Below are positions 1 to 64,000 of a stretch of 64,000 nt of DNA, in pieces. The stretch lies in IMG/VR virus record IMGVR_UViG_3300009506_000009, positions 34,894 to 98,893 of that record. One strand, written 5' to 3'. Position 1 is the first letter of the stretch; every line of letters begins with the position of its first letter. The stretch comes from a virus. The position numbers and the translations under genes were made by a program. The notes under the pieces are model-generated. The model searched no databases. It was given only the letters and a program-made list of their open reading frames with translations, and was not told the origin of the DNA.

Positions 1-66
1 CTAGACCCCTTCCGAATTGAGTGACCTGGACAGTGGACCTACTTTTGATTGATGAAGGAGATTACA

Positions 67-246
67 ATGTACTTTATCTTTAATCTAAAAGCAACTAGTG
101 GTACTGCACACTATATTAAATGTGAAACCAGACAGGACCTTGAAGATCAGGTTGAATGGGCAATGAATCGAGAAGTTGCCTTCTTTGTTTCCCCTGATCT
201 TGAAACCGTTCGCAGGGTTGCGGGTGTTGAATTAGAAGAGTTTTAG
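67..246 (+). CDS. Small protein, unknown function
   Basis: A 59-aa protein. The ATG at 67 is chosen because AAGGAGATT sits just upstream; in-frame TTG and ATG at 49 and 52 lie in front of that site and are rejected. I recognise no family. The stop codon (244-246) overlaps the first bases of the RNA gene that follows, so the two are probably co-transcribed. Confidence 0.65.
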   Translation: MYFIFNLKATSGTAHYIKCETRQDLEDQVEWAMNREVAFFVSPDLETVRRVAGVELEEF

Positions 247-451
247 ATTGACCAGAGAACTCGTCGCTGTACGGCAGTGCCGTATAGAGGAACTTCAGGA
301 CTCCACTGCTAGAGGAAGGAGGCTAACGCCGATTGCACTTCCGAGGGAGCAAGCCAAACAGACCTAGCTGGAAAGCAGGGCAATGATGGTCGGGTTGGTG
401 CATAGGTAGATGACGAGATAGAACAGAATCCTGGGTAAGCTCAGTCAATCT
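245..451 (+). ncRNA. rnpB: Miniature RNase P RNA (type A-like)
   Basis: RNase P RNA is the catalytic RNA that trims 5' leaders from tRNA precursors. Seen here: AGATTGAC (245-252) pairs perfectly with GTCAATCT (444-451) as a P1 helix. GACCAGAGAACTCGTCGCTG resembles the E. coli 5' end. TACGGC/GCCGTA (270-284) forms a P3-like hairpin. AGAGGAACTTCAGGACTCC (286-304) matches conserved region I, GGAGCAAGCCAAACAG (346-361) the region before P15, and TAGGTAGATGACGAG followed by ACAGAATCCTGGGTAAG (403-439) conserved region V; CAGGA/TCCTG can form P4. The whole RNA is ~207 nt against ~350-400 nt in bacteria, and the specificity domain is reduced to about one stem-loop around GGCTAACGCC (321-330). It lies directly before tRNA-Asn at the head of the tRNA block. 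The identification is by eye; a covariance-model search would settle it. Confidence 0.75.
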
Positions 452-455
452 TTCA

Positions 456-529
456 CTGACATGTGGTATAATGGTATTATGTCCGGCTGTTAACCGGAAC
501 GATGTAGGTTCGAATCCTACCGTGTCAGC
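456..529 (+). tRNA. tRNA-Asn(GTT)
   Basis: Acceptor CTGACAT pairs with GTGTCAG (522-528). The anticodon stem TCCGG/CCGGA encloses loop CTGTTAA, giving anticodon GTT. The T arm is TAGG-TTCGAAT-CCTA. No CCA is encoded. It starts 4 nt after the RNase P-like RNA, so one primary transcript likely carries both. Confidence 0.95.
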
Positions 530-543
530 CTTTAGGAGGAACC

Positions 544-894
544 ATGGCGAAAGATCGAAACATCAGAAAGAAGACCCGCTTCAACCCATACAAGAGTTGG
601 GAAGGCGACTGTGAGAGCTTCTCAGATGCTAGTCGTCGCCAGTTTGCCGAAGAACAAGTGGACCCCCCACGCAATAGACATATTAGAAAAAAGAAGAAAC
701 TGATCTTCATTATGGCTACAGCCTATGGTACCCCAAAGTGGTACATGCCAAAGGGTGCCTGGAGAATAGGCAAGTATGAGAAGATGCGGGATGCTGAAAA
801 GGCTCTGGAGACCATGCAGAATAAACGCTGGCCTGGAGACTTCTACGAATTGAGAATCGAAGACAGGAGACCTGAGAGTGAAAAGACTGCGTAG
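544..894 (+). CDS. Basic protein, unknown function
   Basis: A 116-aa lysine- and arginine-rich protein with SD AGGAGG 5 nt before the ATG. The motif RNIRKK near the N-terminus recurs as RHIRKKKK at about residue 45, suggesting an internal duplication or two nucleic-acid contact patches. The C-terminal half has spaced aromatic and charged residues (YEKMRDAEKALETMQNKRW). The reading frame overlaps the next gene by 17 nt. No family recognised. Confidence 0.7.
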   Translation: MAKDRNIRKKTRFNPYKSWEGDCESFSDASRRQFAEEQVDPPRNRHIRKKKKLIFIMATAYGTPKWYMPKGAWRIGKYEKMRDAEKALETMQNKRWPGDFYELRIEDRRPESEKTA

Positions 895-1927
895 CTTTTT
901 AATTGGGATTGTAATCGGGCTGATCGTTGTGTATCTACTTTCATCCTGTAAGCCAGAAGAAGAGATCAAATCTATCCCACAGACTCTACCAAGGCAGTAC
1001 CAAGTAATCCTTCCATTAGCGATGAAGAATTATAGAGTTCCTACTATCGTTGCTGTTGAAGCAGAGACTCCTGCTGATCCCAATCAATACCTATGGATGG
1101 GGGATATTCTAAAAGTGTCATGTGGTGCTGAGAATACTGAACGGTATGGTATGTCGTACTGTACTGACAAGGTTAAAGGGTTCCCGGATGGAACACACAT
1201 CTGGTTACAGTTAAAGCAGGGACACTCCTGGTGGGTTACTCCAGCATGTAGACCTATACCAGAGAAGTATTGGGATGCCTGGGTTGAGCAGTTTGCTCTT
1301 GTTGTGATCCAGGAAATGGAAGACATTCTTGGTCCAGATGCAGTTTGGTATCTGTCGTATACAAATGAACCAGATACTTCTTTTGCAGGTTTGGGTGAGT
1401 GGCTCGGGTGTTGGGGTGAGACCTTTGAAGAAGGTCAATATTATGCTCAGTTCGCAAATCATGTAATCCCACAAATCCGGGCACGATATCCACATATTAG
1501 GCATGTTGTAGGTGAGTTTATTAATTATGGGTTGCCTTTTGCAGAGGGTGTAGCATCAACAATTACAGAGGCTGATGTTATCTCTTTTCATAGTTATAGT
1601 GGATGTGGCTGGAGCACAACAGGACTTGTTGAGCGTAAGATAGCTTGGTTCACAGAAAACTTTCCTGGTTTTCCCTTAGCTTTATCTGAGACAGGAATGA
1701 CCTATGATACCCCATCGGATGAATGTGATCTTCAGCAAGCAGAGTATGTAAAGTTTGTAACCAGCGATATTGATGTAGAAGCAGTGGGTTTATATACAGG
1801 CTGGCCTAACGGTTGGAAAAATACAGACTTGACAAGGTTTGATAAAGATGGTAAAATTGAACTTAAGCCGTCATATTTTGTTTACGAGTCACTACAGATA
1901 TCCAAGGGATGGGAACCTTGGAGATAA
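878..1927 (+). CDS. Predicted lipoprotein, clan GH-A-like glycoside hydrolase
   Basis: 349 aa. The N-terminus is a lipoprotein signal peptide: KRLR, a hydrophobic stretch and lipobox LLSSC with the cysteine at about residue 24. The stretch LPLAMKNY follows, typical of the linker in exported Chloroflexota proteins. The rest looks like a TIM-barrel glycosidase: SYTNEPDT carries the NEP acid/base glutamate (around residue 165) and ALSETGMTY the SETG nucleophile (around residue 270), with FHSYSG between. Known: retaining clan GH-A enzymes use such a pair of glutamates. Inference: a membrane-anchored enzyme made in the infected cell that may change the host surface. It could instead be a virion or lysis factor, but the lipobox argues against that. 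It overlaps the previous gene by 17 nt. Confidence 0.75.
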   Translation: MKRLRSFLIGIVIGLIVVYLLSSCKPEEEIKSIPQTLPRQYQVILPLAMKNYRVPTIVAVEAETPADPNQYLWMGDILKVSCGAENTERYGMSYCTDKVKGFPDGTHIWLQLKQGHSWWVTPACRPIPEKYWDAWVEQFALVVIQEMEDILGPDAVWYLSYTNEPDTSFAGLGEWLGCWGETFEEGQYYAQFANHVIPQIRARYPHIRHVVGEFINYGLPFAEGVASTITEADVISFHSYSGCGWSTTGLVERKIAWFTENFPGFPLALSETGMTYDTPSDECDLQQAEYVKFVTSDIDVEAVGLYTGWPNGWKNTDLTRFDKDGKIELKPSYFVYESLQISKGWEPWR

Positions 1928-1932
1928 ATAAT

Positions 1933-2004
1933 TGCCCTGTCGTACAACTGGCAGTATGCCTGACTCTGACTCAGGTGATCTAGGTTCAAATCCTAGCGGG
2001 GCGG
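1933..2004 (+). tRNA. tRNA-Gln(CTG)
   Basis: Acceptor TGCCCTG/CGGGGCG (T1-G72 and T6-G67 wobbles), D stem GTAC/GTAT, anticodon stem CCTGA/TCAGG with loop CTCTGAC (anticodon CTG), T arm CTAGG-TTCAAAT-CCTAG. No encoded CCA. It lies 5 nt after the glycosidase stop codon. Confidence 0.93.
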
Positions 2005-2007
2005 CTA

Positions 2008-2134
2008 GTGTATATAAGGTTCGTTACTAAGACGTATGCAGTGGAAGGTTGTTGGAGTTGCGTCCAAGAGGAAGCCTTTATCCGGGCACGTCGGGATACG
2101 GCATTCCACAAACCTCACTTCGAAGTATATACAC
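2008..2134 (+). ncRNA. Structured RNA of unknown class (RNA 1)
   Basis: The 127-nt gap between tRNA genes folds as nested helices. GTGTATATA (2008-2016) pairs perfectly with TATATACAC (2126-2134), AGGTT (2017-2021) with AACCT (2111-2115), and GTGGAA (2041-2046) with TTCCAC (2104-2109). Inside are hairpins TTGGA-GTTGCG-TCCAA (2052-2067) and TATCC/GGATA (about 2080-2098). This layered pairing with no credible reading frame points to a multibranched RNA. I cannot match it to a named class. Confidence 0.55.
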
Positions 2135-2136
2135 AA

Positions 2137-2233
2137 ACAGGCTAATAAAGGCAAGTCTCGATTGAGACAGGAACTGTATGGTAGCCACTACACACCGTAG
2201 ACCCGGAGACTCCCTCACCTTGCCTTGGCCTGT
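2137..2233 (+). ncRNA. Structured RNA of unknown class (RNA 2)
   Basis: Closing helices are ACAGGC (2137-2142) with GCCTGT (2228-2233) and AGGCAAG (2149-2155) with CTTGCCT (2219-2225). Within lies the palindrome GTCTCGATTGAGAC (2155-2168), a member of the operator-like family seen elsewhere in the window, so this could be an RNA hairpin, a protein site, or both. It ends 7 nt before tRNA-His. No known class recognised. Confidence 0.45.
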
Positions 2234-2240
2234 ATAACAT

Positions 2241-2314
2241 GGAGCCTATAGTATAACGGTTCAACATTCCTGACTGTGGATCAGGAGATACGGGTTCGAA
2301 TCCCGTTAGGCTCC
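2241..2314 (+). tRNA. tRNA-His(GTG)
   Basis: Anticodon stem CCTGA/TCAGG encloses CTGTGGA (anticodon GTG). Acceptor GAGCCTA/TAGGCTC, with an extra encoded G at -1 (2241) opposite C73 (2314), the hallmark of bacterial histidine tRNA. No CCA is encoded. Confidence 0.95.
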
Positions 2315-2326
2315 CAAGGAGTTACA

Positions 2327-2500
2327 ATGAGTAAATATCAGATCGAAGAAAACCCAGGTGATCTGCCTACAGTATTGATGGTTGGTACCTTTAGCATTGA
2401 TCAGCTTCAAGAGATTATTGCTGAGATGGAAGACTTGTATGCTTCCCAGGATACTGACTTTACTGATGAGATTGTTTCTCAGATGATGGAGGATCGCTAA
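2327..2500 (+). CDS. Small acidic protein, unknown function
   Basis: 57 aa from the ATG at 2327, preceded by AAGGAG. The longer frame upstream runs through tRNA-His and is rejected. The sequence is amphipathic (IDQLQEIIAEMEDLYAS, then TDEIVSQMMEDR), consistent with a small helical binding protein. Its TAA shares an A with the next ATG, so translation is likely coupled. Confidence 0.7.
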   Translation: MSKYQIEENPGDLPTVLMVGTFSIDQLQEIIAEMEDLYASQDTDFTDEIVSQMMEDR

Positions 2501-2910
2501 TGGCAGTTCTCGTAGGCAAGAATGCTGTAATCACCATTGACAACTCCAAACCGTTTTATACCACTGAGTTTGACTTGACGCCTATCAAGTATGTCAAAGA
2601 TGCTCTTCCAGAAGTTAGCATCACTGCTAATTTTGATGGTCTTGGTCCTTCATTAGACCTGTTCAGTTATGCTCAATACCATACAACCACGTTGTATTAC
2701 GAGACTGGAACATATTGGTTCTGCCACCGCAACAAGATGGAAGTATATACACGTGGTATGACAGTACTTGATAATACAGTTAGTATTGACTTCGAAGTTG
2801 TTCCTGGATCAGAAGTTGACCTAACAAACTATAGCTGGATTGCACGCTTCCTACGTTTCGTGTTTCGCCACAAAATGGGAAGAGTGGCAATTGAATACTT
2901 TACGAGGTGA
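2500..2910 (+). CDS. Phage protein, unknown function
   Basis: 136 aa, starting on the last base of the previous stop codon. The first hundred residues alternate beta-type segments (VITIDN, YYETGTYWF, NTVSIDFEVVPG); the C-terminus is basic (RFLRFVFRHKMGR). I see no catalytic motif. Confidence 0.65.
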   Translation: MAVLVGKNAVITIDNSKPFYTTEFDLTPIKYVKDALPEVSITANFDGLGPSLDLFSYAQYHTTTLYYETGTYWFCHRNKMEVYTRGMTVLDNTVSIDFEVVPGSEVDLTNYSWIARFLRFVFRHKMGRVAIEYFTR

Positions 2911-2912
2911 GT

Positions 2913-3185
2913 ATGCCTGTTATCTGGAAGTATGATCTTAGTGAAGTAGAGAGGCTAACGTATGTAGACATTCCAGGTCTGATACAGGTTTTGTCCGTTG
3001 GCACTCAGGATGATCAACCAGTTGTATGGGTTATGTGCCAGCCAAAAGAGCCAACGAAAAGGTACTTATTCTGGTATGCTCAAACAGGCCGTCCGTTTGA
3101 TCCAGACAAAGGTCTAAAGTATATTAATACAACTCAACACATGGGCGGTTTGTATGTAGCTCATTGGTTTTATATGCGGGTGTGA
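2913..3185 (+). CDS. Small protein overlapping tRNA-Gly
   Basis: 90 aa from ATG 2913, with GAGGTGAG directly in front; an in-frame GTG at 2907 lies inside that site and is rejected. Tryptophan- and tyrosine-rich, with no recognised family. The last ten bases, including the stop, are the first ten of tRNA-Gly(TCC), so translation and tRNA maturation draw on the same RNA segment. Confidence 0.65.
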   Translation: MPVIWKYDLSEVERLTYVDIPGLIQVLSVGTQDDQPVVWVMCQPKEPTKRYLFWYAQTGRPFDPDKGLKYINTTQHMGGLYVAHWFYMRV

Positions 3186-3246
3186 TGTAATGGTAACGTG
3201 CCGTCCTTCCAAGTCGGTCTTCGGAGTTCGAGTCTCCGCACCCGCA
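3176..3246 (+). tRNA. tRNA-Gly(TCC)
   Basis: Acceptor GCGGGTG/CACCCGC, anticodon loop CTTCCAA (anticodon TCC) on stem CCGTC/GTCGG with one T-T mismatch, T arm CGGAG-TTCGAGT-CTCCG, discriminator A. No CCA encoded. Its first ten bases are the 3' end of the preceding coding gene. Confidence 0.92.
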
Positions 3247-3302
3247 CTTTTCATGTAATGATAATACCCCTTAGGAGGCACTATCACTACACAAAACATC
3301 AT

Positions 3303-3373
3303 GCGGTATTAGTTTAGGGGTAAAACGAGTGCTTGCCAAGTACTAGTCAGCAGTTCAAATCTGCTATACCGCT
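3303..3373 (+). tRNA. tRNA-Gly(GCC)
   Basis: Acceptor GCGGTAT/ATACCGC, anticodon loop TTGCCAA (GCC) on stem AGTGC/GTACT, T arm AGCAG-TTCAAAT-CTGCT. No encoded CCA. The 56-nt gap before it contains AGGAGG but no downstream reading frame. Confidence 0.93.
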
Positions 3374-3401
3374 CTGGTAACCATTAGACAGGAGAGAGGA
3401 T

Positions 3402-3674
3402 ATGTCTGAAAAAGTGTTTGTTTTGGTGAGTGAAGAAGGGGATGTGTATGGTGTGTTCAAAGATAAGGAAAATCTTGAATGGGAAATCCTGCGAGCCGCA
3501 ATGGACGGGTATGACCGGGACCCGGAACTACCATCGCCAGAGTTTGCATCCTTCTGTCTGATCCCGAACTACTATTCAGAAAACTCATATGGAGTTTACG
3601 TTGCAGGTATGGGAAAACACCCTGAGCCTTTCCTTTGGGATGTTGTTTATCTAGAAGAGAGCACACTCTATTAA
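3402..3674 (+). CDS. Small protein, unknown function
   Basis: 90 aa preceded by AGGAGAGAGG. The N-terminus EKVFVLVSEEGDVYGVF resembles the strand-turn-strand opening of many small phage proteins that read 'value, then context'. No family recognised. The stop abuts tRNA-Arg with one base between. Confidence 0.7.
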   Translation: MSEKVFVLVSEEGDVYGVFKDKENLEWEILRAAMDGYDRDPELPSPEFASFCLIPNYYSENSYGVYVAGMGKHPEPFLWDVVYLEESTLY

Positions 3675-3675
3675 T

Positions 3676-3747
3676 GCCCTGGTAGTCGAGCGGATAAGAC
3701 GCTACCCTGCGAAGGTAGAAGCGAAGGTTCGAGTCCTTCCTGGGGCA
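3676..3747 (+). tRNA. tRNA-Arg(GCG)
   Basis: Acceptor GCCCTGG/CTGGGGC, D stem GTC/GAC, anticodon stem CTACC/GGTAG with loop CTGCGAA (GCG), T arm GAAGG-TTCGAGT-CCTTC, discriminator A. Anticodon GCG would read CGC directly, and CGT only if A34 or wobble pairing allows, which is unusual because bacterial hosts normally use ICG. No CCA encoded. Confidence 0.9.
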
Positions 3748-3748
3748 C

Positions 3749-3777
3749 TTGACAACTTCCGGCTCGTATGGTAAAAT
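3749..3777 (+). promoter_or_regulatory. Sigma70-type promoter
   Basis: TTGACA (3749-3754), a 17-bp spacer, TAAAAT (3772-3777). The -10 box overlaps the start of the HNH reading frame, and transcription should begin near 3784, inside a long hairpin (GCCGGG/CCCGGC with GGGG/CCCC and TGGAG/CTCCA inside, about 3783-3833). It can serve tRNA-Cys and the genes downstream. Confidence 0.75.
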
Positions 3778-4085
3778 ACTTTTGCCGGGTTGGGGAAACT
3801 CTGGAGCGAGTCACTCCACCCCTCCCGGCTCCACGATATGGCGCAGATACCGAACGGTCAGAGTATTCTTGTATCATCTGTGGTTGGAATGAGATTAGTC
3901 CATCACTAGGATATTCTCCCCTACAAATAGACCATATCAACGGAGATTGGACGGATAACTCTCCAAAAAATCTTAGAGTTATATGTCCTAATTGTCACAG
4001 CCTCACGCCAACATACGGTTCTCAGAATACAACAATAGAGAAAAACGCAAGAGGTAGAGGCTTACAAAGAGAGTACAAGGGGTAA
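3768..4085 (+). CDS. HNH endonuclease (homing-type), possibly 5'-truncated
   Basis: 105 aa. The nuclease core is clear: CIICGW, then LQIDHINGDWTDNSPKNLR, then CPNCHS, i.e. zinc ligands plus the catalytic DHINGD. Such small HNH proteins nick or cut DNA and often spread as free-standing homing genes. The only usual start in frame is the ATG at 3768, but it has no SD and sits upstream of the promoter's start point, so the first ~30 residues may not be real. The stop lies inside the acceptor arm of tRNA-Cys. Confidence 0.75.
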   Translation: MVKYFCRVGETLERVTPPLPAPRYGADTERSEYSCIICGWNEISPSLGYSPLQIDHINGDWTDNSPKNLRVICPNCHSLTPTYGSQNTTIEKNARGRGLQREYKG

Positions 4086-4148
4086 GAGCCATATGGAGAG
4101 GCTACGGTCTGCAAAACCGTTTAAGGAGTTCGATTCTCCATTACCCCT
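4079..4148 (+). tRNA. tRNA-Cys(GCA)
   Basis: Acceptor GGGGTAA/TTACCCC, anticodon stem ACGGT/ACCGT with loop CTGCAAA (GCA), T stem GGAG/CTCC with a mismatch at 49-65, discriminator T. No CCA. It shares seven bases with the HNH gene. Confidence 0.92.
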
Positions 4149-4159
4149 CTGGAGAAACT

Positions 4160-4342
4160 ATGTGGTTAAACTTAAAGCTCTGGTTAGAAGAATGGTGGAT
4201 ACTAATGTATAATTGGTATCGCTTAAAGAAGATCAACTACTTGATGTGGAAGCTTGATCGTCTAATGAAAAAGCATATTGTGGTTGAAGGTGACTTTAAA
4301 GTGAGTGAAGAACAGGAGAGTAGTAATGAGTCGAAGCAATAA
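4160..4342 (+). CDS. Small tryptophan-rich amphipathic protein
   Basis: 60 aa with GGAGAA before ATG 4160. The first 40 residues alternate W/L/Y with K/R (WLNLKLWLEEWW, LMWKLDRLMKK), fitting a membrane-surface helix; the tail is acidic. Start and end overlap neighbours tightly. No family known. Confidence 0.6.
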   Translation: MWLNLKLWLEEWWILMYNWYRLKKINYLMWKLDRLMKKHIVVEGDFKVSEEQESSNESKQ

Positions 4343-4475
4343 AGAAATCAAACGGTTGGTGTCTGATGCGGCCTTGATAGTTGCTGGAATGGTTTTGTTT
4401 GTGTATGGTTTTGTGTCCAAAGACCCGTATGTGGCTTTTGGCGGGGCTGTTTGTTTTATTGTGGGGTTAATATAG
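4326..4475 (+). CDS. Small two-helix membrane protein
   Basis: 49 aa starting at ATG 4326 (SD GGAGAG), overlapping the previous gene by 17 nt. After a basic N-terminus (SRSNKEIKR) come two hydrophobic stretches, AALIVAGMVLFVYGFV and VAFGGAVCFIVGLI, split by SKDPY. Likely an inner-membrane hairpin; function unknown. Confidence 0.65.
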   Translation: MSRSNKEIKRLVSDAALIVAGMVLFVYGFVSKDPYVAFGGAVCFIVGLI

Positions 4476-4518
4476 TGTGCCTATATCGACTCCCACTTGC
4501 GTCTCTAGGAGTTTAGTA

Positions 4519-4716
4519 ATGGCAGGAGAAAATATAGAACTAGGGTTGACGTGCATTAACGATGAGTTTCAGGATGCAGATGCGGTTGCCTTTGAAGACG
4601 ATCATGGTTTGCTTATTAGCTTATCCCACGATACGTACATCCGAATTGAGCCACAGGTGTTCCCAAAGCTGATCGCACTGATGGCAGAAACAATGGATGG
4701 GATGGTAGCCTTTTAA
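4519..4716 (+). CDS. Small acidic protein, unknown function
   Basis: 65 aa from ATG 4519, preceded by AGGAGTTTAGTA; an in-frame GTG at 4477 lacks an SD. Contains LLISLSHDTYIRIEP and a C-terminal amphipathic helix (FPKLIALMAETMDGM). The stop is 9 nt before tRNA-Ser. No family recognised. Confidence 0.65.
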   Translation: MAGENIELGLTCINDEFQDADAVAFEDDHGLLISLSHDTYIRIEPQVFPKLIALMAETMDGMVAF

Positions 4717-4725
4717 TAATCGTAT

Positions 4726-4812
4726 GGAGTCGTGACAGAGTACGGTAATGTGCCCGGTTGCTACCCGGAGACCATGGGAAACCATGCGGAGGTTCAAATC
4801 CCCCCGGCTCCG
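4726..4812 (+). tRNA. tRNA-Ser(GCT)
   Basis: Type II tRNA of 87 nt. Acceptor GGAGTCG/CGGCTCC, anticodon loop TTGCTAC (GCT), long variable arm with CATGG/CCATG stem, T loop TTCAAAT. No CCA encoded. Confidence 0.92.
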
Positions 4813-4859
4813 CTGATGATTGTAGTATGAAGATGTTCGAAACTAACATAAGGAAAATC

Positions 4860-4934
4860 ATGTTTTACTTTAACACTCAGAGCTTATCCATAGCTAAATC
4901 CCAATTGCCACTACTTGTGGAGTTTTTGGTTTGA
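4860..4934 (+). CDS. Possible 24-aa peptide
   Basis: ATG 4860 follows AAGGAAAATC; the frame could also begin at ATG 4827 (36 aa). It ends just before an operator-like palindrome, GTCTCGATTGATAC (4943-4956), and a terminator. Leader peptide or chance frame; the sequence cannot decide. Confidence 0.25.
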   Translation: MFYFNTQSLSIAKSQLPLLVEFLV

Positions 4935-4964
4935 GTGGATAAGTCTCGATTGATACAATGATTG

Positions 4965-4990
4965 GACCACCCAGGCCGGATGGTCTTTTT
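4965..4990 (+). terminator. Intrinsic terminator
   Basis: GACCA...TGGTC hairpin with a GC-rich loop, followed by TTTTT. It closes the transcript of the tRNA-Ser block before the promoter at 5001. Confidence 0.7.
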
Positions 4991-5000
4991 ATTTGGAACC

Positions 5001-5029
5001 TTGACAACTGAATAGTAATGTGGTAAACT
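5001..5029 (+). promoter_or_regulatory. Sigma70-type promoter
   Basis: TTGACA (5001-5006), 17-bp spacer, TAAACT (5024-5029). Expected start point near 5036, which is exactly a GTG codon opening the next small gene. Confidence 0.7.
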
Positions 5030-5035
5030 ATACTC

Positions 5036-5128
5036 GTGACGAAAAACAAACTCTTTCTCATTATTGCAATCTGCATCTTTCTAGGTCTCAGCCTGCTAGG
5101 TGCAATCTCATATCTGATGTTTTCTTAG
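5036..5128 (+). CDS. 30-aa single-span membrane peptide, leaderless
   Basis: GTG at 5036 coincides with the predicted transcription start, so the mRNA would be leaderless. Sequence: basic TKNK, then one hydrophobic span (LFLIIAICIFLGLSLLGAI) and a short tail. Followed 10 nt later by tRNA-Met. Function unknown; it may be a holin-like or regulatory micropeptide. Confidence 0.5.
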   Translation: MTKNKLFLIIAICIFLGLSLLGAISYLMFS

Positions 5129-5138
5129 CAATAATATT

Positions 5139-5211
5139 GGAGGCGTAGCGCAAAGGTTAGAGCACCCGTCTCATAAACGGTAGGTTGAGAGTTCGATTCT
5201 CTCCGCCTCCA
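5139..5211 (+). tRNA. tRNA-Met(CAT), elongator or Ile2
   Basis: Acceptor GGAGGCG/CGCCTCC, anticodon loop CTCATAA (CAT), T arm GAGAG-TTCGATT-CTCTC, discriminator A. A paired G1-C72 excludes an initiator tRNA. CAT could also be an Ile2 tRNA modified by TilS; sequence alone does not tell. No CCA. Confidence 0.9.
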
Positions 5212-5222
5212 CAGGAGTTCTT

Positions 5223-5735
5223 ATGATCATTGGATGTGTATATAGGCTAGAAGCAAGTGGTGATGTGAATGGTATCCCGCTGTTTCTGTATGATAACGGA
5301 AGTACCGTGGATGTCCGTGGTTTCCCTAACATAACGTCTGACGACATGAAGTTCGTGCTCTCATGGGCGTCCAAACCAACGGATGATGATATAGAGATCG
5401 TGTGGAAAAATATCTCAGCACCATACTTTTTGCACCTGTTCCGTGATCAGTATGTATCTGAGGTCCCAATTCAATACGTGCATATTGGTATCTTCAAACA
5501 TCTGGCGTACAAGTATCCGCCAGCAATGGTACAGCACGATGTCACCAGCCAATTAAAATCCCTTGATGCATATTGGTCAAACGTGGCACGGCAGGTTGCT
5601 GGACTAACTAACTTACAACAGTGGACCATGCTTGAGCTTCGTGACCTGAAATATACACCGGAGCAGATTGCTAATGAGCTTGGGATCGATGAAGCTGTTG
5701 TGATCGAGTACTTCAAAACAAACATATTGGTATAG
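5223..5735 (+). CDS. Protein with C-terminal helix-turn-helix
   Basis: 170 aa, SD CAGGAG. The last 45 residues (LQQWTMLELRDLKYTPEQIA, then NELGIDEAVVIEYF) have the pattern of a sigma-region-4/LuxR-type HTH, suggesting DNA binding. The first ~120 residues are unknown. It may be a transcriptional regulator embedded in the tRNA block. Stop codon 1 nt before tRNA-Lys. Confidence 0.65.
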   Translation: MIIGCVYRLEASGDVNGIPLFLYDNGSTVDVRGFPNITSDDMKFVLSWASKPTDDDIEIVWKNISAPYFLHLFRDQYVSEVPIQYVHIGIFKHLAYKYPPAMVQHDVTSQLKSLDAYWSNVARQVAGLTNLQQWTMLELRDLKYTPEQIANELGIDEAVVIEYFKTNILV

Positions 5736-5736
5736 A

Positions 5737-5810
5737 GCCGTCATAGTTTAATGGATAAAACAGACGCCTTTTAAGCGATCAGACTGAGGGTTCGAGTCCT
5801 TCTGGCGGCA
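5737..5810 (+). tRNA. tRNA-Lys(TTT)
   Basis: Acceptor GCCGTCA/TGGCGGC, anticodon loop CTTTTAA (TTT) on a stem with one A-A mismatch, T arm GAGGG-TTCGAGT-CCTTC, discriminator A. No CCA encoded. Confidence 0.9.
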
Positions 5811-5831
5811 TAAAAACTATGGAAATCATAA

Positions 5832-6113
5832 ATGCACATTGACAAGTTCAACAGCTACGTGCGTATTCTAAGCACACGTTTTTGGGTAAGACATTGGTAC
5901 AACTTCTATGATGTGCCCCTGTTTACTGACCACAAGCGCACTATGGCGATCAGCCTAATTGACCTTGTTGATCGTAAGAATATGTTTGAAGAAGTCTGTC
6001 GGGACTTAAAGAAAGCCGGGTTTGATGTCCGAGTAAAGCTGGATGCAACTAGCCCCTACCCATATGCGGAGTTGGTTGCGTTTGTAGAAAGAACAGATTG
6101 GCCTATAGTGTAA
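5832..6113 (+). CDS. Small protein overlapping tRNA-Gln
   Basis: 93 aa; ATG 5832 has only a weak GGAAA upstream. Features a basic aromatic N-terminus (YVRILSTRFWVRHWYNFY) and a C-terminal part VRVKLDATSPYPYAELVAFV. The last 15 nt are the 5' end of tRNA-Gln(TTG). No family recognised. Confidence 0.6.
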   Translation: MHIDKFNSYVRILSTRFWVRHWYNFYDVPLFTDHKRTMAISLIDLVDRKNMFEEVCRDLKKAGFDVRVKLDATSPYPYAELVAFVERTDWPIV

Positions 6114-6170
6114 TGGTTATCACGTCTGCCTTTGAAGCAGAAGACCCAGGTTCGAACCCTGGTGGGCCAG
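6099..6170 (+). tRNA. tRNA-Gln(TTG)
   Basis: Acceptor TGGCCTA/TGGGCCA, D stem GTG/CAC, anticodon stem TCTGC/GCAGA with loop CTTTGAA (TTG), T arm CCAGG-TTCGAAC-CCTGG, discriminator G. No CCA. Its 5' 15 nt are shared with the preceding gene. Confidence 0.95.
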
Positions 6171-6200
6171 CTAACCTATCAATGAGTGAAGGAGATTAAA

Positions 6201-6728
6201 ATGATTAACCCAAATCAAGGAAGCGGTGTGAAAATCCAGATTAACAGTTTAGCGGCATTAGAACGTCTGCTCGGTGATGATGCGAAAATGGAGATCGAAG
6301 TTCGGCAGTCTGTTGTAGAAGCTTTTGCTCGTGGTTTTGTAAAGAACATTGCGAATGCTGATGCTGTTGCTAAGGTTATCGAAGACCTTAAAGACTTTGT
6401 GAAACGGGAAGTTGTGGAAGAGACATCTAACCAGATGGCAATGGCTGGTATTGTCAAGGATGGGTCCTGGTATCAGACGAAGTTGAAACTTACCGATACT
6501 GCTGAAGAGAAGATCGCATCGGAAGTACGTATACAAGTGTATGATAATATACGTAAAGCAATCAGCGAAATGAATATTGATGAGATTGTAACCCGTTATG
6601 TTACGGATGCTATCCGTCGTGAAGTCAACCATCAGGTCAAGGCTATCACCCAATCCACTGTTATGGCATCCCTACAGTTGGCAATGGATCAAGCCTTAGA
6701 TACTGACCCGGTAGATAATGAAGATTAA
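6201..6728 (+). CDS. Helical protein, unknown function
   Basis: 175 aa from ATG 6201 with AAGGAGATT in front (in-frame GTG 6186 sits before the SD and is rejected). Almost entirely charged amphipathic helix with heptad spacing (EVRQSVVEAFARGFVKNI, KVIEDLKDFVKREVVEET), suggesting a coiled-coil oligomer. Overlaps the next gene by 11 nt. Confidence 0.7.
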   Translation: MINPNQGSGVKIQINSLAALERLLGDDAKMEIEVRQSVVEAFARGFVKNIANADAVAKVIEDLKDFVKREVVEETSNQMAMAGIVKDGSWYQTKLKLTDTAEEKIASEVRIQVYDNIRKAISEMNIDEIVTRYVTDAIRREVNHQVKAITQSTVMASLQLAMDQALDTDPVDNED

Positions 6729-6945
6729 ACTTACGCTTTACAATGATGATGGTCAGCCTGTTGCATCTGCTACTCTGAAGTCCGGGGTAGTGGATGCCAA
6801 CGGTAATATCTTGACAGAAGAAGCCCTACGAAGTATGGTAGGTAGTATAAATACCAGCGTGGCGGAACTGGTTTACGCAGAGGACTTAAAACCCTCCGAC
6901 TCCGGTCATGTGGGTTCGACTCCCACCGCTGGTACAAAGGATTAG
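6718..6945 (+). CDS. Small protein whose 3' end contains tRNA-Leu
   Basis: 75 aa. Residues 1-43 (KIKLTLYNDDGQPVASATLK, then SGVVDANGNILTEEALRSMV) look like a beta-rich protein; residues ~44-75 are the sense translation of tRNA-Leu(TAA). The stop at 6943-6945 falls one base before the next ATG, as in coupled genes. Either the tRNA sits inside a living gene or it replaced the gene's original 3' end. Confidence 0.55.
   Translation: MKIKLTLYNDDGQPVASATLKSGVVDANGNILTEEALRSMVGSINTSVAELVYAEDLKPSDSGHVGSTPTAGTKD
6853..6934 (+). tRNA. tRNA-Leu(TAA)
   Basis: 82-nt type II tRNA. Acceptor ACCAGCG/CGCTGGT, loop CTTAAAA (anticodon TAA) on GAGGA/CCCTC with one A-C pair, variable arm, T arm GTGGG-TTCGACT-CCCAC, discriminator A. 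No CCA. It lies wholly within an open reading frame. Confidence 0.92.
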
Positions 6946-6946
6946 C

Positions 6947-7378
6947 ATGGACATTCTCGAAGTGCAGTATGGTATCATCGTCCATCAGGTAAACTTACAA
7001 GGTAAGATGGGTGCTGGTCTTGCAAAGCAAGTCAAAGAAACGTACCCACTCAATTATGAGAAATACCTGGAAGATTATCATGTACGTGTCCTTGGGGATG
7101 TCTTGGTTGTGACTGTAAAAAAGAACCTTCACATTGCTAACCTGTATGGACAAGAGAGCGTTGGTGCAGGTCTCCAAACAGATTATACCGCTATAGCAAC
7201 AGGTCTCGACTTGATTGCTCATTGGTCTGAGCATGCACAGCTTCCTGTATATATTCCAGAGAAGATGGGATGCGGCCTCGGTGGTGGAAACTGGAATGCA
7301 ATCAAAGCGATTATTAAAGATACAATTCCGTATGCCTGGATCGTTTCTTTAGAAAGGTCTACACCGTATAGATTATGA
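6947..7378 (+). CDS. Macro domain protein (ADP-ribose binding)
   Basis: 143 aa, about the size of a lone macro domain. Seen: IVHQVNLQGKMGAGLAKQVK (the N-x3-MGxGxA loop), ANLYGQE, and MGCGLGGGNW with the GxGGG loop that binds phosphates. Known macro domains hydrolyse ADP-ribose 1''-phosphate or remove ADP-ribose from macromolecules. Inference: clearing of ADP-ribose products, either from RNA repair or from host NAD-based defence. SD AAAGGA; ATG 6947. Confidence 0.85.
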   Translation: MDILEVQYGIIVHQVNLQGKMGAGLAKQVKETYPLNYEKYLEDYHVRVLGDVLVVTVKKNLHIANLYGQESVGAGLQTDYTAIATGLDLIAHWSEHAQLPVYIPEKMGCGLGGGNWNAIKAIIKDTIPYAWIVSLERSTPYRL

Positions 7379-7845
7379 CTCCTATACCACAACCTGCTAA
7401 CTTGTCGTACATTGTAGGTTCTCACTTTAACCATATTGAAGTATGTACTGCATTCCCACGCACACGAGAAGATATCTCCAGGATGTCTTGTGGTCACATT
7501 TCGGTAGAGAGTGTAACGTATGATGATAGGCCAGATGGCACAGTTATGTGGGTAAAACCTGGAACAGCAGGAGATATTATTAGAAGCGGTACTGTTACAT
7601 ACTTTGCAATCTGTGACAGTCACAGTACACCTATCCTGGTAAATACATTCACACAGAAGTTTCAATTGCAGGAAGGTTGCATCTTTACATTGGCTCCGTT
7701 TGATGTTACTTTGGCTCCAACAGATGTAGTGGTAGGCACGTATCCATACAACGATTCGGGCCTAAACGAAATAGAGTGCATCTACTGTGGACAACCAAGG
7801 CGTCCAAATATACCGTGCCCACATTGTGGTGGGCGCATAGACTAG
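7375..7845 (+). CDS. Protein with C-terminal zinc ribbon
   Basis: 156 aa, starting in an ATGA overlap with the macro gene. The tail CIYCGQPRRPNIPCPHCGG is a classic CxxC-x(9)-CxxC rubredoxin-type zinc knuckle. The N-terminal ~125 residues are beta-rich and unrecognised. The last base is also the first base of tRNA-Leu(CAA). Confidence 0.7.
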   Translation: MTPIPQPANLSYIVGSHFNHIEVCTAFPRTREDISRMSCGHISVESVTYDDRPDGTVMWVKPGTAGDIIRSGTVTYFAICDSHSTPILVNTFTQKFQLQEGCIFTLAPFDVTLAPTDVVVGTYPYNDSGLNEIECIYCGQPRRPNIPCPHCGGRID

Positions 7846-7926
7846 CCAGCATGGTGGAATTGGCAGACACAGTGTCCTCAAAAGGCACCGGGTAAAACCG
7901 TGAGAGTTCGACTCTCTCTGCTGGCA
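7845..7926 (+). tRNA. tRNA-Leu(CAA)
   Basis: Type II tRNA, 82 nt. Acceptor GCCAGCA/TGCTGGC, anticodon stem GTGTC/GGCAC with loop CTCAAAA (CAA), short variable arm, T arm GAGAG-TTCGACT-CTCTC, discriminator A. No CCA. It is the last of the 13 clustered tRNAs. Confidence 0.95.
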
Positions 7927-7938
7927 CAAAGGATCAAC

Positions 7939-8169
7939 ATGCTTCCAACACAGATTTATGATCTTGAGATTGACGTACAAGGGGTCTTCACCATGACAGG
8001 CAACTCCCCTATCCCTATTGTGGTTGGTCATATTTTCATTACATCTACTGGTATGATTGTTCGCATTACTGAGGTTGAGATAGATTTTGACACAAGAAAG
8101 ATTATGTGTAAAGCAATGTCCAACCTAATCACGTTTACAGAAATTGAAAATGGTTCAGCCTATAACTGA
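7939..8169 (+). CDS. Small protein, unknown function
   Basis: 76 aa with AAAGGATCAAC before ATG 7939. Beta-type alternation (IVVGHIFITSTGMIVRITEV). Overlaps the next gene by 20 nt. No recognised family. Confidence 0.65.
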   Translation: MLPTQIYDLEIDVQGVFTMTGNSPIPIVVGHIFITSTGMIVRITEVEIDFDTRKIMCKAMSNLITFTEIENGSAYN

Positions 8170-8578
8170 TAAGAGAGTAGAGTGGTACTATATTTACCTA
8201 CCAGAATTAGGAACCAACCCATTAACCATATCCCTGTTATCCCGAAGAGCCGTCCCAGGATTGTTCCTAGGTTTTGATAACAGGGTTTATTTGTATTCAG
8301 AGGTTGTAGATATTAGTAACCCGCACCATCCATACATCGTATGTACACATGTTGATGGTGATCTAAAATATTTAAATGTGGAGGCCACACGTGCGAGTCA
8401 TTTACAAAGGACGGGTGATCGGGGAGTGCCCCGACGAACACAGATCAGGAGAAACTGTGCAATTAGCTGGATCGGATTACGTAATTTTATACGTAGACAA
8501 GCTAAACGATTTAGTAGCTATAGTTCAAAAGGTAGAGTGATAAATGAAGAAAGCACCTGCATACTGTTATGGAACTAG
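8150..8578 (+). CDS. Protein with doubtful C-terminal half
   Basis: 142 aa if read to its stop. The first ~80 residues (YYIYLPELGTNPLTISLLSR, then LFLGFDNRVYLYSEVV) look natural; the rest is arginine- and serine-rich and runs over another gene (8391-8540) in a different frame that looks more protein-like. A lost stop codon, a frameshift or real overlapping genes would all explain this. Confidence 0.5.
   Translation: MVQPITDKRVEWYYIYLPELGTNPLTISLLSRRAVPGLFLGFDNRVYLYSEVVDISNPHHPYIVCTHVDGDLKYLNVEATRASHLQRTGDRGVPRRTQIRRNCAISWIGLRNFIRRQAKRFSSYSSKGRVINEESTCILLWN
8391..8540 (+). CDS. 49-aa protein inside another frame
   Basis: GTG 8391 is preceded by GGAGG with a 6-nt gap. The product (RVIYKGRVIGECPDEHRSG, then VILYVDKLNDLVAIVQKVE) has the composition of a small beta-barrel-like protein. 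It ends 3 nt before the next ATG. Better supported than the tail of the overlapping frame. Confidence 0.6.
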   Translation: MRVIYKGRVIGECPDEHRSGETVQLAGSDYVILYVDKLNDLVAIVQKVE

Positions 8579-8837
8579 AGATGGGACCTATCTTGTTATC
8601 CGGGATTGGGGGCACGCTAGGATTGTTCCTGCTGAGGAGGCGTTGGATGGGAGGCATATTCTTCTTGTATATACCGCACTTGGGACTGCGAAGAAGGCCC
8701 TATCCTCCAGAGTAATATATCCTTTTTATCAAGACGGTAACCGTTGGCATTATAAGAATGACGGCAGTACGCCGTTGGTAACAAAGGAGCTACTTGTGAT
8801 CTTACCTCTAAAACTGACCCTTGACATCGAAGATTGA
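8544..8837 (+). CDS. Small protein, unknown function
   Basis: 97 aa. N-terminus KKAPAYCYGTRDGTYLVIRD; later a segment LLVYTALGTAKKALSSRVI. The SD is weak (GGTAGAG). The promoter of ssb lies within its last codons. No family recognised. Confidence 0.6.
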   Translation: MKKAPAYCYGTRDGTYLVIRDWGHARIVPAEEALDGRHILLVYTALGTAKKALSSRVIYPFYQDGNRWHYKNDGSTPLVTKELLVILPLKLTLDIED

Positions 8838-8849
8838 CTGTGGTAAAAT
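8821..8849 (+). promoter_or_regulatory. Sigma70-type promoter for ssb
   Basis: TTGACA (8821-8826), 17-bp spacer ending TGTGG, TAAAAT (8844-8849). Start point about 8856, leaving a ~44-nt leader to ssb. Confidence 0.8.
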
Positions 8850-8899
8850 AGTGTTGCTGTCGAAAAAATTCTAACAACTAATTAATAAGGAGCAAACAA

Positions 8900-9316
8900 A
8901 TGTCAGCACAGAATCAACTCACTTTACTTGGAAACGTTGGAGGTGAAAACACAATCCGTCAGTCTACAAACGACGAGGGTAAAGTTACCGTTATCTCGTT
9001 TTCTTTTGCTGTTAATGAGTGGAGGTACAACAAAGCTACCAACCAGAAAGAACGCATGACCGACTTCCATAACGCTCAGGCGTTCGGTTACGTGGCTGGT
9101 CGCTTGGCCCAGTTCGTTGAGCAAGGCCAAGGTCTGTTACTTCAAGGGCGACTATACAAAGACCAATACACCAACAGTGAAGGCGAACAGCGCACCGCTT
9201 ATGGTATCGAGGTCGAGGACTTCGCTCTAGTTGGTGGTGGTGGACGTGGTGCCTCACAAGATGCTGAAGAGTCGGATGCCTCATCTGGATTGGAAGAGGA
9301 TGAGTTCCCGTTCTAA
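8900..9316 (+). CDS. ssb: Single-stranded DNA-binding protein
   Basis: 138 aa. OB-fold N-terminus with NQLTLLGNVGGE, FSFAVNEW, DFHNAQAFGYVAGRLAQFVE and LLLQGRLYKDQYTNSEGEQR, followed by a glycine/acidic linker and the acidic tip LEEDEFPF, the equivalent of the DDIPF tail that recruits partner proteins. It coats ssDNA during replication and recombination. SD AAGGAG; own promoter. Confidence 0.95.
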   Translation: MSAQNQLTLLGNVGGENTIRQSTNDEGKVTVISFSFAVNEWRYNKATNQKERMTDFHNAQAFGYVAGRLAQFVEQGQGLLLQGRLYKDQYTNSEGEQRTAYGIEVEDFALVGGGGRGASQDAEESDASSGLEEDEFPF

Positions 9317-9557
9317 CCCCTTCTCGTCACCAGAAGTAGTTGTAAATACCGTGCCCCCTACCGAACTGGATGGGGGCACATTTGCAGAGCAGATGATGTA
9401 TCACTTATATGTTGCCCTTTGGTACGCCGAGCAAAACCATGCATCAACCAGGATAACACAGCCAATCCGTCTTGCTTTACGAATGACACTAACGCTTCAC
9501 CAACGTGGTAAATACTTTGATGAACATGGTCGTATCCGGCGATCAGCTAGGAGATAA
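9300..9557 (+). CDS. Small protein downstream of ssb
   Basis: 85 aa from ATG 9300 (GGAAGAGG upstream), overlapping the end of ssb by 17 nt. Helical core AEQMMYHLYVALWYAEQNH and basic tail RIRRSARR. Probably translated with ssb. No family recognised. Confidence 0.65.
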   Translation: MSSRSNPFSSPEVVVNTVPPTELDGGTFAEQMMYHLYVALWYAEQNHASTRITQPIRLALRMTLTLHQRGKYFDEHGRIRRSARR

Positions 9558-9559
9558 GC

Positions 9560-9766
9560 ATGAGCACTGAAATACTTTTGAATTGGATAGCAGATACGTT
9601 TGCTAAGACTGATGTCATTGACTTATATTTTATATTATCTGACCTAGTTGATATTCCTATCAGCGAAGCTGAATTATGTGAGACTGCTTACTTTGATGCC
9701 ATGGCAAGTGAGTCTGTCAATCAATATACGGGAGACAATACACCCATTGGTAAGACAGTAATATGA
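9560..9766 (+). CDS. Small acidic protein, unknown function
   Basis: 68 aa, SD GGAGATAAGC. Helical, acidic (EILLNWIADTFAKTDVIDLY). ATGA overlap with the next gene signals translational coupling. Confidence 0.65.
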   Translation: MSTEILLNWIADTFAKTDVIDLYFILSDLVDIPISEAELCETAYFDAMASESVNQYTGDNTPIGKTVI

Positions 9767-10140
9767 TCTCATTAGCAGAATACCGTAAACAAATGCGCTT
9801 CCTCGCCATTACTCGTGACGGGGGACTTTGCATGATATGCAAATGGGTCCACCATCGAGAACGGGATGCTCAGGAAGTACACCACGTGTTTGGTAGGGGG
9901 ACCAGTAATGCATCGGTCAAAGAATATTATACTTCTCTCATGAGTGTTTGTATAGAGTGTCACCCACAACCAATCCTGTTACCACCAACAATGGAATGGC
10001 AGGCTACGATCCTCAGAGTTTGGAGAAACATGAACTGTGATCATCATAATAAAACAATGTTGATTGCACCAGAACTCGTTGTTGATAACCCGGTTGGCCT
10101 ATCAAGATTTAACATAAGTGATGGTCTGATCTACGATTGA
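9763..10140 (+). CDS. HNH-family nuclease
   Basis: 125 aa. Motif order CMICKW, EVHHVFGRG, CIECHPQ matches a compact HNH nuclease: two zinc-binding CxxC pairs around the HH catalytic strand. Its place between ssb and another nuclease suggests a role in DNA processing rather than homing. Coupled to its neighbours on both sides. Confidence 0.8.
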   Translation: MISLAEYRKQMRFLAITRDGGLCMICKWVHHRERDAQEVHHVFGRGTSNASVKEYYTSLMSVCIECHPQPILLPPTMEWQATILRVWRNMNCDHHNKTMLIAPELVVDNPVGLSRFNISDGLIYD

Positions 10141-10151
10141 AGGAAGTAAGA

Positions 10152-10721
10152 ATGAGTAAGCCGCCAGCTACCTGGAAAAAGGTAGAGTTACGGATAGCAC
10201 GATACTTAGGTGGTCAACGCCGGGGTGCGGATTTTTCGGAGAGAGATGGTTCCAATATTGGGAAAGACGATGTTATTGATGTCCCAGGTTGGGCTATAGA
10301 AATCAAGCACGCCAAAGATGCAAGCTACGGATTAGCTTGCGAGGCGTTAGATCAGGTTGATCAAGTCTATGGAGTGGTGCAAGGCGAGGCCATGCCCGTA
10401 GCAATCATCCACCGTGGGGGAACACGGATAATTGAAGAGTCAGTGGTATGCTTCAGACCCAGGAAGTTCTGGTACTTAATGGCAGAACGCCCTAACGATA
10501 GCAAGTTTACGCTAGAAGCACCTATCTACTCGTCAACCAAACCGCTGTGGAAAAATATTATATCTGGTGTAACCAAGGTAAAACAGTTTATAGATGTTCC
10601 TTGTGTCCAAGTATATAAAATAGTTATGACAGAGGAGGGTCCTGATGTATATCGGAATCCTTGCTTTGTAGCCTGCTCTCTCCCGAACTTTAAAGAGTTC
10701 ATCCTTCCTTTGCGTCAATAG
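10152..10721 (+). CDS. PD-(D/E)XK nuclease, resolvase-like
   Basis: 189 aa from ATG 10152 (AAGGAAG upstream). The N-terminal core has E in VELRIARYLGGQRRGAD, D in DDVIDVPGW and ExK in AIEIKHAKD, the pattern of Hjc-type Holliday junction resolvases and related phage nucleases. The C-terminal half is unassigned. Likely cuts branched DNA during replication or packaging. Confidence 0.75.
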   Translation: MSKPPATWKKVELRIARYLGGQRRGADFSERDGSNIGKDDVIDVPGWAIEIKHAKDASYGLACEALDQVDQVYGVVQGEAMPVAIIHRGGTRIIEESVVCFRPRKFWYLMAERPNDSKFTLEAPIYSSTKPLWKNIISGVTKVKQFIDVPCVQVYKIVMTEEGPDVYRNPCFVACSLPNFKEFILPLRQ

Positions 10722-10743
10722 GCGCAACTACAACTGAATACCC

Positions 10744-10766
10744 AAGCCACCTAGTGTGGCTTTTTG
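10744..10766 (+). terminator. Intrinsic terminator
   Basis: AAGCCAC-CTAGT-GTGGCTT followed by TTTTG. It closes the ssb-nuclease operon. Confidence 0.75.
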
Positions 10767-10779
10767 TTTAGGAGTTATT

Positions 10780-12438
10780 ATGGTAGAATATACCCCTATG
10801 TCTCCGCTTAGTCCAGAAGCGGAGAATGTTTTACGGTCTCGATATTACAAAGATGGTGAAACGTCTTGGGAAGAGGTAGTGGATCGTGTGTGTGAGCATA
10901 TGCACATTACCGATAAAAGTACACATGACATGTTGTTGCATCGTTACTTTCTTCCCAATACCCCTACTCTTGTAAATGCCGGGACACAATCTGGACTGAG
11001 TGCCTGCTTTGTACTTGATATGTACGACAGCATCGAAGATATCTACTCCGTAAAGTTTGACGTTGCACGGATAGCCAGAGCAGGTGGCGGAGTTGGGATC
11101 AGTTTGTCTCACTTGAGACCGATGGACCAACCAGTAAAGGGATCGTCTCATGGTAAGGCCGCAGGTCCGGTTGCCTTTGCCAGTACAATCTCCGTAGATG
11201 CTATGATTTTGACCCAGGCGGGATCACTACGGCCTATGGCTTTGATGTTTGTCATGGATGTTAGCCACCCTGATATACGAAAATTCATCACGGCTAAATC
11301 AGAAGAGGGAGTTATCACCAATGCGAATATTAGTGTTATGGTTGACGATGAGTTTATGCTTGCTGTTATTGAGGATCGGGATTATGACCTTACGTTTGAA
11401 GGCACAGTTTACGAAACAGTAAAAGCACGAGAGCTTTTCGATCTAATCACGGAGCACACCCACAAGAACGGTGAGCCTGGACTTCTCTTCAAAGATAAGA
11501 TTAACAATAACACCCCATATAGGTATGATAATAGAGTAATCTATGCCACAAATCCTTGTGGAGAGATACCTGCTCCAGACAATGCTGTCTGCAACCTTGG
11601 TTCATTGAACCTTGCTAACTTTGTACACGAAGATGGGTATGTAGATGCGTCACTACTTTCTGATGCCACTATACGTGCGGTAAAGTTTCTGGATAACGTG
11701 ATCACTTACAATCACTATCCTACAGAGGATATACGCAACTTCGTTGAAAGGTACCGTCCTATTGGTCTAGGCGTCATGGGTGTGGCGGACATGTTTCTTA
11801 AACTTGGTGTGCGATACGGCAGTCAAGAGTCGTTGGACCTCTTGGACAGTGTCATGGAGATAATCGCTACCGTAGCCAACCAGACATCTATGGCTTTGGG
11901 AATTACACTAGGAATACCCGAAGGGTGTGAGAACTTGCCAACACCACGTCGCCACGTAACCTGGGGTTCAGTTGCGCCCACAGGCAGTATCTCTATGATA
12001 GGTGGTTGTTCTTCGGGTATCGAACCTGTTTTTTCTCCTGTCGTGTATCGTCAAGACAACACAGGGACCTACACGATACCACACCCTGATGCTGACTTAG
12101 ATTGTTTTGTTAGTGCTGTTAATTCAGACCCCTCTCGCATAGTGTCGGTAGAGGAGCACATAAAGATGCTCTCTGTGGCACAGAAACACGTTGACAGCGG
12201 CGTAAGCAAGACAATCAACCTCCCACATGAGTCTACCGTGGAAAACGTCGCAGAAGCCGTCCTGATGGCTTGGAGAGACCCTTTCATCAAAGGTACTGCA
12301 TTGTACCGTGATGGGTCCAGGGATGTGCAAGTGCTCTCATCCGTTGATCTGTGCCCTGAATGTGAGACCCCATTGGAGTCTGATGGAGGTTGTCAACACT
12401 GCCCAAGCTGTGGATGGGGAGCTTGTGCTATTTCTTGA
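10780..12438 (+). CDS. nrdJ: Ribonucleotide reductase, class II (adenosylcobalamin-dependent)
   Basis: 552 aa. Reduces ribonucleotides to deoxyribonucleotides. Seen: FLPNTPTLVNAG and GLSACFVLD near the N-terminus (substrate cysteine), RAGGGVGISLSHLRP, NPCGEIP, CNLGSLNLANF, PTGSISMIGGCSSGIEPVF and a C-terminal redox/zinc tail CPECETPLE...CPSCGWGAC. These are hallmarks of the B12-dependent enzyme; no NrdB partner is visible. The size is short compared with many NrdJ proteins. SD AGGAG at 10770. It would make dNTP supply independent of oxygen, given B12 from the host. Confidence 0.92.
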   Translation: MVEYTPMSPLSPEAENVLRSRYYKDGETSWEEVVDRVCEHMHITDKSTHDMLLHRYFLPNTPTLVNAGTQSGLSACFVLDMYDSIEDIYSVKFDVARIARAGGGVGISLSHLRPMDQPVKGSSHGKAAGPVAFASTISVDAMILTQAGSLRPMALMFVMDVSHPDIRKFITAKSEEGVITNANISVMVDDEFMLAVIEDRDYDLTFEGTVYETVKARELFDLITEHTHKNGEPGLLFKDKINNNTPYRYDNRVIYATNPCGEIPAPDNAVCNLGSLNLANFVHEDGYVDASLLSDATIRAVKFLDNVITYNHYPTEDIRNFVERYRPIGLGVMGVADMFLKLGVRYGSQESLDLLDSVMEIIATVANQTSMALGITLGIPEGCENLPTPRRHVTWGSVAPTGSISMIGGCSSGIEPVFSPVVYRQDNTGTYTIPHPDADLDCFVSAVNSDPSRIVSVEEHIKMLSVAQKHVDSGVSKTINLPHESTVENVAEAVLMAWRDPFIKGTALYRDGSRDVQVLSSVDLCPECETPLESDGGCQHCPSCGWGACAIS

Positions 12439-12463
12439 CAAAACAAATCAAGTGTGTTATACT
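12435..12463 (+). promoter_or_regulatory. Sigma70-type promoter overlapping nrdJ end
   Basis: TTGACA (12435-12440), 17-bp spacer, TATACT (12458-12463). The expected start (~12470) falls inside the 5' arm of the terminator hairpin, so transcripts started here would lack a complete hairpin and escape it. Confidence 0.75.
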
Positions 12464-12464
12464 G

Positions 12465-12493
12465 TAGCCCAATGAAACCGTTGGGCTTTTTTT
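12465..12493 (+). terminator. Intrinsic terminator
   Basis: AGCCCAA-TGAAACCG-TTGGGCT followed by seven T. It ends nrdJ transcripts that come from upstream. Confidence 0.8.
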
Positions 12494-12511
12494 GTTTACC
12501 TGGAGGTTCCT

Positions 12512-12781
12512 ATGTTGAGAGATATACTTGAGGTAATACAGGATATCTGGAATGATGCGTTTGGTAAGGCGATTGCAATTACATGTATGGTTGGGATCGT
12601 TCTAATTATTGTTCTTGGCGTGCTTGCAAGCCAGCACTCAACCAATACAATGATGCTACGTAAAACTTGTGCCGACAATGGATACCCAACCTTTCGTGAG
12701 ATTGGAGGGGAGTATTACTGTCAGAGGTTAGTTGATGGTACTGATGAGATTGTGCCTGTCACTATCTTCATAGGAGACTGA
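12512..12781 (+). CDS. Single-span membrane protein
   Basis: 89 aa, SD GGAGG. An N-terminal amphipathic segment, one span (AITCMVGIVLIIVLGVLASQ), then ~50 residues with two cysteines outside. Starts a cluster of four membrane or small genes. Function unknown. Confidence 0.7.
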   Translation: MLRDILEVIQDIWNDAFGKAIAITCMVGIVLIIVLGVLASQHSTNTMMLRKTCADNGYPTFREIGGEYYCQRLVDGTDEIVPVTIFIGD

Positions 12782-12782
12782 T

Positions 12783-13508
12783 ATGGCTAGTCGTGCTAAG
12801 GCTAAGAATTATACAAACAACACACGTACAACTAAATCCACTGGAAAGATCAGGCCAGAAGAGGCTCGTGTTTGGATGCTACGGTTTATGGGTTTGCTCT
12901 GGTCTCTTGGTGCCGCTGGTTTTACTATCTACTTTTCAGCCAGTGGGTTTGGTACCTTGTTTGATGGTGGACCTGTCATTAAAGCGTTTGGTGGGTTTAT
13001 TGCGTTTGGTGTTGTCTTCTGGCAACTTTACTTCTACCAGGGGTATACTGAGAACAAGACCTTCCTATCTGTAAGTGTGTTCGCTATGCTGTACTCTCTT
13101 TGGAGCACATGGATTGGACTGATGACTTTGGGCAACACAGATATGTTTGCTGAACCTATGAAGGCTCTCTGGAAGCTGTTCTTTGCTGTTCTTATTGACT
13201 GGACTGCTGAGCCTGTCTTTCTGTTTGCTGTCTTTGGTAAGGAAGCTCTTAGAGTTTCTGATGCTATTGGTGCGTTCTTTGATATCATTATCCCTGGTGA
13301 TCAGAGTGGCTTGTACAAGAAGCGGTCCTTTTCTCTCTTCAACCGAAAGAAGAACCACACACCATATACCACCCCCTCTACGGCTCCGTTACGAACTACA
13401 CCAGTTGCTGGTGGTCGTACCAACTTTAACGCTACAGCACATGGTGAGGATCGTCGCACAATCCCATCACATGTTGCTGAGTTACAGGAACGACTAAAGA
13501 GGATATAA
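12783..13508 (+). CDS. Four-span membrane protein
   Basis: 241 aa. A basic N-terminus is followed by four hydrophobic segments (about residues 30-55, 65-88, 95-118, 128-152) and a long, basic, T/P-rich cytoplasmic tail ending in HVAELQERLKRI. No enzyme motif. It may anchor a complex at the membrane; a holin role is possible but unusual at this length. Confidence 0.7.
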   Translation: MASRAKAKNYTNNTRTTKSTGKIRPEEARVWMLRFMGLLWSLGAAGFTIYFSASGFGTLFDGGPVIKAFGGFIAFGVVFWQLYFYQGYTENKTFLSVSVFAMLYSLWSTWIGLMTLGNTDMFAEPMKALWKLFFAVLIDWTAEPVFLFAVFGKEALRVSDAIGAFFDIIIPGDQSGLYKKRSFSLFNRKKNHTPYTTPSTAPLRTTPVAGGRTNFNATAHGEDRRTIPSHVAELQERLKRI

Positions 13509-13511
13509 TAT

Positions 13512-13730
13512 ATGAGCGTGATTACTGTACTATTGTTGATCTGGCTAGTTGGCTTTGCATTAACAACGTTGGCGGTTTTTTGGATAGATGGAGATGATGC
13601 AGGTCAACCAGGATGGGGATGCACCGCTCTTGTGGTCTCGGTGTTTTGGTTTGTCTTCTGGCCTTATATTGTGATAGCTCAACGTAAAAGGGAAAAGAAA
13701 CTGAGGAGGTTTATCCATGATGACCATTAA
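13512..13730 (+). CDS. Two-span membrane protein
   Basis: 72 aa with spans VITVLLLIWLVGFALTTLAV and CTALVVSVFWFVFWPYIVI separated by an acidic loop (DGDDAG), then a basic tail. Overlaps the next gene by 14 nt. Unknown role. Confidence 0.65.
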   Translation: MSVITVLLLIWLVGFALTTLAVFWIDGDDAGQPGWGCTALVVSVFWFVFWPYIVIAQRKREKKLRRFIHDDH

Positions 13731-13998
13731 ATCAGATACCTATATGCTCTGGCAGAATAATGACCCCTCCAAAGATGTCACAGTTGAAATGACTATTCGG
13801 TGGGGTATTGAGCACTTTGAACGTAAGTATCAACAGCCAGTTGTGCATATCTCATGTCATAAGCAGGTACCTCTATCGGACTTGGTGAAAACCTTTCCTG
13901 GGATCACTTTTAATCATGATGAGTCCATCTATACCACGTCCCTGCTTTACATTTATGGTAAGTTGAAACCAGAAGTAGAGCAGGAAGAATTACTCTAG
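13717..13998 (+). CDS. Small soluble protein, unknown function
   Basis: 93 aa; start at ATG 13717 (or 13720) after GAGGAGG. Contains VTVEMTIRWGIEHFERKY and VVHISCHKQVPLSDLV. No family recognised. Confidence 0.6.
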   Translation: MMTIKSDTYMLWQNNDPSKDVTVEMTIRWGIEHFERKYQQPVVHISCHKQVPLSDLVKTFPGITFNHDESIYTTSLLYIYGKLKPEVEQEELL

Positions 13999-14006
13999 GA
14001 GAAACT

Positions 14007-14540
14007 ATGTATGTAGAATTAGCAAAAGCTTTAAGTGAATACCAGCCCAATACCCACTTGACTGCCATCTACCCACGGGAGCATGCCCTTAGCTATCTTT
14101 TAATGGGTCTTATGGCAGAGGTCTCTGAGTTTGGTAACAGCGAGACTAGAGAGGACGCCATCAAAGAGTTGGGCGACCTATTCTGGTTTACCTCCGAACT
14201 TGCCACCCTCATTAATGCCGACCTCTCTACTCTCTATCAGGCCAGCCCCGGCATCAACGAACTCGGAGAAGCTTGGCGACCACCCAAGGGCGATGTAATC
14301 GCTATGGCGATCTTCTCCAACGAGGTCATGGACATCCAGGGTGTAGCCGCAAAACATCTTCGTGATGGTACACCCTATGAAGATGAGATGTCTTTGTTCC
14401 TGACACGAGCACTCCGCACCTGGGAAACGATTGCAGATGCGATGGGGGCAGATGCTGTACCGCTATTATATGACAATCTGGCAAAACTACAGTCCAGACA
14501 ACGCCGGGGTGTACTCGGTGGATCAGGAGATAATAGATAA
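14007..14540 (+). CDS. MazG-like nucleotide pyrophosphohydrolase
   Basis: 177 aa. The all-alpha NTP-PPase signature is visible: LLMGLMAEVSEFGN (ExxE) followed by EDAIKELGDLFWF (the ELGD motif), the metal-binding acids of MazG/MazG-like enzymes. These cleave (d)NTPs to monophosphates; in phages they may tune nucleotide pools or alarmones. The second half repeats a helical pattern (FSNEVMDIQGVAAKHL) and may be a second, degenerate domain. Confidence 0.8.
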   Translation: MYVELAKALSEYQPNTHLTAIYPREHALSYLLMGLMAEVSEFGNSETREDAIKELGDLFWFTSELATLINADLSTLYQASPGINELGEAWRPPKGDVIAMAIFSNEVMDIQGVAAKHLRDGTPYEDEMSLFLTRALRTWETIADAMGADAVPLLYDNLAKLQSRQRRGVLGGSGDNR

Positions 14541-14543
14541 CCG

Positions 14544-14562
14544 CCCCCGTAAGGGGGTTTTT
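14544..14562 (+). terminator. Intrinsic terminator
   Basis: CCCCC-GTAA-GGGGG hairpin and TTTTT, directly after the MazG-like gene. Confidence 0.8.
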
Positions 14563-14567
14563 CATCC

Positions 14568-14596
14568 TTGACACAGCCTGCCTTCTGTGTTAAAAT
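14568..14596 (+). promoter_or_regulatory. Sigma70-type promoter for rtcB
   Basis: TTGACA (14568-14573), 17-bp spacer, TAAAAT (14591-14596), giving a leader of about 20 nt before rtcB. Confidence 0.8.
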
Positions 14597-14623
14597 CATT
14601 CTACTTTTTATGGAGGTGTAACT

Positions 14624-15814
14624 ATGGCAGACCTTTATATCCCAGGCAACCCATCAATAGATGAGGCAATAGAATACTTCGGCGCAGAAGCAATGAAGCA
14701 GGTCCAGACCCTGGTCTCTCGACCAGAGTTTACTCATGTGCGCCTAATGCGGGATGGTCACCTTGGCTATCAGTCTATGCCAATCGGTGGGGTAACTGTA
14801 TCACATCGATATATTGCTCCTGGTGGGGCAGGGTTTGATATTGGGTGTGGTAATTGGGCTGGTAAAACAGAAGTTCATATGTCTTACTTAACCAGAGGTG
14901 ACCTGTATGAATTGGGGATCGAAATCTCTAAGAAGATTGCTATTGGTCTTGGTCAGGCTTATGGTACGTTCGCTGACCACCCACTGCTTCCAGACATCAT
15001 CCATGCAGTTAAGGATGCTCATATCAATATCACACCTGAAGTTATCATTAACCAGTTTGGTTCCGTTGGTGCAGGCAACCACTATATTGACCTGATGACA
15101 GACTCCGAAGGATATATCTGGATCGCTCTTCACTATGGCTCCCGTAAGCTTGGGCATACCATTGCTGATCACTACCTTAAGATGCTTGGAGCTAATGACG
15201 GTATGTTCTCGATGCCTGTATTCCTGGATACATGGTCGATGGTTGGTCAAGAGTACCTACGCCTTATGGAGCTTGCAGGTGAGTATGCTAGAGTATCACG
15301 CCGCTTGGTAGGTACAAAGATTGCTACGCAAATCCTTCAAGACACTGTGGTTGATGTAGTAGAGAACCACCACAACTACATCTGGCAGGAAGTACATCAT
15401 GGTGAAGCTGTCTATGTTACCCGCAAGGGTGCAACTCCCGTTCACCCAGGTGTACGTGCTTTCATCGGTGGCTCCATGGGTACGGACTCAATTATTGTGG
15501 AAGCAATTGACTGTGACGAAAACAACAAGACATTCCGCTCGGCTATGCATGGTGCTGGACGTACTATCAGCCGTGGTATGGCAAAGGGTAAGTTTACACG
15601 CAGTGGAGAAATGAAGCGTGCTCCACTAGTAACAAAGGAAATGATGAACGGCTGGATGAATACGGAAGGGATCATTCGGATTGGTGGTGGGGTTGACGAG
15701 TCACCACACTGCTACCGTAACTTGATCGAAGATGTGCTTCCTTATTACCCGCACCTTAAGGTTAAGGAAATCCTATCTCCAGTCGTAGTTATCATGAACC
15801 CTGATGAGCATTAA
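14624..15814 (+). CDS. rtcB: RtcB-type RNA ligase
   Basis: 396 aa. RtcB joins a 2',3'-cyclic phosphate or 3'-phosphate to a 5'-OH, using GTP and Mn2+, in tRNA splicing and repair. Seen: GFDIGCGNWAG (metal cysteine), QFGSVGAGNHYIDL, HYGSRKLGH, ENHHN, YVTRKGATPVHPG, GGSMGTDS and SAMHGAGRTISR with the histidine that is guanylated. Length is normal. It has its own promoter and terminator, so it is regulated as a single gene. With the tRNA block it likely mends tRNAs cut by host anticodon nucleases. Confidence 0.93.
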   Translation: MADLYIPGNPSIDEAIEYFGAEAMKQVQTLVSRPEFTHVRLMRDGHLGYQSMPIGGVTVSHRYIAPGGAGFDIGCGNWAGKTEVHMSYLTRGDLYELGIEISKKIAIGLGQAYGTFADHPLLPDIIHAVKDAHINITPEVIINQFGSVGAGNHYIDLMTDSEGYIWIALHYGSRKLGHTIADHYLKMLGANDGMFSMPVFLDTWSMVGQEYLRLMELAGEYARVSRRLVGTKIATQILQDTVVDVVENHHNYIWQEVHHGEAVYVTRKGATPVHPGVRAFIGGSMGTDSIIVEAIDCDENNKTFRSAMHGAGRTISRGMAKGKFTRSGEMKRAPLVTKEMMNGWMNTEGIIRIGGGVDESPHCYRNLIEDVLPYYPHLKVKEILSPVVVIMNPDEH

Positions 15815-15819
15815 TGAGT

Positions 15820-15842
15820 GGCCCACTTCGGTGGGCCTTTTT
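15820..15842 (+). terminator. Intrinsic terminator
   Basis: GGCCCAC-TTCG-GTGGGCC and TTTTT, a UUCG tetraloop terminator ending rtcB. Confidence 0.85.
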
Positions 15843-15843
15843 C

Positions 15844-15872
15844 TTGACTTTTACTAGGGAGTATGGTACAAT
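15844..15872 (+). promoter_or_regulatory. Sigma70-type promoter
   Basis: TTGACT (15844-15849), 17-bp spacer, TACAAT (15867-15872). Start expected at ~15879, 3 nt or fewer before ATG 15882, giving a leaderless or nearly leaderless mRNA. Confidence 0.75.
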
Positions 15873-15881
15873 ACCTGCACT

Positions 15882-16682
15882 ATGAAAAACGAACTCAGCC
15901 TACTAGAATATATGTACAACCTGGACCTGCTAGGGTTCAGGGGTTCCCTGCCACCTGTGGAAAATAAAATCTTCGAAGTGTATGCCGGGTCCTATGGTCG
16001 TAAGATCGCTGGTCTTATGTCAGATGTAGATATCGTGGCTGTGTATGTACCAGACTATGATGACCTTTACGGGCACCTTGTACCTGGGTTTGGTACAAAG
16101 ACAGAACGCTTCAAAGCCTTTCACACACCAGACTATATGGTGAAGCTCAATGCTGGTATGAAGAAAGTAGATGTAACAGCGTTTGATGTGGTACACTTCT
16201 TCAACTTACTACTCAAAGGTAGCCCAAATCATGTGGAATACCTATTCCTTGAGCCAGGACGTAAGCTCACAGAAGCTGGAAGTATCCTGCTGGCTAATCG
16301 TGATCTGTTTGTTACGCAAACACTGGTTACCAAGCTGATCGCCGCAGGCAAACACATCATGCTTAGAGAAAGCCCACACTCCATCAAAGACTACATGCTG
16401 GCTACCCGCTTCTTTATCTATGCGGTACACGCCTACAGCCATGGAACACTGATGCCTGAACTTACGGTTAAGCTAATGCGAGAGATTAGGGATACAAATG
16501 ATTGGGATTACGCTCAGATGTGGGCAAAATCTTTCTATGAGCATGTCACTCAACTAGTAGAGACAAAAGATACTTTTATCCCGAAAGAAACCAGTGAAGA
16601 GCTTGCTAATGAAGTCCTGCTACAGGTCCTACACGCTCATTGGAACTCACGAGCAAAGGAGAACTATGACTGCTACTCTTGA
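15882..16682 (+). CDS. Predicted nucleotidyltransferase
   Basis: 266 aa. AGSYGRKIAGLMSDVDIVAV carries the GS...SDxD signature of the polymerase-beta nucleotidyltransferase fold; the later HTPDYMVKLNAGMKKVDVTAFDVVHF supplies the third acid and resembles COG3541-type enzymes. The rest is helical. Substrate unknown (nucleotide or tRNA end are options). Leaderless start; overlaps recA by 17 nt. Confidence 0.8.
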   Translation: MKNELSLLEYMYNLDLLGFRGSLPPVENKIFEVYAGSYGRKIAGLMSDVDIVAVYVPDYDDLYGHLVPGFGTKTERFKAFHTPDYMVKLNAGMKKVDVTAFDVVHFFNLLLKGSPNHVEYLFLEPGRKLTEAGSILLANRDLFVTQTLVTKLIAAGKHIMLRESPHSIKDYMLATRFFIYAVHAYSHGTLMPELTVKLMREIRDTNDWDYAQMWAKSFYEHVTQLVETKDTFIPKETSEELANEVLLQVLHAHWNSRAKENYDCYS

Positions 16683-17676
16683 TCTTGTACGTAAAGCGTT
16701 TGGTCCTGAAATCGCATATCAGCTAGGAGAGGAAGGCCGATCACCGAATGTGACCTTCCTCCCTACAGGCATTGCTACACTCGATGAAGCTTTGGGGGGT
16801 GGGGTACCTGCTGGACGGATTATAGAGATTTACGGTCCTGAAAGCTCAGGAAAGACTGCCACTGCGTGTGCCATTGTGGGGTCCTTACAACGCCATGGGT
16901 ATGATGCTGTCTACGTTGATCTTGAATATTCTCTCAACCTACAGGAGGCTGACAGCAATGGAATGAGCATCGATGATGTGATTATCTCTCAGCCTGACGA
17001 TGCTCGTACAGCTATGAAAGTTATTGAAACCGTTGTTCGGGGAGCACAGAACAAAACTGTTGTCGTGCTCGATAGTGTTGCTGGCCTCGTCACACCCGCA
17101 GAGTTAGAGGCTGATCCTGGTGATGCCAGGATTGGCGAGACAGCTAGACTTATGTCTCAGATGATGCGTAAGTTGGCTGGTCCTACCAGTACTGGAGAGC
17201 ATGTGCTAATATTCACAAACCAACTACGTATGAAGATTGGTGTAATGTTTGGCAACCCGGAGACTACTACAGGGGGTCGTGCCTTGCGCTTTTGGGCGTC
17301 TCAACGGATACAGCTACTTGGTCGTCAGAAACTCATGGAAGGCAAAACCACCCCTATTGGCATTAACTGTAGGGCACGTATTGACAAAAATAAAGTAGCT
17401 CCACCATTCAAGAATGCCGACTACGTGATCCTGTTTGATGGTACCGGGATCGACCGAGTACCTGCAACCCTTACCGTTGCAAACAAGTATGGGATCGTCC
17501 GTAAGAGCGGTGGATATCACTACTACCCACCAGACGCCGAGAAGTATACTGCTTCATCGTTTGACAACATGGTGGCATGGTTGAAAGATAAAGAGCACGT
17601 AGAAGACTACCAAGAAATATACAACCAAGTTGTTGAAGCTGTAAAGCCCCCTACTATCGAAACCCCTTCTGCGTAA
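16666..17676 (+). CDS. recA: RecA recombinase
   Basis: 336 aa from ATG 16666 (AAGGAG upstream). Walker A GPESSGKTATA, Walker B VVVLDSVAGL, GETARLMSQMMRKL, FTNQLRMKIGVMFGNPETTT and GGRALRFWASQRI follow bacterial RecA order. Shorter C-terminus than E. coli RecA. Catalyses strand exchange; pairs functionally with SSB and the annealing protein at 51.9 kb. Confidence 0.93.
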   Translation: MTATLDLVRKAFGPEIAYQLGEEGRSPNVTFLPTGIATLDEALGGGVPAGRIIEIYGPESSGKTATACAIVGSLQRHGYDAVYVDLEYSLNLQEADSNGMSIDDVIISQPDDARTAMKVIETVVRGAQNKTVVVLDSVAGLVTPAELEADPGDARIGETARLMSQMMRKLAGPTSTGEHVLIFTNQLRMKIGVMFGNPETTTGGRALRFWASQRIQLLGRQKLMEGKTTPIGINCRARIDKNKVAPPFKNADYVILFDGTGIDRVPATLTVANKYGIVRKSGGYHYYPPDAEKYTASSFDNMVAWLKDKEHVEDYQEIYNQVVEAVKPPTIETPSA

Positions 17677-17685
17677 GGGGTTTTT
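17660..17685 (+). terminator. Intrinsic terminator
   Basis: AACCCCTT-CTGCG-TAAGGGGTT and TTTTT; the 5' arm lies within the last recA codons. Confidence 0.8.
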
Positions 17686-17745
17686 CTTGTTTTTCACGCC
17701 TGGGGAAGTGGTTAGTATAGGCATATCATTGGAGTGGGGGAGGGG

Positions 17746-17774
17746 TTGACAGTTGTCCTCGTATGTGATATAAT
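17746..17774 (+). promoter_or_regulatory. Sigma70-type promoter
   Basis: TTGACA (17746-17751), 17-bp spacer, perfect TATAAT (17769-17774). The start is expected at about 17781, which is the A of the ATG, so the transcript is leaderless. Confidence 0.85.
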
Positions 17775-17780
17775 GACGAC

Positions 17781-18338
17781 ATGCCCGATGGAAAGACTCA
17801 CCTAACATATAATAACCGATGGAAACCTGCCCTACTTTTTCTAGGGTCTATCTTCTTTCTATCTGTTGGCTTTGGCATGTTCCCTGATCTTCCCAGTTTA
17901 TCCTGGAAGGTAACCATCCTGGGGTATGTGGGATACTTATGTGGGATATTCATCAGCCGTTGGATTGATCCAGACTCTGACCTCATGGGTATGACAGAAT
18001 CAGAAGGTCGCTTAATGAATGAATGGCGCATCACAAAGTTTCGTTTTATCCAGGAGCTTGGTGGTGCCTTTGGTTTCTTGATCGTTTGGTGGATGCTACC
18101 TTATGCATATATCATGCGCTTCTTTGGTGGACATCGTGGACTATCCCATGTCTATGTCCTTGGGACCCTTACTAGAGTCCTCTGGTTGCTGGTCCCCATT
18201 GCCCTAGTCTGGTGGTGGTATTACTGGAGCTACCCTGAGTTTGTGACTCCCTGGCTAATTGGGGTCTTCATCGGACTATCCATAATGGATAGTCTACACG
18301 TTTGGTTAGATAATCACCCACCCAGGAGGCTAAGATGA
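17781..18338 (+). CDS. Membrane metal-binding protein (DUF2227-like)
   Basis: 185 aa with about four spans. DPDSDLMG, GHRGLSHVYV and DSLHVWLDNHP give the D/H ligands typical of DUF2227/DUF457 membrane proteins, a family with suspected metal-dependent hydrolase activity. No SD; leaderless. Its stop overlaps the next start. Confidence 0.7.
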   Translation: MPDGKTHLTYNNRWKPALLFLGSIFFLSVGFGMFPDLPSLSWKVTILGYVGYLCGIFISRWIDPDSDLMGMTESEGRLMNEWRITKFRFIQELGGAFGFLIVWWMLPYAYIMRFFGGHRGLSHVYVLGTLTRVLWLLVPIALVWWWYYWSYPEFVTPWLIGVFIGLSIMDSLHVWLDNHPPRRLR

Positions 18339-18568
18339 CAGCCCCATTTCTTCCAGACTTTCAGATTGAATTAGAGGCTGAGGACTTTACATTGTGCAGG
18401 CTAAACATAGATGTTAAACCTGTATTATGGGGAGAGTGGTATGTTAGAATAAGTGAAAAACGATGGTATGTGGTTGACTTTAAAATGGGTCATATCGCTA
18501 GAATGAAGTTGAAAAGACAGTGGTCCAGGCTAGAGGCTCTGTACCAAAAAACAAAGGAGATGAAATGA
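18335..18568 (+). CDS. Small protein, unknown function
   Basis: 77 aa; ATG 18335 overlaps the previous gene by 4 nt. Contains VLWGEWYVRISEKRWYVVDF and a basic C-terminal helix. No recognised family. Confidence 0.65.
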   Translation: MTAPFLPDFQIELEAEDFTLCRLNIDVKPVLWGEWYVRISEKRWYVVDFKMGHIARMKLKRQWSRLEALYQKTKEMK

Positions 18569-18960
18569 AAAAGTTAGTTGGTTTGGTTATAGCATTGGTG
18601 TTGCTGTTTGGGTCGTTGACAAGTTGTATGACATCTGATGCAGATATTGCATCAAAGAACTTATCCCGGTCTGCGGATCAGTTTGAGGTTACTCGTCGGA
18701 TCGTGTTTTATAACGGGATCACTGGTGAGTATATCCTGCAACTAGAAGGGCTGTGCTCACTTGGTAATTACGATTCCGCTGGAGAACTGACGGTCACGTG
18801 TAAGACTGGACCAGACCAGTACAAGAAACACTTCCTGGGCCTATCGGATAATGTTACGTACTTCGCTGAACAGATTGACTCTGCTGGTGTCAGCCCGTAT
18901 CACTACCGAGTGATCTTCAAGCCTGCCGCAATCATCCCGGACATCGACCTGGAGCCGTAA
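18565..18960 (+). CDS. Beta-sandwich-type phage lipoprotein
   Basis: 131 aa. Signal peptide KKLVGLVIALVLLFGSLTSC with a lipobox cysteine at residue 21. The mature part (ASKNLSRSADQFEVTRRIVF, YNGITGEYILQLEG) closely resembles a lipoprotein family common in actinobacteriophages and related phages, sometimes proposed to act in superinfection exclusion. ATGA overlap with the previous gene. Confidence 0.75.
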   Translation: MKKLVGLVIALVLLFGSLTSCMTSDADIASKNLSRSADQFEVTRRIVFYNGITGEYILQLEGLCSLGNYDSAGELTVTCKTGPDQYKKHFLGLSDNVTYFAEQIDSAGVSPYHYRVIFKPAAIIPDIDLEP

Positions 18961-19433
18961 TGAGCGTAATCGAACAGCGGTGGGTAGGAACGGGGTTCGA
19001 ATTAAACCATGTGGGCACGGACGATGTGCCCACAACAACTCTTTCCTATGTCAGCATGGGGTCCAAGCTTGAGCGGGTCACTCACTCCGTTATTTTGCGA
19101 GACTCCACCAGGATTCAATACCCACATTGGAACTACAAGCGTGAGGTCCAGGACGCAATGGAGTACCTTACTCGCTGTCTCAAAGAAAGTTGTCGAGGCA
19201 AAGGCATCCTGGACGAGAGTAGCATCGAGTTCACTACTGACTATGATTATGATAGAAAAGGTGAAATCCTTCGCATCCATGCTAACTTGATGGTTCCGTA
19301 CTCACCACCACCAACGATAATTAAGGCAGAGCCTAAAAAGTATTATTGTGATCACTGCGACTCCGTTGCATTAGAAGATGAGTACCACTCAGGCACCTGC
19401 GAGAATTGCGGTGCACCGTTTCCAAAACCATAG
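18960..19433 (+). CDS. Protein with C-terminal zinc ribbon
   Basis: 157 aa, starting on the last base of the previous stop. The tail CDHCDSVALEDEYHSG, then CENCGAPF forms a CxxC...CxxC ribbon. The N-terminal ~110 residues are beta-rich and unassigned. Confidence 0.65.
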   Translation: MSVIEQRWVGTGFELNHVGTDDVPTTTLSYVSMGSKLERVTHSVILRDSTRIQYPHWNYKREVQDAMEYLTRCLKESCRGKGILDESSIEFTTDYDYDRKGEILRIHANLMVPYSPPPTIIKAEPKKYYCDHCDSVALEDEYHSGTCENCGAPFPKP

Positions 19434-19442
19434 GAGAACATC

Positions 19443-20045
19443 ATGCCGTTAATCGTAATTGAAGGACCAGACTTTTCAGGTAAGAGCACACTAGCAAAAC
19501 AGCTTTATGAAGACTGCTTCCCGGCACAGTTACTTCACGAGCCTGGGTCCACCAAATTAACTGAGCATATTCGCCTGGGTATGAAAAGTTACCCGATGCA
19601 GATTGATGCTCGACAGCTTATTATGCATGGCTGTAGACTTGATCTAGTTGGAACAGAAAACCTTTGGGATACTCAGGATCGACTGGTGATCCTGGATCGG
19701 TATGTCCCGTCCACAATCGTTTATGGTGTCACTGATGGAATCCCACTTGATACCTTACAGAATCTGTTTCATCTATTCCCGGTCCCGGTGCCGGATGTCA
19801 CGTTTGTGCTAGTCCCTCACCTTGAGACAATCTTAGGCAGGTTTGCGATGCGATCTGGACTCGATGCATTGGAAGGGTCCAGAGAAAGAATCATTCGAAT
19901 ATACCAAAATTATAAGGCTCTTGCCCATAATTTCCCTGGTATGGTACACATTATTGAAGAGCACAACCCATACCCCGCTATCAGAGAAATCCTATTGTCT
20001 AATCCCAGGTATGCATCCTACCTATATGAAACCTGGACAAGATAG
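19443..20045 (+). CDS. Thymidylate kinase-like nucleotide kinase
   Basis: 200 aa. P-loop GPDFSGKSTLAKQL, EPGSTKLTEHIR (dTMP kinase EPGGT-like), LDRYVPSTIVYG (DR(Y/H)xxS) and a late LGRFAMRSGLDALEGS lid region. Phosphorylates dNMPs to feed replication, alongside the class II reductase. Short LID, as in other phage versions. Confidence 0.85.
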   Translation: MPLIVIEGPDFSGKSTLAKQLYEDCFPAQLLHEPGSTKLTEHIRLGMKSYPMQIDARQLIMHGCRLDLVGTENLWDTQDRLVILDRYVPSTIVYGVTDGIPLDTLQNLFHLFPVPVPDVTFVLVPHLETILGRFAMRSGLDALEGSRERIIRIYQNYKALAHNFPGMVHIIEEHNPYPAIREILLSNPRYASYLYETWTR

Positions 20046-20062
20046 CTATCTTGTGGTATACT
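20034..20062 (+). promoter_or_regulatory. Promoter with palindromic operator in spacer
   Basis: TGGACA (20034-20039), 17-bp spacer, TATACT (20057-20062). The spacer is nearly filled by the 18-bp perfect palindrome ACAAGATAGCTATCTTGT (20037-20054), a likely repressor site. Confidence 0.65.
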
Positions 20063-20078
20063 TGCAGTGGAGGTATCT

Positions 20079-20651
20079 ATGATATCATTTGAACGAGAAA
20101 TCCGAGAGTACTTGAAAGCCAAGAATGTTACATTCATTGACTATGGTGCCTCTTATGACCAGCCTGACTTTGAGATCAAAGGGCGGACAACAACCTTTTT
20201 GGCGGAAGCCAAAGAGAAGAGGCAGACCTACTCTACCAGCACATGGCCTATTAACTTCCCTGAAACCAAGGCGTTCATCTTGGATGAACTAACAGCACGT
20301 AAGTTGATGATGTACCCACAGAACGGATGCCTTGTTATCCGGGATAACACCACCGGATTGTACTACTTCACTGATCCTGTCCGACTCTGGTTGATGCCAC
20401 GCACCCGCTGTGAACGCAACCATAACGGCTTTATGAAGGGTAAGTGGGTTCTAAACTTTGATAGCTTCATGCAGTCTGACCGTTTATCTGATCTGTTCGT
20501 CTGGATGAGAGATTGGGTAAATGAGTCCAAAGAGTTATTCAGCAGGGACGCACACTTACACGCTGTGGATATCCCAGGTGAAACCATTGTAGAAGCTGGT
20601 ACCCCACGTACCGAAGAACAGAAGGAGCACGATGTCCAGGAAACCCGCTAG
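20079..20651 (+). CDS. PD-(D/E)XK-type nuclease
   Basis: 190 aa from ATG 20079, SD GGAGG. DQPDFEIKGRTTTFLAEAKE has the D...ExK catalytic layout of a restriction-endonuclease fold; an upstream E (FEREIREYL) fits the first motif. The C-terminus ends in an acidic E/Q-rich tail. Likely a DNA-branch or ssDNA-end nuclease. Confidence 0.7.
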   Translation: MISFEREIREYLKAKNVTFIDYGASYDQPDFEIKGRTTTFLAEAKEKRQTYSTSTWPINFPETKAFILDELTARKLMMYPQNGCLVIRDNTTGLYYFTDPVRLWLMPRTRCERNHNGFMKGKWVLNFDSFMQSDRLSDLFVWMRDWVNESKELFSRDAHLHAVDIPGETIVEAGTPRTEEQKEHDVQETR

Positions 20652-20925
20652 AAAACTTCGTACCAAATACATGAAACAGATCACGCAACAACCTGTCACT
20701 GTGATGCAGTCTATTATGCAATCTAATGGGGGGTTATCTGTTAAGCTGTTGATGCTTATGTTCGCTCGGCTGGTACACATCTTAGTATCCCGTGGCTTTC
20801 TTCATGCTGGAGAAGTTTTGTTTATTACCTCCGGGTATTACTTCCCGGATGAAGAGTACGCTGATTGGACCCCTGCGGATGAGCTAGATCAAGGTCCAGA
20901 AATCCCAATTATAAGGACAAGATAA
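20632..20925 (+). CDS. Small basic protein with hydrophobic helix
   Basis: 97 aa, SD AAGGAG. Basic N-terminus (RKPARKLRTKY), a helix LSVKLLMLMFARLVHILVSR and an acidic tail. May bind membrane or nucleic acid. No family recognised. Confidence 0.6.
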   Translation: MSRKPARKLRTKYMKQITQQPVTVMQSIMQSNGGLSVKLLMLMFARLVHILVSRGFLHAGEVLFITSGYYFPDEEYADWTPADELDQGPEIPIIRTR

Positions 20926-21230
20926 TGCCTAAACACAAACCAACACCGATGGATATTGATGCCTTGTTTTCGAAGGTACCCTTCAAACCAGGGTTCTCTT
21001 TCACCCCTCACATCCCTACACAGCTTAAGGAAATCCTCAAGGCTATGCCTGAGTATGATGTAACCTACCTGAAGAAGGTTGTCCCAAAACCTCAGTCGGT
21101 AAAAACTCTGTTGGCCCAGGCTGGCTATGGTCCACTGCGTGGGGTAGGATATACACGCAAGAATAAGGATCAAACCAAGAAGGCCAGGAAAACATCTGCA
21201 CGCTCACGAGCCAGGAATAGGAGGAGCTAA
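20925..21230 (+). CDS. Basic protein, unknown function
   Basis: 101 aa. The C-terminal 25 residues (KNKDQTKKARKTSARSRARN) are strongly basic and probably bind nucleic acid. Begins on the last base of the preceding stop. Confidence 0.65.
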   Translation: MPKHKPTPMDIDALFSKVPFKPGFSFTPHIPTQLKEILKAMPEYDVTYLKKVVPKPQSVKTLLAQAGYGPLRGVGYTRKNKDQTKKARKTSARSRARNRRS

Positions 21231-21337
21231 TGTGTAATTGCTGGTGTCCAGACCTTACGTTCGTAGTGGCACAGTTGGTGGTTACAATAATTGTCTGTGC
21301 GCTCTATATTATTCTGAGGCTAAAGTATGATGATTGA
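21230..21337 (+). CDS. 35-aa membrane peptide
   Basis: ATG 21230 follows GGAGGAGCT. Three cysteines at the N-terminus (CNCWC), one span (FVVAQLVVTIIVCALYIIL), short basic end. Overlaps genes on both sides. Confidence 0.55.
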   Translation: MCNCWCPDLTFVVAQLVVTIIVCALYIILRLKYDD

Positions 21338-21611
21338 TAAAACTGTTGATCTACTCGACTATATGCTTGATCTCCTTCTAAGTCACCTGAAGGATGTCAA
21401 GATTAAACGCTTCACTTATGGTACCCTTATTGGTTACCGTATGGGCAAGCTGTCTCCTGAAGCTGTCGAAGGTCTATTTACCCATGGTGACCTGTGGACA
21501 TTGATGTATGACCTGTGTCTGCGGTGGGATGGCAGGGAAGACATCCATGGTCCTGTAGATATGGTAAACGATTGGTTCTCTGTGGAGGAAAGCCCCTATG
21601 CCAACTGCTGA
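21327..21611 (+). CDS. Small helical protein
   Basis: 94 aa, start ATG 21327 or 21330, within the end of the previous gene. Leucine-rich amphipathic N-terminus (VDLLDYMLDLLLSHLKDVKI). No family recognised. Confidence 0.6.
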   Translation: MMIDKTVDLLDYMLDLLLSHLKDVKIKRFTYGTLIGYRMGKLSPEAVEGLFTHGDLWTLMYDLCLRWDGREDIHGPVDMVNDWFSVEESPYANC

Positions 21612-21942
21612 ATTAAGAACTGAACGCAAGTCTCTGATTAAGAGAGCCGCTGTGCTCCTGGGATGGTTCGTTGCCGGAGTCGTGGCTGTTATCGGGACAG
21701 TGCTACTGCTCCCCTATCCCACAGATTGGGTCGTAGCAGGTATCCTTGGATTCTTACACTTCTCTGTTGTTGGGTATGAGGTTGGTATCTATATCCGTAA
21801 ATGGCAAACGTATGCAAGGCTGGTTCACTACGCTCAGTATGATGATCAGGTGTGCAGTCAGTGTTCGTTGCAAAACTCAGCGGCATGTCAGGACTTGAAG
21901 GCACAAATCTTTGAGGACTTGAAGAAAGGAATCCTAGAATGA
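21598..21942 (+). CDS. Two-span membrane protein
   Basis: 114 aa. Spans VLLGWFVAGVVAVIGTVLLL and VAGILGFLHFSVVGYEVGIY, then a soluble tail with CSQCSLQNSAAC (possible metal or disulfide site). Overlaps neighbours on both sides. Confidence 0.65.
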   Translation: MPTAELRTERKSLIKRAAVLLGWFVAGVVAVIGTVLLLPYPTDWVVAGILGFLHFSVVGYEVGIYIRKWQTYARLVHYAQYDDQVCSQCSLQNSAACQDLKAQIFEDLKKGILE

Positions 21943-22499
21943 GTACAATCATCTTTGATGTGGATGGCACGGTCTTGGACCTGCATACCCCATGGGTAAA
22001 AGAGTATAATCGCTTGACTGGCTCTGATCTGCGGCTCCATCAGATTACTGATTGGTATATACCTCCCTTCATGCCAAAACTCTCTGAGAAAGAGATCGTA
22101 GCTATCATCGCCGACCCACTCATCTATGATGAGGTTGAACCTATCCCAGGCGTGTGGGAAGTGATTGAACAGCTTCGCAAGGAACAGCACACGGTCCTGT
22201 TTGCTTCTGATTGCTATCCTAGTTTGTTCCGGGCTAAGTTCATGTGCCTCAAACGCCATGGCTTCTTGGTTGAACGGGAAGACTTCTGGTCTGTCCCCAT
22301 CAAGTATAAGCACCTGCTGAAATGCTCTGCAATAATCGATGACCATAACGGGATAGTGAACGACCATCCTAATGGCATCCTGTATTGTCAGCCCTGGAAT
22401 AAGTGGGCGAGGATGACTCCCGGCAAACAGTTCATCTATAACTGGTTGGATGTGGACGGAGCAATTGAAACCATCTATGATGTGGTGTTTGACGACTAG
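21939..22499 (+). CDS. HAD-family 5'-nucleotidase-like
   Basis: 186 aa. FDVDGTVLDLH is HAD motif I, FASDCYP motif II, KYKHLLKCSAIIDDHNGIVN motifs III/IV (DD). Resembles 5'(3')-deoxyribonucleotidases, which remove phosphate from dNMPs. Fits the nucleotide-metabolism neighbourhood. ATGA overlap with the preceding gene. Confidence 0.8.
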   Translation: MSTIIFDVDGTVLDLHTPWVKEYNRLTGSDLRLHQITDWYIPPFMPKLSEKEIVAIIADPLIYDEVEPIPGVWEVIEQLRKEQHTVLFASDCYPSLFRAKFMCLKRHGFLVEREDFWSVPIKYKHLLKCSAIIDDHNGIVNDHPNGILYCQPWNKWARMTPGKQFIYNWLDVDGAIETIYDVVFDD

Positions 22500-22531
22500 G
22501 GTTTTTGAAATCCACCAACAAAAAAATTAAG
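22498..22531 (+). repeat. Direct repeat, left copy (flanks endonuclease gene)
   Basis: AGGGTTTTTGAAATCCACCA... recurs at 23245-23273 as AGGGTTTTTGAAACACCACA... and both continue into CAAAA...ATTAA with small gaps. The two copies bracket the only minus-strand gene in the left 52 kb. Confidence 0.65.
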
Positions 22532-22567
22532 GCCCCCTTTCCTTCGGGATTGGGGGTCTCTTTTTTT
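22531..22567. terminator. Bidirectional terminator
   Basis: GGCCCCC/GGGGGTC hairpin with T-runs on both sides (22559-22567 on plus, A-run 22520-22530 for minus), placed between the convergent HAD and endonuclease VII-like genes. Confidence 0.8.
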
Positions 22568-23183
22568 ATTTATTTATTTCAATTTCTTTTTCTATTTTAT
22601 TTTGTTTTAAATATTTTATTGCATTTTCTAATGTGGGTATTTTCTCTTTGAGTAAGCCTAGAGATACGTTACATCCATGACACAAAACTCCTCGATACTT
22701 TCCCGTGTCATGGTCATGATCGATGCATAGCTGTTCTTCACTCCCGCATATCTCACATTGCGTAGGCATCTGCTGTAGATCAGTTAATGTCATGTTGTAC
22801 CGGGTAGCGTATACCCCCCACCCTTTATCTGTGCAGGATGTACAGTACTTTTTAGACGCAGGCTCCCCACATATCTCACAAACGACATCAAGCTCTATCT
22901 TGCCTTCTCTCTGCCACAGGTCTATGGTGCTTGAGTGCACATCGACTAGGGTTGCTAACTCCGTCCTCCGAATGTTAGGCCGTACCTCTAAAATATCCTG
23001 TGCCATCAGGAGCTTACGGTTGCAACTTTTTGATATGTTGTATAGATGGGGATCACGACTCTTTGCCCAGTAGCTTACTGATTGGGTTGAGATTCCGAAC
23101 ATTCGACTTACCTGTTCCAGGGTTAGGTTTGTGTGCAGGAATATATCTGCAACTAGCTGTTTGTATTTTGGGTGGTATGCCAT
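22566..23183 (-). CDS. Endonuclease VII-like HNH protein with HTH domain
   Basis: 205 aa from the ATG at 23183. The N-terminal ~90 residues contain two HTH-like helices (LEQVSRMFGISTQSVSYWAK; TELATLVDVHSSTIDLWQRE), then a CEICG...CTSC zinc pair and a C-terminal core CEICGSEEQLCIDHDHDTG, then VLCHGCNVSLGLLKE, which is the recombination endonuclease VII (His-Me) signature. Probably a mobile, homing-type nuclease. The longer frame upstream crosses its own promoter's -10 box and is rejected; the true start looks leaderless. Confidence 0.85.
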   Translation of the reverse strand: MAYHPKYKQLVADIFLHTNLTLEQVSRMFGISTQSVSYWAKSRDPHLYNISKSCNRKLLMAQDILEVRPNIRRTELATLVDVHSSTIDLWQREGKIELDVVCEICGEPASKKYCTSCTDKGWGVYATRYNMTLTDLQQMPTQCEICGSEEQLCIDHDHDTGKYRGVLCHGCNVSLGLLKEKIPTLENAIKYLKQNKIEKEIEINK

Positions 23184-23190
23184 ACCGGAC

Positions 23191-23219
23191 ATTATACCAC
23201 AGGTGGGGGTAATTGTCAA
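23191..23219 (-). promoter_or_regulatory. Sigma70-type promoter (minus strand)
   Basis: Reading leftwards: TTGACA (23219-23214), 17-bp spacer, TATAAT (23196-23191). The start point falls about at the ATG at 23183. Confidence 0.8.
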
Positions 23220-23244
23220 ATCGGGCCTACGGGTGGTGGTGGTC

Positions 23245-23273
23245 AGGGTTTTTGAAACACCACAAAAATTAAC
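23245..23273 (+). repeat. Direct repeat, right copy
   Basis: Second copy of the repeat at 22498-22531, with three small deletions relative to it. See the left copy. Confidence 0.65.
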
Positions 23274-24512
23274 TGCCAGGGTGCCTACTTACACGTGTAA
23301 GGCGATCAATCCGCCCAACATTGGTCCGAATTGTCCACTTCACGTCTGGATGACCCTTCGTGTCACAGTGACACTAACCCACTGCTGGACGCCTAATCGG
23401 ACGTATGCGACCGACTATATCTTATTACGTGCACGTATGCGTTAGTGTGCGTATGACACTAACTAATAATCGGACTAACATGGTCGGCAATATCCAAATA
23501 GGATGGTGTCATGCCGACACTAACCCCCCTTAGTGTTTACTTGACAATAACTCCCAGGTTGAAACATAGTGTCGCCGATACACTAACCCCCATTTTTGTC
23601 CAAACATTGTCATAATTGGACAATGCAGGTCTTATTACACCAATTCCTTTTTGAATATGACAAAGGTTGTCCGATTCACGCCTGGGTGACGCCTGGGAGA
23701 ATGGTGCGACAAATGTCATAAAAAACATGTGACAAATGACACTTGACCCATTACGAAAAAATTGGTTGAATAGTGGCAGAACCTTACCAACCCGCCTGAC
23801 CCGCTCGCTCGCTCGCACATTCGTGTGCGGTCGGGTGAGTGCGAGCGCAGGCACACACACACACTCACGGGGGCGCACCAGCCCGCCTGTGCGACGCCAC
23901 ATGCGACAGCCCGCCTAACGAGCATATACGTGAGTGTGTACGCCACCCTACGGGTGGCAGGCAACTAGCATAACGCACATCCGTGTCCGTGAAAGCCTGC
24001 ACGCCTATAACACCCACATCCGTGACCGTGAAAGCACCCCGTAGGGGTGGCGACCAATAACCAAGTCCTACGCTAGTCACGTAGTGACTGGGTTGCGACC
24101 TTAACAACCAAGCCGTACCTGAAAGTCCCCTTTAGGGGACTGCCAATCAAGCCTTCCGCAAGGGTGACTTGTTCCAGGCAGGCGGCGGAATATCCACGCA
24201 ATCTCACCCCGTAAGGGGTGGGGCAACCACTGAGCGACGCAATAGCCAGCCGTAGGCTGAAGCTACCCCCACTGCAAGTACTGCCGTAGGCAGAGACCCT
24301 GGTGGGCAACCCAAAGCCGCACAAGCGAAGGCAACATATGTTGCCTGACTAGCAACTCACTCTCAAGTCCTTCGGACTTGGAGATGGCGACCAAACAGGC
24401 GTACCCTGCGAAGCAGAAGTGGGAGTGGGAGTTTCGCACCAAGCACTCGTAAGAGTGCTTCGCAGGCGGCTCGGATGTGCTGAGTACACACACAATTTAC
24501 CGGAGGTAAATC
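23274..24512. other. 1.2-kb non-coding region, candidate origin or control region
   Basis: No convincing gene on either strand; the open frames here are low-complexity. Contents in order: several CACTAAC elements (GACACTAACCC at 23370, GACACTAACT at 23455, GACACTAACCCC at 23516, ACACTAACCCCC at 23579, inverted GTTAGTGTG at 23440); palindrome GTGTCACAGTGACAC (23360-23374); GTGTC-ATGCC-GACAC (23506-23520); two GACAAATG motifs (23708, 23731); a GCTC tandem run (~23802-23815); a CA-dinucleotide run (~23852-23863); a 21-bp direct repeat CACATCCGTGNCCGTGAAAGC (23976, 24015); then a series of perfect hairpins from 23942 on. Clustered iterons beside palindromes suggest a replication origin or regulatory hub; this is inference. 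Confidence 0.5.
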
Positions 24513-24698
24513 ATGTCCCCTACCAGCAAAACCTACAACGTCGTGATCACAGTCCAAAGGACTGTGGATAGTAAGTCCACCACTTTTGGTCACCCTAAGT
24601 TTCTGCCTTTGGCAGAAGCATTGCAGGTGGTTAGCGATTATGCTAATCGCTATGCTAAGCACTACTCGGTTTCTAGCACCCTAATCCCCACCCGTTAG
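24513..24698 (+). CDS. Small protein in palindrome island
   Basis: 61 aa. The SD (GGAGG) sits in the loop and arm of the hairpin TTTACC-GGA-GGTAAA (24496-24510), which would mask it. Three more hairpins lie inside the gene (24550, 24601, 24634) and one over its stop (24694-24712). Sequence TYNVVITVQRTVDSKSTTFG suggests a beta-rich protein. No family recognised. Confidence 0.6.
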   Translation: MSPTSKTYNVVITVQRTVDSKSTTFGHPKFLPLAEALQVVSDYANRYAKHYSVSSTLIPTR

Positions 24699-24718
24699 TC
24701 CGTAGGACTAACGATTTC

Positions 24719-24748
24719 ACTCAGCACATCCGACCTGCTTGCGAAGCA
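24719..24748 (+). repeat. 30-bp cassette repeat, copy 1
   Basis: ACTCAGCACATCCGACCTGC, then TTGCGAAGCA; recurs at 24945-24974 with two changes (AC to GT), and its first half is inverted at 24471-24485. The three copies bracket two small genes. Confidence 0.75.
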
Positions 24749-24799
24749 GGCTAAGTACTTCGTACTTAGTCAACCTACCCCTAAATCGGAGATTTAGCC

Positions 24800-24928
24800 A
24801 TGAAAAAAGCACTCGTTATCGGTCTCGCAATCGTGATTATCCCCCTGCTCAACTACGTTGGGATGTCGTTGGCAGATGTCATCAATGTCCTTACGGACAT
24901 TGGCAACCAAGTACTGGCGGCTTTCTAA
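24800..24928 (+). CDS. 42-aa single-span membrane protein
   Basis: ATG 24800; the SD GGAG again lies in a hairpin loop (CTAAATC-GGA-GATTTAG, 24781-24797). KKALVIGLAIVIIPLLNYVG is a membrane segment or signal anchor, followed by ~20 residues. Flanked by 30-bp direct repeats (24719, 24945). Confidence 0.55.
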   Translation: MKKALVIGLAIVIIPLLNYVGMSLADVINVLTDIGNQVLAAF

Positions 24929-24944
24929 GCACGCCAATTTCTCA

Positions 24945-24974
24945 ACTCAGCGTATCCGACCTGCTTGCGAAGCA
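24945..24974 (+). repeat. 30-bp cassette repeat, copy 2
   Basis: Second copy of the repeat at 24719-24748 (28 of 30 positions identical), including the hairpin CTGCTTGC-GAA-GCAAGCAG that extends to 24979. Confidence 0.75.
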
Positions 24975-25008
24975 AGCAGAGATCACACATTAGTCCAAGG
25001 AGTATATC

Positions 25009-25290
25009 ATGTCCACAAACCCGGAAGCCCACCTTTGGTGGAAATTTAGCGACAACTATACCGCCGCTTATTACAAGTTAGACCACAAAGTGGTCTATGT
25101 GCAAGCCAAGACCGAGACTGCCGCAGTCGCACGATTCGAGCGTGTGACAGGCTGTGACCCTTGGGTCACCCACTGCCGTTGCTGTGCAAGCCGTGACTTT
25201 CACTGGGAGCGTCTGGAAGGTACTCCCTATGGGGAGTATAGACCACAAGGTCTGTTGATCTTCGTGGATGATAGCACTGAAGTGCTATAG
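25009..25290 (+). CDS. Small protein with cysteine cluster
   Basis: 93 aa, SD AAGGAG. Contains CDPWVTHCRCCASRDFHW (possible metal site). Hairpins at 25029, 25081, 25116, 25154, 25221 and 25241 run through the gene, and one covers its stop (25271-25288). No family recognised. Confidence 0.65.
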   Translation: MSTNPEAHLWWKFSDNYTAAYYKLDHKVVYVQAKTETAAVARFERVTGCDPWVTHCRCCASRDFHWERLEGTPYGEYRPQGLLIFVDDSTEVL

Positions 25291-25300
25291 GAGATAAGCC

Positions 25301-25531
25301 ATGTACACGTATGTCATCCTGCAAGCGTATGCCGACCCTAGCGACCCGCAGTATTATACCTGCACACTCACCCGCTATGCTGGCCCAAGTAAGGCCATCG
25401 CCAACCGAACCATTGAGCAGGTTCGTAAAGAACCTGACACCGAATGGGTTGAAGTGGAAGTCTGGCAAGACACAGACAAAGTCTGTGAGTTTAGCGTGTC
25501 CCCCGATGGGGAAGTAAGCCAATTCGAGTGA
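25301..25531 (+). CDS. Small protein, unknown function
   Basis: 76 aa, SD AGGAG. Beta-type pattern with EVEVWQDTDKVCEFSVSPDG. Hairpins CAGGTTC-GTAAA-GAACCTG (25419) and CACAGAC-AAA-GTCTGTG (25471) lie in the coding part. Confidence 0.65.
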   Translation: MYTYVILQAYADPSDPQYYTCTLTRYAGPSKAIANRTIEQVRKEPDTEWVEVEVWQDTDKVCEFSVSPDGEVSQFE

Positions 25532-25564
25532 CGTTTGTCATAGTCAACTAGTGACATTTGTCAC
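25529..25564. promoter_or_regulatory. Paired operator-like palindromes
   Basis: TGACGTTTGTCA (25529-25540) and GTGACATTTGTCAC (25551-25564), 10 bp apart. The same motif occurs twice at 23706-23744. Spaced pairs suggest binding of a dimeric regulator. A third palindrome, CCCCAGTATACTGGGG, follows at 25582. Confidence 0.45.
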
Positions 25565-25624
25565 TGTCCAAGTCATGCCAACCCCAGTATACTGGGGATA
25601 AATCTGCACCACAGGAGTTTAGCT

Positions 25625-26011
25625 ATGCTAAAGTTTACTCGCAAGATCGTTGTCCACGTCGTGACTGCCGAAGGCAGTCCAGAGAGCCACAAGTACTGGC
25701 GAGACCGCTTTGCGGCTTGTGCGCCAGACGGTTTCACCGTCTTCTTGCCGGAAGCCGTCGAAGGTGGGTGGCGGATGGCTGATGGCTCAGTTGTCACTGA
25801 GCCAGTGTCACTGTTCGAAGTGTGGGAACCTTCGGTTCCCCAGGTGGTCGATGTACTGACCGTTGCAAGTCAGTTGCAAACTGACGAGAACCAGGAAGCC
25901 GTGAGCGTGCAGTGGGTTTCACCCACTGGTTGGGTTGCGGCAATCTGCTTCGACAGTGCCGACTGGTTAGAGTTAGAAACTCTAATCCGGGCGGATCAAC
26001 CAGCCGACTAG
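25625..26011 (+). CDS. Unknown protein in palindrome island
   Basis: 128 aa, SD AGGAG. No recognised domain. Nine or more perfect inverted repeats lie in its 387 bp (for example 25663, 25727, 25784, 25824, 25869, 25913, 25968), the highest density in the window. The stop is followed by two more hairpins, including TGGGACCCC-TTCG-GGGGTCCCA (26027-26048), which lacks a T-run. Confidence 0.65.
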   Translation: MLKFTRKIVVHVVTAEGSPESHKYWRDRFAACAPDGFTVFLPEAVEGGWRMADGSVVTEPVSLFEVWEPSVPQVVDVLTVASQLQTDENQEAVSVQWVSPTGWVAAICFDSADWLELETLIRADQPAD

Positions 26012-26066
26012 TCGGCTGACAAGTACTGGGACCCCTTCGGGGGTCCCAATTTCCAGGAGTAAAATC

Positions 26067-26669
26067 ATGATCGAGAATTTGTTGGCGTTTTACGCCAAAG
26101 CACTGCCCACCGAACGTGCCCAGGCACGCTGGTATCATACCGCCCACGATGAGTGCAAGTCCGTTGCCTACGAGTTAGGCGTGCCGTTCAAACACTTCGT
26201 GTTTGCAGTGGCGGCACTGTCACCGGGGTGCTACTGGGAGCGGAACATCCTAGGGGTCGAGCAACTGGTCACCGAAGGTGACACGGGGTACGGCTATCGG
26301 CGCAACAGAGCGAAAGCTCTGGAGTGCTTAGCAGGGAACCTGCAAGCACTGCGGGGACCGAAGGTCACTCGCTTTGCGGCGAATATCCTGGACCCGGACC
26401 AACACGCCTACGATGTGGTCGTGGACATGTGGGCATGGCGTGCCTGGGAAGGGGTCGTCATTGGCGAAGCCAAGAGCCTGACCCCGAAGCAGTACGAAGC
26501 CATAGCCGAAGGCTATGTGTCGGCGGCTAAGCAAGTCGGCCTAACCCCTTCGGCCTTTCAAGCAGTCGTCTGGACCGTAACCCGGCGACTGGGCAAGTCT
26601 GCTCTGTTAGAGCAGAGATTGGAGCGTAATCGTGAGAAGCGACAAGCAAAGGTTAGCGGAGCTAACTGA
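26067..26669 (+). CDS. Conserved phage protein, HhH-glycosylase-like pattern
   Basis: 200 aa, SD AGGAG. AVAALSPGCYWERNI, RNRAKALECL, GPKVTRFAANILDP and VVVDMWAWRAWEG follow the order of a phage protein family whose helix-hairpin-helix-like core (LSPxxxWxxN, GxKxxxFxxNI, VxxDxH/WxxR) recalls base-excision glycosylases. The usual catalytic pair is not certain here, so activity is open. Confidence 0.55.
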   Translation: MIENLLAFYAKALPTERAQARWYHTAHDECKSVAYELGVPFKHFVFAVAALSPGCYWERNILGVEQLVTEGDTGYGYRRNRAKALECLAGNLQALRGPKVTRFAANILDPDQHAYDVVVDMWAWRAWEGVVIGEAKSLTPKQYEAIAEGYVSAAKQVGLTPSAFQAVVWTVTRRLGKSALLEQRLERNREKRQAKVSGAN

Positions 26670-26868
26670 GAAAGCCAACCTGATCCTGGACATCCGGGAT
26701 CGAGAGCACTTGGCAGGTGTTCCACCTGTCAACCTGGAAGGTTACGACTGGCAAGCACTTCGTGCTTACTATCGGAGCCTGACCCCTGTTATCACAGGGG
26801 ACGACCGACCGTTCAACCCCGAAGCCCACTACGGGACCCTTGGGGATTATTACGACAGTCAGGAATGA
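26632..26868 (+). CDS. Small protein, unknown function
   Basis: 78 aa from GTG 26632 with GGAG upstream, overlapping the previous gene by 38 nt. Helical N-terminus (RLAELTEKANLILDIRDREH), tyrosine-rich end. Hairpins at 26652 and 26714. Confidence 0.6.
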   Translation: MRSDKQRLAELTEKANLILDIRDREHLAGVPPVNLEGYDWQALRAYYRSLTPVITGDDRPFNPEAHYGTLGDYYDSQE

Positions 26869-26892
26869 CTGTCAATTTGCAGGAGTAAAGCC

Positions 26893-27219
26893 ATGACCAT
26901 CACACTGACCGCCCACGTGTTAGACCGTATTGCCGACCGACCGCTCATCAGCTATGCTGACCTGTGCAAGGCCGTTGACAACATCGAGCAGTGGATTGGC
27001 AAGTATGCCAAGTGCCGCCAAGTGGCGGTAGTACTGCGTGAGTATGACCACTGCGTGAACCTGGGGAACACCTACGGTGACCGTCTGGTTCTCGTGGTGG
27101 ATGTGGAACAGGGTACTGTTCCGACGATCTTCTGCCGCAACAAAGTCCAACGTAAGCCGCAGTCAGTCCAGGCATACGTGAACATGTACGGGTATCCGGT
27201 GCAGGCCGGACGCCGATAG
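26893..27219 (+). CDS. Unknown protein
   Basis: 108 aa, SD AGGAG. ITLTAHVLDRIADRPLISYA, then RQVAVVLREYDHCVNLGNTY and a basic tail resemble a small RNase/toxin-like beta-sheet fold with HxxxR, but I cannot name it. Hairpins at 26995 and 27105. Confidence 0.6.
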   Translation: MTITLTAHVLDRIADRPLISYADLCKAVDNIEQWIGKYAKCRQVAVVLREYDHCVNLGNTYGDRLVLVVDVEQGTVPTIFCRNKVQRKPQSVQAYVNMYGYPVQAGRR

Positions 27220-27228
27220 GAGCAAGTT

Positions 27229-27411
27229 ATGCCACCCCTAGTTGTTGTCCCAATCCTGATTGCACTGATTGCATGGTGCATTGGCCTGCTGTCCTACTTC
27301 GTAGGGCAGTTCTTCGAAGTCGAGAGCTTTATACTTGTGAGCAAGTTCTGTAAACTGACCATTGTGCTCTGCTTTTTAGCAGAGATCGCCGTAGTTGTAT
27401 CCACCTGTTAG
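27229..27411 (+). CDS. Two-span membrane protein
   Basis: 60 aa, SD AGGAG. Spans VVVPILIALIAWCIGLLSYF and LTIVLCFLAEIAVVVSTC. Hairpin CCTAC-TTC-GTAGG within. Function unknown. Confidence 0.6.
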   Translation: MPPLVVVPILIALIAWCIGLLSYFVGQFFEVESFILVSKFCKLTIVLCFLAEIAVVVSTC

Positions 27412-27499
27412 TCCAGCCAGACCTAAGCCAGTCGGCTTACATCGCAGTCACACGTCCCGACTGGCTAGGATTTCATCCTAGAACCGAAGGAGTAATGAG

Positions 27500-27703
27500 A
27501 TGACATATTACACAGTCGAAATCCGCAGTGACGGTGAAACCGTCATGATAGGACGTACACCAGGGTTGGACACAGCCCTGCTCACCGTGCACACCAACCT
27601 GAAGCACTACGGGGGATTGGTCAAGCCCGTGCGTAACGTCAAGCACCGATGGGTGGGGTACGTTGATGGGCACACCATCGCCATCCAGGTAACACAGGCG
27701 TAA
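27500..27703 (+). CDS. Small protein, unknown function
   Basis: 67 aa, SD AAGGAG. Compact beta-rich sequence (TYYTVEIRSDGETVMIGRTP; HRWVGYVDGHTIAIQVTQ). Hairpin GACGGT-GAA-ACCGTC at ~27530. Confidence 0.65.
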   Translation: MTYYTVEIRSDGETVMIGRTPGLDTALLTVHTNLKHYGGLVKPVRNVKHRWVGYVDGHTIAIQVTQA

Positions 27704-27910
27704 GTACTGGCTGGTGCTTCGCTCTCCGCCGACCCTATTGGGGTAGCCTACCAAGGCATGGGCGATGATGGACGACCCCCAGGCGTCCGGGGCGGACAGC
27801 GGGGCATCAGTTTTATTTTTTTTCTCTCGTGTGTACATGTGCGTACACGTATTGGGTTTTTTAGAGTACTTTGCGGGGTCCCTTTTCCGGTCCCTATAGG
27901 AGAGTGAGTG
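27704..27910 (+). other. Non-coding gap with terminator-like element
   Basis: GC-rich folded segment (GGACG/CGTCC around 27771-27788) followed by a T-tract (~27811-27824), as in a ter element, then hairpin GTGTAC-ATGTGC-GTACAC (27831-27848). No gene seen. Confidence 0.4.
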
Positions 27911-28267
27911 ATGAAAGTCGGACGTATTGCAGTAAACGCCCAATGTTTCTTGGGCAACCTTCCCTTCCAGGCTGTAAGCCTTCCCGAAAGTCTGGCACAC
28001 TGGAAGTTCTACCTGGACACACACATGTCCATCATCGAGACCCCTGGTCTCAGCTTCACGGATTGGAACCTGGGCAACGACTGCTTTGGGTTCTACTTTT
28101 GGGATACCGAAGGCAACGACATCACCACGCAAGCACTGGCACAGATCAGCGACGTGCACTTGCGCCTATATGCTGGTTGTCGGTCAGCCTGCCTAGTTTT
28201 CCACCTTACCGAAGGTAACCACACAGATCAGGCATGGGTTTGGTTCCAAGCCTGCACCATCCGATAG
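27911..28267 (+). CDS. Unknown protein
   Basis: 118 aa from ATG 27911 (AGGAGAGTGAG upstream). Rich in W/F/H; segments WKFYLDTHMSIIETPGLSFT, FYFWDTEGNDITTQALAQI. Hairpins at ~27967, 28039 and 28201. No family recognised. Confidence 0.6.
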   Translation: MKVGRIAVNAQCFLGNLPFQAVSLPESLAHWKFYLDTHMSIIETPGLSFTDWNLGNDCFGFYFWDTEGNDITTQALAQISDVHLRLYAGCRSACLVFHLTEGNHTDQAWVWFQACTIR

Positions 28268-28276
28268 GAGAGTATC

Positions 28277-28504
28277 ATGTTGACAGTTTCGAAAGTTCGT
28301 GTTACCCTTAAGGGTAAGCAAGCAGTGAAGGCAGTATTCACCACCACAGGTGAGTACTTCACCTTCCGCTATGGGTCATGGATGACCCCTGGCTCCATCC
28401 TGCACCTGGACAGTGCGGGTAAGCCTGTCCGTGGTGACATCCGCAGGGGTGAGGACGCAGATGGACCCATCTTCACCGAAGGTGTGGCCTTGTGGCCCAT
28501 CTAA
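28277..28504 (+). CDS. Small protein, unknown function
   Basis: 75 aa, SD AGGAG. Beta-rich (VSKVRVTLKGKQAVKAVFTT). Perfect palindrome TTACCCTTAAGGGTAA (28302-28317) and GGGTCA-TGGA-TGACCC inside the gene; CAGGGGTC-GAAG-GACCCCTG just after it. Confidence 0.65.
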   Translation: MLTVSKVRVTLKGKQAVKAVFTTTGEYFTFRYGSWMTPGSILHLDSAGKPVRGDIRRGEDADGPIFTEGVALWPI

Positions 28505-28572
28505 GTACAGGCAGGGGTCGAAGGACCCCTGATTTCGGACCATTCAACCTAATGAGTACAAAGGAGTAGATC

Positions 28573-28809
28573 ATGAGAAACGTTTACGGAGTACGCTGTG
28601 GTAGTGAGAGTATGTACGGGCATGTGATCTGTGTGGTCGCCGCTGAAAGCGTAACAGAAGCACGTGATGTAGTTCGCAAATCACAGGAGTACGCCACACT
28701 CAACAAGCAATGGCAAGTATACTGCACATCGCTGAATGCAGTCAATGGTCCCTTCGGGATCACTAGTCAGGAAACAGGTGTTTTACACACCTATCCAGAG
28801 TTAAATTAG
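28573..28809 (+). CDS. Small protein, unknown function
   Basis: 78 aa, SD AAGGAG. ICVVAAESVTEARDVVRKSQ is a pattern shared by many small phage proteins with a ferredoxin-like fold. No name assigned. Confidence 0.65.
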   Translation: MRNVYGVRCGSESMYGHVICVVAAESVTEARDVVRKSQEYATLNKQWQVYCTSLNAVNGPFGITSQETGVLHTYPELN

Positions 28810-28819
28810 GAGATTACAC

Positions 28820-29266
28820 ATGTTAACTTTAGTTCCAGCATACGGTCGTGATTACAAAAGCAAGGCGGCAGTCCAGGCGGACCTGGACGCAGGCAAGGAC
28901 TTCGAAGTAGTCTGGACGCCTGTCGATCCTGGTGGGTACGCAACTGCGTCGGACCTGTTAGAAGACGGGCACACTCAGGTGCGGGTGCGCTACCAGCGTA
29001 AGACCAAGGTGGGAGTGTTTACACTCCATGAGCCTGAGCCATATGACAAGGGTCTTGAGCAGGGGGCAACGAACCTGGAAGAGTTCGTCAACACGTACAT
29101 CAGTACGCCAGTAGCCTGGGCGACCATGTTCTTGATAGATCATGACAAAGACATCCAGAAAATGCTTGATGATGGGGATGGTAGTGAGTATGAGAAGAGT
29201 TCTTTCAAAGACATGATTGCTGAGTTGGCAGACGCCCTGCAACAATGGGCAGAAGATGAGGAGTAA
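28820..29266 (+). CDS. Acidic protein, unknown function
   Basis: 148 aa, SD AGGAG. Mixed N-terminal half and a C-terminal acidic helix (MIAELADALQQWAEDEE). Ends 9 nt before the CCA-adding enzyme and is likely co-transcribed with it. Confidence 0.65.
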   Translation: MLTLVPAYGRDYKSKAAVQADLDAGKDFEVVWTPVDPGGYATASDLLEDGHTQVRVRYQRKTKVGVFTLHEPEPYDKGLEQGATNLEEFVNTYISTPVAWATMFLIDHDKDIQKMLDDGDGSEYEKSSFKDMIAELADALQQWAEDEE

Positions 29267-29275
29267 GGAGTAAAC

Positions 29276-30664
29276 ATGCACTGGATACAAACCCCACAAG
29301 CAATACGTGACTTCGCCCTTATGCTCAGCATCGCTTTCGGTGCTGAGACCTGGGTGGTTGGGGGCGCATGCCGGGATACAGTCCTGGGTGACACCCCACA
29401 TGACATCGACATCGAGATCACTGGGTTGAGTGAGTACAACTTGACCCACTTGCCCTTCGCTCAGGTAATACCTGGGGGTGATCGGTTCGGTGTTTGGATT
29501 GTGACCTTCCACGATGAGACCTTCGAAGTGGCACTGCCACAAACCCGTGAGCGTGTGGGTGATGGTCACTCAGGCGAGATCGCACACATCGACCCGAACC
29601 TGCCCATTGAGCAGAGCTTAGCACGCCGAGACTTCACGGCTAACGCCATCGCCTGGAATGTGCTGACCGAAGAGATCGTTGATCCCTTCGACGGGATTGA
29701 TGACATCCACACTGGCATCTTACGGGCAGTGAATGCAGGCAACTTCGCTGATGACCCACTGAGAGTACTACGTGGTGTGCAGTTAGCATCACGCACTGGG
29801 CTGGTCCCTGATTGCCCAACGGTATCCGCCGCACAAGCACAGATCGGCGGGTTCAGTGCCCTGAGTTCGGATCGTGTGCGCCAGGAGTGGGTGAAGTGGG
29901 CGCAAGGTTCAACCCCTGCACTGGGCATCAAGTTCCTGGTCGAGTGTGGTTGGATCGAGTGCTTCCCATCGCTGAATGCCTTACGTGAGACGGAGCAGGA
30001 CCCCATCTGGCATCCCGAAGGGGACGCCTTGACCCACACAATCTTTGCCCTGGAAGTCCAGCCAAGCTGTGACCCCATCATCAACTGGGCAATCCTACTG
30101 CACGACATTGCCAAGCCACACTGCACGGCTACTCGTGAAGATGGACGCATCATCAGCCCCGGTCATGACCAACTGGGTGCGGACATGATCCCGGATGTAC
30201 TACGTGAGTTCGGGTTCGAGATACACGGACGCATCCCGGAGTGGGTGCAGGCAGTGCAGGCCATCGTTCGGGAGCACATGTGGGCGGCAAGCCTGAGTGG
30301 TGCACCTGGACACCGTGGTGTACGACGCTTAGCACGACGCTTAGCACCTGCCACTGTTCGTCAGTGGGGTGCTGTCTGCTTAGCAGATGTGGGTGGTCGA
30401 GCAATTGCTCGGAGTGAGAGAAACTCACTGATTGACACCATCCTGGATGTAGCCGAAGACGCTACCAGCCTGGGCATCGTAGATGACGGGCCTGCCAAGA
30501 TCGTCACGGGCAAGTTGCTGATCGAGCATGACATCATCGAGCCTGGAATTGCCATGGGCAAGCTGATCGACCTGCTGTTTGAGCTACAGCTAGACGGATG
30601 GTTCACGGACGAAGAGATCGGGCTACAGTTTGCACGTGAGTTAGTCGAGAACGTGCAGTTATGA
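29276..30664 (+). CDS. cca: CCA-adding enzyme / poly(A) polymerase family with HD domain
   Basis: 462 aa. Adds CCA to tRNA 3' ends. Seen: VVGGACRDTVLGDTPHDIDI (GG...DxD nucleotidyltransferase motif), SLARRDFTANAIAWN (RRD motif), DDPLRVLRGVQLASRTG, a C-terminal HD domain with ILLHDIAKPH and REHMWAASLSGAPGHR. Length and order match bacterial tRNA nucleotidyltransferases. None of the window's tRNA genes encodes CCA, so this gene closes a need. SD AAGGAG. Confidence 0.92.
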   Translation: MHWIQTPQAIRDFALMLSIAFGAETWVVGGACRDTVLGDTPHDIDIEITGLSEYNLTHLPFAQVIPGGDRFGVWIVTFHDETFEVALPQTRERVGDGHSGEIAHIDPNLPIEQSLARRDFTANAIAWNVLTEEIVDPFDGIDDIHTGILRAVNAGNFADDPLRVLRGVQLASRTGLVPDCPTVSAAQAQIGGFSALSSDRVRQEWVKWAQGSTPALGIKFLVECGWIECFPSLNALRETEQDPIWHPEGDALTHTIFALEVQPSCDPIINWAILLHDIAKPHCTATREDGRIISPGHDQLGADMIPDVLREFGFEIHGRIPEWVQAVQAIVREHMWAASLSGAPGHRGVRRLARRLAPATVRQWGAVCLADVGGRAIARSERNSLIDTILDVAEDATSLGIVDDGPAKIVTGKLLIEHDIIEPGIAMGKLIDLLFELQLDGWFTDEEIGLQFARELVENVQL

Positions 30665-30669
30665 GAACG

Positions 30670-30693
30670 GGCTAGTCTCAATTGAGACTAGCC
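30670..30693. promoter_or_regulatory. 24-bp palindrome containing GTCTCAATTGAGAC
   Basis: A perfect 24-bp palindrome built on GTCTCAATTGAGAC (30675-30688), between cca and the next SD. It can act as an operator, or as an RNA hairpin, but only three T follow, so a terminator is less likely. Confidence 0.55.
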
Positions 30694-30711
30694 ATTTCCC
30701 GGAGGTGAGAG

Positions 30712-31236
30712 ATGACAGTTACAAACACAAACAACGTAGTTGGTATCACATTGGCCTTGCAATACCCATACTTTTGGGAACACAAACCTATGCCCAAGGA
30801 GTTTGATCTTGATTACTTAGCCCACCAACGAGTACAGAAGATCATCAAGAGCATGGGCATGCGGTACGACCTGTGGGAAGGTGGCGCACAGGATAGTGCC
30901 TACTACACACTCAAAGACCTTCCAAAAGGATTGACCTGGGACGAAGCCATCGAAGCAGTTGAAATTGCATGGTTCGATACGCCTACTGATCACCCAATTA
31001 TGTACTGCCATGAGTGTGAACAGTTTACACAATGGACTATCCCAACCTTCCATCTCAAATGCACAGTGTGTGGTGAGTGGCAATACGGCGAGAGTGAAGA
31101 GTACTTACTAGAAGAACACCCGCTTGAGTATTGGACAGAAGACAACACTATGTTAGAAGAGTGGGAGAAGTTTGGTCCACAGGAAGATGGAGAAATGAAG
31201 GAGTACGGTAATGGAAACAGACCAGTTGATCGTTGA
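30712..31236 (+). CDS. Protein with internal zinc ribbon
   Basis: 174 aa, SD GGAGGTGAGAG. CHECEQF...CTVCGEW at residues ~98-125 is a CxxC-x(n)-CxxC ribbon. An acidic C-terminal third follows. Unknown role; overlaps the next gene by 26 nt. Confidence 0.65.
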   Translation: MTVTNTNNVVGITLALQYPYFWEHKPMPKEFDLDYLAHQRVQKIIKSMGMRYDLWEGGAQDSAYYTLKDLPKGLTWDEAIEAVEIAWFDTPTDHPIMYCHECEQFTQWTIPTFHLKCTVCGEWQYGESEEYLLEEHPLEYWTEDNTMLEEWEKFGPQEDGEMKEYGNGNRPVDR

Positions 31237-31621
31237 AGTTGTGCAAAGTGATGTAGATGATTATGTCATATTCACAAAGAACCTAAATCAGGAACCTGTC
31301 CAAGTGACTAAGCCTGGAACCTATGCGGCAGACTGCTTCATCATCGCAGGAACAAGTGCAAGCAGACAAGGCACAAACTATGGCACTACCTTTGGTAGTA
31401 GCACAGGCTGGTACTACTCCAACAAGAAATATCGTTTCATGCCTGGAACACCAGACTGGGTAAGTAAGATCATAGCACAGGCTGGTCACTATACAGGCGG
31501 AGGTGGCAAGGCATACTATCCTGGCAAATACATCATCTTTAACAAGCGGTTGTTCAAAACTGTGAAGGGTGCACAGCAAGAAGCCAAATGGTTGATGGGC
31601 GGACGACGACAAGGTTGGTAG
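31211..31621 (+). CDS. Unknown protein
   Basis: 136 aa, SD AAGGAG. Tyrosine/glycine-rich middle (GTTFGSSTGWYYSNKKYRFM) and basic end KWLMGGRRQGW. No family recognised. Confidence 0.65.
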   Translation: METDQLIVEVVQSDVDDYVIFTKNLNQEPVQVTKPGTYAADCFIIAGTSASRQGTNYGTTFGSSTGWYYSNKKYRFMPGTPDWVSKIIAQAGHYTGGGGKAYYPGKYIIFNKRLFKTVKGAQQEAKWLMGGRRQGW

Positions 31622-31853
31622 TATCAATTGAGACTTCACGACTGTGAGCCACCAGGACGCTCTCTAACGAGCGCACTGCCCTGCACAGGATAAAACATAC
31701 ACATCAGCACAGCACGCCAGTCCTGGCAAGCCTGTGTTGTTCCTGGACCACAATGCAAGTAGGGTTGTGGTCCTGAATTTCAGTAAGTTTGGACATCCTA
31801 CTGTAAGTAGGACCCCTTGGTTAGTGTACATAGTACACGAAGGAGAGAGAGAC
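31622..31853 (+). other. Non-coding leader region
   Basis: Begins with operator-like GTATCAATTGAGAC (31621-31634). Further: GACGCTC/GAGCGC around 31658-31672, a long hairpin GGACCACAA...TTGTGGTCC (31744-31772), and CCTACTGTAAGTAGG (31797-31811). No gene seen; probably a structured 5' leader for the next gene. Confidence 0.45.
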
Positions 31854-32330
31854 ATGAGTATAACCTACGAAGAACTTGAGATTGCCCACTTCCAAGCAAT
31901 GAGTGTTGCACAAGGGTTGGCAGGCCGAGTGGTAGACGCATTCCTGGGTCGCAAGTGGGACGACCTGAGCGAGAATGAGCACCAGTTATTGATCCCGTTG
32001 ATGAGTAACAACCCACTCGGTGTGCTGGTAGCCTACCTTGCACTGGATGACAACGGGGTCATCATCCGATGGGAAGACAGCCCCGAAGGGATTGAGTACT
32101 GGAAGGGTGTCTACGAACGAGCGGGATACGACTTCGAGAGTAAGACATGGAGGCAAGATGATCCACTCCCCTTATGGGAGAAATTGGGAGACATCCCCAT
32201 TGATGAGAACGAAGCAATTGAAGAGCCGTTCTTACACTTCCCACGGGGTACAGATCGGTTCACGATCTGGCACTGGTTCGAAGAGCGGTTTGATATTACA
32301 ATTGGTGAAATGATACAGGAGAGTGAATGA
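31854..32330 (+). CDS. Unknown acidic protein
   Basis: 158 aa from ATG 31854 (AGGAGAGAGAG). Helical N-terminus, then W/D/E-rich segments. Overlaps the DUF2958 gene by 4 nt. No family recognised. Confidence 0.65.
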   Translation: MSITYEELEIAHFQAMSVAQGLAGRVVDAFLGRKWDDLSENEHQLLIPLMSNNPLGVLVAYLALDDNGVIIRWEDSPEGIEYWKGVYERAGYDFESKTWRQDDPLPLWEKLGDIPIDENEAIEEPFLHFPRGTDRFTIWHWFEERFDITIGEMIQESE

Positions 32331-32632
32331 TGTTGATGTTGACTAAGCAAAACCGTAAGGACCTACCTGCGTTATACTCGCAGGAGGACAAGGGTGATGA
32401 CGCTATCGCCCATGTGAAGTTCTTCACACCTGACGCTGGCTGGACGTGGTACGCTACAGAGTTCGATGGTGATGACTGCTTCTTTGGGCTGGTGGTTGGG
32501 TTGGACACAGAGCTTGGGTACTTCTCACTGCGTGAGTTGCAGTCAGTGACCGGGCCGTTTGGCCTGCCTATTGAACGAGATCGCCACTTCACCCCTTGCA
32601 CATTGCGGGAATGCCGGAGGAAGCACATATGA
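32327..32632 (+). CDS. DUF2958 domain protein
   Basis: 101 aa, start ATG 32327 (or 32330). DLPALYSQEDKGDDAIAHVK, WTWYATEFDGDDCFFGLVVG, YFSLRELQSVTGPFG and ERDRHFTP match the DUF2958 layout found in plasmids and phages near antirestriction genes. Function unproven. Confidence 0.8.
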   Translation: MMLMLTKQNRKDLPALYSQEDKGDDAIAHVKFFTPDAGWTWYATEFDGDDCFFGLVVGLDTELGYFSLRELQSVTGPFGLPIERDRHFTPCTLRECRRKHI

Positions 32633-32721
32633 GTACACACAAAATGCTGTTCAACACTGGGGTTCTACCCCAAAATCGTCCTGGTGGGACGTTGATGGAA
32701 CATCAGTCCTGGCTACTCTGA
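32629..32721 (+). CDS. Possible 30-aa peptide
   Basis: ATG 32629, ATGA overlap with DUF2958 and GGAGGA upstream at good distance. Sequence THKMLFNTGVLPQNRPGG. May be a coupled micropeptide; weak evidence. Confidence 0.35.
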   Translation: MSTHKMLFNTGVLPQNRPGGTLMEHQSWLL

Positions 32722-32754
32722 AGCGTGTGGAGTGTGGGATTAAAAACTAGCCCC

Positions 32755-32798
32755 TTGACAGGGGCATTTCAATCTGCTAAAATTGTATCAGTTGAGAC
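32755..32798 (+). promoter_or_regulatory. Promoter plus GTATCAGTTGAGAC operator
   Basis: TTGACA (32755-32760), 17-bp spacer, TAAAAT (32778-32783), operator-like palindrome GTATCAGTTGAGAC (32785-32798) over the start point. A protein bound here would block initiation. Confidence 0.7.
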
Positions 32799-32811
32799 AA
32801 AGGAGTTGAGC

Positions 32812-33282
32812 ATGTATCCACACAAACAGGATGAGTATTGCCCACGATGTGGGAACCTATGGGAAACCCGGACACGCAGTGGACTGGGTAGCATAAGCAC
32901 CTGCCCTAATAAGCATGCGTGGGCAGTGAATGTTGAGCGAGCACCTTACATGAAGATTGACGCCAACACCAAGTACGGCGATGATCGCATCCACAAGGCC
33001 CTGGCAGGCTGGTGCATTACTGAGTTGACTGGTGACGCTGAGCGGTATGTTCCCACGTTTGAAGTCCCGGAAGATGGTAAGTACTTCACACCCAAGCAGT
33101 ACGCAGAAGCACGCATATACTGGGGGAGCCTGACGGATGAAGAAGAGCAAATGTTCTACGAACACTACACCAGGGGGGCAGGCAAGGGTCTCTTCCGTGG
33201 TGTTGATGAAGACACTACCTTCGAAGACTACCAAGTGATCAGCATGCTTCAAACTGAGTTTGAAATCGCACACGACATCTAA
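32812..33282 (+). CDS. Protein with zinc ribbon
   Basis: 156 aa from ATG 32812, SD AAGGAG. N-terminal CPRCGN...CPNKH is a partial zinc ribbon. The rest is acidic and unassigned. First gene after a regulated promoter. Confidence 0.65.
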   Translation: MYPHKQDEYCPRCGNLWETRTRSGLGSISTCPNKHAWAVNVERAPYMKIDANTKYGDDRIHKALAGWCITELTGDAERYVPTFEVPEDGKYFTPKQYAEARIYWGSLTDEEEQMFYEHYTRGAGKGLFRGVDEDTTFEDYQVISMLQTEFEIAHDI

Positions 33283-33292
33283 GGAGTAGCCA

Positions 33293-33652
33293 ATGGCTAA
33301 GAAACCGAAGAGTGTAGCAATCAACATGAGTGACATCATCCTAGCCAAGAAGCGGGTCCCGAATGAACACATCAAGATTGAGTTCAAAGACTGGACCTTG
33401 TTTCGCAAATGGTTGGGTGATCGACCAGTGTTCCCACGCAAATCTGCCTTACAGTGGGACAAGAACACAGCGTGGTATGAGAAGTACTACGAACGTACAC
33501 CATACTGGGTGCAGGTGACGCTGTGGGGAGACGACGACCTGCTATTGACTGCTGTCTTTGACAGCAAGGACAAGGCACTGGAATGCTTTGATGATATACT
33601 AACAACCCCGGATGATACCGAACCTGACTGGGACAAATGGGGCTTTGGATAA
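33293..33652 (+). CDS. Unknown protein
   Basis: 119 aa, SD AAGGAG. Mixed charge, aromatic (WTLFRKWLGDRPVFPRKSAL; YWVQVTLWGDDDLLLTAVFD). No family recognised. Confidence 0.65.
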   Translation: MAKKPKSVAINMSDIILAKKRVPNEHIKIEFKDWTLFRKWLGDRPVFPRKSALQWDKNTAWYEKYYERTPYWVQVTLWGDDDLLLTAVFDSKDKALECFDDILTTPDDTEPDWDKWGFG

Positions 33653-33665
33653 ACAGGAGAGTAAC

Positions 33666-34082
33666 ATGGCACGAACAGTTTCAAGACCTTGTAATGCTAC
33701 TGCGGTAGCCTATACTCACTTAGAGTATGAAGATGAGTACGACGACTGGACCTTTGACAACTTCGTTGAGTGGTTCAAAGACACCTGCAAAGAACATTGG
33801 CCTAGCCTGGAAGAGCCGAACAAATCCACCTGGATTGGCAGAGAAGATCACGTGCTCTTAGAGAATGCCCATGCACAGATTGGTATCTCTGAGTACATGG
33901 GGTTGGTTGCCGTTTGGATTGTGCCTGTTAATGATGACTGGTACTATGAACACAACGGGCTACATGATCACTGGTGTGCTCAGATTGAACCTAAGTTTGA
34001 AGAGTTGTTTGGTACCTTACGCAAAATAGGAACCTTCTCCAATGGGGAAGCGGTGTTCGAGCGAAGGAGAGTATCAAATTAG
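33666..34082 (+). CDS. Unknown acidic protein
   Basis: 138 aa from ATG 33666 (AGGAGAG). Rich in D/E/W/Y. Last gene before the promoter at 34086. No family recognised. Confidence 0.65.
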   Translation: MARTVSRPCNATAVAYTHLEYEDEYDDWTFDNFVEWFKDTCKEHWPSLEEPNKSTWIGREDHVLLENAHAQIGISEYMGLVAVWIVPVNDDWYYEHNGLHDHWCAQIEPKFEELFGTLRKIGTFSNGEAVFERRRVSN

Positions 34083-34085
34083 TAC

Positions 34086-34114
34086 TTGACAAACATGGAC
34101 GCCCCCGGTAAAAT
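34086..34114 (+). promoter_or_regulatory. Sigma70-type promoter
   Basis: TTGACA (34086-34091), 17-bp spacer, TAAAAT (34109-34114). Confidence 0.75.
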
Positions 34115-34144
34115 GGTGGTGTCCTTATTTCCTGGAGGTGAGAG

Positions 34145-34384
34145 ATGACTAGAACAATATGGATCGGAGCGGACTACCCCTGGAGTGGCATGCCCTGGCA
34201 GGTGTTCACGGATCGTGAGCAGTTCGGTTGTAACACACGCTGTATTGCTATGATACACGAAGGCCATGTACCTGATGACGCTGAGCAGGTGTATGCCGAT
34301 GATGCCTGCATAATCTATCGGTACGCAGGTATCATGTTTCAAATCGACAAGCACGGAGAGATCACTGTGATCGGAGGTAAATAA
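34145..34384 (+). CDS. Small protein, unknown function
   Basis: 79 aa, SD GGAGG. Compact alpha/beta sequence (TIWIGADYPWSGMPWQVFTD). One-base overlap with the next gene. Confidence 0.65.
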   Translation: MTRTIWIGADYPWSGMPWQVFTDREQFGCNTRCIAMIHEGHVPDDAEQVYADDACIIYRYAGIMFQIDKHGEITVIGGK

Positions 34385-34896
34385 TGACTGGTTGCACGAA
34401 TGTTTTCTTCGAGGATGACGGGTACTGCACAGCATGTGGTGAATACCACAAACGTGGCAAGCGCACAGATGCACCCACCTACGCAGTTAAGGAAGCGACA
34501 CCCGTCGCCGGGACAGAAGCAAGTGTCAAGCAGGTTGTCCGGGAAACCCTGGATAAACTGATTGCCATCTACGGGATTGCCTGTGGCTTGAAGTTCACCC
34601 GTGGTATGCGGGGTAGGGCTATCCACAACATGATAACAAAAGAGCACCGCTTTGTCCTGGGTGTGCCACGCCTGCTAGATGACTTCGAAACAGGCTTCAA
34701 AGAATACACGACTGTAGCTCCACTGGTGGGGTTAAATAATAGGGACCCACTAATGGGTATGGACGCAGTCAAGCAAACTGTATACCATGAGTATGCCCAC
34801 GTACTACAGGTGCACCGTGGTTTATACAAACCACGAGGGGATCATGACCTTAACTTTGTAAAGTGCTACCGTGAAGTTATGAAGGCCATGAGATAA
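34384..34896 (+). CDS. SprT-like zinc metallopeptidase
   Basis: 170 aa. Starts with a knuckle-like CTACGEYH. The active-site pattern TVYHEYAHVLQVHRG (HExxH) is followed by a downstream D/N-rich segment DHDLNFVKCYREVM, as in SprT/minigluzincin proteases. Possibly removes DNA-protein crosslinks, as SprT/Spartan proteins do. Confidence 0.7.
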   Translation: MTGCTNVFFEDDGYCTACGEYHKRGKRTDAPTYAVKEATPVAGTEASVKQVVRETLDKLIAIYGIACGLKFTRGMRGRAIHNMITKEHRFVLGVPRLLDDFETGFKEYTTVAPLVGLNNRDPLMGMDAVKQTVYHEYAHVLQVHRGLYKPRGDHDLNFVKCYREVMKAMR

Positions 34897-34900
34897 CCTA

Positions 34901-34930
34901 TTGACAAGTCTGCCAGACCTATGGTAGACT
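34901..34930 (+). promoter_or_regulatory. Sigma70-type promoter
   Basis: TTGACA (34901-34906), 18-bp spacer, TAGACT (34925-34930). Confidence 0.6.
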
Positions 34931-34950
34931 TGATTTACCGGAGGTGAAAT

Positions 34951-35199
34951 ATGACGTATCGAGTTGAAATATGGCGACAGTGGGACCTGCAAGAGCAGGA
35001 GCGTGGACGTAACCGCAAGTTTGCAGAGTTGAATAACTTATACCTGCGGTGTGAGCGTGGTGACGTGCAGATGTCTGTAGCTATAAGTAATGAGCTTCGC
35101 ACGTTGGTTTATCAAGCGTATGATCCTGTGGCTGACGCACAGATAATCGCTTGGTGGGCTGATGAGTTTATGACTTTACCGGGCTGGTTAGACTATTAG
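34951..35199 (+). CDS. Small protein, unknown function
   Basis: 82 aa, SD GGAGG. Helical and charged (EIWRQWDLQEQERGRNRKFA). No family recognised. Confidence 0.65.
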   Translation: MTYRVEIWRQWDLQEQERGRNRKFAELNNLYLRCERGDVQMSVAISNELRTLVYQAYDPVADAQIIAWWADEFMTLPGWLDY

Positions 35200-35215
35200 A
35201 CTGGAGGATATTACT

Positions 35216-35524
35216 ATGCGTGAAATGGCTTGTGTTGATTGTAATTGGGTTGGTTCGGAAGATGATGTTGAGTGGGCTTTGAATGGTCGAGACTATGACC
35301 AGGATGAAGAGCCTGTCTGCCCTATCTGCATGGGGCAAGTCCGGTGGGCAAAGTACTGGGTCGTGGTCTACGCCAATGGGGACAACATCTACCGTGGGAC
35401 CTTGTGCCTGGAAGGTGATGACCTGGAGCAGGTTGCAGTTAAGGCTGAGACCTTATCCGTGGGTGGTGGGCACCCCATTGATATCCTGGGACCTATTGAC
35501 TACCACATTACATCAGCTATCTAA
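35216..35524 (+). CDS. Zinc-ribbon protein
   Basis: 102 aa, SD GGAGG. CVDCNWVG...CPICMG is a complete ribbon at the N-terminus, then a beta-rich part. Probably binds nucleic acid or protein. Confidence 0.65.
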   Translation: MREMACVDCNWVGSEDDVEWALNGRDYDQDEEPVCPICMGQVRWAKYWVVVYANGDNIYRGTLCLEGDDLEQVAVKAETLSVGGGHPIDILGPIDYHITSAI

Positions 35525-35540
35525 ATACCTGGAGGTTACA

Positions 35541-35837
35541 ATGATAAAAATCTGGCATGCAAATACTCGTGAGTCAAGGTTCAATGATCAGTGGCCTGTC
35601 AACTTTCCTGATAACTACCAGGAAATCTGCACCTTAGATGTACCGTATAACCTGGATGACATCTATGACTACTGCAACAACAAGCCTTGGGATGAAATTC
35701 CCTGGTATGAGCAAGCTGATGTCACTCTGGCAAAGGGTATTAATGGTGCCCGTTCATTGAGTGCAGGCGACCTGATCCAGATCGGTGACATCTTGATCCG
35801 GGTGATGGGTGTGGGCTTTGAGTTAGTAAAATATTAA
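35541..35837 (+). CDS. Small protein, unknown function
   Basis: 98 aa from ATG 35541, SD GGAGG; C-terminal segment LSAGDLIQIGDILIRVMGVG. A similar 'sets a level' ending is common to several small phage proteins here. No family recognised. Confidence 0.65.
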   Translation: MIKIWHANTRESRFNDQWPVNFPDNYQEICTLDVPYNLDDIYDYCNNKPWDEIPWYEQADVTLAKGINGARSLSAGDLIQIGDILIRVMGVGFELVKY

Positions 35838-35841
35838 CCCC

Positions 35842-35870
35842 TTGACAAGGGGGAGTTAATCTGGTAACAT
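35842..35870 (+). promoter_or_regulatory. Sigma70-type promoter
   Basis: TTGACA (35842-35847), 17-bp spacer, TAACAT (35865-35870); start near 35877, just before ATG 35881. Confidence 0.7.
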
Positions 35871-35880
35871 GGAGGTTGAC

Positions 35881-36024
35881 ATGCCTAACATTCGTAAGGC
35901 CAACAAGCGTGACGCTAAGCGTCGCAATGCACAGTACGGTCACAAGGGTGGTAGCAGACCTTACCTGCACATCATTAACCGCAAGAACAAAGAGCAGAAG
36001 GCTCGGAGGAAACAACATGGCTGA
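35881..36024 (+). CDS. 47-aa basic protein
   Basis: ATG 35881 preceded by GGAGG. Nearly half K/R/H (NIRKANKRDAKRRNAQYGHK), suggesting RNA or DNA binding. Overlaps the next start by 8 nt. The SD lies at the predicted transcript start, so it may be weak. Confidence 0.6.
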   Translation: MPNIRKANKRDAKRRNAQYGHKGGSRPYLHIINRKNKEQKARRKQHG

Positions 36025-36265
36025 ACAGTTTGAACTTGAAGAACTTGATGGCTGGTGGCGAGACTTTGAAGATTACACGGATGAAGAAGATAGCTTAGAT
36101 GATCTTCGCCTGGGCGATGAGATTACCCATAGTGAGTACGGGAAGTGCACCTTCCGTGTGTGGGAGGATCGGGATGAAGGTATCGCTGTTATTGAGCTTG
36201 CCGATGGAACCTTCGAAGAAGTGTTTATTGACGTAGAAAACCTTGTGGAGGATCGAGATGAGTGA
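36017..36265 (+). CDS. Small acidic protein
   Basis: 82 aa from ATG 36017, SD GGAGG. N-terminal acidic stretch, then a CarD/SH3-like strand pattern (GDEITHSEYGKCTFRVWEDR). No name assigned. Confidence 0.6.
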   Translation: MAEQFELEELDGWWRDFEDYTDEEDSLDDLRLGDEITHSEYGKCTFRVWEDRDEGIAVIELADGTFEEVFIDVENLVEDRDE

Positions 36266-36587
36266 CTTTGACTTGTACTGGGATGAGGACGAGTTCATTG
36301 ATGAGTGGGTTTTTGATGAAGAGCCAGATGAAGAGCCAGAAGCACTTCATGTGATCCGCATCACAACCCAAGACAATGGTAAAGTTTCTATGTACAACTG
36401 GACCAACGATAACCTAGACACTGGATACCCGTCAGAGGATGCTTCCTGGACAACCACTTTCCCATCTGTACGTGACGCCCTGCGTTCTACGGGCGGAAGT
36501 CGGTACGGTCTGGCTTGTCGAGTTGAGGTCTATGTAGACGGGAAAGAGATGTCTGACGAAGAGGTAGATACTTATCTAGGTAAATAG
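36258..36587 (+). CDS. Acidic protein, unknown function
   Basis: 109 aa from ATG 36258, SD GGAGG. Very acidic first 35 residues (DNA-mimic-like composition), then a beta-rich part. It precedes the structured RNA region. Confidence 0.6.
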   Translation: MSDFDLYWDEDEFIDEWVFDEEPDEEPEALHVIRITTQDNGKVSMYNWTNDNLDTGYPSEDASWTTTFPSVRDALRSTGGSRYGLACRVEVYVDGKEMSDEEVDTYLGK

Positions 36588-36593
36588 CTTTTG

Positions 36594-36741
36594 AGCACCC
36601 GCTGGCCTGCAAAGTCCAGCACGTAATACCTGCTCCCTTCTGAATGCTGTAGGAACACCTTGGCGTGGTGGTATCAGTGAGGTTAGGCAGTAGGCTGGAG
36701 CACAGTCTCCATAAGGAACGGGCAAGAGCCGGGTGCTATTT
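36594..36741 (+). ncRNA. Structured RNA, 5' part of a ~390-nt folded region
   Basis: AGCACCCG (~36596-36603) pairs with CGGGTGCT (~36730-36737) to close a ~145-nt domain. Inside: GCTGG/CCAGC, ATACC/GGTAT and TGGAG-CACAGT-CTCCA hairpins. No gene. It leads directly into a tRNA-like element, the arrangement seen for some large ornate phage RNAs, but I cannot assign a class. Confidence 0.5.
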
Positions 36742-36744
36742 CAT

Positions 36745-36825
36745 GGGGCGTAGTGGTAGACGTACCAAATTGGATGAAGGCATGGCGGCACCATGCCGTA
36801 GCGGGTTCGATCCCCGTCCGCTCCA
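36745..36825 (+). tRNA. tRNA-Ala-like element (GGC), non-canonical
   Basis: Acceptor GGGGCG/CGCTCC with a G3-T70 wobble and A73, the alanine identity pair. T arm GCGGG-TTCGATC-CCCGT. Anticodon-like stem GCATG/CATGC with loop GCGGCAC would give anticodon GGC, also alanine. Odd: position 33 is C, the D arm is cut short, and ~17 nt lie between D arm and anticodon stem. It could be a decayed tRNA or a tmRNA-like tRNA domain. Confidence 0.45.
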
Positions 36826-36990
36826 CTAGGCAGGCCCCCGCAGGTGATGCGGGTACATGTGGGCAACACACCCCACCGCTGGTACGATGATGCCTGCCCT
36901 TCACTGGGATGAAATAGGGTAAGCCCAGTGTTGATCACATCCCTATCCCATGCTGGCCTGGGAGATGACCAGCAACAATATATCGGAGGA
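36826..36990 (+). ncRNA. Structured RNA, 3' part of the folded region
   Basis: GGCAGGC/GCCTGCC closes a domain (~36829-36898) with hairpins CCCGCA-GGTGA-TGCGGG and GTGGG/CCCAC. A second domain has ACTGGG/CCCAGT, GCTGG/CCAGC and a possible pseudoknot ATAGGG/CCCTAT. No gene. Confidence 0.45.
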
Positions 36991-36994
36991 TAAA

Positions 36995-37261
36995 ATGGCA
37001 CACTTTGATACAGCGCAGTATACCGAACAGCTAAATCCCCATCGGTACACGTTCCATGTCCCTTGTCTTGTATGCAGGACGGTTGGGGATATTGACATAC
37101 CTGCTCAGGAATTGTTTGAGTACCGTCAGGGAAAGCTAATCCAGCATGCTATGCGATCCGTCAGTGTTGATAACAGGGAATGGTTAATCAGCGGTATCTG
37201 CCCAACCTGCTGGAATGAAATGTTCCCACCAGAGGAGGATGAATATGAGTACGCCTATTGA
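36995..37261 (+). CDS. Protein with two CxxC pairs
   Basis: 88 aa from ATG 36995, SD GGAGG. CLVC and CPTC bracket a helical middle; acidic tail. Overlaps the next gene by 17 nt. Zinc binding likely, role unknown. Confidence 0.65.
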   Translation: MAHFDTAQYTEQLNPHRYTFHVPCLVCRTVGDIDIPAQELFEYRQGKLIQHAMRSVSVDNREWLISGICPTCWNEMFPPEEDEYEYAY

Positions 37262-37613
37262 CTTAAACGAATTGCATGACATCCCACCAGTACTGAAAGA
37301 AGTTTTAGAAATAGTTGAACAGGGGTCAGGTAAGAAGATTACCCATCCAGACTGTCACACCTGTACCCATCGTAGATCGGTTCCAGGCAGTGCACACAGT
37401 GAATGTGTTTCCTTTGAGGACCCCACATCTCGCCTACTACTAGCGTCTGGTGTACTAACATGGGGCGGTAATGGGATACCACGGGTGTCTAGTAATATAC
37501 CTATCGTAGGGTTACACAGGATCGGGGTACATGGGGGTTGGGCAACATGGCCCATCGACTTTGACCCACGATGGGTATTGTGGTGCCTGAGTTATGAACC
37601 AAGAAAGGAATGA
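37245..37613 (+). CDS. Unknown protein with cysteine motif
   Basis: 122 aa from ATG 37245, SD GAGGAGG. CHTCTHRR near residue 38 and a later C (SECVSF) look like a metal site. No family recognised. Confidence 0.6.
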   Translation: MSTPIDLNELHDIPPVLKEVLEIVEQGSGKKITHPDCHTCTHRRSVPGSAHSECVSFEDPTSRLLLASGVLTWGGNGIPRVSSNIPIVGLHRIGVHGGWATWPIDFDPRWVLWCLSYEPRKE

Positions 37614-37615
37614 AA

Positions 37616-37852
37616 ATGACTTTCCAATCTGAGTTATATGATCCTATTGAATTGCCTACACTAGATGGATCAGACCAACCCGAAGCACCTACATTCTGGT
37701 TGTTCATCTTGTCTGTGAATGGTGCGCCTGGAGGGTTCATGGTCTTCACTGGTGCCACAGAGGATGACGCATACAATAAGTTACGCCTTTCCACCACACG
37801 CACAGTTGAACATGTCTTCGGCCCGTTCGATAAATATCCTGAAGGTGAGTAA
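37616..37852 (+). CDS. Small protein, unknown function
   Basis: 78 aa from ATG 37616; an ATG at 37610 is too close to the SD AAAGGA. Segment FWLFILSVNGAPGGFMVFTG, then EDDAYNKLRLS, a pattern like that at 28573. No family assigned. Confidence 0.6.
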   Translation: MTFQSELYDPIELPTLDGSDQPEAPTFWLFILSVNGAPGGFMVFTGATEDDAYNKLRLSTTRTVEHVFGPFDKYPEGE

Positions 37853-37913
37853 GCTTCATATTATATAAACCTTGTGTCTTATGATCTAATTCGTGGAAAA
37901 AATGGAGAATGAA

Positions 37914-38168
37914 ATGCCTACTGCTATCTGTACCAATTGTGTGTTCTGCTTTCATGACATTAAAAATAGAATGGCACCTACCGTCTGGTATAACTGGGTT
38001 TGTACACACAAGTCGGTTGAACGCAAACCAATGATTAATCCTGTCACTGGTGAGCATGAATATGAAGACTCAAACGATCTTGGTGGTGTATTCACCACAA
38101 CAGAACCATATCCATTCTGTCGGGATATTAATGTTCGTGGAGAATGCCAGAAGTATGAGGAGAAATAA
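37914..38168 (+). CDS. Cysteine-rich small protein
   Basis: 84 aa from ATG 37914, GGAG upstream; in-frame GTG 37893 lies before the SD. CTNCVFC, CTHKS and CRDINVRGEC give six cysteines, likely a zinc or iron-sulfur knuckle. Confidence 0.6.
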   Translation: MPTAICTNCVFCFHDIKNRMAPTVWYNWVCTHKSVERKPMINPVTGEHEYEDSNDLGGVFTTTEPYPFCRDINVRGECQKYEEK

Positions 38169-38169
38169 C

Positions 38170-38493
38170 ATGAGTGACAACCGTAAACGTTTAGCCGAAG
38201 GTGTGCAGTTGATCAGCACACAGCCGTTCAATGCTGATACCTTGCTTCAGTTTATCAGCTTGACTTACAAAACCTATGCTCAAGGGATAGGTATCCCACA
38301 CGAGCAGGTGATGCAAATCATCCAGGATAACATCGATCCTGACCGGGTGATGATCTCTAAGAAACGTCTCGCAGAACTGGAAGATGCTGAAACTGCGATC
38401 CAGTACCTGAACATGGCAGGGGTAGATAACTGGTCCGGGTGTGAGTATGCCTATGAGTTGGCACGTGAGGATGGAGTAGATATAAGCATATGA
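38170..38493 (+). CDS. Helical protein, unknown function
   Basis: 107 aa from ATG 38170, SD GAGGAG. Fully alpha-helical pattern (KRLAELEDAETAIQYLNMAG). ATGA overlap with the next gene. Confidence 0.65.
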   Translation: MSDNRKRLAEGVQLISTQPFNADTLLQFISLTYKTYAQGIGIPHEQVMQIIQDNIDPDRVMISKKRLAELEDAETAIQYLNMAGVDNWSGCEYAYELAREDGVDISI

Positions 38494-38690
38494 TTACACC
38501 ACAACGAGTTTCCCAGATAAACTGTCAACTAAATAGCATCCTGAAAGAGTGGATCGAAGTGTTTTATGAGAAGCTACCTGACGGGGACTACCAAGCTCGT
38601 GCTGAGGTAACAATCAAAGATGGTATCCCTTACTTGAGTTTCCCCTACCTTGTCGAACCCGGACAACCAGGAGAACCCTTGACAGAATAG
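38490..38690 (+). CDS. Small protein, unknown function
   Basis: 66 aa. Helix QINCQLNSILKEWIEVFYEK then a proline-rich end. The promoter at 38679 lies in its last codons. Confidence 0.6.
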   Translation: MITPQRVSQINCQLNSILKEWIEVFYEKLPDGDYQARAEVTIKDGIPYLSFPYLVEPGQPGEPLTE

Positions 38691-38707
38691 CACCATGGTG
38701 GTAAGCT
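38679..38707 (+). promoter_or_regulatory. Sigma70-type promoter
   Basis: TTGACA (38679-38684), 17-bp spacer, TAAGCT (38702-38707). Confidence 0.55.
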
Positions 38708-38738
38708 AATAGAAACTACACAGACATAGGAGCAAAAT

Positions 38739-38912
38739 ATGAAGGCACTCTGGCAACTACTAGACTTTTTCATCCAAGTACTTTTGTTTGTCCCGGCAGT
38801 GATCATGGAAGTTGGTACGTTTCTAATGTCCCTGATTGGTGTGATCGTTGCCGCCGCTATGATCATCCCGGCTGTTGGATTGTTCTTGCTGATCATCATC
38901 CTGATCTTTTAA
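38739..38912 (+). CDS. 57-aa two-span membrane protein
   Basis: ATG 38739, SD AGGAG. Spans LLDFFIQVLLFVPAVIMEVG and IGVIVAAAMIIPAVGLFLLI. Function unknown; size and topology resemble small holin-type proteins. Confidence 0.6.
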   Translation: MKALWQLLDFFIQVLLFVPAVIMEVGTFLMSLIGVIVAAAMIIPAVGLFLLIIILIF

Positions 38913-38925
38913 TACGGAGGTTATA

Positions 38926-39114
38926 ATGAAAGCGTTAGTTCGAGTTAACCGTGATAGTGCAGTATCTCCGAAGCGTCCCGAAACTACCATCGAGGTGCAT
39001 GGAAAAGGTAAAGCCGCAAGTGTTGAGTTTGTCTACCCTGATGGTCGCCGGATTGAGTACGACCTGCATGATCTTCTCTCTGCATTGAAGGGGCTGGAGT
39101 TGTCCAGCCGATAA
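38926..39114 (+). CDS. Small protein, unknown function
   Basis: 62 aa, SD GGAGG. Beta-rich (KAASVEFVYPDGRRIEYDLH) with a C-terminal helix. No family recognised. Confidence 0.6.
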   Translation: MKALVRVNRDSAVSPKRPETTIEVHGKGKAASVEFVYPDGRRIEYDLHDLLSALKGLELSSR

Positions 39115-39121
39115 GTGATAC

Positions 39122-39150
39122 TTGACAGGGTGCCGAAGGTGTGGTACCCT
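39122..39150 (+). promoter_or_regulatory. Promoter with inverted repeat in spacer
   Basis: TTGACA (39122-39127), 17-bp spacer, TACCCT (39145-39150). GGGTGCC and GGTACCC (one mismatch) flank the spacer, like the promoters at 40375 and 41236. Confidence 0.65.
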
Positions 39151-39191
39151 GTATTTACTGGCCCTAACCCAACTACCAAACGGAGGTTCTA

Positions 39192-40070
39192 ATGGCTAAG
39201 AAATCTATCTACCAAATCGTGACCGAACAAATCATCACCATGCTTGAGCAGGACCTGATCCCTTGGCGTCGCCCTTGGGTGGCATCCGCACAACGCAATG
39301 CGATCACTAAGAACTACTACAACGGGTTCAACGTGTTTGTCCTGGAAGCCACCAAGATGGCTAATGAATACTCCAAGTCACTCTGGTGCTCAGTCAAACA
39401 AGCGAAGCGGAAGAAGGGGACCCTAAAAGAAACCGAGTATGGCAACTCAGCCCAAGTTATCTTCTGGCCTACCAAGCGAGAAGAGAATGATGAAGGCAAG
39501 ATGGTTACCCGCTTCCTTGGCATCCGTTATTATAACGTATACAACGTGGATCAGTTTGACTGGGAAGACCCTTCCTTCCTGGATGAGCTTGAGGCCCTGC
39601 CCAATGAGCGCACACAGATCGACCCGGACGTGTTTATCTTTGAACATATGCCCAAGAAGGTGGATGTACGCCACCGATATGACAAGGCGTTCTACGTTCC
39701 TTCAGCAGACTATGTTGGTATGCCTAAACCAAAACAGTTTACCAGTGATGGGGAGTACTATAGCACACTGTTCCACGAAATCACACACAGCACGGGGCAC
39801 AAGTCCCGCCTGGGTCGGTTCGAAGGTGACGTGGAAGAGACCACCTTCGGGAGTGAGAGTTACTCGTTTGAGGAACTGGTCGCTGAACTGGGTGCGGCAA
39901 TGTTGTGTGCAGTGTGGGGCATCAGTGATGACCGTGTGCTGGAAAACAGTGCATCCTATATCAAGTCCTGGAAGTCACGCCTAACTGACAACCCTACTTG
40001 GATGGTACAGGCTTCATCCAAGGCAACTAAAGCAGTGCAGTATACGATGGGAGAGAAAGTCAATGCGTAA
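39192..40070 (+). CDS. ArdC-like antirestriction protein
   Basis: 292 aa. The N-terminal ArdC ssDNA-binding part (IPWRRPWVASAQRNAITKNY, NGFNVFVL, VIFWPTK) is followed by a zincin-like domain with FHEITHSTGHKSRLGR (HExxH). Known: ArdC shields incoming plasmid DNA from type I and II restriction. Shorter than plasmid primases that carry the same N-terminus. SD GGAGG, own promoter. Confidence 0.85.
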   Translation: MAKKSIYQIVTEQIITMLEQDLIPWRRPWVASAQRNAITKNYYNGFNVFVLEATKMANEYSKSLWCSVKQAKRKKGTLKETEYGNSAQVIFWPTKREENDEGKMVTRFLGIRYYNVYNVDQFDWEDPSFLDELEALPNERTQIDPDVFIFEHMPKKVDVRHRYDKAFYVPSADYVGMPKPKQFTSDGEYYSTLFHEITHSTGHKSRLGRFEGDVEETTFGSESYSFEELVAELGAAMLCAVWGISDDRVLENSASYIKSWKSRLTDNPTWMVQASSKATKAVQYTMGEKVNA

Positions 40071-40371
40071 AGATTGGACGAATGAAGACTTCGAGTTTCT
40101 CTTAGAGAAAGTTAACGCAGGTGAAATCATCTTGGTTGCTGACCATGACCTTGGGATACCAACCATCCATGGGATCGCTGGCACGGAGCATGATGGGTTC
40201 GGCTTCTTCACTGCTACCACTGCGGAGTACACTGTCCAGTTTGAAGGTGGAACTGGGATGCCCCGTACTCCATCAGGAAAAGGGTACACAAAAGTCAAAG
40301 TACTTCGTGGTGTGTTCCCTTACAACTGTCAGCAGGTTGCCCAGACTATTGAAGACTTAATCAGTGAATAA
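40063..40371 (+). CDS. Unknown protein coupled to ArdC
   Basis: 102 aa, overlapping ardC-like by 8 nt. Segment GFGFFTATTAEYTVQFEGGT suggests a beta core. No family recognised. Confidence 0.6.
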   Translation: MRKDWTNEDFEFLLEKVNAGEIILVADHDLGIPTIHGIAGTEHDGFGFFTATTAEYTVQFEGGTGMPRTPSGKGYTKVKVLRGVFPYNCQQVAQTIEDLISE

Positions 40372-40374
40372 CCC

Positions 40375-40403
40375 TTGACAGGATACCAGATGTCTGATAT
40401 CCT
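40375..40403 (+). promoter_or_regulatory. Promoter with inverted repeat in spacer
   Basis: TTGACA (40375-40380), 17-bp spacer, TATCCT (40398-40403). GGATACC and GATATCC arms flank 8 bp. A diverged 14-mer GTATTTGTTGATAC follows (40404-40417). Confidence 0.65.
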
Positions 40404-40442
40404 GTATTTGTTGATACAGACAGCTACCACCTGGAGGTTGAA

Positions 40443-41222
40443 ATGATACAGTACTTGCTCAGTGAATGGGAAATTAACGGCTATAGTGACAGCGACTTTG
40501 AAGGTGCCGTTTGGGATACCGAAGCAAACAGTGTGAAGCGTATCATGTTGGGAACCACCCGCTTTGCGGCACCGATCACCTATGACGGTATAACTGTTGG
40601 AGATATCCCGGAGGATATAATTGTAAAGGCACTCTCATGGTTGTCTGATGCAATCTACCACGATATGTGGCACCATGAACATAATAAGATTGCTTGCCCT
40701 AATGATGTCCGTCCAGGCGACCGTGTGGTGCTTCAGGAGGACCGTCGTAATCATAAAAAAGTCTCCATTGAGACTGCTTGTCACAAGTGTGAGGGGACAG
40801 GTGCCTGGGTTAATCCACACAACACAGAAGATGTCCGGGAATGCTTTGCATGTGATGGTAAAGGGGTACATATCTCGTTTGAAAAGGCCCCGAAGGTAGA
40901 CGGTAAGTTACAGTGGGACACTTTCAAGGCTGGTGATGCGGGTATCGTAACCTGGGTGGGGACATTCCGACAAATATGGCATAATGGCGGGTACAATCGC
41001 CGGGATCGACACACTTTATCTGTGCGTGTTCTAATGGATGATGGGCGTTTGATGAATTGTATGCTGGATCAGCTTAGCCTGGAGCATGAACCCGATAGTG
41101 ATAATGTATTACGTGAGCGTGCTAACAGTCTGGCATTGAAGTGCCAGTTTGGTAAGGCACTTAATCCCCGCCACGCTTGGGATACTCGTAACTATCTCAG
41201 GGAACAGCTAAATGGAAAGTAG
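40443..41222 (+). CDS. Protein with DnaJ-type zinc motifs
   Basis: 259 aa, SD GGAGG. CHKCEGTGAWV and CFACDGKGV are two CxxCxGxG repeats, as in the DnaJ cysteine-rich region. The rest, with DDGRLMNCMLDQLSLEH, is unassigned. Could be a co-chaperone-like or nucleic-acid-binding protein. Confidence 0.65.
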   Translation: MIQYLLSEWEINGYSDSDFEGAVWDTEANSVKRIMLGTTRFAAPITYDGITVGDIPEDIIVKALSWLSDAIYHDMWHHEHNKIACPNDVRPGDRVVLQEDRRNHKKVSIETACHKCEGTGAWVNPHNTEDVRECFACDGKGVHISFEKAPKVDGKLQWDTFKAGDAGIVTWVGTFRQIWHNGGYNRRDRHTLSVRVLMDDGRLMNCMLDQLSLEHEPDSDNVLRERANSLALKCQFGKALNPRHAWDTRNYLREQLNGK

Positions 41223-41235
41223 TTTCTAACTACCC

Positions 41236-41282
41236 TTGACAGGATACCGCACTCGTGGTATCCTATTTGTATCAACTGATAC
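41236..41282 (+). promoter_or_regulatory. Promoter with two candidate operators
   Basis: TTGACA (41236-41241), 17-bp spacer, TATCCT (41259-41264). A perfect inverted repeat GGATACC-N8-GGTATCC (41242-41263) spans the spacer and -10 region, and GTATCAACTGATAC (41269-41282) covers the start point. Two independent controls are likely. Confidence 0.7.
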
Positions 41283-41294
41283 ACGGAGGTAACG

Positions 41295-41603
41295 ATGTTA
41301 ATTATAAACGATGAACTAACTTGCTCAGTCTGTGGGGCTTATGCCCAAGGCAATGGCTATTGTGCCAACGGTCATGAGTTTGGACCTAACTTGTTCCAGG
41401 AATGGGAGGATCGTTGCATTACTGACGATGAGCTTGCCAATATGGAAGAGGACTTGATCTGCAATCCGAATGGTTGTGGATCATGCACCGACTATGATAC
41501 TTGTGAGTTCTATGATGGTGAAGAGGACCTGCCTTTACCGTTTGATGCTGAGAGCGAGAGGCAGTACATCTTAGCACGCAAACGCAACTACCAATCAGAA
41601 TAA
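41295..41603 (+). CDS. Cysteine-rich acidic protein
   Basis: 102 aa. CSVCGAYAQGNGYCANGH at the N-terminus and CNPNGCGSC...C later: two metal-binding clusters. Strongly acidic. Unknown role. Confidence 0.65.
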   Translation: MLIINDELTCSVCGAYAQGNGYCANGHEFGPNLFQEWEDRCITDDELANMEEDLICNPNGCGSCTDYDTCEFYDGEEDLPLPFDAESERQYILARKRNYQSE

Positions 41604-41618
41604 ACGGAGGTTGATGTT

Positions 41619-41780
41619 ATGCTAAAAGCTGTTGTGTCACTTGTGCTCTTCGCACTTATGATTGCATTACTAGCATTCAACTATTGGTGGCTTGTTATTG
41701 TCGTTTTGGCAGGCATGACCACCGTCTCATTAATTGACACCATCAAAAATGGTAACCCCACATCTTGGAGGAATGAATAA
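41619..41780 (+). CDS. 53-aa two-span membrane protein
   Basis: ATG 41619, GGAGG upstream. Spans VVSLVLFALMIALLAFNYWW and VIVVLAGMTTVSLI. Shares a base with the next start. Confidence 0.6.
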   Translation: MLKAVVSLVLFALMIALLAFNYWWLVIVVLAGMTTVSLIDTIKNGNPTSWRNE

Positions 41781-42094
41781 TGAAAGACTTCATCAGTTTT
41801 CTGTGTGTTGTTCTCCTGGTTCCTGCCCTGGTTGGTGAGCATAATCCAAACGCAGTGATCAACGCTCAGGGATATACGCTGTTTCAGTTACAGGCTATCA
41901 TGTATGTTCTGCTGACCTTTGTCAACAGATTATGGGTGTTCTTCTTCGTTCCTAAACGAGACCTGGAGAAAGAACTTAGTGAGCTTGATATGCGGGTGTT
42001 ACGCTTATCCAATCGTGAAGCTACACTAACAAAAGCTGTCAATGAGTTATCTGATTATCTATTGCGCCTAGTAAACCACCTTCATAAAAAATAA
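41780..42094 (+). CDS. Membrane-anchored coiled-coil protein
   Basis: 104 aa. N-terminal hydrophobic segment, a span near residues 38-55 and a coiled coil (LEKELSELDMRVLRLSNREA). Possible spanin or scaffold-like protein; unproven. Confidence 0.6.
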   Translation: MKDFISFLCVVLLVPALVGEHNPNAVINAQGYTLFQLQAIMYVLLTFVNRLWVFFFVPKRDLEKELSELDMRVLRLSNREATLTKAVNELSDYLLRLVNHLHKK

Positions 42095-42315
42095 TGCACA
42101 CACTTCAAGATGTTCTCCCAAATAAGGATCAGCGATGGGAGTTGATTACCAACATGACGGTAGGCGTATACCATGGACGCATACCCATTGGGATAGATCG
42201 CTATGGGCGCAAGATACTGGTGCTTCTACGTATCCCCAATCATGGTAAGTTCGTTGAGATTATATATAACCCAGGTGGTCGCAAACCTGTGGTAGAGAAG
42301 ATTAGGCCGGAGTAG
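42094..42315 (+). CDS. Small protein, unknown function
   Basis: 73 aa, starting on the final base of the previous stop. Beta-rich (YHGRIPIGIDRYGRKILVLL). No family recognised. Confidence 0.6.
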   Translation: MHTLQDVLPNKDQRWELITNMTVGVYHGRIPIGIDRYGRKILVLLRIPNHGKFVEIIYNPGGRKPVVEKIRPE

Positions 42316-42318
42316 ACT

Positions 42319-42399
42319 ATGTATGTTGTTGAACAGACGGTAACTAAAACCTTCCCTATAGGAAGTGATGCGTTGGGACTGGAGAAGAGGTACAAATGA
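42319..42399 (+). CDS. Possible 26-aa peptide
   Basis: ATG 42319, GGAG upstream, ATGA overlap with the following gene. Sequence YVVEQTVTKTFPIGSDALGL. Coupling favours translation; product unknown. Confidence 0.4.
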   Translation: MYVVEQTVTKTFPIGSDALGLEKRYK

Positions 42400-42641
42400 T
42401 TTGGCATACACTGGAAGAAACACGACCAAAATACTTGCAGTATGTGGTCCTGCGCTTGAAGGGACACATGGCTGTTGTCGGCTGGCTTCATACCACCAAT
42501 CAGTTCTTGGGTTGGGGTGGTGGTCCTGCCACATCTGCTCTTGATGAAGGGTTGATCTTGCGATGGGCTTACCTTGATGATGTACTCAAGTGCACAGATG
42601 ATCAGGATGCTTTTGCTCAGGGCAAAGCATTGCGGAGGTAA
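42396..42641 (+). CDS. Small protein, unknown function
   Basis: 81 aa. W/Y/H-rich N-terminus (YLQYVVLRLKGHMAVVGWLH). No family recognised. Confidence 0.6.
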   Translation: MIWHTLEETRPKYLQYVVLRLKGHMAVVGWLHTTNQFLGWGGGPATSALDEGLILRWAYLDDVLKCTDDQDAFAQGKALRR

Positions 42642-42644
42642 GAG

Positions 42645-43067
42645 ATGACTTGGAAGATGGTAGAACTAGAAGAAGGGACCCCCGTTGTCTACGTTGGTGT
42701 GTATGTATTACACTGGCGTCCTGAATGGGGACAACCAGACGTTGGGTTTGTCTCGGAAGAACATGATGAAGAGGATGTTGCAGACCTTATCACTGAGAAT
42801 GCGAGGTTGCGTGGTAAGTTAGGGGAGTATACTACCACTGACGAACTAGGTAAAGACAGATCACAGGATGCAGACTGGTTGCGAGTACATTACTTCGAGG
42901 CTCGAAAGGAAAACGAGCGCATGAAACAGGGGATCAGTGAGGTTGTTGACATGTTGGATGAAGCTATTAAAGCTAACGAGCCTTACACGTTCAACAAAGC
43001 GGTTAGGAACTTGAACAAGCAATACCGCAGATTGATTGGTATGCTAGAAAGGATTGCTGATGCGTGA
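42645..43067 (+). CDS. Coiled-coil protein
   Basis: 140 aa, SD GGAGG. First 40 residues beta-type, then long helices (ADLITENARLRGKLGEYTTT; YFEARKENERMKQGI). Overlaps the next gene by 8 nt. Confidence 0.6.
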   Translation: MTWKMVELEEGTPVVYVGVYVLHWRPEWGQPDVGFVSEEHDEEDVADLITENARLRGKLGEYTTTDELGKDRSQDADWLRVHYFEARKENERMKQGISEVVDMLDEAIKANEPYTFNKAVRNLNKQYRRLIGMLERIADA

Positions 43068-43230
43068 CTTTGAATGGTACTGCCCATACTGTGAGGAGTA
43101 CTTATACCCGGAAGAAGTTACCTTCGAAGAGACCCATGATGAAAGAGAAGGTGGGTGTGGTCACCCGGTGCAAGGTATCCCTGACCCAAACGACGGTCCT
43201 TACGATACATTAGAGGAAAAGTATATGTAA
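43060..43230 (+). CDS. 56-aa zinc-finger-like protein
   Basis: ATG 43060 inside the previous gene. RDFEWYCPYCEEYLYPEEV and GGCGHPV give CxxC...CxH metal ligands. Highly acidic. Small regulatory or adaptor protein; inference. Confidence 0.55.
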   Translation: MRDFEWYCPYCEEYLYPEEVTFEETHDEREGGCGHPVQGIPDPNDGPYDTLEEKYM

Positions 43231-43247
43231 TGTGGAGGTGACAAATA

Positions 43248-43457
43248 ATGAATATCAAAATGTTTAAGTTTTGGATCAATGTTAGGAACATCCTTATTGC
43301 AGGAACGGTGTACGCTTATAGTGAGAAAGAAGCCAGAGAAGAAATTAATATGTTCTTCTATGGTGCAGTTAATGAGCCGTGTGTGCTTTCATTCCAGGGG
43401 TACACCACTAGTTCTGGAGGTCCTGGAGTATACTCCTTCGTAGGGGAGCATGAATAA
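43248..43457 (+). CDS. Small protein, unknown function
   Basis: 69 aa, SD GGAGGTGAC. Pattern FWINVRNILIAGTVYAYSEK, then AREEI, reminiscent of the small ferredoxin-like phage proteins at 28573 and 37616. Shares a base with the next start. Confidence 0.6.
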   Translation: MNIKMFKFWINVRNILIAGTVYAYSEKEAREEINMFFYGAVNEPCVLSFQGYTTSSGGPGVYSFVGEHE

Positions 43458-43858
43458 TGGATGACAATGAACTGTTAAAACTTGCTACTCGTTTGTTGTG
43501 GGTACTGCACAACAGCCCATATGAGATGAATGCCAAGGTCACTTTTATAAATGGGGTTCATCATGGTCGTGTTGAATGGCATGACCCTGCTGGTAGAGAG
43601 TATAAGCGTCGATGGGTACACCAAACCATGCAAGCCGTAGTCTCTGAGTTTACTGCTGATGTTATGGCAGGTATCTATGGTTTAGAAGCTGTATATGTAC
43701 CAGAAACAGGACGAGATGAGCCGATTGTCATCCAATATGAATGGAATGACTACCCTAAGACCTTCTACTTTGGGTTCCCAACTGCACGTCAGCACCGCAA
43801 ATGGATGGATGTACATGGAGGATGGTTGACCTGGGCACCGCTTCGAGGTCTGCGCTGA
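43457..43858 (+). CDS. Unknown protein
   Basis: 133 aa. Mixed alpha/beta, W-rich ending (QHRKWMDVHGGWLTWAPLRG). No family recognised. Confidence 0.6.
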   Translation: MDDNELLKLATRLLWVLHNSPYEMNAKVTFINGVHHGRVEWHDPAGREYKRRWVHQTMQAVVSEFTADVMAGIYGLEAVYVPETGRDEPIVIQYEWNDYPKTFYFGFPTARQHRKWMDVHGGWLTWAPLRGLR

Positions 43859-43862
43859 GTAC

Positions 43863-43891
43863 TTGACAAGACAATAGACCTGTGCTATGAT
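43863..43891 (+). promoter_or_regulatory. Sigma70-type promoter
   Basis: TTGACA (43863-43868), 17-bp spacer, TATGAT (43886-43891). Confidence 0.7.
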
Positions 43892-43917
43892 TCGGGTATA
43901 GTGAAACGGAGGTAACA

Positions 43918-44346
43918 ATGTCAGCACTTGATAGACCAGTAGGAATGACTTGGGTTACACCCAACATGGTTGGAGATATCCCCGGACTGTTTACCAAGGG
44001 CAAGCCGTTATATGTTGATGGTAGTTGGGTTGAAGCCTTCACACCTATGCGAATATGGCATGGTGTATATGTTCGTAAGCTATACCCACAGGCATCTGCC
44101 AAAGATGTCAACGAACACGAGGTACTAGATTGGCCTGATGTTGAGTGGGTTATCTGGCGTGAACTATATGAATGGCACTTCTTGTCTGAATACCCCATCA
44201 AGTATAAGTACTATATTGCATATGACAAACACTACCGCATCAAGGCCCTGGTCATTGATGAAAATTGCAGGCTTGAGTTCAGCATTAAAGATGTTAAGTC
44301 TTCTTTGACCGAGATCAAGAAGATGCTTGAAGCCTACTACTCTTGA
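43918..44346 (+). CDS. Unknown protein
   Basis: 142 aa, SD GGAGG. Y/W-rich; VEWVIWRELYEWHFLSEYPI. C-terminal helix. No family recognised. Confidence 0.6.
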   Translation: MSALDRPVGMTWVTPNMVGDIPGLFTKGKPLYVDGSWVEAFTPMRIWHGVYVRKLYPQASAKDVNEHEVLDWPDVEWVIWRELYEWHFLSEYPIKYKYYIAYDKHYRIKALVIDENCRLEFSIKDVKSSLTEIKKMLEAYYS

Positions 44347-44371
44347 CAAATAGGAGCAACTAAGGTATAAT
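44343..44371 (+). promoter_or_regulatory. Sigma70-type promoter
   Basis: TTGACA (44343-44348), 17-bp spacer, perfect TATAAT (44366-44371). Start near 44378, at the ATG. Confidence 0.85.
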
Positions 44372-44378
44372 TAGCTAC

Positions 44379-44741
44379 ATGAACAAAGTGTACTTTAATC
44401 AACCAATCCAACTATTGTATAAGCCAGCGTCAGGTTTGCTGGCTTTTGGTCTTGGTGAAGTAACGGAAGATGCTCTAGCGTCCGTGCCCCAAGGCGAGTT
44501 ACTAATCCAGGTGGGGGATCATGTGTCAATTGATACAGGGAGAAAGTTTAGAGGGGCTATAACAGATATATGGCTAGTAGTTATAGGCACAGATGAGACC
44601 ACGGTTGCTCACATCATTGAGACCAAAGACCTGCCTGCTAGTATGAAGGCCCTTGAGTTGCCTTTTGAGCAGGTCATTAGTATCTTTCGCATTGCAGAGA
44701 AGGACATCACTGGCGGAGGCCCATACTTTGTTAAACCATAA
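44379..44741 (+). CDS. Leaderless gene, unknown function
   Basis: 120 aa. No SD is possible because transcription begins at about the ATG. Beta-rich (LLIQVGDHVSIDTGRKFRGA). An operator-like 14-mer, GTGTCAATTGATAC (44523-44536), lies inside the coding region, perhaps by chance or as a roadblock site. Confidence 0.65.
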   Translation: MNKVYFNQPIQLLYKPASGLLAFGLGEVTEDALASVPQGELLIQVGDHVSIDTGRKFRGAITDIWLVVIGTDETTVAHIIETKDLPASMKALELPFEQVISIFRIAEKDITGGGPYFVKP

Positions 44742-45156
44742 CTTCCCAACGAATGCCGCAGTGGGTGTGGTTGGTAGTCGTACATTCAATCACAAGCCGT
44801 GGCTTTTCTCTGTTCTGGATTATTACCACACCACCTATGGTATCCGTGAGATTGTATCCGGGGGTGCCATAGGTGCAGATACTTTTGGGGAGGAGTGGGC
44901 TAAGTTAAAGCAGATCGAGAAGCTGACCATTTGGCTGGCCCAGTGGGATAAGTTTGGTAAGTCCGCAGGTTTCATCCGCAACCCCAAAATTGTAGAGAGT
45001 AGTGAAATCGTGATAGCATTCTTAACTCCTACGAGTACTGGGACGCATAATACGATTGACTACGCAACCACGAAAGGTACACCAGTAATCATTTGCAAAC
45101 ATGCACTCGATTACATTGGCCTGGAGGTAAATGATTATGAAATTAAGAATTGTTAG
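44728..45156 (+). CDS. SLOG-fold (DprA/YspA-like) nucleotide-binding protein
   Basis: 142 aa from TTG 44728, with GGAGG 8 nt before; a GTG at 44761 is the alternative. VGVVGSRTFN, REIVSGGAIGADTFGEEWA, FGKSAGFIRNPKIVESSEIV and TGTHNTIDYATTKGTPVII follow the Rossmann-like SLOG pattern (G-S/G-R; GGAxGAD). Such domains bind nucleotide-derived ligands. Role in phage unknown; ligand sensing or sequestering is an inference. Confidence 0.75.
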   Translation: MLNHNFPTNAAVGVVGSRTFNHKPWLFSVLDYYHTTYGIREIVSGGAIGADTFGEEWAKLKQIEKLTIWLAQWDKFGKSAGFIRNPKIVESSEIVIAFLTPTSTGTHNTIDYATTKGTPVIICKHALDYIGLEVNDYEIKNC

Positions 45157-45724
45157 AGTACTTGCGACAGTGTTATTATCCCTAGTCATGGTTATGACTG
45201 TGGTATTATCTGTTCAAGCAGGCGAAGTGATTGATCCCGATACGGCATCCATTTATGTTACCGATGCAGTCTGCAACACAGGTGATATAGGCAAAGCCTA
45301 TGTATCTATGCATGACCCGAATACTATCATCGACGCCTTGGTATTCTCCCTTGATGTCAGTGATGGGATCACTGCTACTAGTGTGATTGGTGAAGGGGAT
45401 CATATGCAGTGGATTATATTTGATCCGACTGATCCTGATGGGGAGGTTGACTATGCGGAAGTTGATCTGTTTGGCAACCCAATTCCATCTGGCCTGATTG
45501 CGACAGTTGAGTTCGATTGTGATGAACCTGGGACTTATGCGATCTCGTTCTCCAGTGATCCAATGCCTTCGGCTGGTGGGGATGGACAAAGCATCCCTTT
45601 GCTCTTAGGTGAAGCAACAGTCCAGGTACAGTCTAACCCTACCGCAGTTAGTATATGGTCTTTCTCTGCTCACAGTTGGAGCATCTTTGATTGGTTCCGT
45701 GAGTGGTTTAATTGGGGCAACTAA
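45137..45724 (+). CDS. Exported protein with cohesin-like fold
   Basis: 195 aa from ATG 45137 (GGAGG upstream; ATG 45131 is too close). Signal peptide RIVRVLATVLLSLVMVMTVV ending AQAG-like VQAGE. The mature part (IGKAYVSMHDPNTIIDALVF, SLDVSDGITATSVIG, ATVEFDCDEPGTYAISFS) has the strand order of a cohesin/CBM-like jelly roll. C-terminus W/F-rich. A surface-adhesion or substrate-binding role is inferred. Confidence 0.65.
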   Translation: MKLRIVRVLATVLLSLVMVMTVVLSVQAGEVIDPDTASIYVTDAVCNTGDIGKAYVSMHDPNTIIDALVFSLDVSDGITATSVIGEGDHMQWIIFDPTDPDGEVDYAEVDLFGNPIPSGLIATVEFDCDEPGTYAISFSSDPMPSAGGDGQSIPLLLGEATVQVQSNPTAVSIWSFSAHSWSIFDWFREWFNWGN

Positions 45725-45951
45725 TGTACTTACTTGCAGGGTACGAACCCTTACCATTAAAAGTTTTCATTGTCCACCGTACCTTGTTCGGTAGTGAAGA
45801 GGAAGCACAGAAGTTTCTCCAGGATGCAGACCTGGAGAAGTTCTCATTCCTAAAACCGATGACCATTCAGCAGGTGGCTGAGCATGTCACATCCAATGGG
45901 AAGGATGTACTATTGGTTCCTGTTGATCCTATTATCCCGGAGGAAATATGA
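45724..45951 (+). CDS. Small protein, unknown function
   Basis: 75 aa from ATG 45724, sharing a base with the previous stop. FIVHRTLFGSEEEAQKFLQD suggests alpha/beta structure. Overlaps the next gene. Confidence 0.6.
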   Translation: MYLLAGYEPLPLKVFIVHRTLFGSEEEAQKFLQDADLEKFSFLKPMTIQQVAEHVTSNGKDVLLVPVDPIIPEEI

Positions 45952-46355
45952 GAGTTGAAGCTAGATTATTGATTATATTTTTGCTGGTTGTAGTTGTGTT
46001 GTTCGCACCAATAGGCTGGACCATCTTTGCCTTCATTGCATACCTATTAACTGAGTTATGTATTTGGGCACAGAATAGTGGGGCTATGGAGCCGTTCCTT
46101 GGTGGTACAGTACTACGCCCATGGCGTGATCGATGGATCACATGGAGGCTTGCTAATCCTGACAAGCAGGTTGATGAAGACCCGGACGAGCCATGGTTGC
46201 CTAGGTCATTAAAAGCATACTATTCCAGACTTGCGTTAGCTTTACAGTTCGAGAAGGCTAAGAGAGAGAAGCAAGAACAGGACATGAAAGCGGTTCATAA
46301 GAAAATATCTAGGAATGAAAGGCGCAGGAAATCATCGCATGCCAAGGAAACGTAA
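45948..46355 (+). CDS. Single- or double-span membrane protein with basic tail
   Basis: 135 aa, SD GGAGG. Two hydrophobic segments (ARLLIIFLLVVVVLFAPIGW and FAFIAYLLTELCIW) then a basic, lysine-rich coiled tail (KKISRNERRRKSSHAK). Overlaps the next gene by 17 nt. Confidence 0.6.
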   Translation: MRVEARLLIIFLLVVVVLFAPIGWTIFAFIAYLLTELCIWAQNSGAMEPFLGGTVLRPWRDRWITWRLANPDKQVDEDPDEPWLPRSLKAYYSRLALALQFEKAKREKQEQDMKAVHKKISRNERRRKSSHAKET

Positions 46356-46716
46356 GTACGACGACATCTACCATGCGGTCTTTCAGATGACCGGGAAGGA
46401 TAAGAAGGGATACATGTCCATCTGGTTGAAGAGACACCCAGGTAAAGAGAAAGTCTGGATCACTGATGTAGCTCCTTACCTTGACCCACCCTACTTGTTA
46501 TGGAGTGCACCAAGAGAGAACCCGATCCTGAGCCTGCTTAACATCATCATCGAAGAGAATGACTTGGACATAGATATCAAGGAAGTACTCAGACAAAGGG
46601 TAGAGGTGTATGAATGTGAAGAGTGTGGTCTCAAGGTGGTGTATAGAACGAAGCATGAAGATAGGTTACTCTGCCTGAAATGTTTCTCTCAAAGTACCCT
46701 TGACGAAAATGAATAG
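46339..46716 (+). CDS. Zinc-ribbon protein
   Basis: 125 aa from ATG 46339 (AGGAAA upstream). C-terminal ribbon CEECGLKVV...CLKCFS. Basic N-terminus. Possibly nucleic acid binding. Confidence 0.6.
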   Translation: MPRKRKYDDIYHAVFQMTGKDKKGYMSIWLKRHPGKEKVWITDVAPYLDPPYLLWSAPRENPILSLLNIIIEENDLDIDIKEVLRQRVEVYECEECGLKVVYRTKHEDRLLCLKCFSQSTLDENE

Positions 46717-46728
46717 TCATGATAGAAT
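46700..46728 (+). promoter_or_regulatory. Sigma70-type promoter for the polymerase operon
   Basis: TTGACG (46700-46705), 17-bp spacer, TAGAAT (46723-46728). The leader holds GGAGG followed by TTTTT, so a small attenuator hairpin is possible. Confidence 0.65.
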
Positions 46729-46759
46729 AAAGGCATCTTCAAAACGGAGGTGTCTTTTT

Positions 46760-47248
46760 ATGTTGTGTCCAGAGTGTAAAGAAGAAGTTAATAAGCGAGT
46801 TGATGGTTGCTGTCCAAACTGCTGGACACGAGTGGAGTACTTTAAGGGGAAAGATGGTACTCGACTACTATACCGCACCGATGACGACCGACCCCCAACA
46901 CAACTAATGAAGTACTGGCTAAAGCTAGTCAGCGAACGGCTCACCAGTGAGACAGGCAGAGATGTCAACTATGATATCCCCAAGCGACAGTTGCAGAAGT
47001 ATCAGAAAGAGATTGCTCTAGCTGAACAGCTTCTATCCATTGCTGACTGGGATATGGAAGTTGCTAAGGTTGCTCTTGAACTTGCTGTACGCAACGCATA
47101 CCGTGCGCCTTCAACTTTGACTTGGACCATTGATGAGTTCCCCCTACAGGTTGCTGTTGCCAGGGCAACTATTGAAGAGACAACTAAGAAGACATCAGAA
47201 GACTTCACAAAGGAACAACTAGCAGGGAGACAGAACGTATGGGAGTAA
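46760..47248 (+). CDS. Zinc-ribbon protein upstream of DNA polymerase
   Basis: 162 aa. N-terminal CPECKEEVNKRVDGCCPNCW is a clear ribbon; the rest is helical. Overlaps the polymerase gene by 10 nt, so the two are translated together and this may be a replisome accessory protein (inference). Confidence 0.65.
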   Translation: MLCPECKEEVNKRVDGCCPNCWTRVEYFKGKDGTRLLYRTDDDRPPTQLMKYWLKLVSERLTSETGRDVNYDIPKRQLQKYQKEIALAEQLLSIADWDMEVAKVALELAVRNAYRAPSTLTWTIDEFPLQVAVARATIEETTKKTSEDFTKEQLAGRQNVWE

Positions 47249-49206
47249 CTACTTATGATGACGGCCTATCTGTCTTAAAAAATCCCCACATTGTGACGGA
47301 TGTTGTCACAGCGGCACAGATTCCTCATCAGCTTGTGCTGAAAGATAAGTTCTCTTTCGATGTTGAGGCATCGTCTCTATACTTTCATGAGGCACACCAC
47401 CACGGAGTAGCTGTTGCTACCGATACAGATGAGTGGTACATCACGTATGGAGTGCACAAAGCTTTTTACAGAGAAGCGGCTAAGGTAAACCTATTCACTC
47501 GTCGCTGGTCCTTCATGCACAACGCCGCTTATGATGTCCCCTTTATTCGCAGGCACATCCCAGGCATTGAAGTCAAAGTCTTTTGTACCCTATTAGCTCA
47601 ACACACTATTGATGAGAACCAAGGGTTAGGGTTGAAGCCCCTGGCACAGGCCAAGCTTGGTGCACCTCGTAACCTTGCGGACTTTGCTGAGCTACAAAAA
47701 GAAGCCGCAAAGTTAGCCGACATCCGTGGACATAAAAAGATGCGGGTATGGGACTTCAACTTTGAACACCTTGCGTACTACGCTATGCGTGACGTGCGAT
47801 ACACCTACGATCTTGGTCTGCTCTCGGCTAAAGAGCTTCGAGAGATTGGATTGTGGGATGTGTTCACAGAGTATATTATGCCTGTGTTCCCGCTGATCGT
47901 AGAGATGGAAGATGCAGGCGTATACATTGACCGCACTAAACTTGCAGAAGTTACTGCTGAGTACAAGGCAGAGCTAAGTAGACTACAGACACTGTGGGAT
48001 CAGAAGACAGACAATGTAAACCCACGCAGTACACAACAGATGTCTGCTTTGCTATACGATAGGCTGGACCTACCTATAATTGCCAACACTGCAAGTGGCA
48101 ACCCATCGACTAGCTCTAAGACAATCCAGAGATTGAAGGATCGTCTGGAGATCACGGAGCCAGAGCACCCACTTAACCTGTTCATTGAGATATCTAAGTT
48201 ACAGACCTTAGTCAATGTGCTTGATACTACAGACTACAGCATTGAACCAAATGGTAGAGTGTATGGTAAGTTTAACCAGACCGGAGCACGCACAGGACGA
48301 ATGTCCTCTTCCGGCATGGATGACATACACGGCAATAAAAAGGGTCTGAACAACCAGAACATTCCTAGTCACACTATCGAAGCTGTCCGTGTTCGTGAAA
48401 CCTGGGCCGCACCACCAGGAAAATTACTAGCTGTGTTGGATTATTCTCAGCTTGAGTTGAGACTAGCCGCACACTTTATGGCTAAGTATATATACTTGTT
48501 ACAATCCAAAGGGCAGACAACGTATCGCACCTGGATGCAAAGGTACAACAGTGTCCTTCAAGTTCCCGAAGTTCCCCAACTTCTCCAGGTGTTCAAGGAT
48601 GGTAAAGACCCACACCAGATGACTGCTGATGCAGTCGGTGCTCCACGTGCCGCTGGAAAGACCACAAACTTTGGTACGTTCTATGGCATGGGTCCTAACA
48701 AGTTTATTGTGCAGATCGAACTAGCTACTGGCATCAAGTACTCTATGAAGGATGCTAAGAAGTTCCTTAGCGGGTTCAGCGTTGCTTATCCAGAGTATCC
48801 TATCTGGCAAGATGCTGTCCTTCGATACTGTGAACGCCTCGGCTACGTGCAAACAATCACTGGGCGTAGGAGAAGACTACCAGCCATCACCAGTAGTGAC
48901 TGGGGTGAGAAGTCTCGTGCCCAACGACAGGCTGTAAACTCTATTATTCAAGGCAGTGCGGCTGATATCATGAACCTAGCCAACTTGAACGTGTACCGAT
49001 TGATCCAGACTACTCCGTTCTACTCTGGTATGCGGTGCATTGGACAGGTACACGATGAGTTAGCCGTCGAGGGAACCAAAGAACAGCTTGAACATATCTT
49101 CGAGCCGATGGAACGGATCATGGTAGGGGCTGGTGAGCACTTCAACTTGTTGGTCAAGTTGGATGTTGATGGTGGTATTGGACCTAATTGGAAGGAAGCA
49201 AAATGA
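47239..49206 (+). CDS. polA: DNA polymerase, family A, with 3'-5' exonuclease
   Basis: 655 aa. Exo motifs FDVEASSL (DxE), HNAAYDVPFI and YAMRDVRYTY (YxxxD). Polymerase motif A LDYSQLELR, motif B AAGKTTNFGTFYG, motif C QVHDEL. No 5' nuclease domain. At the position equivalent to E. coli F762 the residue is F. This is the phage replicative polymerase. The nearby ATPase, annealing protein and SSB complete the set. Confidence 0.95.
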   Translation: MGVTTYDDGLSVLKNPHIVTDVVTAAQIPHQLVLKDKFSFDVEASSLYFHEAHHHGVAVATDTDEWYITYGVHKAFYREAAKVNLFTRRWSFMHNAAYDVPFIRRHIPGIEVKVFCTLLAQHTIDENQGLGLKPLAQAKLGAPRNLADFAELQKEAAKLADIRGHKKMRVWDFNFEHLAYYAMRDVRYTYDLGLLSAKELREIGLWDVFTEYIMPVFPLIVEMEDAGVYIDRTKLAEVTAEYKAELSRLQTLWDQKTDNVNPRSTQQMSALLYDRLDLPIIANTASGNPSTSSKTIQRLKDRLEITEPEHPLNLFIEISKLQTLVNVLDTTDYSIEPNGRVYGKFNQTGARTGRMSSSGMDDIHGNKKGLNNQNIPSHTIEAVRVRETWAAPPGKLLAVLDYSQLELRLAAHFMAKYIYLLQSKGQTTYRTWMQRYNSVLQVPEVPQLLQVFKDGKDPHQMTADAVGAPRAAGKTTNFGTFYGMGPNKFIVQIELATGIKYSMKDAKKFLSGFSVAYPEYPIWQDAVLRYCERLGYVQTITGRRRRLPAITSSDWGEKSRAQRQAVNSIIQGSAADIMNLANLNVYRLIQTTPFYSGMRCIGQVHDELAVEGTKEQLEHIFEPMERIMVGAGEHFNLLVKLDVDGGIGPNWKEAK

Positions 49207-49430
49207 ACCACGCACACTTACTTACTACAGATAGTTATGATGATGTTGGTACATTGCTTGAAGCCATCCACAATGCTGTTGGTGGCTATGATCAAGCACA
49301 TGTATGGGCAGAAGTACCAAATACAGTCAAGGCAGTTGTATACACTACTCTTAGTCGTGAGTGGGTATACAAAGCACTATGTCATGAATGTAATGAACAT
49401 CTAATCGCTCGGATTGAAACTTTGTTCTAG
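49203..49430 (+). CDS. Small protein, unknown function
   Basis: 75 aa from ATG 49203, ATGA overlap with the polymerase. CHEC near the C-terminus. May be a polymerase accessory factor; inference from position only. Confidence 0.6.
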   Translation: MNHAHLLTTDSYDDVGTLLEAIHNAVGGYDQAHVWAEVPNTVKAVVYTTLSREWVYKALCHECNEHLIARIETLF

Positions 49431-49431
49431 G

Positions 49432-49460
49432 TTGACAATGGCAAGACTTAATGTTATAAT
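49432..49460 (+). promoter_or_regulatory. Sigma70-type promoter
   Basis: TTGACA (49432-49437), 17-bp spacer, perfect TATAAT (49455-49460). The start near 49467 falls at the next ATG (49468). Confidence 0.85.
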
Positions 49461-49467
49461 AGGAGCT

Positions 49468-49800
49468 ATGAATATGGAAGAAACCTTACGGCAAGACCTT
49501 ATACCAGCAACACAAGTTATCAAGTTTGTCACTGCTATAGAGGTAGTCCGACAAGTCAGTGGAACTGTTGATCTTTTAGGTGTTACAATCTATACCCATG
49601 ACAAGGGACAGGCTGTACTGTGTGGTTTGCCTGCTGAGCCTGATGAGTACCATCTGGTCACCAGCATTCTTGTGTCACCAAATAATGCAGTGGCACGCAT
49701 ACGTCCTGGCAAAGGTCAGAACACAATCATCTATGAGTTCATTGGGTATGCAGAAGCAGTTCTCTATCCACACATTCCTACCATTCTAAACATCCTTTAG
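49468..49800 (+). CDS. Leaderless gene, unknown function
   Basis: 110 aa; the AGGAG at 49461 lies upstream of the predicted start point, so a transcript from this promoter would not contain it. Beta-rich second half. Precedes the ATPase gene by 8 nt. Confidence 0.6.
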   Translation: MNMEETLRQDLIPATQVIKFVTAIEVVRQVSGTVDLLGVTIYTHDKGQAVLCGLPAEPDEYHLVTSILVSPNNAVARIRPGKGQNTIIYEFIGYAEAVLYPHIPTILNIL

Positions 49801-49808
49801 GAGGACCT

Positions 49809-50873
49809 ATGTCCGACGAGGCAAAAAGATACCAATATGCTGAAGTCCAACATATTGGTGCGCTTGCACGCAACAGTAAGAAGCAATGGGGAGACCCTGT
49901 TGAGAATAGGAAGCGGCTAGTCCCCTATGGGTTCGGTCCTATTGATAATGCTCTCTATGGTATCCTTCCAGGTCGCAACTTCTATGATGCTCCTGCTGAG
50001 TTTGGTGTTCTTCAGGGGCCTGAGAAGGGGCGTAAGTCCACTACCATGCAGAACTTTGTCAAGAATGTACAGACCTATGCTCGACTCAAAGAGAAACCTA
50101 CTATGGTTATTGATATCCTGGAGTCAAGCTCAGGTCCTGAGATTGTCAAGGACAACTTTGTATGTATGATTGCTTCAGAGTATATCATGCAGGTAGGACA
50201 TACCAGTCATCAGCCTTGTAAGCTGTGTGGTGGAAAGCAGTGTCGTGAGCTAACCTTGTCTTCCCGCTCATTACCCTTCACTACTAAGTCTCGACTGCAA
50301 CAGCGTGCCATTGACCGTGCCTTACAAGATATAGAAAGCTGGAACCTGTTCCTGTTTGGTCCAGGTTTATCAGAAGGCAACACTCGTGATATGGATGGTA
50401 CATTGCGCCGTTGGAAGTGGCTGGCAGAAAATTATGGTGCCACTATCTTTATCCCGGACCATGTGCAACAATATAATCTTGCCAACCAACGAGGTGGATT
50501 ATCGGATTATGAGAAACAACAGGTTGTAGTACCTGCTCTGAGCACATTCGTTGGGCAAGAACGACTGACTGTATTAGCTTTGTCTCAATTGAGCCTAGGC
50601 ACACGCAAAAGTGATGGTCGCCAGTATGCAATTGGTGGTGCTCGCATGGCGTCCGAGGCTAATACTGTCTTACAATCATACTATGATGAGGACAATCCTA
50701 CACAGGTTGCTGTACGCATTATGGAGTCACGCTACTCTGGAAAACTAAAAGCGTGGAGTTGGATCGATCCATCATCTGGTTTGTTTCATGGAGAGATGGG
50801 GTATGACCCGCTCATTCCACAAGAACGAGAAATGACTGACGAAGAAAGAGAGAATAGCCCATTTAATGACTAG
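49809..50873 (+). CDS. RecA/DnaB-fold ATPase (helicase-like)
   Basis: 354 aa, SD AGGAGG. Walker A-like GPEKGRKSTTM, VIDILESSSG, a zinc knuckle CKLCGGKQC, ATIFIPDH (Walker B-like) and LALSQLSLG. The canonical second glycine of the P-loop (GxxxxGK) is R here, so ATP binding may be altered. Next to polymerase, which fits a replicative helicase; a recombinase/Sak4-like role is an alternative. Confidence 0.75.
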   Translation: MSDEAKRYQYAEVQHIGALARNSKKQWGDPVENRKRLVPYGFGPIDNALYGILPGRNFYDAPAEFGVLQGPEKGRKSTTMQNFVKNVQTYARLKEKPTMVIDILESSSGPEIVKDNFVCMIASEYIMQVGHTSHQPCKLCGGKQCRELTLSSRSLPFTTKSRLQQRAIDRALQDIESWNLFLFGPGLSEGNTRDMDGTLRRWKWLAENYGATIFIPDHVQQYNLANQRGGLSDYEKQQVVVPALSTFVGQERLTVLALSQLSLGTRKSDGRQYAIGGARMASEANTVLQSYYDEDNPTQVAVRIMESRYSGKLKAWSWIDPSSGLFHGEMGYDPLIPQEREMTDEERENSPFND

Positions 50874-51831
50874 TGATCTAATCCCTTACGATTACAATGA
50901 CGCCATCACTGGGTTCCTTGAAGACATCGGGATCGTCCAGGAAGTTGGCAACGAGAAAGGTACCGATGAGCAGAAGCTGAGAGCTATAGTTTCTGCTCTT
51001 GGTAGTTTATTCTCAATGCAGGTACCTACCATTGGCAATGATCCTATGCAGACTTTGCGTGAGATCGCACGGGATACAAAGCTTGCTAACATAGCAAGGG
51101 AGCGAGCCTTCTATAAACTGTATCTTCTTACTAGACGCACCAAGGAATTGGAGACTGGAGTAACCGTACCAATGTGGTACGGTATAACGAACGATGAAGA
51201 AGAAGTCTTGGGTACACAAGAGGATTTCATCGGCTGGTTTACATCCAAATCTGGCCTGGGTAGGGCTTCCACCTTTCGTAGGCTAAGGGTTTACCAACGC
51301 CTTGAAGAGTTTGGAATTGATGGGCAGTCAGCTTGGCTTAAAGTTTTACAGATGCCAAATGCTATGCAGGAACTTACAAGCATCATAGCCAACTGGAACC
51401 GCAACCAATTCACTGGAGCAGATAGACAAATCGCTTTGGGGATCGCTGAGTATGTAATGCCAGAACAGAAACCACTATTGGAGCAGGCATTCCAAGATAA
51501 CCAAGACACCCAAACGATTAAAGAATTATATTCTCCTGTGGTGAGAGCCTTTATCAACGAGGTAACCACATACCAAACAGCAAAGTCAGCCCTGGAGCAT
51601 GTTAAAGTAGATATCCTTGGGTCTGCTTCTGTTTCGTATAGGTGGTCCCCTGATGAGGATACTATTCTTGCAACAATTATTGTACCGACTATTGAGAATG
51701 GAGAATTAGTCTCAGAGAGTCTCCGGGAAATTGCAATATTTGTTGACGATCCTGAACCACCAGATGCATTGATGCAAGATTTATTCAAGAGGTTACCAAT
51801 TCGCAATAGACATGAGCTTCCGGGGGCTTGA
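50866..51831 (+). CDS. Unknown replication-region protein
   Basis: 321 aa, overlapping the ATPase gene by 8 nt. All-helical in the middle (RASTFRRLRVYQRLEEFGID) with a basic HTH-like segment, then beta-type C-terminus. Could be a helicase loader or primase-associated factor; no motif proves it. Confidence 0.6.
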   Translation: MTSDLIPYDYNDAITGFLEDIGIVQEVGNEKGTDEQKLRAIVSALGSLFSMQVPTIGNDPMQTLREIARDTKLANIARERAFYKLYLLTRRTKELETGVTVPMWYGITNDEEEVLGTQEDFIGWFTSKSGLGRASTFRRLRVYQRLEEFGIDGQSAWLKVLQMPNAMQELTSIIANWNRNQFTGADRQIALGIAEYVMPEQKPLLEQAFQDNQDTQTIKELYSPVVRAFINEVTTYQTAKSALEHVKVDILGSASVSYRWSPDEDTILATIIVPTIENGELVSESLREIAIFVDDPEPPDALMQDLFKRLPIRNRHELPGA

Positions 51832-51856
51832 CAGTATGGCGGTAGTGTGGTAGAAT
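51828..51856 (+). promoter_or_regulatory. Sigma70-type promoter
   Basis: TTGACA (51828-51833), 17-bp spacer, TAGAAT (51851-51856). The -35 begins at the previous gene's stop codon. Confidence 0.75.
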
Positions 51857-51890
51857 ATACCCAGGTTAACCTAAAATATCGGAGGCTCTA

Positions 51891-52445
51891 ATGATTGATA
51901 AAGCTGTAACACTCACGGGTATCCCCGTCATGGAAGTACCAAACGCATTAGCACGTGTGCTTCCTCCTGCGGCATACTCTGAGATCAAAGGTACCCGCAA
52001 AAAGGGCATGACAGATACCAAGCCACACTTTGTGCGTCAGCGTTTGACCGAAATCTTTGGCGTATGTGGTATCGGGTGGTGGGTAGAGCCGTATGGTGAA
52101 ATCCACTCTGAACTTGACCCTGACCCTGAGAAGTCAAACCCATGGACTTCGACGGCAGTAGTTATGTTTTACTTCAACTACATCGATGAGAACGGTGAGA
52201 CCAAAAAAAGTGCTCCGGTGATTGGTACGGGAGGTATTAGTATGGATCGTCGGGACTTTACTGAGCGGGGTGCCATTACTAATGCCATCAGTGACTGCAT
52301 CAAGCAGATGGGTTGGCAGAAGTACTTATGGTATGGTCTACTGGATCACAAGAATGCCGCTGAGATGTATGAAAAGCAGTCCCGTAAAGATAAGGAACTG
52401 CTTGAAGCAGGGGAGCATATCCCCGGCACACCACTAGAACCATAA
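51891..52445 (+). CDS. Rad52-like single-strand annealing protein
   Basis: 184 aa, SD GGAGG. LTEIFGVCGIGWWVEPYGEI, then VMFYFNYIDENGE, APVIGTGGISMDR and RGAITNAISDCIKQMGWQKY follow the Rad52/Sak annealing core (GWxxE, G-rich turn, GxAxxxAxKxxG). Anneals complementary ssDNA for recombination-dependent replication. Own promoter and terminator. Confidence 0.8.
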   Translation: MIDKAVTLTGIPVMEVPNALARVLPPAAYSEIKGTRKKGMTDTKPHFVRQRLTEIFGVCGIGWWVEPYGEIHSELDPDPEKSNPWTSTAVVMFYFNYIDENGETKKSAPVIGTGGISMDRRDFTERGAITNAISDCIKQMGWQKYLWYGLLDHKNAAEMYEKQSRKDKELLEAGEHIPGTPLEP

Positions 52446-52833
52446 AAGACCCCCGAAAGGGGGTCTTGTTGTGTTGATGGAATGTCTTATGGACTGCGGC
52501 TTCGATGGCGTCGTCAATTGCATTGATATCAATTGCAATACCATTAGCAGTCAAGGCTTCTTGTACACGTTGAAGGGCAAAGGCTTTCTTGGCCTCACCA
52601 AGGTTTTCGATCTTATCCGTAAGACCTAGTTGTTCTGCGGTAGCAACAGCATCTTCTGCCATAGCCAACAGCATCTCATAGTTCTGTACACCGATCTCTC
52701 CTTGGATGCGTGAAACCAATGCGGCACTGACCTTGCGTGCCTCATTAGCAATCAACACAAGGACAGGGGGCAAGACCACACCGATAGCAACGATGAGTAC
52801 TTGCTGAATAATTTCCCAATACACTGAATCCAT
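52300..52833 (-). CDS. Holin-like protein (phage LL-H family), unusual C-terminus
   Basis: 177 aa if read to its stop. The N-terminal span (YWEIIQQVLIVAIGVVLPPV) and the helical EARKVSAALVSRIQGEIGVQ to AIDDAIEAAV match small LL-H-type holins of ~105-115 aa. After residue ~120 the frame runs through the terminator at 52447 and 146 nt antisense into the annealing-protein gene, so the natural stop seems lost. SD AGGAGAG at ~52842. Confidence 0.65.
   Translation of the reverse strand: MDSVYWEIIQQVLIVAIGVVLPPVLVLIANEARKVSAALVSRIQGEIGVQNYEMLLAMAEDAVATAEQLGLTDKIENLGEAKKAFALQRVQEALTANGIAIDINAIDDAIEAAVHKTFHQHNKTPFRGSFMVLVVCRGYAPLLQAVPYLYGTAFHTSQRHSCDPVDHTISTSANPSA
52447..52466. terminator. Bidirectional terminator
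   Basis: AGACCCCC-GAAA-GGGGGTCT, a GNRA-loop hairpin between convergent gene blocks. The T-tracts are short in both directions. Confidence 0.7.
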
Positions 52834-52859
52834 TTTCTACTCTCCTTAAAAGTTAGTAA

Positions 52860-53231
52860 TTAAAGCTTGAAAGCAACGATCTCAACGGAACCGTCCGTGA
52901 TGCTACTATCAAGCAACACTGCGTTATCTACAACACCACTATCAGCGGTGTCATCCTGGTTATAAATGCTCCGCTCAAATGGTTTGATCAACCAGTAATC
53001 TCCGGCACTGATAGTGAAAGTACGATCCGGGATTACAAGGTCCCCATCTGCAAAAGTGGGTACATCTACTGTAATTGTTGCTGTGCTTCCTGCTCCATTC
53101 TTAATGAGGACTGCAATGCGGGAGCTTTTATTGTCGATGGCAACACCATCTACGCCGAAGGCTTCCAGAACAGTTTCTAGTTCATCTCCATCTGGAGCCA
53201 GGGTTTGAGTTGTTAAAGCTAAACGAGCCAT
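52860..53231 (-). CDS. Small virion-type protein
   Basis: 123 aa, SD AAGGAG. ARLALTTQTLAPDGDELETV, then VLIKNGAGSTATITVDVPTF and IKPFERSIYNQ resemble a family of small beta-sandwich proteins often found in phage head or tail modules. Precise role unknown. Confidence 0.65.
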   Translation of the reverse strand: MARLALTTQTLAPDGDELETVLEAFGVDGVAIDNKSSRIAVLIKNGAGSTATITVDVPTFADGDLVIPDRTFTISAGDYWLIKPFERSIYNQDDTADSGVVDNAVLLDSSITDGSVEIVAFKL

Positions 53232-53266
53232 ATGATTCTCCTTGTTAGGTAACTACCTACTACAAT

Positions 53267-53764
53267 CTATTTGGTGTATTTTGTGTCTTTGTACCCACCG
53301 TTTAATAACAATGAGTCCACCTCTTCCATGGTTTCAGTTACAATATCCTCAATCCCCTTTACCCTGGACCACATATACGTGGTCATCTCATCATAAAAAG
53401 GGCATGTGATCTCATGTGCTTCAACCTCATGCATATCCCATCTTGATTCCATATCTGATATAAGATCAGATAACGTGCGTTCCAATACAATCAACTTGCG
53501 TACCACAAAAGTAATCGTATGCAAAAGCTTACGATCCTTCTCGGTTAATGCCTGATACTGCTCAGACAGTTGTCTATATAAGCCAACTGTGTCTTCGGAT
53601 ACCTGCTTCTCAAGAGCACGCTTTCTATCATGCTCTTTTGACACAAGGGTACTGCGTTCAATGCGTGATTTAATTTCGTCCCTACGAAAGGATGCGACTG
53701 CCGCAACTAAGGATGTGATCGCTCCAAGGACAGTAACAGCGGCAATTAGTATTTCAGTATTCAC
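53267..53764 (-). CDS. Membrane-anchored coiled-coil protein
   Basis: 165 aa. N-terminal span TEILIAAVTVLGAITSLVAA, then long charged helices. Next to holin-like genes it might be part of the lysis set (for example spanin-like), but no motif proves this. Confidence 0.6.
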   Translation of the reverse strand: MNTEILIAAVTVLGAITSLVAAVASFRRDEIKSRIERSTLVSKEHDRKRALEKQVSEDTVGLYRQLSEQYQALTEKDRKLLHTITFVVRKLIVLERTLSDLISDMESRWDMHEVEAHEITCPFYDEMTTYMWSRVKGIEDIVTETMEEVDSLLLNGGYKDTKYTK

Positions 53765-54047
53765 TTGGTGGGCACTCCATTTTCTTCATTATATTTATGA
53801 TACGCACTATGGAACCAACCATGATGGTAAACACCACAGAAACCAGAGCCATTGCGTACCCGTATTCGCTCTCTTGAACGATCTCCATGAGGACAATAAT
53901 GAAAGAGGCTATAAATAAAGAAACAGCGTAGGCACACTTAAGATTCCTACAGAACTTGTTACGAGTATTGACAGCACCAAAAAGTTGTAGGATTCCTGTA
54001 AACATAGCAAGAAGTAAAATTATGTAGTTATACCACATAGTCACCAT
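53754..54047 (-). CDS. Three-span membrane protein
   Basis: 97 aa from ATG 54047 (ATG 54038 after GGTGA is an alternative); a GTG at 54062 lies inside the terminator hairpin and is rejected. Hydrophobic spans around residues 7-25, 40-58 and 67-85. Possible second holin. Confidence 0.6.
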   Translation of the reverse strand: MVTMWYNYIILLLAMFTGILQLFGAVNTRNKFCRNLKCAYAVSLFIASFIIVLMEIVQESEYGYAMALVSVVFTIMVGSIVRIINIMKKMECPPSEY

Positions 54048-54049
54048 TA

Positions 54050-54078
54050 AAAAATAAGCCACGCTGTGATGCGTGGCT
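54050..54078 (-). terminator. Intrinsic terminator (minus strand)
   Basis: AGCCACGC-ATCACA-GCGTGGCT (54078-54057) followed leftwards by TATTTTTT. It ends the tail operon before the lysis-like genes. Confidence 0.8.
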
Positions 54079-54097
54079 AGGTTGTAAGGTAAGCAGG

Positions 54098-54634
54098 CTA
54101 GATAGCTTTCTTGACTGCTCGAACTAATGATGCCGCTGTACGAGCCTCACCAGTAGAGAGTGTCTTCTTGACAGCCTTAGTCTGTCCTCGCTCGTCACGC
54201 TGTAATGTCTGGTTCCAGACAAAGTTCTTGAAAAGATCAGATAACCATTCTAGTCTTGACGATTCAACTTCGTACTCGATCTCTTCTGCTTGAAGAAGCT
54301 CATCGTAGGACACACCTTGAGGTAGTTCTGCAAACGCTTCCTGGGCTTCTTCGATCTCCCTTTCAAGAGATGCCGGAACTTCAGTGTTGGCTTTTTGTAG
54401 CATGGAAAGTTTGTTTTCCAACGCCTTCACTGCTCGCTGTTCTTTAAACCACTTTAGTCGGACCTCACGATCCATGGCTTCGACCAACTTCTCTGCACCT
54501 TCCAGGTCAAGTGCATCGGAGATGTCTGCAATGCTTAGGATTGCTTCGGTATCTAAGTCTTCAATACCGCTGTGGACTGTGAACACTGCTCGCAACATGT
54601 TACGGTGTCCAATGTTAAGACTAATTGTACTCAT
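54098..54634 (-). CDS. Coiled-coil phage protein
   Basis: 178 aa, SD AAGGAG. Mainly long charged helix (ALENKLSMLQKANTEVPASL). Positioned after fibre genes; may be a fibre chaperone or minor structural protein. No family recognised. Confidence 0.6.
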   Translation of the reverse strand: MSTISLNIGHRNMLRAVFTVHSGIEDLDTEAILSIADISDALDLEGAEKLVEAMDREVRLKWFKEQRAVKALENKLSMLQKANTEVPASLEREIEEAQEAFAELPQGVSYDELLQAEEIEYEVESSRLEWLSDLFKNFVWNQTLQRDERGQTKAVKKTLSTGEARTAASLVRAVKKAI

Positions 54635-54683
54635 TCTTCTTTACTCCTTTTTGGTTTCTCAACTTCATTGTCTACAATCGATT

Positions 54684-54992
54684 TTAGCCAAGGTCAATCG
54701 AGTTGTCCGCTAATGCCGCCTCCCTTGCTGAATCTACAGCTATATCGATAAGGTTATTTCGTGCAATTCTCATTACGTTCTGCCGCACAAACACGTCTAC
54801 CATGTCTAACCTTTCCTGGTTAGTAAGGTTGTCAAACACAGCGGACCCATCCAATTCGCCCGTTAAAAGTTTCTCTTTGAATAGAAGTTCAGCCGCATTG
54901 TCTATTACAGCCTGCGCTTTGTCGGTTTCAGCGGTGTATTCAAACGAGATTGTAAAGGTTCCGTCCCCGTTATTTGTAAAAGTTCCTGCCAT
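54684..54992 (-). CDS. Small structural-module protein
   Basis: 102 aa, SD AGGAG. TFTNNGDGTFTISFEYTAET then an all-helical rest. Likely a minor tail-region protein; unassigned. Confidence 0.6.
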   Translation of the reverse strand: MAGTFTNNGDGTFTISFEYTAETDKAQAVIDNAAELLFKEKLLTGELDGSAVFDNLTNQERLDMVDVFVRQNVMRIARNNLIDIAVDSAREAALADNSIDLG

Positions 54993-55001
54993 ATTATCTC
55001 C

Positions 55002-58000
55002 TTAGATTGAGTACCCGAAAACCTGCAACCATGCATTACCAACGGATGCTCCAGATACTAGCACATCAATGTCACCATTGCTGTCACATGGTACCCACCC
55101 TATATTCTCCATTAGTAGGTTAGCTACGATACCACGGATACCAACAGGGTATACAGCCGTACTTTTCGGACGTACTGACATTGAATAAGAACTGCTTGTT
55201 GCTCCAAAGTAGCCACCAATGCGTACCAGTACAGCCTTTGCATTTGCAGGCCATGTTTCTGATGACCCGTTGGTGAAGTCGGTTCGTGTAATAGTATGTG
55301 TACCAGTGGACTTCGCATCATCCCCATCCCATGCTGTGTTGGTTAGTGGGCTGGTGAAGTAGTGTGCTCCGAATACCTCGTAGTTTGTTGAACTCTTACG
55401 AGAGTACAATGATCCCTCGTAGATAACACTGTTATCAACCCCGGTACCTGCCGTTGATCCAACGTAAATACCTTGACCGAAGGAAACATACTTATCAAAT
55501 GAGTAGCCAGAACGATCTGTGTTGAAGTAGATCAGTACTGAGTTTGCCGCACCGATAGTAACGTATCCATTGGAGTTTTGGATTTTAGTAAGCTCATTGG
55601 ACGACGTATTTAGTAGAATTGGGCCTGTTGGGGTATACAACTGTGCATATGTGCCGGAGTGTCCAAGTCGGACATACTCAGTTAAGGCTGAACTAGCACC
55701 ATAAACTCGGATATATGCACTATAAGACCTAGTACCAGCATAGTTGGAGTAGAAATCGAAATACTGATCAGCATGATCATCACCTTCCACGACTAGAAGG
55801 TTGTTGTTAGCTATTGTGATGTTTGGTCTTACTGATCCATCAGTTGAGTATGAGCGTAATGTAAGTTTACCGCTTTCATTTGTACTATTACCAGTAGCAT
55901 AGATTTCACCATCAGCAGGGGAGTAAGAGAGATCACCAACAGACAAACCACTACCAATCCGCACGTCATCTTGGAAGTAGGCGGCACCGTAGGTATATGC
56001 TAAACTAGTTGGTCGTAACTCAATACGATCACCATAGATTACTACATCACCAGACGTAGTAAGTGTCATGTCAGGATCACCCCCGGAGTTATCTTTGACG
56101 ATGATTTCTGCTTCCACAGCTTCTGTTGTATAGTTCAAGAAGCGCAACCCATAGTTAGTGCCTGCGGCATATGTATTGACAAAGGAAAACAAACCATCAC
56201 CATAGATACCACCAGCGTAGTTGTCATTGTACCCTTTGATCCGTCCAGTATAAGATACACTATCATCAACATATAATGGCTGTGTAATAAAGTTTCCTGT
56301 AGGTGCACCAAAGACAGCCGCCACATTAGATGAAGCATCAAATATCTGCAATCCATAGGTTGCCGATGTGTTAATATGTGCAGTGGATGCTGACCCCAAG
56401 CGCACACCAGATGTAGATATAGAAATAACGCTAGTACTGCCATAGTACTGTTCAATACCAGTCGATGATACAGTCATGAAGGTACCACTAGATGTGGTAC
56501 CCAATGTTAATGTGCTATCTGTAAGATCAACATTGACATCCGTACCATTACGTAGTTGTATGCCCGTACTTGTGATGTAGATGTTCTCGGTTGCAACATT
56601 ACCAATGCGAATATTGCCACTTATATCCCACTGAGCAACATTCGTGGTGTAGTTCATGATGCGGATACCGTTGGTGCTATCCATTCCAATCCAAGGTATG
56701 CCACTGGCGTACTCACCAAATGCCGCACCATAGGTTTCTGTAGCATACCCGTAGAGACCTTCAAGGTTACCAACTGCCCAATGCTCAGACCAGTCGTTGT
56801 ATGTAGAACTATTGCGAACATTACCTACAATAGCAGGTCCAACCGTACCAGATGTGATACCACTGTATGAGTAGATATCGATGAATCCTTTACCAATATC
56901 ACCAGTATTAAATAGAGCATCACCTGGGTGCCATAGGTTAGTACCAGAACCATCGAGGTCTCGCCAAACATAGTAAGTGTATGGACCCGATCCTTCTGGA
57001 CCACCCATAACCCAAAAGAACTCTACTTTTCCATTGGACTCAGCATAAACTACATCACCATAGGACATCTGGTTGTGCTCTGTTGAGATTGGCACACCTT
57101 GGGTTAGGGTAGCATAGTCGAAGTATGTACGATCTGTGTTTACGGATGGACTGCGGAAAAGGATTCGGACACTAACACAGGCCGATGGGACCGTAAATTC
57201 TACACTAGTCTCATACCACGTAGCCGCATCTCCAGCTACACCCGTGACTGTGGTTGTCGCAATAATGTTAGCTGAGTTTGTTAGGTCCCACACTTGATAC
57301 CTACCGAGGGATGTATCACCTGCATAACTTCTCGTGTAGAATATCAGCCTATAAACTTCACCTTCGGTTACTGTTTCGTCCTGGTAAACATACGTATCTG
57401 CTGTTGAGCCAGCCACAAGTAGAGCAGAATAACTACCATCATAATACACTGTAGCATCTTGTGTGATCGCTCCGGTTCCGGCGGATTCACCCCAGTCAGA
57501 GAACACATCAGAACCACCAGCACCTGCGGTCTCAAAACTGTTGTTAGCAAACTCATTAGTATATGTGTCTGCGGATAGTACAGTATCTGTAAATTTTGTA
57601 GTAGGACCAACAAGGATGCGTCCCCCAATCGTGGCAATGGTATTCTGTGCAACCAGGGTTTCAACCCATAACTCAGCGGCGTGAAGTGTCAACCACTTCT
57701 TACTGATCGATCCAAGGTTTAACTCATACCCGGTTGCAGGACGTACATCTAACCCGGCTGGATCGAAGATGTAGTCTCCGGTTGGAGCAACAGTCATTGT
57801 TCCTGATGCATCTACAGAGAAAGTTGAGTAGTTGCTGGCGTCATAAGCAAGTACTAAATCGTCTCCGAAACGCACCTGACCAGCCCCTGTATAGATAGCA
57901 TAACTGGTTGTTGCATTAACAATATCAAGTATATACAGTCCGGTATACTCAGCAACCGATCCCGTCCCAACAGCGAAATCAGAGACAATGATCCCGTAAG

Positions 58001-59351
58001 AATCCCCGCTAACGGTTCCAGTGTCAACAGATGGAATGATCTGAAGGCCAAAGAAGCCATCCGTTACCGAAGCGTCTTCAAAATCGAAAGCCACATACAG
58101 CCCTCTGGTATCACCACCTATTGTTGGTGTAAGACCATTCGAAATAGAGCCATTAAAACTACCTAATGTTGGACCACTAATAGCTGTGTCTGATCCAGTA
58201 AAGCTGTACTTATAATACGCTACGATTCCTCCAGGAGAACTTGCGCCATCAAATAGAAGGCTGTAGTATGCACTATAGACAGTACCAAAAGGAGCCTGTG
58301 ACGTGTGTCCATAATATGCGGCGGAGGTCTTACCGGATACATTAATAATCGATCCATAACTTGTGGATGGTGCTTGACCAATGCCAAGTCCCTCTAGTCC
58401 TAATCGACCACCGCTATCTGATGCCAGAATACTTGCCCCTGTTGGATCGGAGCTTGTTGTCACTTCATGGGTGTGGCTGGTCGTTGTGACTGCGTTAGTA
58501 GTTGAGACTGTAAGTGTAGATGGGGTGCCCAGGACAAGATCACCACCGCTTGTGGTAAGGCCGTCGCCTGCAAAATCAGACACATTAATAACTAAGGCAC
58601 CAGTATCAAACGTGAGACCGTCGCCTGCGTTTATTCTGATGTCATTAGCACTTTCGGTGAGACCATAGGATGTATCTATAAAATCGGTAACATCTACACC
58701 AAGGGCACCAGTGTAGAAGTCCAACCCACCACCAGCGTATAGATTTAGTTGGATGTTATTGCTTGCCTCAGTAAGACCCGCCGCTGTATCTATAATGTCG
58801 GTCACATCTATAACAATTGCACCCGCCGAGAAATCTAGGCCATCCCCGATATTAACACGAATGTTGTTGGTGTCTTCGGTCAGACCGTATGCGGTATCAA
58901 TAATAGCGGTCACATCTACTACTAAGGCACCAGTATCAAAGGCTAATCCATCCCCGGCATTGATACGAATGTTGTTGGTGTCTTCTGTGAGACCGTAAGC
59001 AGTGTCAATAAAGTCTGTAACGTCCACGTTTATGGTTACAGTACTACCTGCACCACCATCAACTATACCAATTCCATCCCCGGCAGTCAACACTCTCTCA
59101 TTGCTCAGGTCTGGATCAGTGGCTAGTGTAACAAATTGTGAACTGGAAGGGGCATACCCGCTTGCACCCGTAGGTGTAAAGCTGTCGGCAATCATTTCAC
59201 GTGCGTAAATAGTATCATACCGTCGATTAGTCGAACCTAAATCATATGTTTCTGTGTTTTTAGGTTTGATGTTACCACCGACGGTAGAGTCACCGTCACG
59301 ACGAACGAACTTTAAGTTAAGAAGATCAAGCACGCCCTGATCAATACGCAT
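55002..59351 (-). CDS. Tail fibre / receptor-binding-type protein
   Basis: 1449 aa. N-terminus KFVRRDGDSTVGGNIKPKNT, then YDLGSTNRRYDTIYAREMI, typical of fibre 'baseline' regions. Residues ~115-270 hold 4-5 tandem copies of a ~37-residue unit (DTAYGLTEDTNNIRINAGDG). Residues ~600-750 contain a jelly-roll, CBM4/9-like domain (NSFETAGAGGSDVFSDWGES; YRLIFYTRSYAG). The rest is T/S/G-rich beta-helix-like. Expected to bind the host cell surface. Confidence 0.85.
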   Translation of the reverse strand: MRIDQGVLDLLNLKFVRRDGDSTVGGNIKPKNTETYDLGSTNRRYDTIYAREMIADSFTPTGASGYAPSSSQFVTLATDPDLSNERVLTAGDGIGIVDGGAGSTVTINVDVTDFIDTAYGLTEDTNNIRINAGDGLAFDTGALVVDVTAIIDTAYGLTEDTNNIRVNIGDGLDFSAGAIVIDVTDIIDTAAGLTEASNNIQLNLYAGGGLDFYTGALGVDVTDFIDTSYGLTESANDIRINAGDGLTFDTGALVINVSDFAGDGLTTSGGDLVLGTPSTLTVSTTNAVTTTSHTHEVTTSSDPTGASILASDSGGRLGLEGLGIGQAPSTSYGSIINVSGKTSAAYYGHTSQAPFGTVYSAYYSLLFDGASSPGGIVAYYKYSFTGSDTAISGPTLGSFNGSISNGLTPTIGGDTRGLYVAFDFEDASVTDGFFGLQIIPSVDTGTVSGDSYGIIVSDFAVGTGSVAEYTGLYILDIVNATTSYAIYTGAGQVRFGDDLVLAYDASNYSTFSVDASGTMTVAPTGDYIFDPAGLDVRPATGYELNLGSISKKWLTLHAAELWVETLVAQNTIATIGGRILVGPTTKFTDTVLSADTYTNEFANNSFETAGAGGSDVFSDWGESAGTGAITQDATVYYDGSYSALLVAGSTADTYVYQDETVTEGEVYRLIFYTRSYAGDTSLGRYQVWDLTNSANIIATTTVTGVAGDAATWYETSVEFTVPSACVSVRILFRSPSVNTDRTYFDYATLTQGVPISTEHNQMSYGDVVYAESNGKVEFFWVMGGPEGSGPYTYYVWRDLDGSGTNLWHPGDALFNTGDIGKGFIDIYSYSGITSGTVGPAIVGNVRNSSTYNDWSEHWAVGNLEGLYGYATETYGAAFGEYASGIPWIGMDSTNGIRIMNYTTNVAQWDISGNIRIGNVATENIYITSTGIQLRNGTDVNVDLTDSTLTLGTTSSGTFMTVSSTGIEQYYGSTSVISISTSGVRLGSASTAHINTSATYGLQIFDASSNVAAVFGAPTGNFITQPLYVDDSVSYTGRIKGYNDNYAGGIYGDGLFSFVNTYAAGTNYGLRFLNYTTEAVEAEIIVKDNSGGDPDMTLTTSGDVVIYGDRIELRPTSLAYTYGAAYFQDDVRIGSGLSVGDLSYSPADGEIYATGNSTNESGKLTLRSYSTDGSVRPNITIANNNLLVVEGDDHADQYFDFYSNYAGTRSYSAYIRVYGASSALTEYVRLGHSGTYAQLYTPTGPILLNTSSNELTKIQNSNGYVTIGAANSVLIYFNTDRSGYSFDKYVSFGQGIYVGSTAGTGVDNSVIYEGSLYSRKSSTNYEVFGAHYFTSPLTNTAWDGDDAKSTGTHTITRTDFTNGSSETWPANAKAVLVRIGGYFGATSSSYSMSVRPKSTAVYPVGIRGIVANLLMENIGWVPCDSNGDIDVLVSGASVGNAWLQVFGYSI
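58570..59030 (-). repeat. Tandem repeats within the fibre gene
   Basis: About five ~110-bp units coding for IDTAYGLTE(D)(T/A)NNIR(I/V)N-type segments, each varying mainly in wobble positions. They let fibre length change by recombination. Confidence 0.75.
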
Positions 59352-59352
59352 A

Positions 59353-60528
59353 TTATTTCAACCCTCCAGAAAGTCCCAATCGAGACATCAGCACTGAGAA
59401 ATCTGAGTCAGTCTTACCAATGGTAAGGGATGTCATTTGAGACTGAGCACTATAACTTGTACCTACTACAAACATCCTGGTTTTGGTAGCTACCTGCTCA
59501 GATGATGTAGGGAACACGATAGCGTTCGGATCATTGTTGTCTAGGAAGACAAGATCGCCTGCACGTATCATGTAATTTTCTTCAATCTTACCTGCCCATG
59601 AATATATCTGGCCTTCAACCTGCATCTGCGTAGAAATCTTAGGCCATGCAAACTCTTCAAGAGCATAGTCTCGAAGGTCCTCTCCCATAGCTAGACCCTC
59701 CGGGTTACCACCATTCTGAACGATACCTTCTCTGGTTCCAAATCTAGCAATAGACAAGGAATCAGATGCGGCTGTAGTCTTACTCTCACCATCACCTTCA
59801 TTGGCATAGATACCATATACCTTGTTAAAAATCTCATTCACATCCTGTGCATAGGTAGGTGGTGAACTGTGTACATTCTCTGCTTTCAATACCCAATCTG
59901 GTTCACTGGTTACAAGTGAAGGCTTGACGATTACATACATTACCCGGTTATCATAGATAGCAACATACGGGGTAGCATAGTTGGTAGAGCTATATCCATA
60001 GACTAAACACCGCTCCAATGCATCCACCACCTTAAGGTCCGTGAAGTCTACAGCTAAGATTGCACCCGTATCTGGATCAGTTACAGCAAGATCGTAAGAC
60101 GCAGGCCATGTCTCCGCCATGCGACCGTTCCACGAATCGATAAGGTCAATCGAGTCATCAATAATTTCACTCAATAGGATCGAGCTTGTCACATATATAC
60201 GGTCGTCCACAACTGCTTTACCATCTGCATAGTATCCTGTCATCTTGACAGTCAAGGTGCCTGGGACTGTAGAAAGCTGTGTCACTCTCCCTTCATAGAC
60301 AACCCGAAAGAAGCTGTCAACCACGATAGCATGGTGCCCCAGGATAATATCAAACAGCCTATTGATACCAATCACATCCCCGTATATGTTTGCGGATGCA
60401 GTACCAAACCCACCGTGAAGTTGTGTGGTAAACTGAAAAGAATCAGTAATGTTGTAGGCAAACTGAGGCGGATCAGTATGTATGTTAGGTAGCTCTTGAT
60501 AGAGCAGAAGTGAAAAAGTATTGTTCAT
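59353..60528 (-). CDS. Tail baseplate-type protein
   Basis: 391 aa from ATG 60528, which overlaps the previous stop by one base; the longer frame upstream is rejected. Carries FGTASANIYGDVIGINRLFD and repeated beta segments, and a domain YSWAGKIEENYMIRAGDLVF as in tail-hub or baseplate proteins. Follows the distal-tail gene, consistent with a tail hub. Confidence 0.7.
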   Translation of the reverse strand: MNNTFSLLLYQELPNIHTDPPQFAYNITDSFQFTTQLHGGFGTASANIYGDVIGINRLFDIILGHHAIVVDSFFRVVYEGRVTQLSTVPGTLTVKMTGYYADGKAVVDDRIYVTSSILLSEIIDDSIDLIDSWNGRMAETWPASYDLAVTDPDTGAILAVDFTDLKVVDALERCLVYGYSSTNYATPYVAIYDNRVMYVIVKPSLVTSEPDWVLKAENVHSSPPTYAQDVNEIFNKVYGIYANEGDGESKTTAASDSLSIARFGTREGIVQNGGNPEGLAMGEDLRDYALEEFAWPKISTQMQVEGQIYSWAGKIEENYMIRAGDLVFLDNNDPNAIVFPTSSEQVATKTRMFVVGTSYSAQSQMTSLTIGKTDSDFSVLMSRLGLSGGLK

Positions 60529-62111
60529 TAATAAGCCAATGTATGAAACGATTCCGTAATAAAGACCTGGACTTTGAAAGCACGTTGTCGGTCTGCAAGA
60601 ATACCACCCGTACCGTATGACATGAAATATAATCGGTTGCCCTGTGTAGGGTGTAAACGAAGGCTGTCCATATATGGAATGTATGGCATCCACGCCGATG
60701 ACCCATCACTTGCATAGTATAGGTTCAGCATCATGTCATCATAGAAAGGGCTTTGAAGAGCAGTACCTGTGGTTAAGGCTGTCCAAACACGCATACCATT
60801 GGTGACCGGGATCAGGCGCAGATATTCCAGGCTCCAAGTCTTGGATGTAACCGAGTTACTGCCCAACCAAACACCAATGCGGATAGATGAATCCAACGGA
60901 GATTGTCCAAATAGGTTCATCCTGGCAGGCGGAATCTGTACAACACCCAATGGAAATACAGTAGCACCAGCATATGGCGTTGTGTAAAACAAACCACGCT
61001 CTTCGATATCGGAATTACCATCAGTGTAATAGGTAGTTGCTCGATCCAAGACACCAACAGCCATCATGACATCATCATTGTCTTGTGTGTTGGTTCCAGA
61101 ACAAGCCAAGACGTAGTAGTTTCCTGGGAATGGGTTGCTTGAGCCGTACCCACCAAGGGCAAAACTTATGCGTGGATCAGGAGTGTACCCTAAACCTACT
61201 GTACCAGTTACATAGTAACCGTGCATCGTGTTTGTAACATCATATACTGTACTTAGGTCCGGGTCTGGATATGCAACTTCTGGTGCGTACATTGCGGCAT
61301 AATAGTCACGTTCAGGCCAATAAGGTGAGATATTTGACTTAACAACATGCCCAATCATCAATTGCTTCCAGTCATTATAATATGTTGTGTCTGGTGTGAT
61401 TTTGAACTTCATCAATGGGCGACCGTTGCCTGCGAATGATCCGGTCTCTACATAGGAGTGGTTGTATGCTCCCGCCCAACCAAACCCTGACTGGTATCCT
61501 GGATTTTGTACAATAACCCCACCTGTAGTTGGTGTTCCAACTGAAGGATTCTCTAGTGCCAATTCAGTGTCTGGTGTGTCATTGATAGAGTTACCCCATC
61601 CGGTAGGTGCGATATATAATGTAATTTCTATATCACTCAACACCATACGATCTTCATAATGTGCCAGTGCTGTCTGGATTGACATAACCCCATCAGGAAG
61701 TTTAATGTCTACTGCATATACTTCGAAGTAAGTTGTATAGTCGGCACCACTCCACTTCCAGATCAATTCTCCACGAGACACATCTAGTGGGTCCTGAAGG
61801 TCTTCAACTTCCATGGCAAACCGTTCGAGGTCATTCAACTCATCCAAGATGTATCCACGTAATTGGTCGTCTGTGTAGGACCCGGTTTGTATGGCAACAA
61901 TTGATGCCTTGATGGTGGCAGTGCGGTATTCAGGGTATGACTTGATTAGCTTAAAGAATCCAGGTCGTGATGGTTTCAACTCTCGTGTCTTCCTGGTCAT
62001 GGATATGTTGAAGCCACCATCCATCAATGCCCATCTTGCAGGCGTTGTTGTCGTATCAAGAAAGTCAACACTCGTGCCTGTATTTGTTAGTAACTCTAAA
62101 GTAAATGCCAT
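60528..62111 (-). CDS. Distal tail-type protein
   Basis: 527 aa. N-terminus TLELLTNTGTSVDFLDTTTT and the beta-rich middle fit a Dit-like ring protein that joins tail tube and fibre; C-terminal part resembles a carbohydrate-binding sandwich. Its start shares a base with the tape-measure stop. Confidence 0.7.
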   Translation of the reverse strand: MAFTLELLTNTGTSVDFLDTTTTPARWALMDGGFNISMTRKTRELKPSRPGFFKLIKSYPEYRTATIKASIVAIQTGSYTDDQLRGYILDELNDLERFAMEVEDLQDPLDVSRGELIWKWSGADYTTYFEVYAVDIKLPDGVMSIQTALAHYEDRMVLSDIEITLYIAPTGWGNSINDTPDTELALENPSVGTPTTGGVIVQNPGYQSGFGWAGAYNHSYVETGSFAGNGRPLMKFKITPDTTYYNDWKQLMIGHVVKSNISPYWPERDYYAAMYAPEVAYPDPDLSTVYDVTNTMHGYYVTGTVGLGYTPDPRISFALGGYGSSNPFPGNYYVLACSGTNTQDNDDVMMAVGVLDRATTYYTDGNSDIEERGLFYTTPYAGATVFPLGVVQIPPARMNLFGQSPLDSSIRIGVWLGSNSVTSKTWSLEYLRLIPVTNGMRVWTALTTGTALQSPFYDDMMLNLYYASDGSSAWMPYIPYMDSLRLHPTQGNRLYFMSYGTGGILADRQRAFKVQVFITESFHTLAY

Positions 62112-64000
62112 TAGAACCTCACTCTGCCACCGTAGGCAATATTGTTATTTGTTAGCTCACCAAGCTTGCGGATCACTTTATCCACAAGCATATCTGCATC
62201 ATCCTCACTGCGTATCTGTGCCTCACGCAAGTCAATGGTCACGTAATACGTTGCACCTGCACTTGTAGGTGTAGGTATACCTGTATTTGCAACAGCCGCA
62301 CCAGCAAGAGCCGGGGTTACACCCATTGCCAGATTAATTGCCCTTACTATTTCAGATTCTTCACCCTCAATACCAATGGCAAAGCCTTCTCCTGTCCACG
62401 AACCGAATTGTTCGAACAGTTTAGAAGGAGAAGACAATCCAAGAAGTTTCTTTACCTTTTCAATGGCGGCATCAACAACTGCTTTGATTGCACCTTTAAC
62501 CTTTTCAGTCATAGAGTTGATACCTTCGATCATACCCTCAATGATACCAACACCCATGTCGATAAATTCTTGTCGCTTCTCTTCGATCCAGGTTTTGATA
62601 GCCTCTATCTTATCCGTAACATTAGTCTTTAATTCTTCAGCCTTGGCTTCAACAGCGGCACGAATCTCTTCCCATTTCTCTTCGGCTCCGGTCTTGATAC
62701 TATCCCAGGTTGTGCCCATAATGGTAGCAAGACCATCCCAAAATGTGGACCATGCAGTTGTGAATGTCTCCCAAGCGGTATCAAAGTTAGACTTAATGGT
62801 TTCCCAAGCGGTACCAACAGTCTCTTTGATAGTATCCCATGCTGTAGATAGGATTGACCCTATCTCAGACCAGTTACCACTCCAGATAGCCTTAAATACA
62901 TCGACCGCCGCCCAAAATGTTGTAGTAAGAACCTCCCATGCAGACATAACTGCTGTCTTTAGGCTATCCCAAGCAAGTACTGCAAAGCTTATCAGCATTA
63001 CCAGCCAAGAGTTCCACATCTCATTGAATGTATTAAACGCATTGGCAAAGAAGTCTGAGAATGTACCCCATATAGACTTTGCCATACCTGTCCACCATTC
63101 CCATTTTGCCGCAATGTTTTCAGCAAAGGTCTTGATGATTGACCATACCTGTAGAGTCAGACCAAGCAAACGAACAGCCGCCACACCAATAAGAACTAAG
63201 ACCTCTACAAATCTATCAGCAACACTACCAATCGCTTCACCAACAGTATACCAGTCTATATTTCCAGACAAGCCAAAGGTCTCTTTAAATAATGCCCATG
63301 CGTCTGTTAATCCATCCCATGCATCACGAAGAGCATCCAATAGTGTAGGGTCGATACCATCAAACCCTTCCTGTAATCCCTTAATGAAAGGCAACTCAGT
63401 GATATCAAAGTCTTCAAAAGCAGAAGCAAAGTCTGTTCCTGTCAACTCTTCCCATATACCAGATAGTTTATCTTTTGCTTCACCAACGAAGGCAACGATG
63501 GCATCCTTCCAAGATACTAGGGTGTCGTAGATTTCACGGGCCTTGGTACCAATCTCATACATGGTGTTGTACGTGTTATTGGCTTCAACATCCACACCTG
63601 CATTAGCAAGCATGGTAGGATCAAGACCATGTAGGTCAAACCCTTGGGAGTCTACCCCATTCCAGGCATCAATGAATCCCTGAAGCATACCTTTGCCTCG
63701 TTCAAGCCTTTCTTGCAGTGACTTGAAGTCGCTGAGAGCCTTGTCAAACATATCATCAACATTAGGAAGTTCTGTATCTGAAAGATCACCAAATCCTCCA
63801 GCAATATCTTCCATTGTTTCTTTGAGAGATTCAAGGGCCTGGGCAATACGTTCAAAGACACTATCCTGGTCCATCATGGCGTCGATGATAGCCTTTTGGT
63901 AGTCCATGTTTTCTTTGTACTGGTCGCCTTGCTCTTCAAGAGCCGCTTGCTCTTCATCGAGACCCCGTAGATTATCATCTCGCTGACGCTGTGCTTCACG
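62111..64000 (-). CDS. Tail tape-measure protein (5' end outside window)
   Basis: At least 629 aa visible; the frame stays open to the window edge (REAQRQRDDNLRGLDEEQ at the edge), so the start lies further right. Helical N-part, two hydrophobic segments (VADRFVEVLVLIGVAAVRLL; LVMLISFAVLAW) and repeated W-x(n)-TAW units (TAWDTIKETVGTAWETIKSN), as in tape-measure proteins that set tail length and help DNA entry. Confidence 0.88.
   Translation of the reverse strand, partial: REAQRQRDDNLRGLDEEQAALEEQGDQYKENMDYQKAIIDAMMDQDSVFERIAQALESLKETMEDIAGGFGDLSDTELPNVDDMFDKALSDFKSLQERLERGKGMLQGFIDAWNGVDSQGFDLHGLDPTMLANAGVDVEANNTYNTMYEIGTKAREIYDTLVSWKDAIVAFVGEAKDKLSGIWEELTGTDFASAFEDFDITELPFIKGLQEGFDGIDPTLLDALRDAWDGLTDAWALFKETFGLSGNIDWYTVGEAIGSVADRFVEVLVLIGVAAVRLLGLTLQVWSIIKTFAENIAAKWEWWTGMAKSIWGTFSDFFANAFNTFNEMWNSWLVMLISFAVLAWDSLKTAVMSAWEVLTTTFWAAVDVFKAIWSGNWSEIGSILSTAWDTIKETVGTAWETIKSNFDTAWETFTTAWSTFWDGLATIMGTTWDSIKTGAEEKWEEIRAAVEAKAEELKTNVTDKIEAIKTWIEEKRQEFIDMGVGIIEGMIEGINSMTEKVKGAIKAVVDAAIEKVKKLLGLSSPSKLFEQFGSWTGEGFAIGIEGEESEIVRAINLAMGVTPALAGAAVANTGIPTPTSAGATYYVTIDLREAQIRSEDDADMLVDKVIRKLGELTNNNIAYGGRVRF

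What the first reader, a model, noticed from the sequence alone, without database searches (positions are those of the whole stretch)
245..451. Phage-encoded miniature RNase P RNA
A perfect 8-bp P1 helix closes ~207 nt whose conserved blocks follow type A RNase P RNA in order (region I, the segment before P15, and region V), while the specificity domain shrinks to about one stem-loop. It sits directly in front of 13 tRNA genes. A catalytic RNA this reduced would be informative about the minimal RNase P.
Basis: partly seen in the sequence, partly recalled or inferred. Interest (0 to 1): 0.88.

Follow-up and report, generated by a model that had tools for sequence, protein, structure and literature searches.

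The report
Phage-encoded miniature RNase P RNA
A bacterial virus carries its own drastically shrunken copy of RNase P RNA, the catalytic RNA that trims tRNAs, directly in front of its tRNA genes; more than 50 other phage records carry relatives of it, which gives a natural series of minimal ribozymes that nobody appears to have described.

Summary
The finding is real. Window 245-453 matches Rfam RNaseP_bact_a end to end (42.9 bits, E 1.2e-11, below the curated cut-off of 100). A covariance model built from 24 other phage sequences, window left out, scores it 150.4 bits (E 1e-48). More than 50 viral records carry the same RNA, including isolated Stenotrophomonas phage DLP6 and three huge phages (595, 634, 735 kb). 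A scan of 84,980 prokaryote genomes gave 18 candidate loci, none of them genuine. P1-P6, P15 and P16 covary strongly across phages, including the P4 and P6 pseudoknots. The active-site blocks and the CCA-binding loop are kept. The specificity domain is cut to about 41 nt (canonical P9-P12 gone) and replaced by a conserved small stem-loop module. P18 is missing here and in several relatives. Most copies lie near tRNA genes; here tRNA-Asn starts 5 nt after P1. No RnpA gene is found in this phage or in 49 of 50 others, so it most likely works with the host RnpA; one 634-kb phage encodes both. I rate this a new reduced class of RNase P RNA in a new kind of genome. Catalysis was not shown. Two relatives look naturally circularly permuted.

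The parts
245..453 (+). miniature RNase P RNA gene (whole)
   Evidence: RF00010 247-453, 42.9 bits, E 1.2e-11; held-out phage model R1 250-437, 150.4 bits, E 9.9e-49
245..252 (+). P1 5' strand (AGATTGAC), pairs with 444-451
   Evidence: perfect 8 bp; P1 present with different sequence in relatives
444..451 (+). P1 3' strand (GTCAATCT)
260..265 (+). P2 5' strand (CTCGTC), pairs with 412-417 (GACGAG)
   Evidence: P2 covaries, 94-96% of cells paired
270..284 (+). P3 hairpin (TACGGC AGT GCCGTA)
   Evidence: P3 covaries
287..300 (+). conserved region I and P4 5' strand (GAGGAA CU[U]CAGGA) with the bulged U at 295 (E. coli U69 equivalent)
   Evidence: pairs 292-U436, 293-G435, 294-G434, 296..300 with 433..429; P4 8/8 pairs formed in all 24 relatives
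423..436 (+). conserved region V (ACAGAA) and P4 3' strand (TCCTGGGT)
301..304 (+). P5 5' strand CTCC, pairs with GGAG 346-349
   Evidence: fixed-position P5 fully paired in 32/35 sequences against 4% in swapped controls
306..310 (+). P6 5' strand CTGCT, pseudoknot with AGCAG 374-378 in L17
   Evidence: helix 6: 78% of cells paired, all 5 pairs with double-sided changes
314..342 (+). reduced S-domain module: stem GGAAG/CTTCC, internal loop GA / GATTGCA, hairpin GGC-TAAC-GCC
   Evidence: recurring layout stem-RA-hairpin-GNUNNNA-stem in compact relatives
346..361 (+). P5 3' strand and conserved region IV (GGAGCAAGCCAAACAG); P15 5' CC at 354-355
361..391 (+). P16 (GACC 361-364 / GGTC 388-391) with P17 and L17
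   Evidence: P16 fully paired in 33/35 against 9% in swaps
391..401 (+). L15 CGGGTTGGTGC: GGU for the tRNA 3' CCA, P15 3' GG at 397-398
   Evidence: P15 covaries CC/GG, UC/GA, GC/GC, CU/AG
457..530 (+). tRNA-Asn(GTT), first of 13 tRNA genes (457-7927), 5 nt after P1
   Evidence: spacing
14624..15814 (+). RtcB-type tRNA ligase (accessory tRNA repair)
   Evidence: phrog_1075 E 4e-63
15882..16682 (+). RlaP-like RNA repair nucleotidyltransferase
   Evidence: PF10127 E 4.6e-5
29276..30664 (+). tRNA nucleotidyltransferase (CCA-adding)
   Evidence: phrog_2244 E 1e-57

Best explanation
Window 245-453 encodes a phage RNase P RNA: a catalytic domain of type A architecture (P1-P6, P15-P17, regions I, IV, V) whose specificity domain has shrunk to one small conserved stem-loop module. 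It is most likely made as part of the phage tRNA-operon transcript, binds the host RnpA protein and cuts the 5' leaders of phage pre-tRNAs. The cut at tRNA-Asn would free its own 3' end. Contact with the tRNA 3' CCA through the GGU of L15, plus the P6 pseudoknot, would help make up for the lost T-loop recognition. Shown: homology, structure by covariation, phage context, linkage to tRNA genes. Inferred: expression, use of host RnpA, catalysis, self-release.
For: RF00010 matches end to end, E 1.2e-11. A phage model built without the window gives 150.4 bits, E 9.9e-49. Pattern scans found relatives in more than 50 viral records. Covariation: 29 of 34 pairs change on both sides, 88.8% of cells paired against 27-46% when slid, score 0.611 against 0.07-0.11. 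Fixed-position P5 and P16 pair fully in 32/35 and 33/35 against 4% and 9% in swaps. P4 with the bulged U is 100% paired. 41 of 49 loci have tRNA genes within 6 kb; in 14 the next tRNA starts within 50 nt. 19 of 21 whole records hold exactly one match; the other two are the tandem copy in L002 and a split match in L202. LR745206 (634 kb) carries both the RNA and RnpA with an intact RNR motif. The E. coli C-domain without its S-domain is active and depends on a P6 contact but not on P18 (PMC5839562), the same pattern of retention and loss as here. The window phage also encodes RtcB, RlaP-like and CCA-adding enzymes.
Against: The score is below Rfam's gathering cut-off (42.9 against 100). No transcript or cleavage data. 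No RnpA in this phage, and its host is unknown. Regions II/III and P9-P12 are absent, so affinity for pre-tRNA must be low or achieved differently. Free folding gives a different minimum (-62.9 against -58.5 kcal/mol for the constrained fold) and no excess stability. None of the 13 tRNAs encodes CCA, so the L15-CCA contact needs prior CCA addition.
Confidence: 0.85

Rival explanations
1. Decoy: the RNA folds like the RNase P catalytic domain only to sequester host RnpA, or to occupy pre-tRNAs, and so shuts down host tRNA processing; it is not a catalyst.
For: RnpA is absent from 49/50 phage records, so the RNA must meet the host protein; the S-domain is gone.
Against: Catalytic-core sequence (regions I, IV, V, bulged U of P4) and the substrate-contacting P15/GGU loop are conserved across very diverged phages, more than protein binding needs. 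Linkage to tRNA genes fits processing. LR745206 brings its own RnpA.
Confidence: 0.09
2. Cis-acting processing element: the RNA works mainly on tRNAs tethered in the same transcript, so high local concentration makes the S-domain unnecessary, with little trans activity. This is a variant of the main explanation and overlaps with it.
For: In 14/49 loci the next tRNA begins within 50 nt of the P4 end, usually 14-24 nt; in the window it starts 5 nt after P1.
Against: Many loci (for example L023, L065, L072) have no tRNA directly downstream, yet the RNA is equally conserved.
Confidence: 0.2
3. Decaying remnant or host contamination: a bacterial rnpB fragment caught in a viral contig.
For: Score below the Rfam cut-off; some viral contigs do carry full-length RNAs (L039, L042, L070, L076).
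Against: Strong compensatory covariation; present in an isolated, sequenced phage, DLP6; terminase in 23/46 records including this one; none of 18 genome-collection hits is an RNase P RNA; 16 bacterial genomes give no more than 20.7 bits.
Confidence: 0.02

Closest known systems
Bacterial type A RNase P RNA (Rfam RF00010, E. coli M1 RNA)
   Same: Order and sequence of regions I, IV, V; P1-P5; P4 with bulged U; P6/P16/P17 pseudoknot; P15 with GGU for CCA.
   Different: About 207 nt against 340-420 nt (range from PMC4919922). Regions II/III and P9-P12 absent; P18 absent in the window; S-domain reduced to one conserved module. Encoded by phages.
Archaeal RNase P RNA of Pyrobaculum (catalytic domain only; PMC4919922 calls it type P; Lai et al. 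2010)
   Same: Nearly the whole specificity domain is lost.
   Different: Archaeal, with archaeal proteins; the phage RNAs have bacterial features (P6/P16/P17, GGU L15) and a conserved replacement module. Not aligned here.
Diverged RNase P RNAs of candidate phyla bacteria lacking P12 (PMC8172020)
   Same: Below standard score cut-offs; helices missing, including P12 in some.
   Different: Their reported reduction is of single helices, and about two-thirds (23/35) lack the CCA-binding motif; the phage RNAs keep that motif and lose most of the S-domain.
Engineered E. [quoted passage not shown]
   Same: S-domain removed; activity depends on a P6 contact and not on P18.
   Different: Man-made; the phage RNAs are natural and carry a covarying P6 and an S-module.

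Membership tests
RNase P RNA (general) | Conserved regions I, IV and V in order | tested here: met
   GAGGAA 287, GCAAGCCAAACAG 349, ACAGAA 423
RNase P RNA (general) | P4 long-range helix with bulged U | tested here: met
   8 pairs formed in 24/24 relatives, 6 with double-sided change; window 7/7 plus the closing A-U
RNase P RNA (general) | Cleaves pre-tRNA 5' leaders | not testable with these tools
   needs a bench assay
RNase P RNA (general) | Works with RnpA in bacteria | tested here: inconclusive
   no RnpA in this record or in 49/50 others; LR745206 has one; use of host RnpA cannot be tested here
Bacterial type A RNase P RNA | P6/P16/P17 pseudoknot | tested here: met
   P6 306-310/374-378; helix 78% paired with covariation
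Bacterial type A RNase P RNA | P15 loop with GGU for tRNA CCA | tested here: met
   CGGGTTGGTGC 391-401
Bacterial type A RNase P RNA | Full S-domain with P7-P12 and regions II/III | tested here: not met
   41-nt S-domain; the class A model finds no equivalent of most of it
Bacterial type A RNase P RNA | P18 | tested here: not met
   absent in the window; present in some relatives
Rfam RF00010 | Score over the gathering cut-off (100 bits) | tested here: not met
   42.9 bits
Pyrobaculum-type archaeal RNase P RNA | Archaeal sequence features and protein partners | not tested
   only indirect: the best match of the RNase P clan was the bacterial class A model

The most novel reading that the evidence does not exclude
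Phages have evolved a distinct, widespread class of minimal RNase P. Its S-domain is replaced by a purpose-built small module that reads the tRNA elbow in a new way, or is made unnecessary by tethering in tRNA operons. It joins the host RnpA to form a phage-specific enzyme, and in some phages the gene is naturally circularly permuted.
Probability: 0.55. Interest if true: 0.95.

Novelty: new variant of a known kind. Interest (0 to 1): 0.88.

Why it matters
RNase P RNA is one of the few near-universal ribozymes, and how much of it is needed is a long-standing question, studied in bacteria mainly with engineered RNAs. This family offers dozens of natural, strongly diverged answers of about 200 nt that can be transcribed and assayed directly, with an isolated phage (DLP6) for genetics. 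It also extends phage control of translation from tRNAs, repair and CCA addition to the first step of tRNA maturation, and it explains unannotated gaps in tRNA arrays of large phages.

Tried and rejected
Folding energy as evidence: uninformative. RF00010 over the first pattern hits found only a few relatives; two huge phages (735 and 634 kb) were missed by it but found by BLAST and by the phage model. Pattern-only hits L060, L079 and L084 have no CR-I/CR-V partner and score under 10 bits. Bacterial genome scan: 18 hits, none an RNase P RNA. RnpA in the phage: absent. My first CR-V offset and first circular-permutation pattern were written wrongly and redone; seven or so of the ten hits are coding sequence, L202 is genuine. 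Literature: no phage-encoded RNase P RNA found in held open-access papers, including reviews of 2016 and 2024 and a 2026 evolution paper, nor in the huge-phage paper or in a search for papers holding both DLP6 and RNase P; subscription papers and preprints could not be searched.

Full report
What is there. Window 245-453 (+) lies in a 98,893-bp viral record that has a terminase and tail tape measure, DNA polymerase, UvsX and ribonucleotide reductase genes. The stretch starts on the stop codon of a small upstream ORF and ends about 5 nt before tRNA-Asn, the first of 13 tRNA genes. Rfam's bacterial class A RNase P model matches it from first to last position with 42.9 bits, E 1.2e-11 in 1.5 kb. 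That is below the curated cut-off of 100, as expected when most of the specificity domain is missing. It is the only match in the record.

Anatomy. P1 245-252/444-451; P2 260-265/412-417; P3 270-284; region I 287-292; P4 292-300/429-436 with the bulged U at 295; P5 301-304/346-349; P6 306-310 with L17 374-378; a 41-nt S-domain holding stem 314-318/338-342, internal loop GA/GATTGCA and hairpin 321-330; region IV 349-361; P15 354-355/397-398; P16 361-364/388-391; GGU of L15 within 391-401; region V 423-428. Against E. coli P4 (recalled from memory) several pairs differ on both sides yet still pair.

Relatives. A pattern scan of viral contigs for region I, a short S-domain and regions IV and V found one more. 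BLAST against annotated phages found the 735-kb LR756501, the 634-kb LR745206 and Stenotrophomonas phage DLP6. In DLP6 it sits unannotated inside the tRNA array. A scan for the phage-type P15 block gave 59 loci, and a second scan more. 51 of the fetched loci show region I, region IV and a region V partner giving all seven P4 pairs tested; a few of these are full-length RNAs. A comparable scan of 84,980 prokaryote genomes gave 18 loci, none with this structure and none over 11.4 bits with the phage model. That scan used one pattern, so it does not exclude a more diverged cellular relative.

Covariation. On an unguided MAFFT alignment of 24 relatives without the window, 34 pairs in P2, P3, P4, P5, P6, P15 and the S-module are 88.8% paired, against 27-46% when slid; 29 pairs change on both sides; the covariation score is 0.611 against 0.07-0.11; no shuffle reaches it. 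P4 and P6 are pseudoknots and were not in the search model. P5 and P16, at positions fixed by the conserved blocks and not used for selection, pair fully in 32/35 and 33/35 sequences against 4% and 9% when strands are swapped between phages. P4 pairing was part of the selection, so its rate alone is not independent, but it has 22 different helices. P1 differs in sequence between phages and is longer than swap controls on average; for the window alone, P1, P2 and P6 do not stand out in that test, so their support comes from position and from the family. A covariance model from the 24 gives the held-out window 150.4 bits, E 9.9e-49, finds one copy in 19 of 21 whole records and reaches at most 20.7 bits in 16 bacterial genomes.

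Context and partners. 41 of 49 loci have tRNA genes within 6 kb. In 14 the next tRNA starts within 50 nt of the P4 end, usually 14-24 nt, just room for P1; in 12 a tRNA ends within 60 nt upstream. Cleavage at the downstream tRNA would therefore release the 3' end of the ribozyme (inference). RnpA (PF00825) is missing from this record and from 49 of 50 others, though 10 of 14 control genomes rang; LR745206 has RnpA (E 2.9e-13) with an RNR motif. Many records may be fragments, so absence is not proof. The window phage also encodes RtcB, RlaP-like and CCA-adding enzymes, and none of its 13 tRNAs encodes CCA.

Mechanism. The E. coli catalytic domain without the S-domain still cleaves, helped by a P6-like contact and not by P18 (PMC5839562). 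The phage RNAs keep a covarying P6, often drop P18 and keep the CCA loop. So the likeliest reading is an active RNA that uses host RnpA and compensates for the lost T-loop platform with the small S-module, CCA pairing and, in part, tethering. The recurring layout of the S-module (stem, RA, hairpin, GNUNNNA, stem) argues that it does something. Expression and catalysis are not shown.

Variation. The family runs from 135-nt cores (region I to V) to nearly full-size RNAs, with insertions in the S hairpin. L082 and L202 have region V before P2, that is, they look like naturally circularly permuted RNAs; in L082 a promoter-like sequence precedes it and the seven P4 pairs form by inspection.

Novelty. 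A held review describes bacterial types A, B and C and archaeal types including M and a catalytic-domain-only Pyrobaculum type, and the 2024 review mentions phages as sources of substrates. No held paper reports phage-encoded RNase P RNA. Preprints and closed papers could not be checked.

Noticed in passing
L082:2243-2480 (-) and L202:3070-3325 (-): Two phage RNase P RNAs appear naturally circularly permuted: region V and the P4 3' strand come before P2, joined by a few bases in place of P1; L082 has TTGACT-16-TATACT just upstream.
   Followed up: partly
L002:3418-3545 (-): A truncated second RNase P-like RNA (42.7 bits, model 18-150, no region V) lies in tandem before the complete one, beside 35 tRNAs and a GOLLD RNA.
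   Followed up: partly
L199:1465-1812 (LR745206.1, 76444-76752): A 634-kb phage record encodes an RnpA homologue with an AVDRNRIKR motif as well as the RNA at about 502 kb; a receptor-like ORF nearby (my reading, not searched) calls for a check of the assembly.
   Followed up: partly
L039, L042, L043, L076: Huge phage records (267-481 kb, terminase present, RnpA absent) carry apparently full-length RNase P RNAs with regions II/III.
   Followed up: partly
L064:28-340 (-) and L202:3070-3299 (-): Small open frames seem to start inside the S-domain hairpin of the RNase P RNA, so ribozyme and ORF may overlap.
   Followed up: no
L035:7770-8191 and L038:2385-2735: RNase P RNA matches split into two pieces, as if interrupted near P18/P2 by an insertion.
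   Followed up: no
window 2005-2241: Between tRNA-Gln and tRNA-His lie two long complementary pairs (GTGTATATA/TATATACAC; ACAGGC/GGCCTGT with AAGGCAAG/CTTGCCTT), no Rfam match; possibly another structured RNA (fold z -1.6).
   Followed up: partly
window 457-7927: None of the 13 tRNA genes encodes the 3' CCA; the phage has its own CCA-adding enzyme at 29276-30664.
   Followed up: yes
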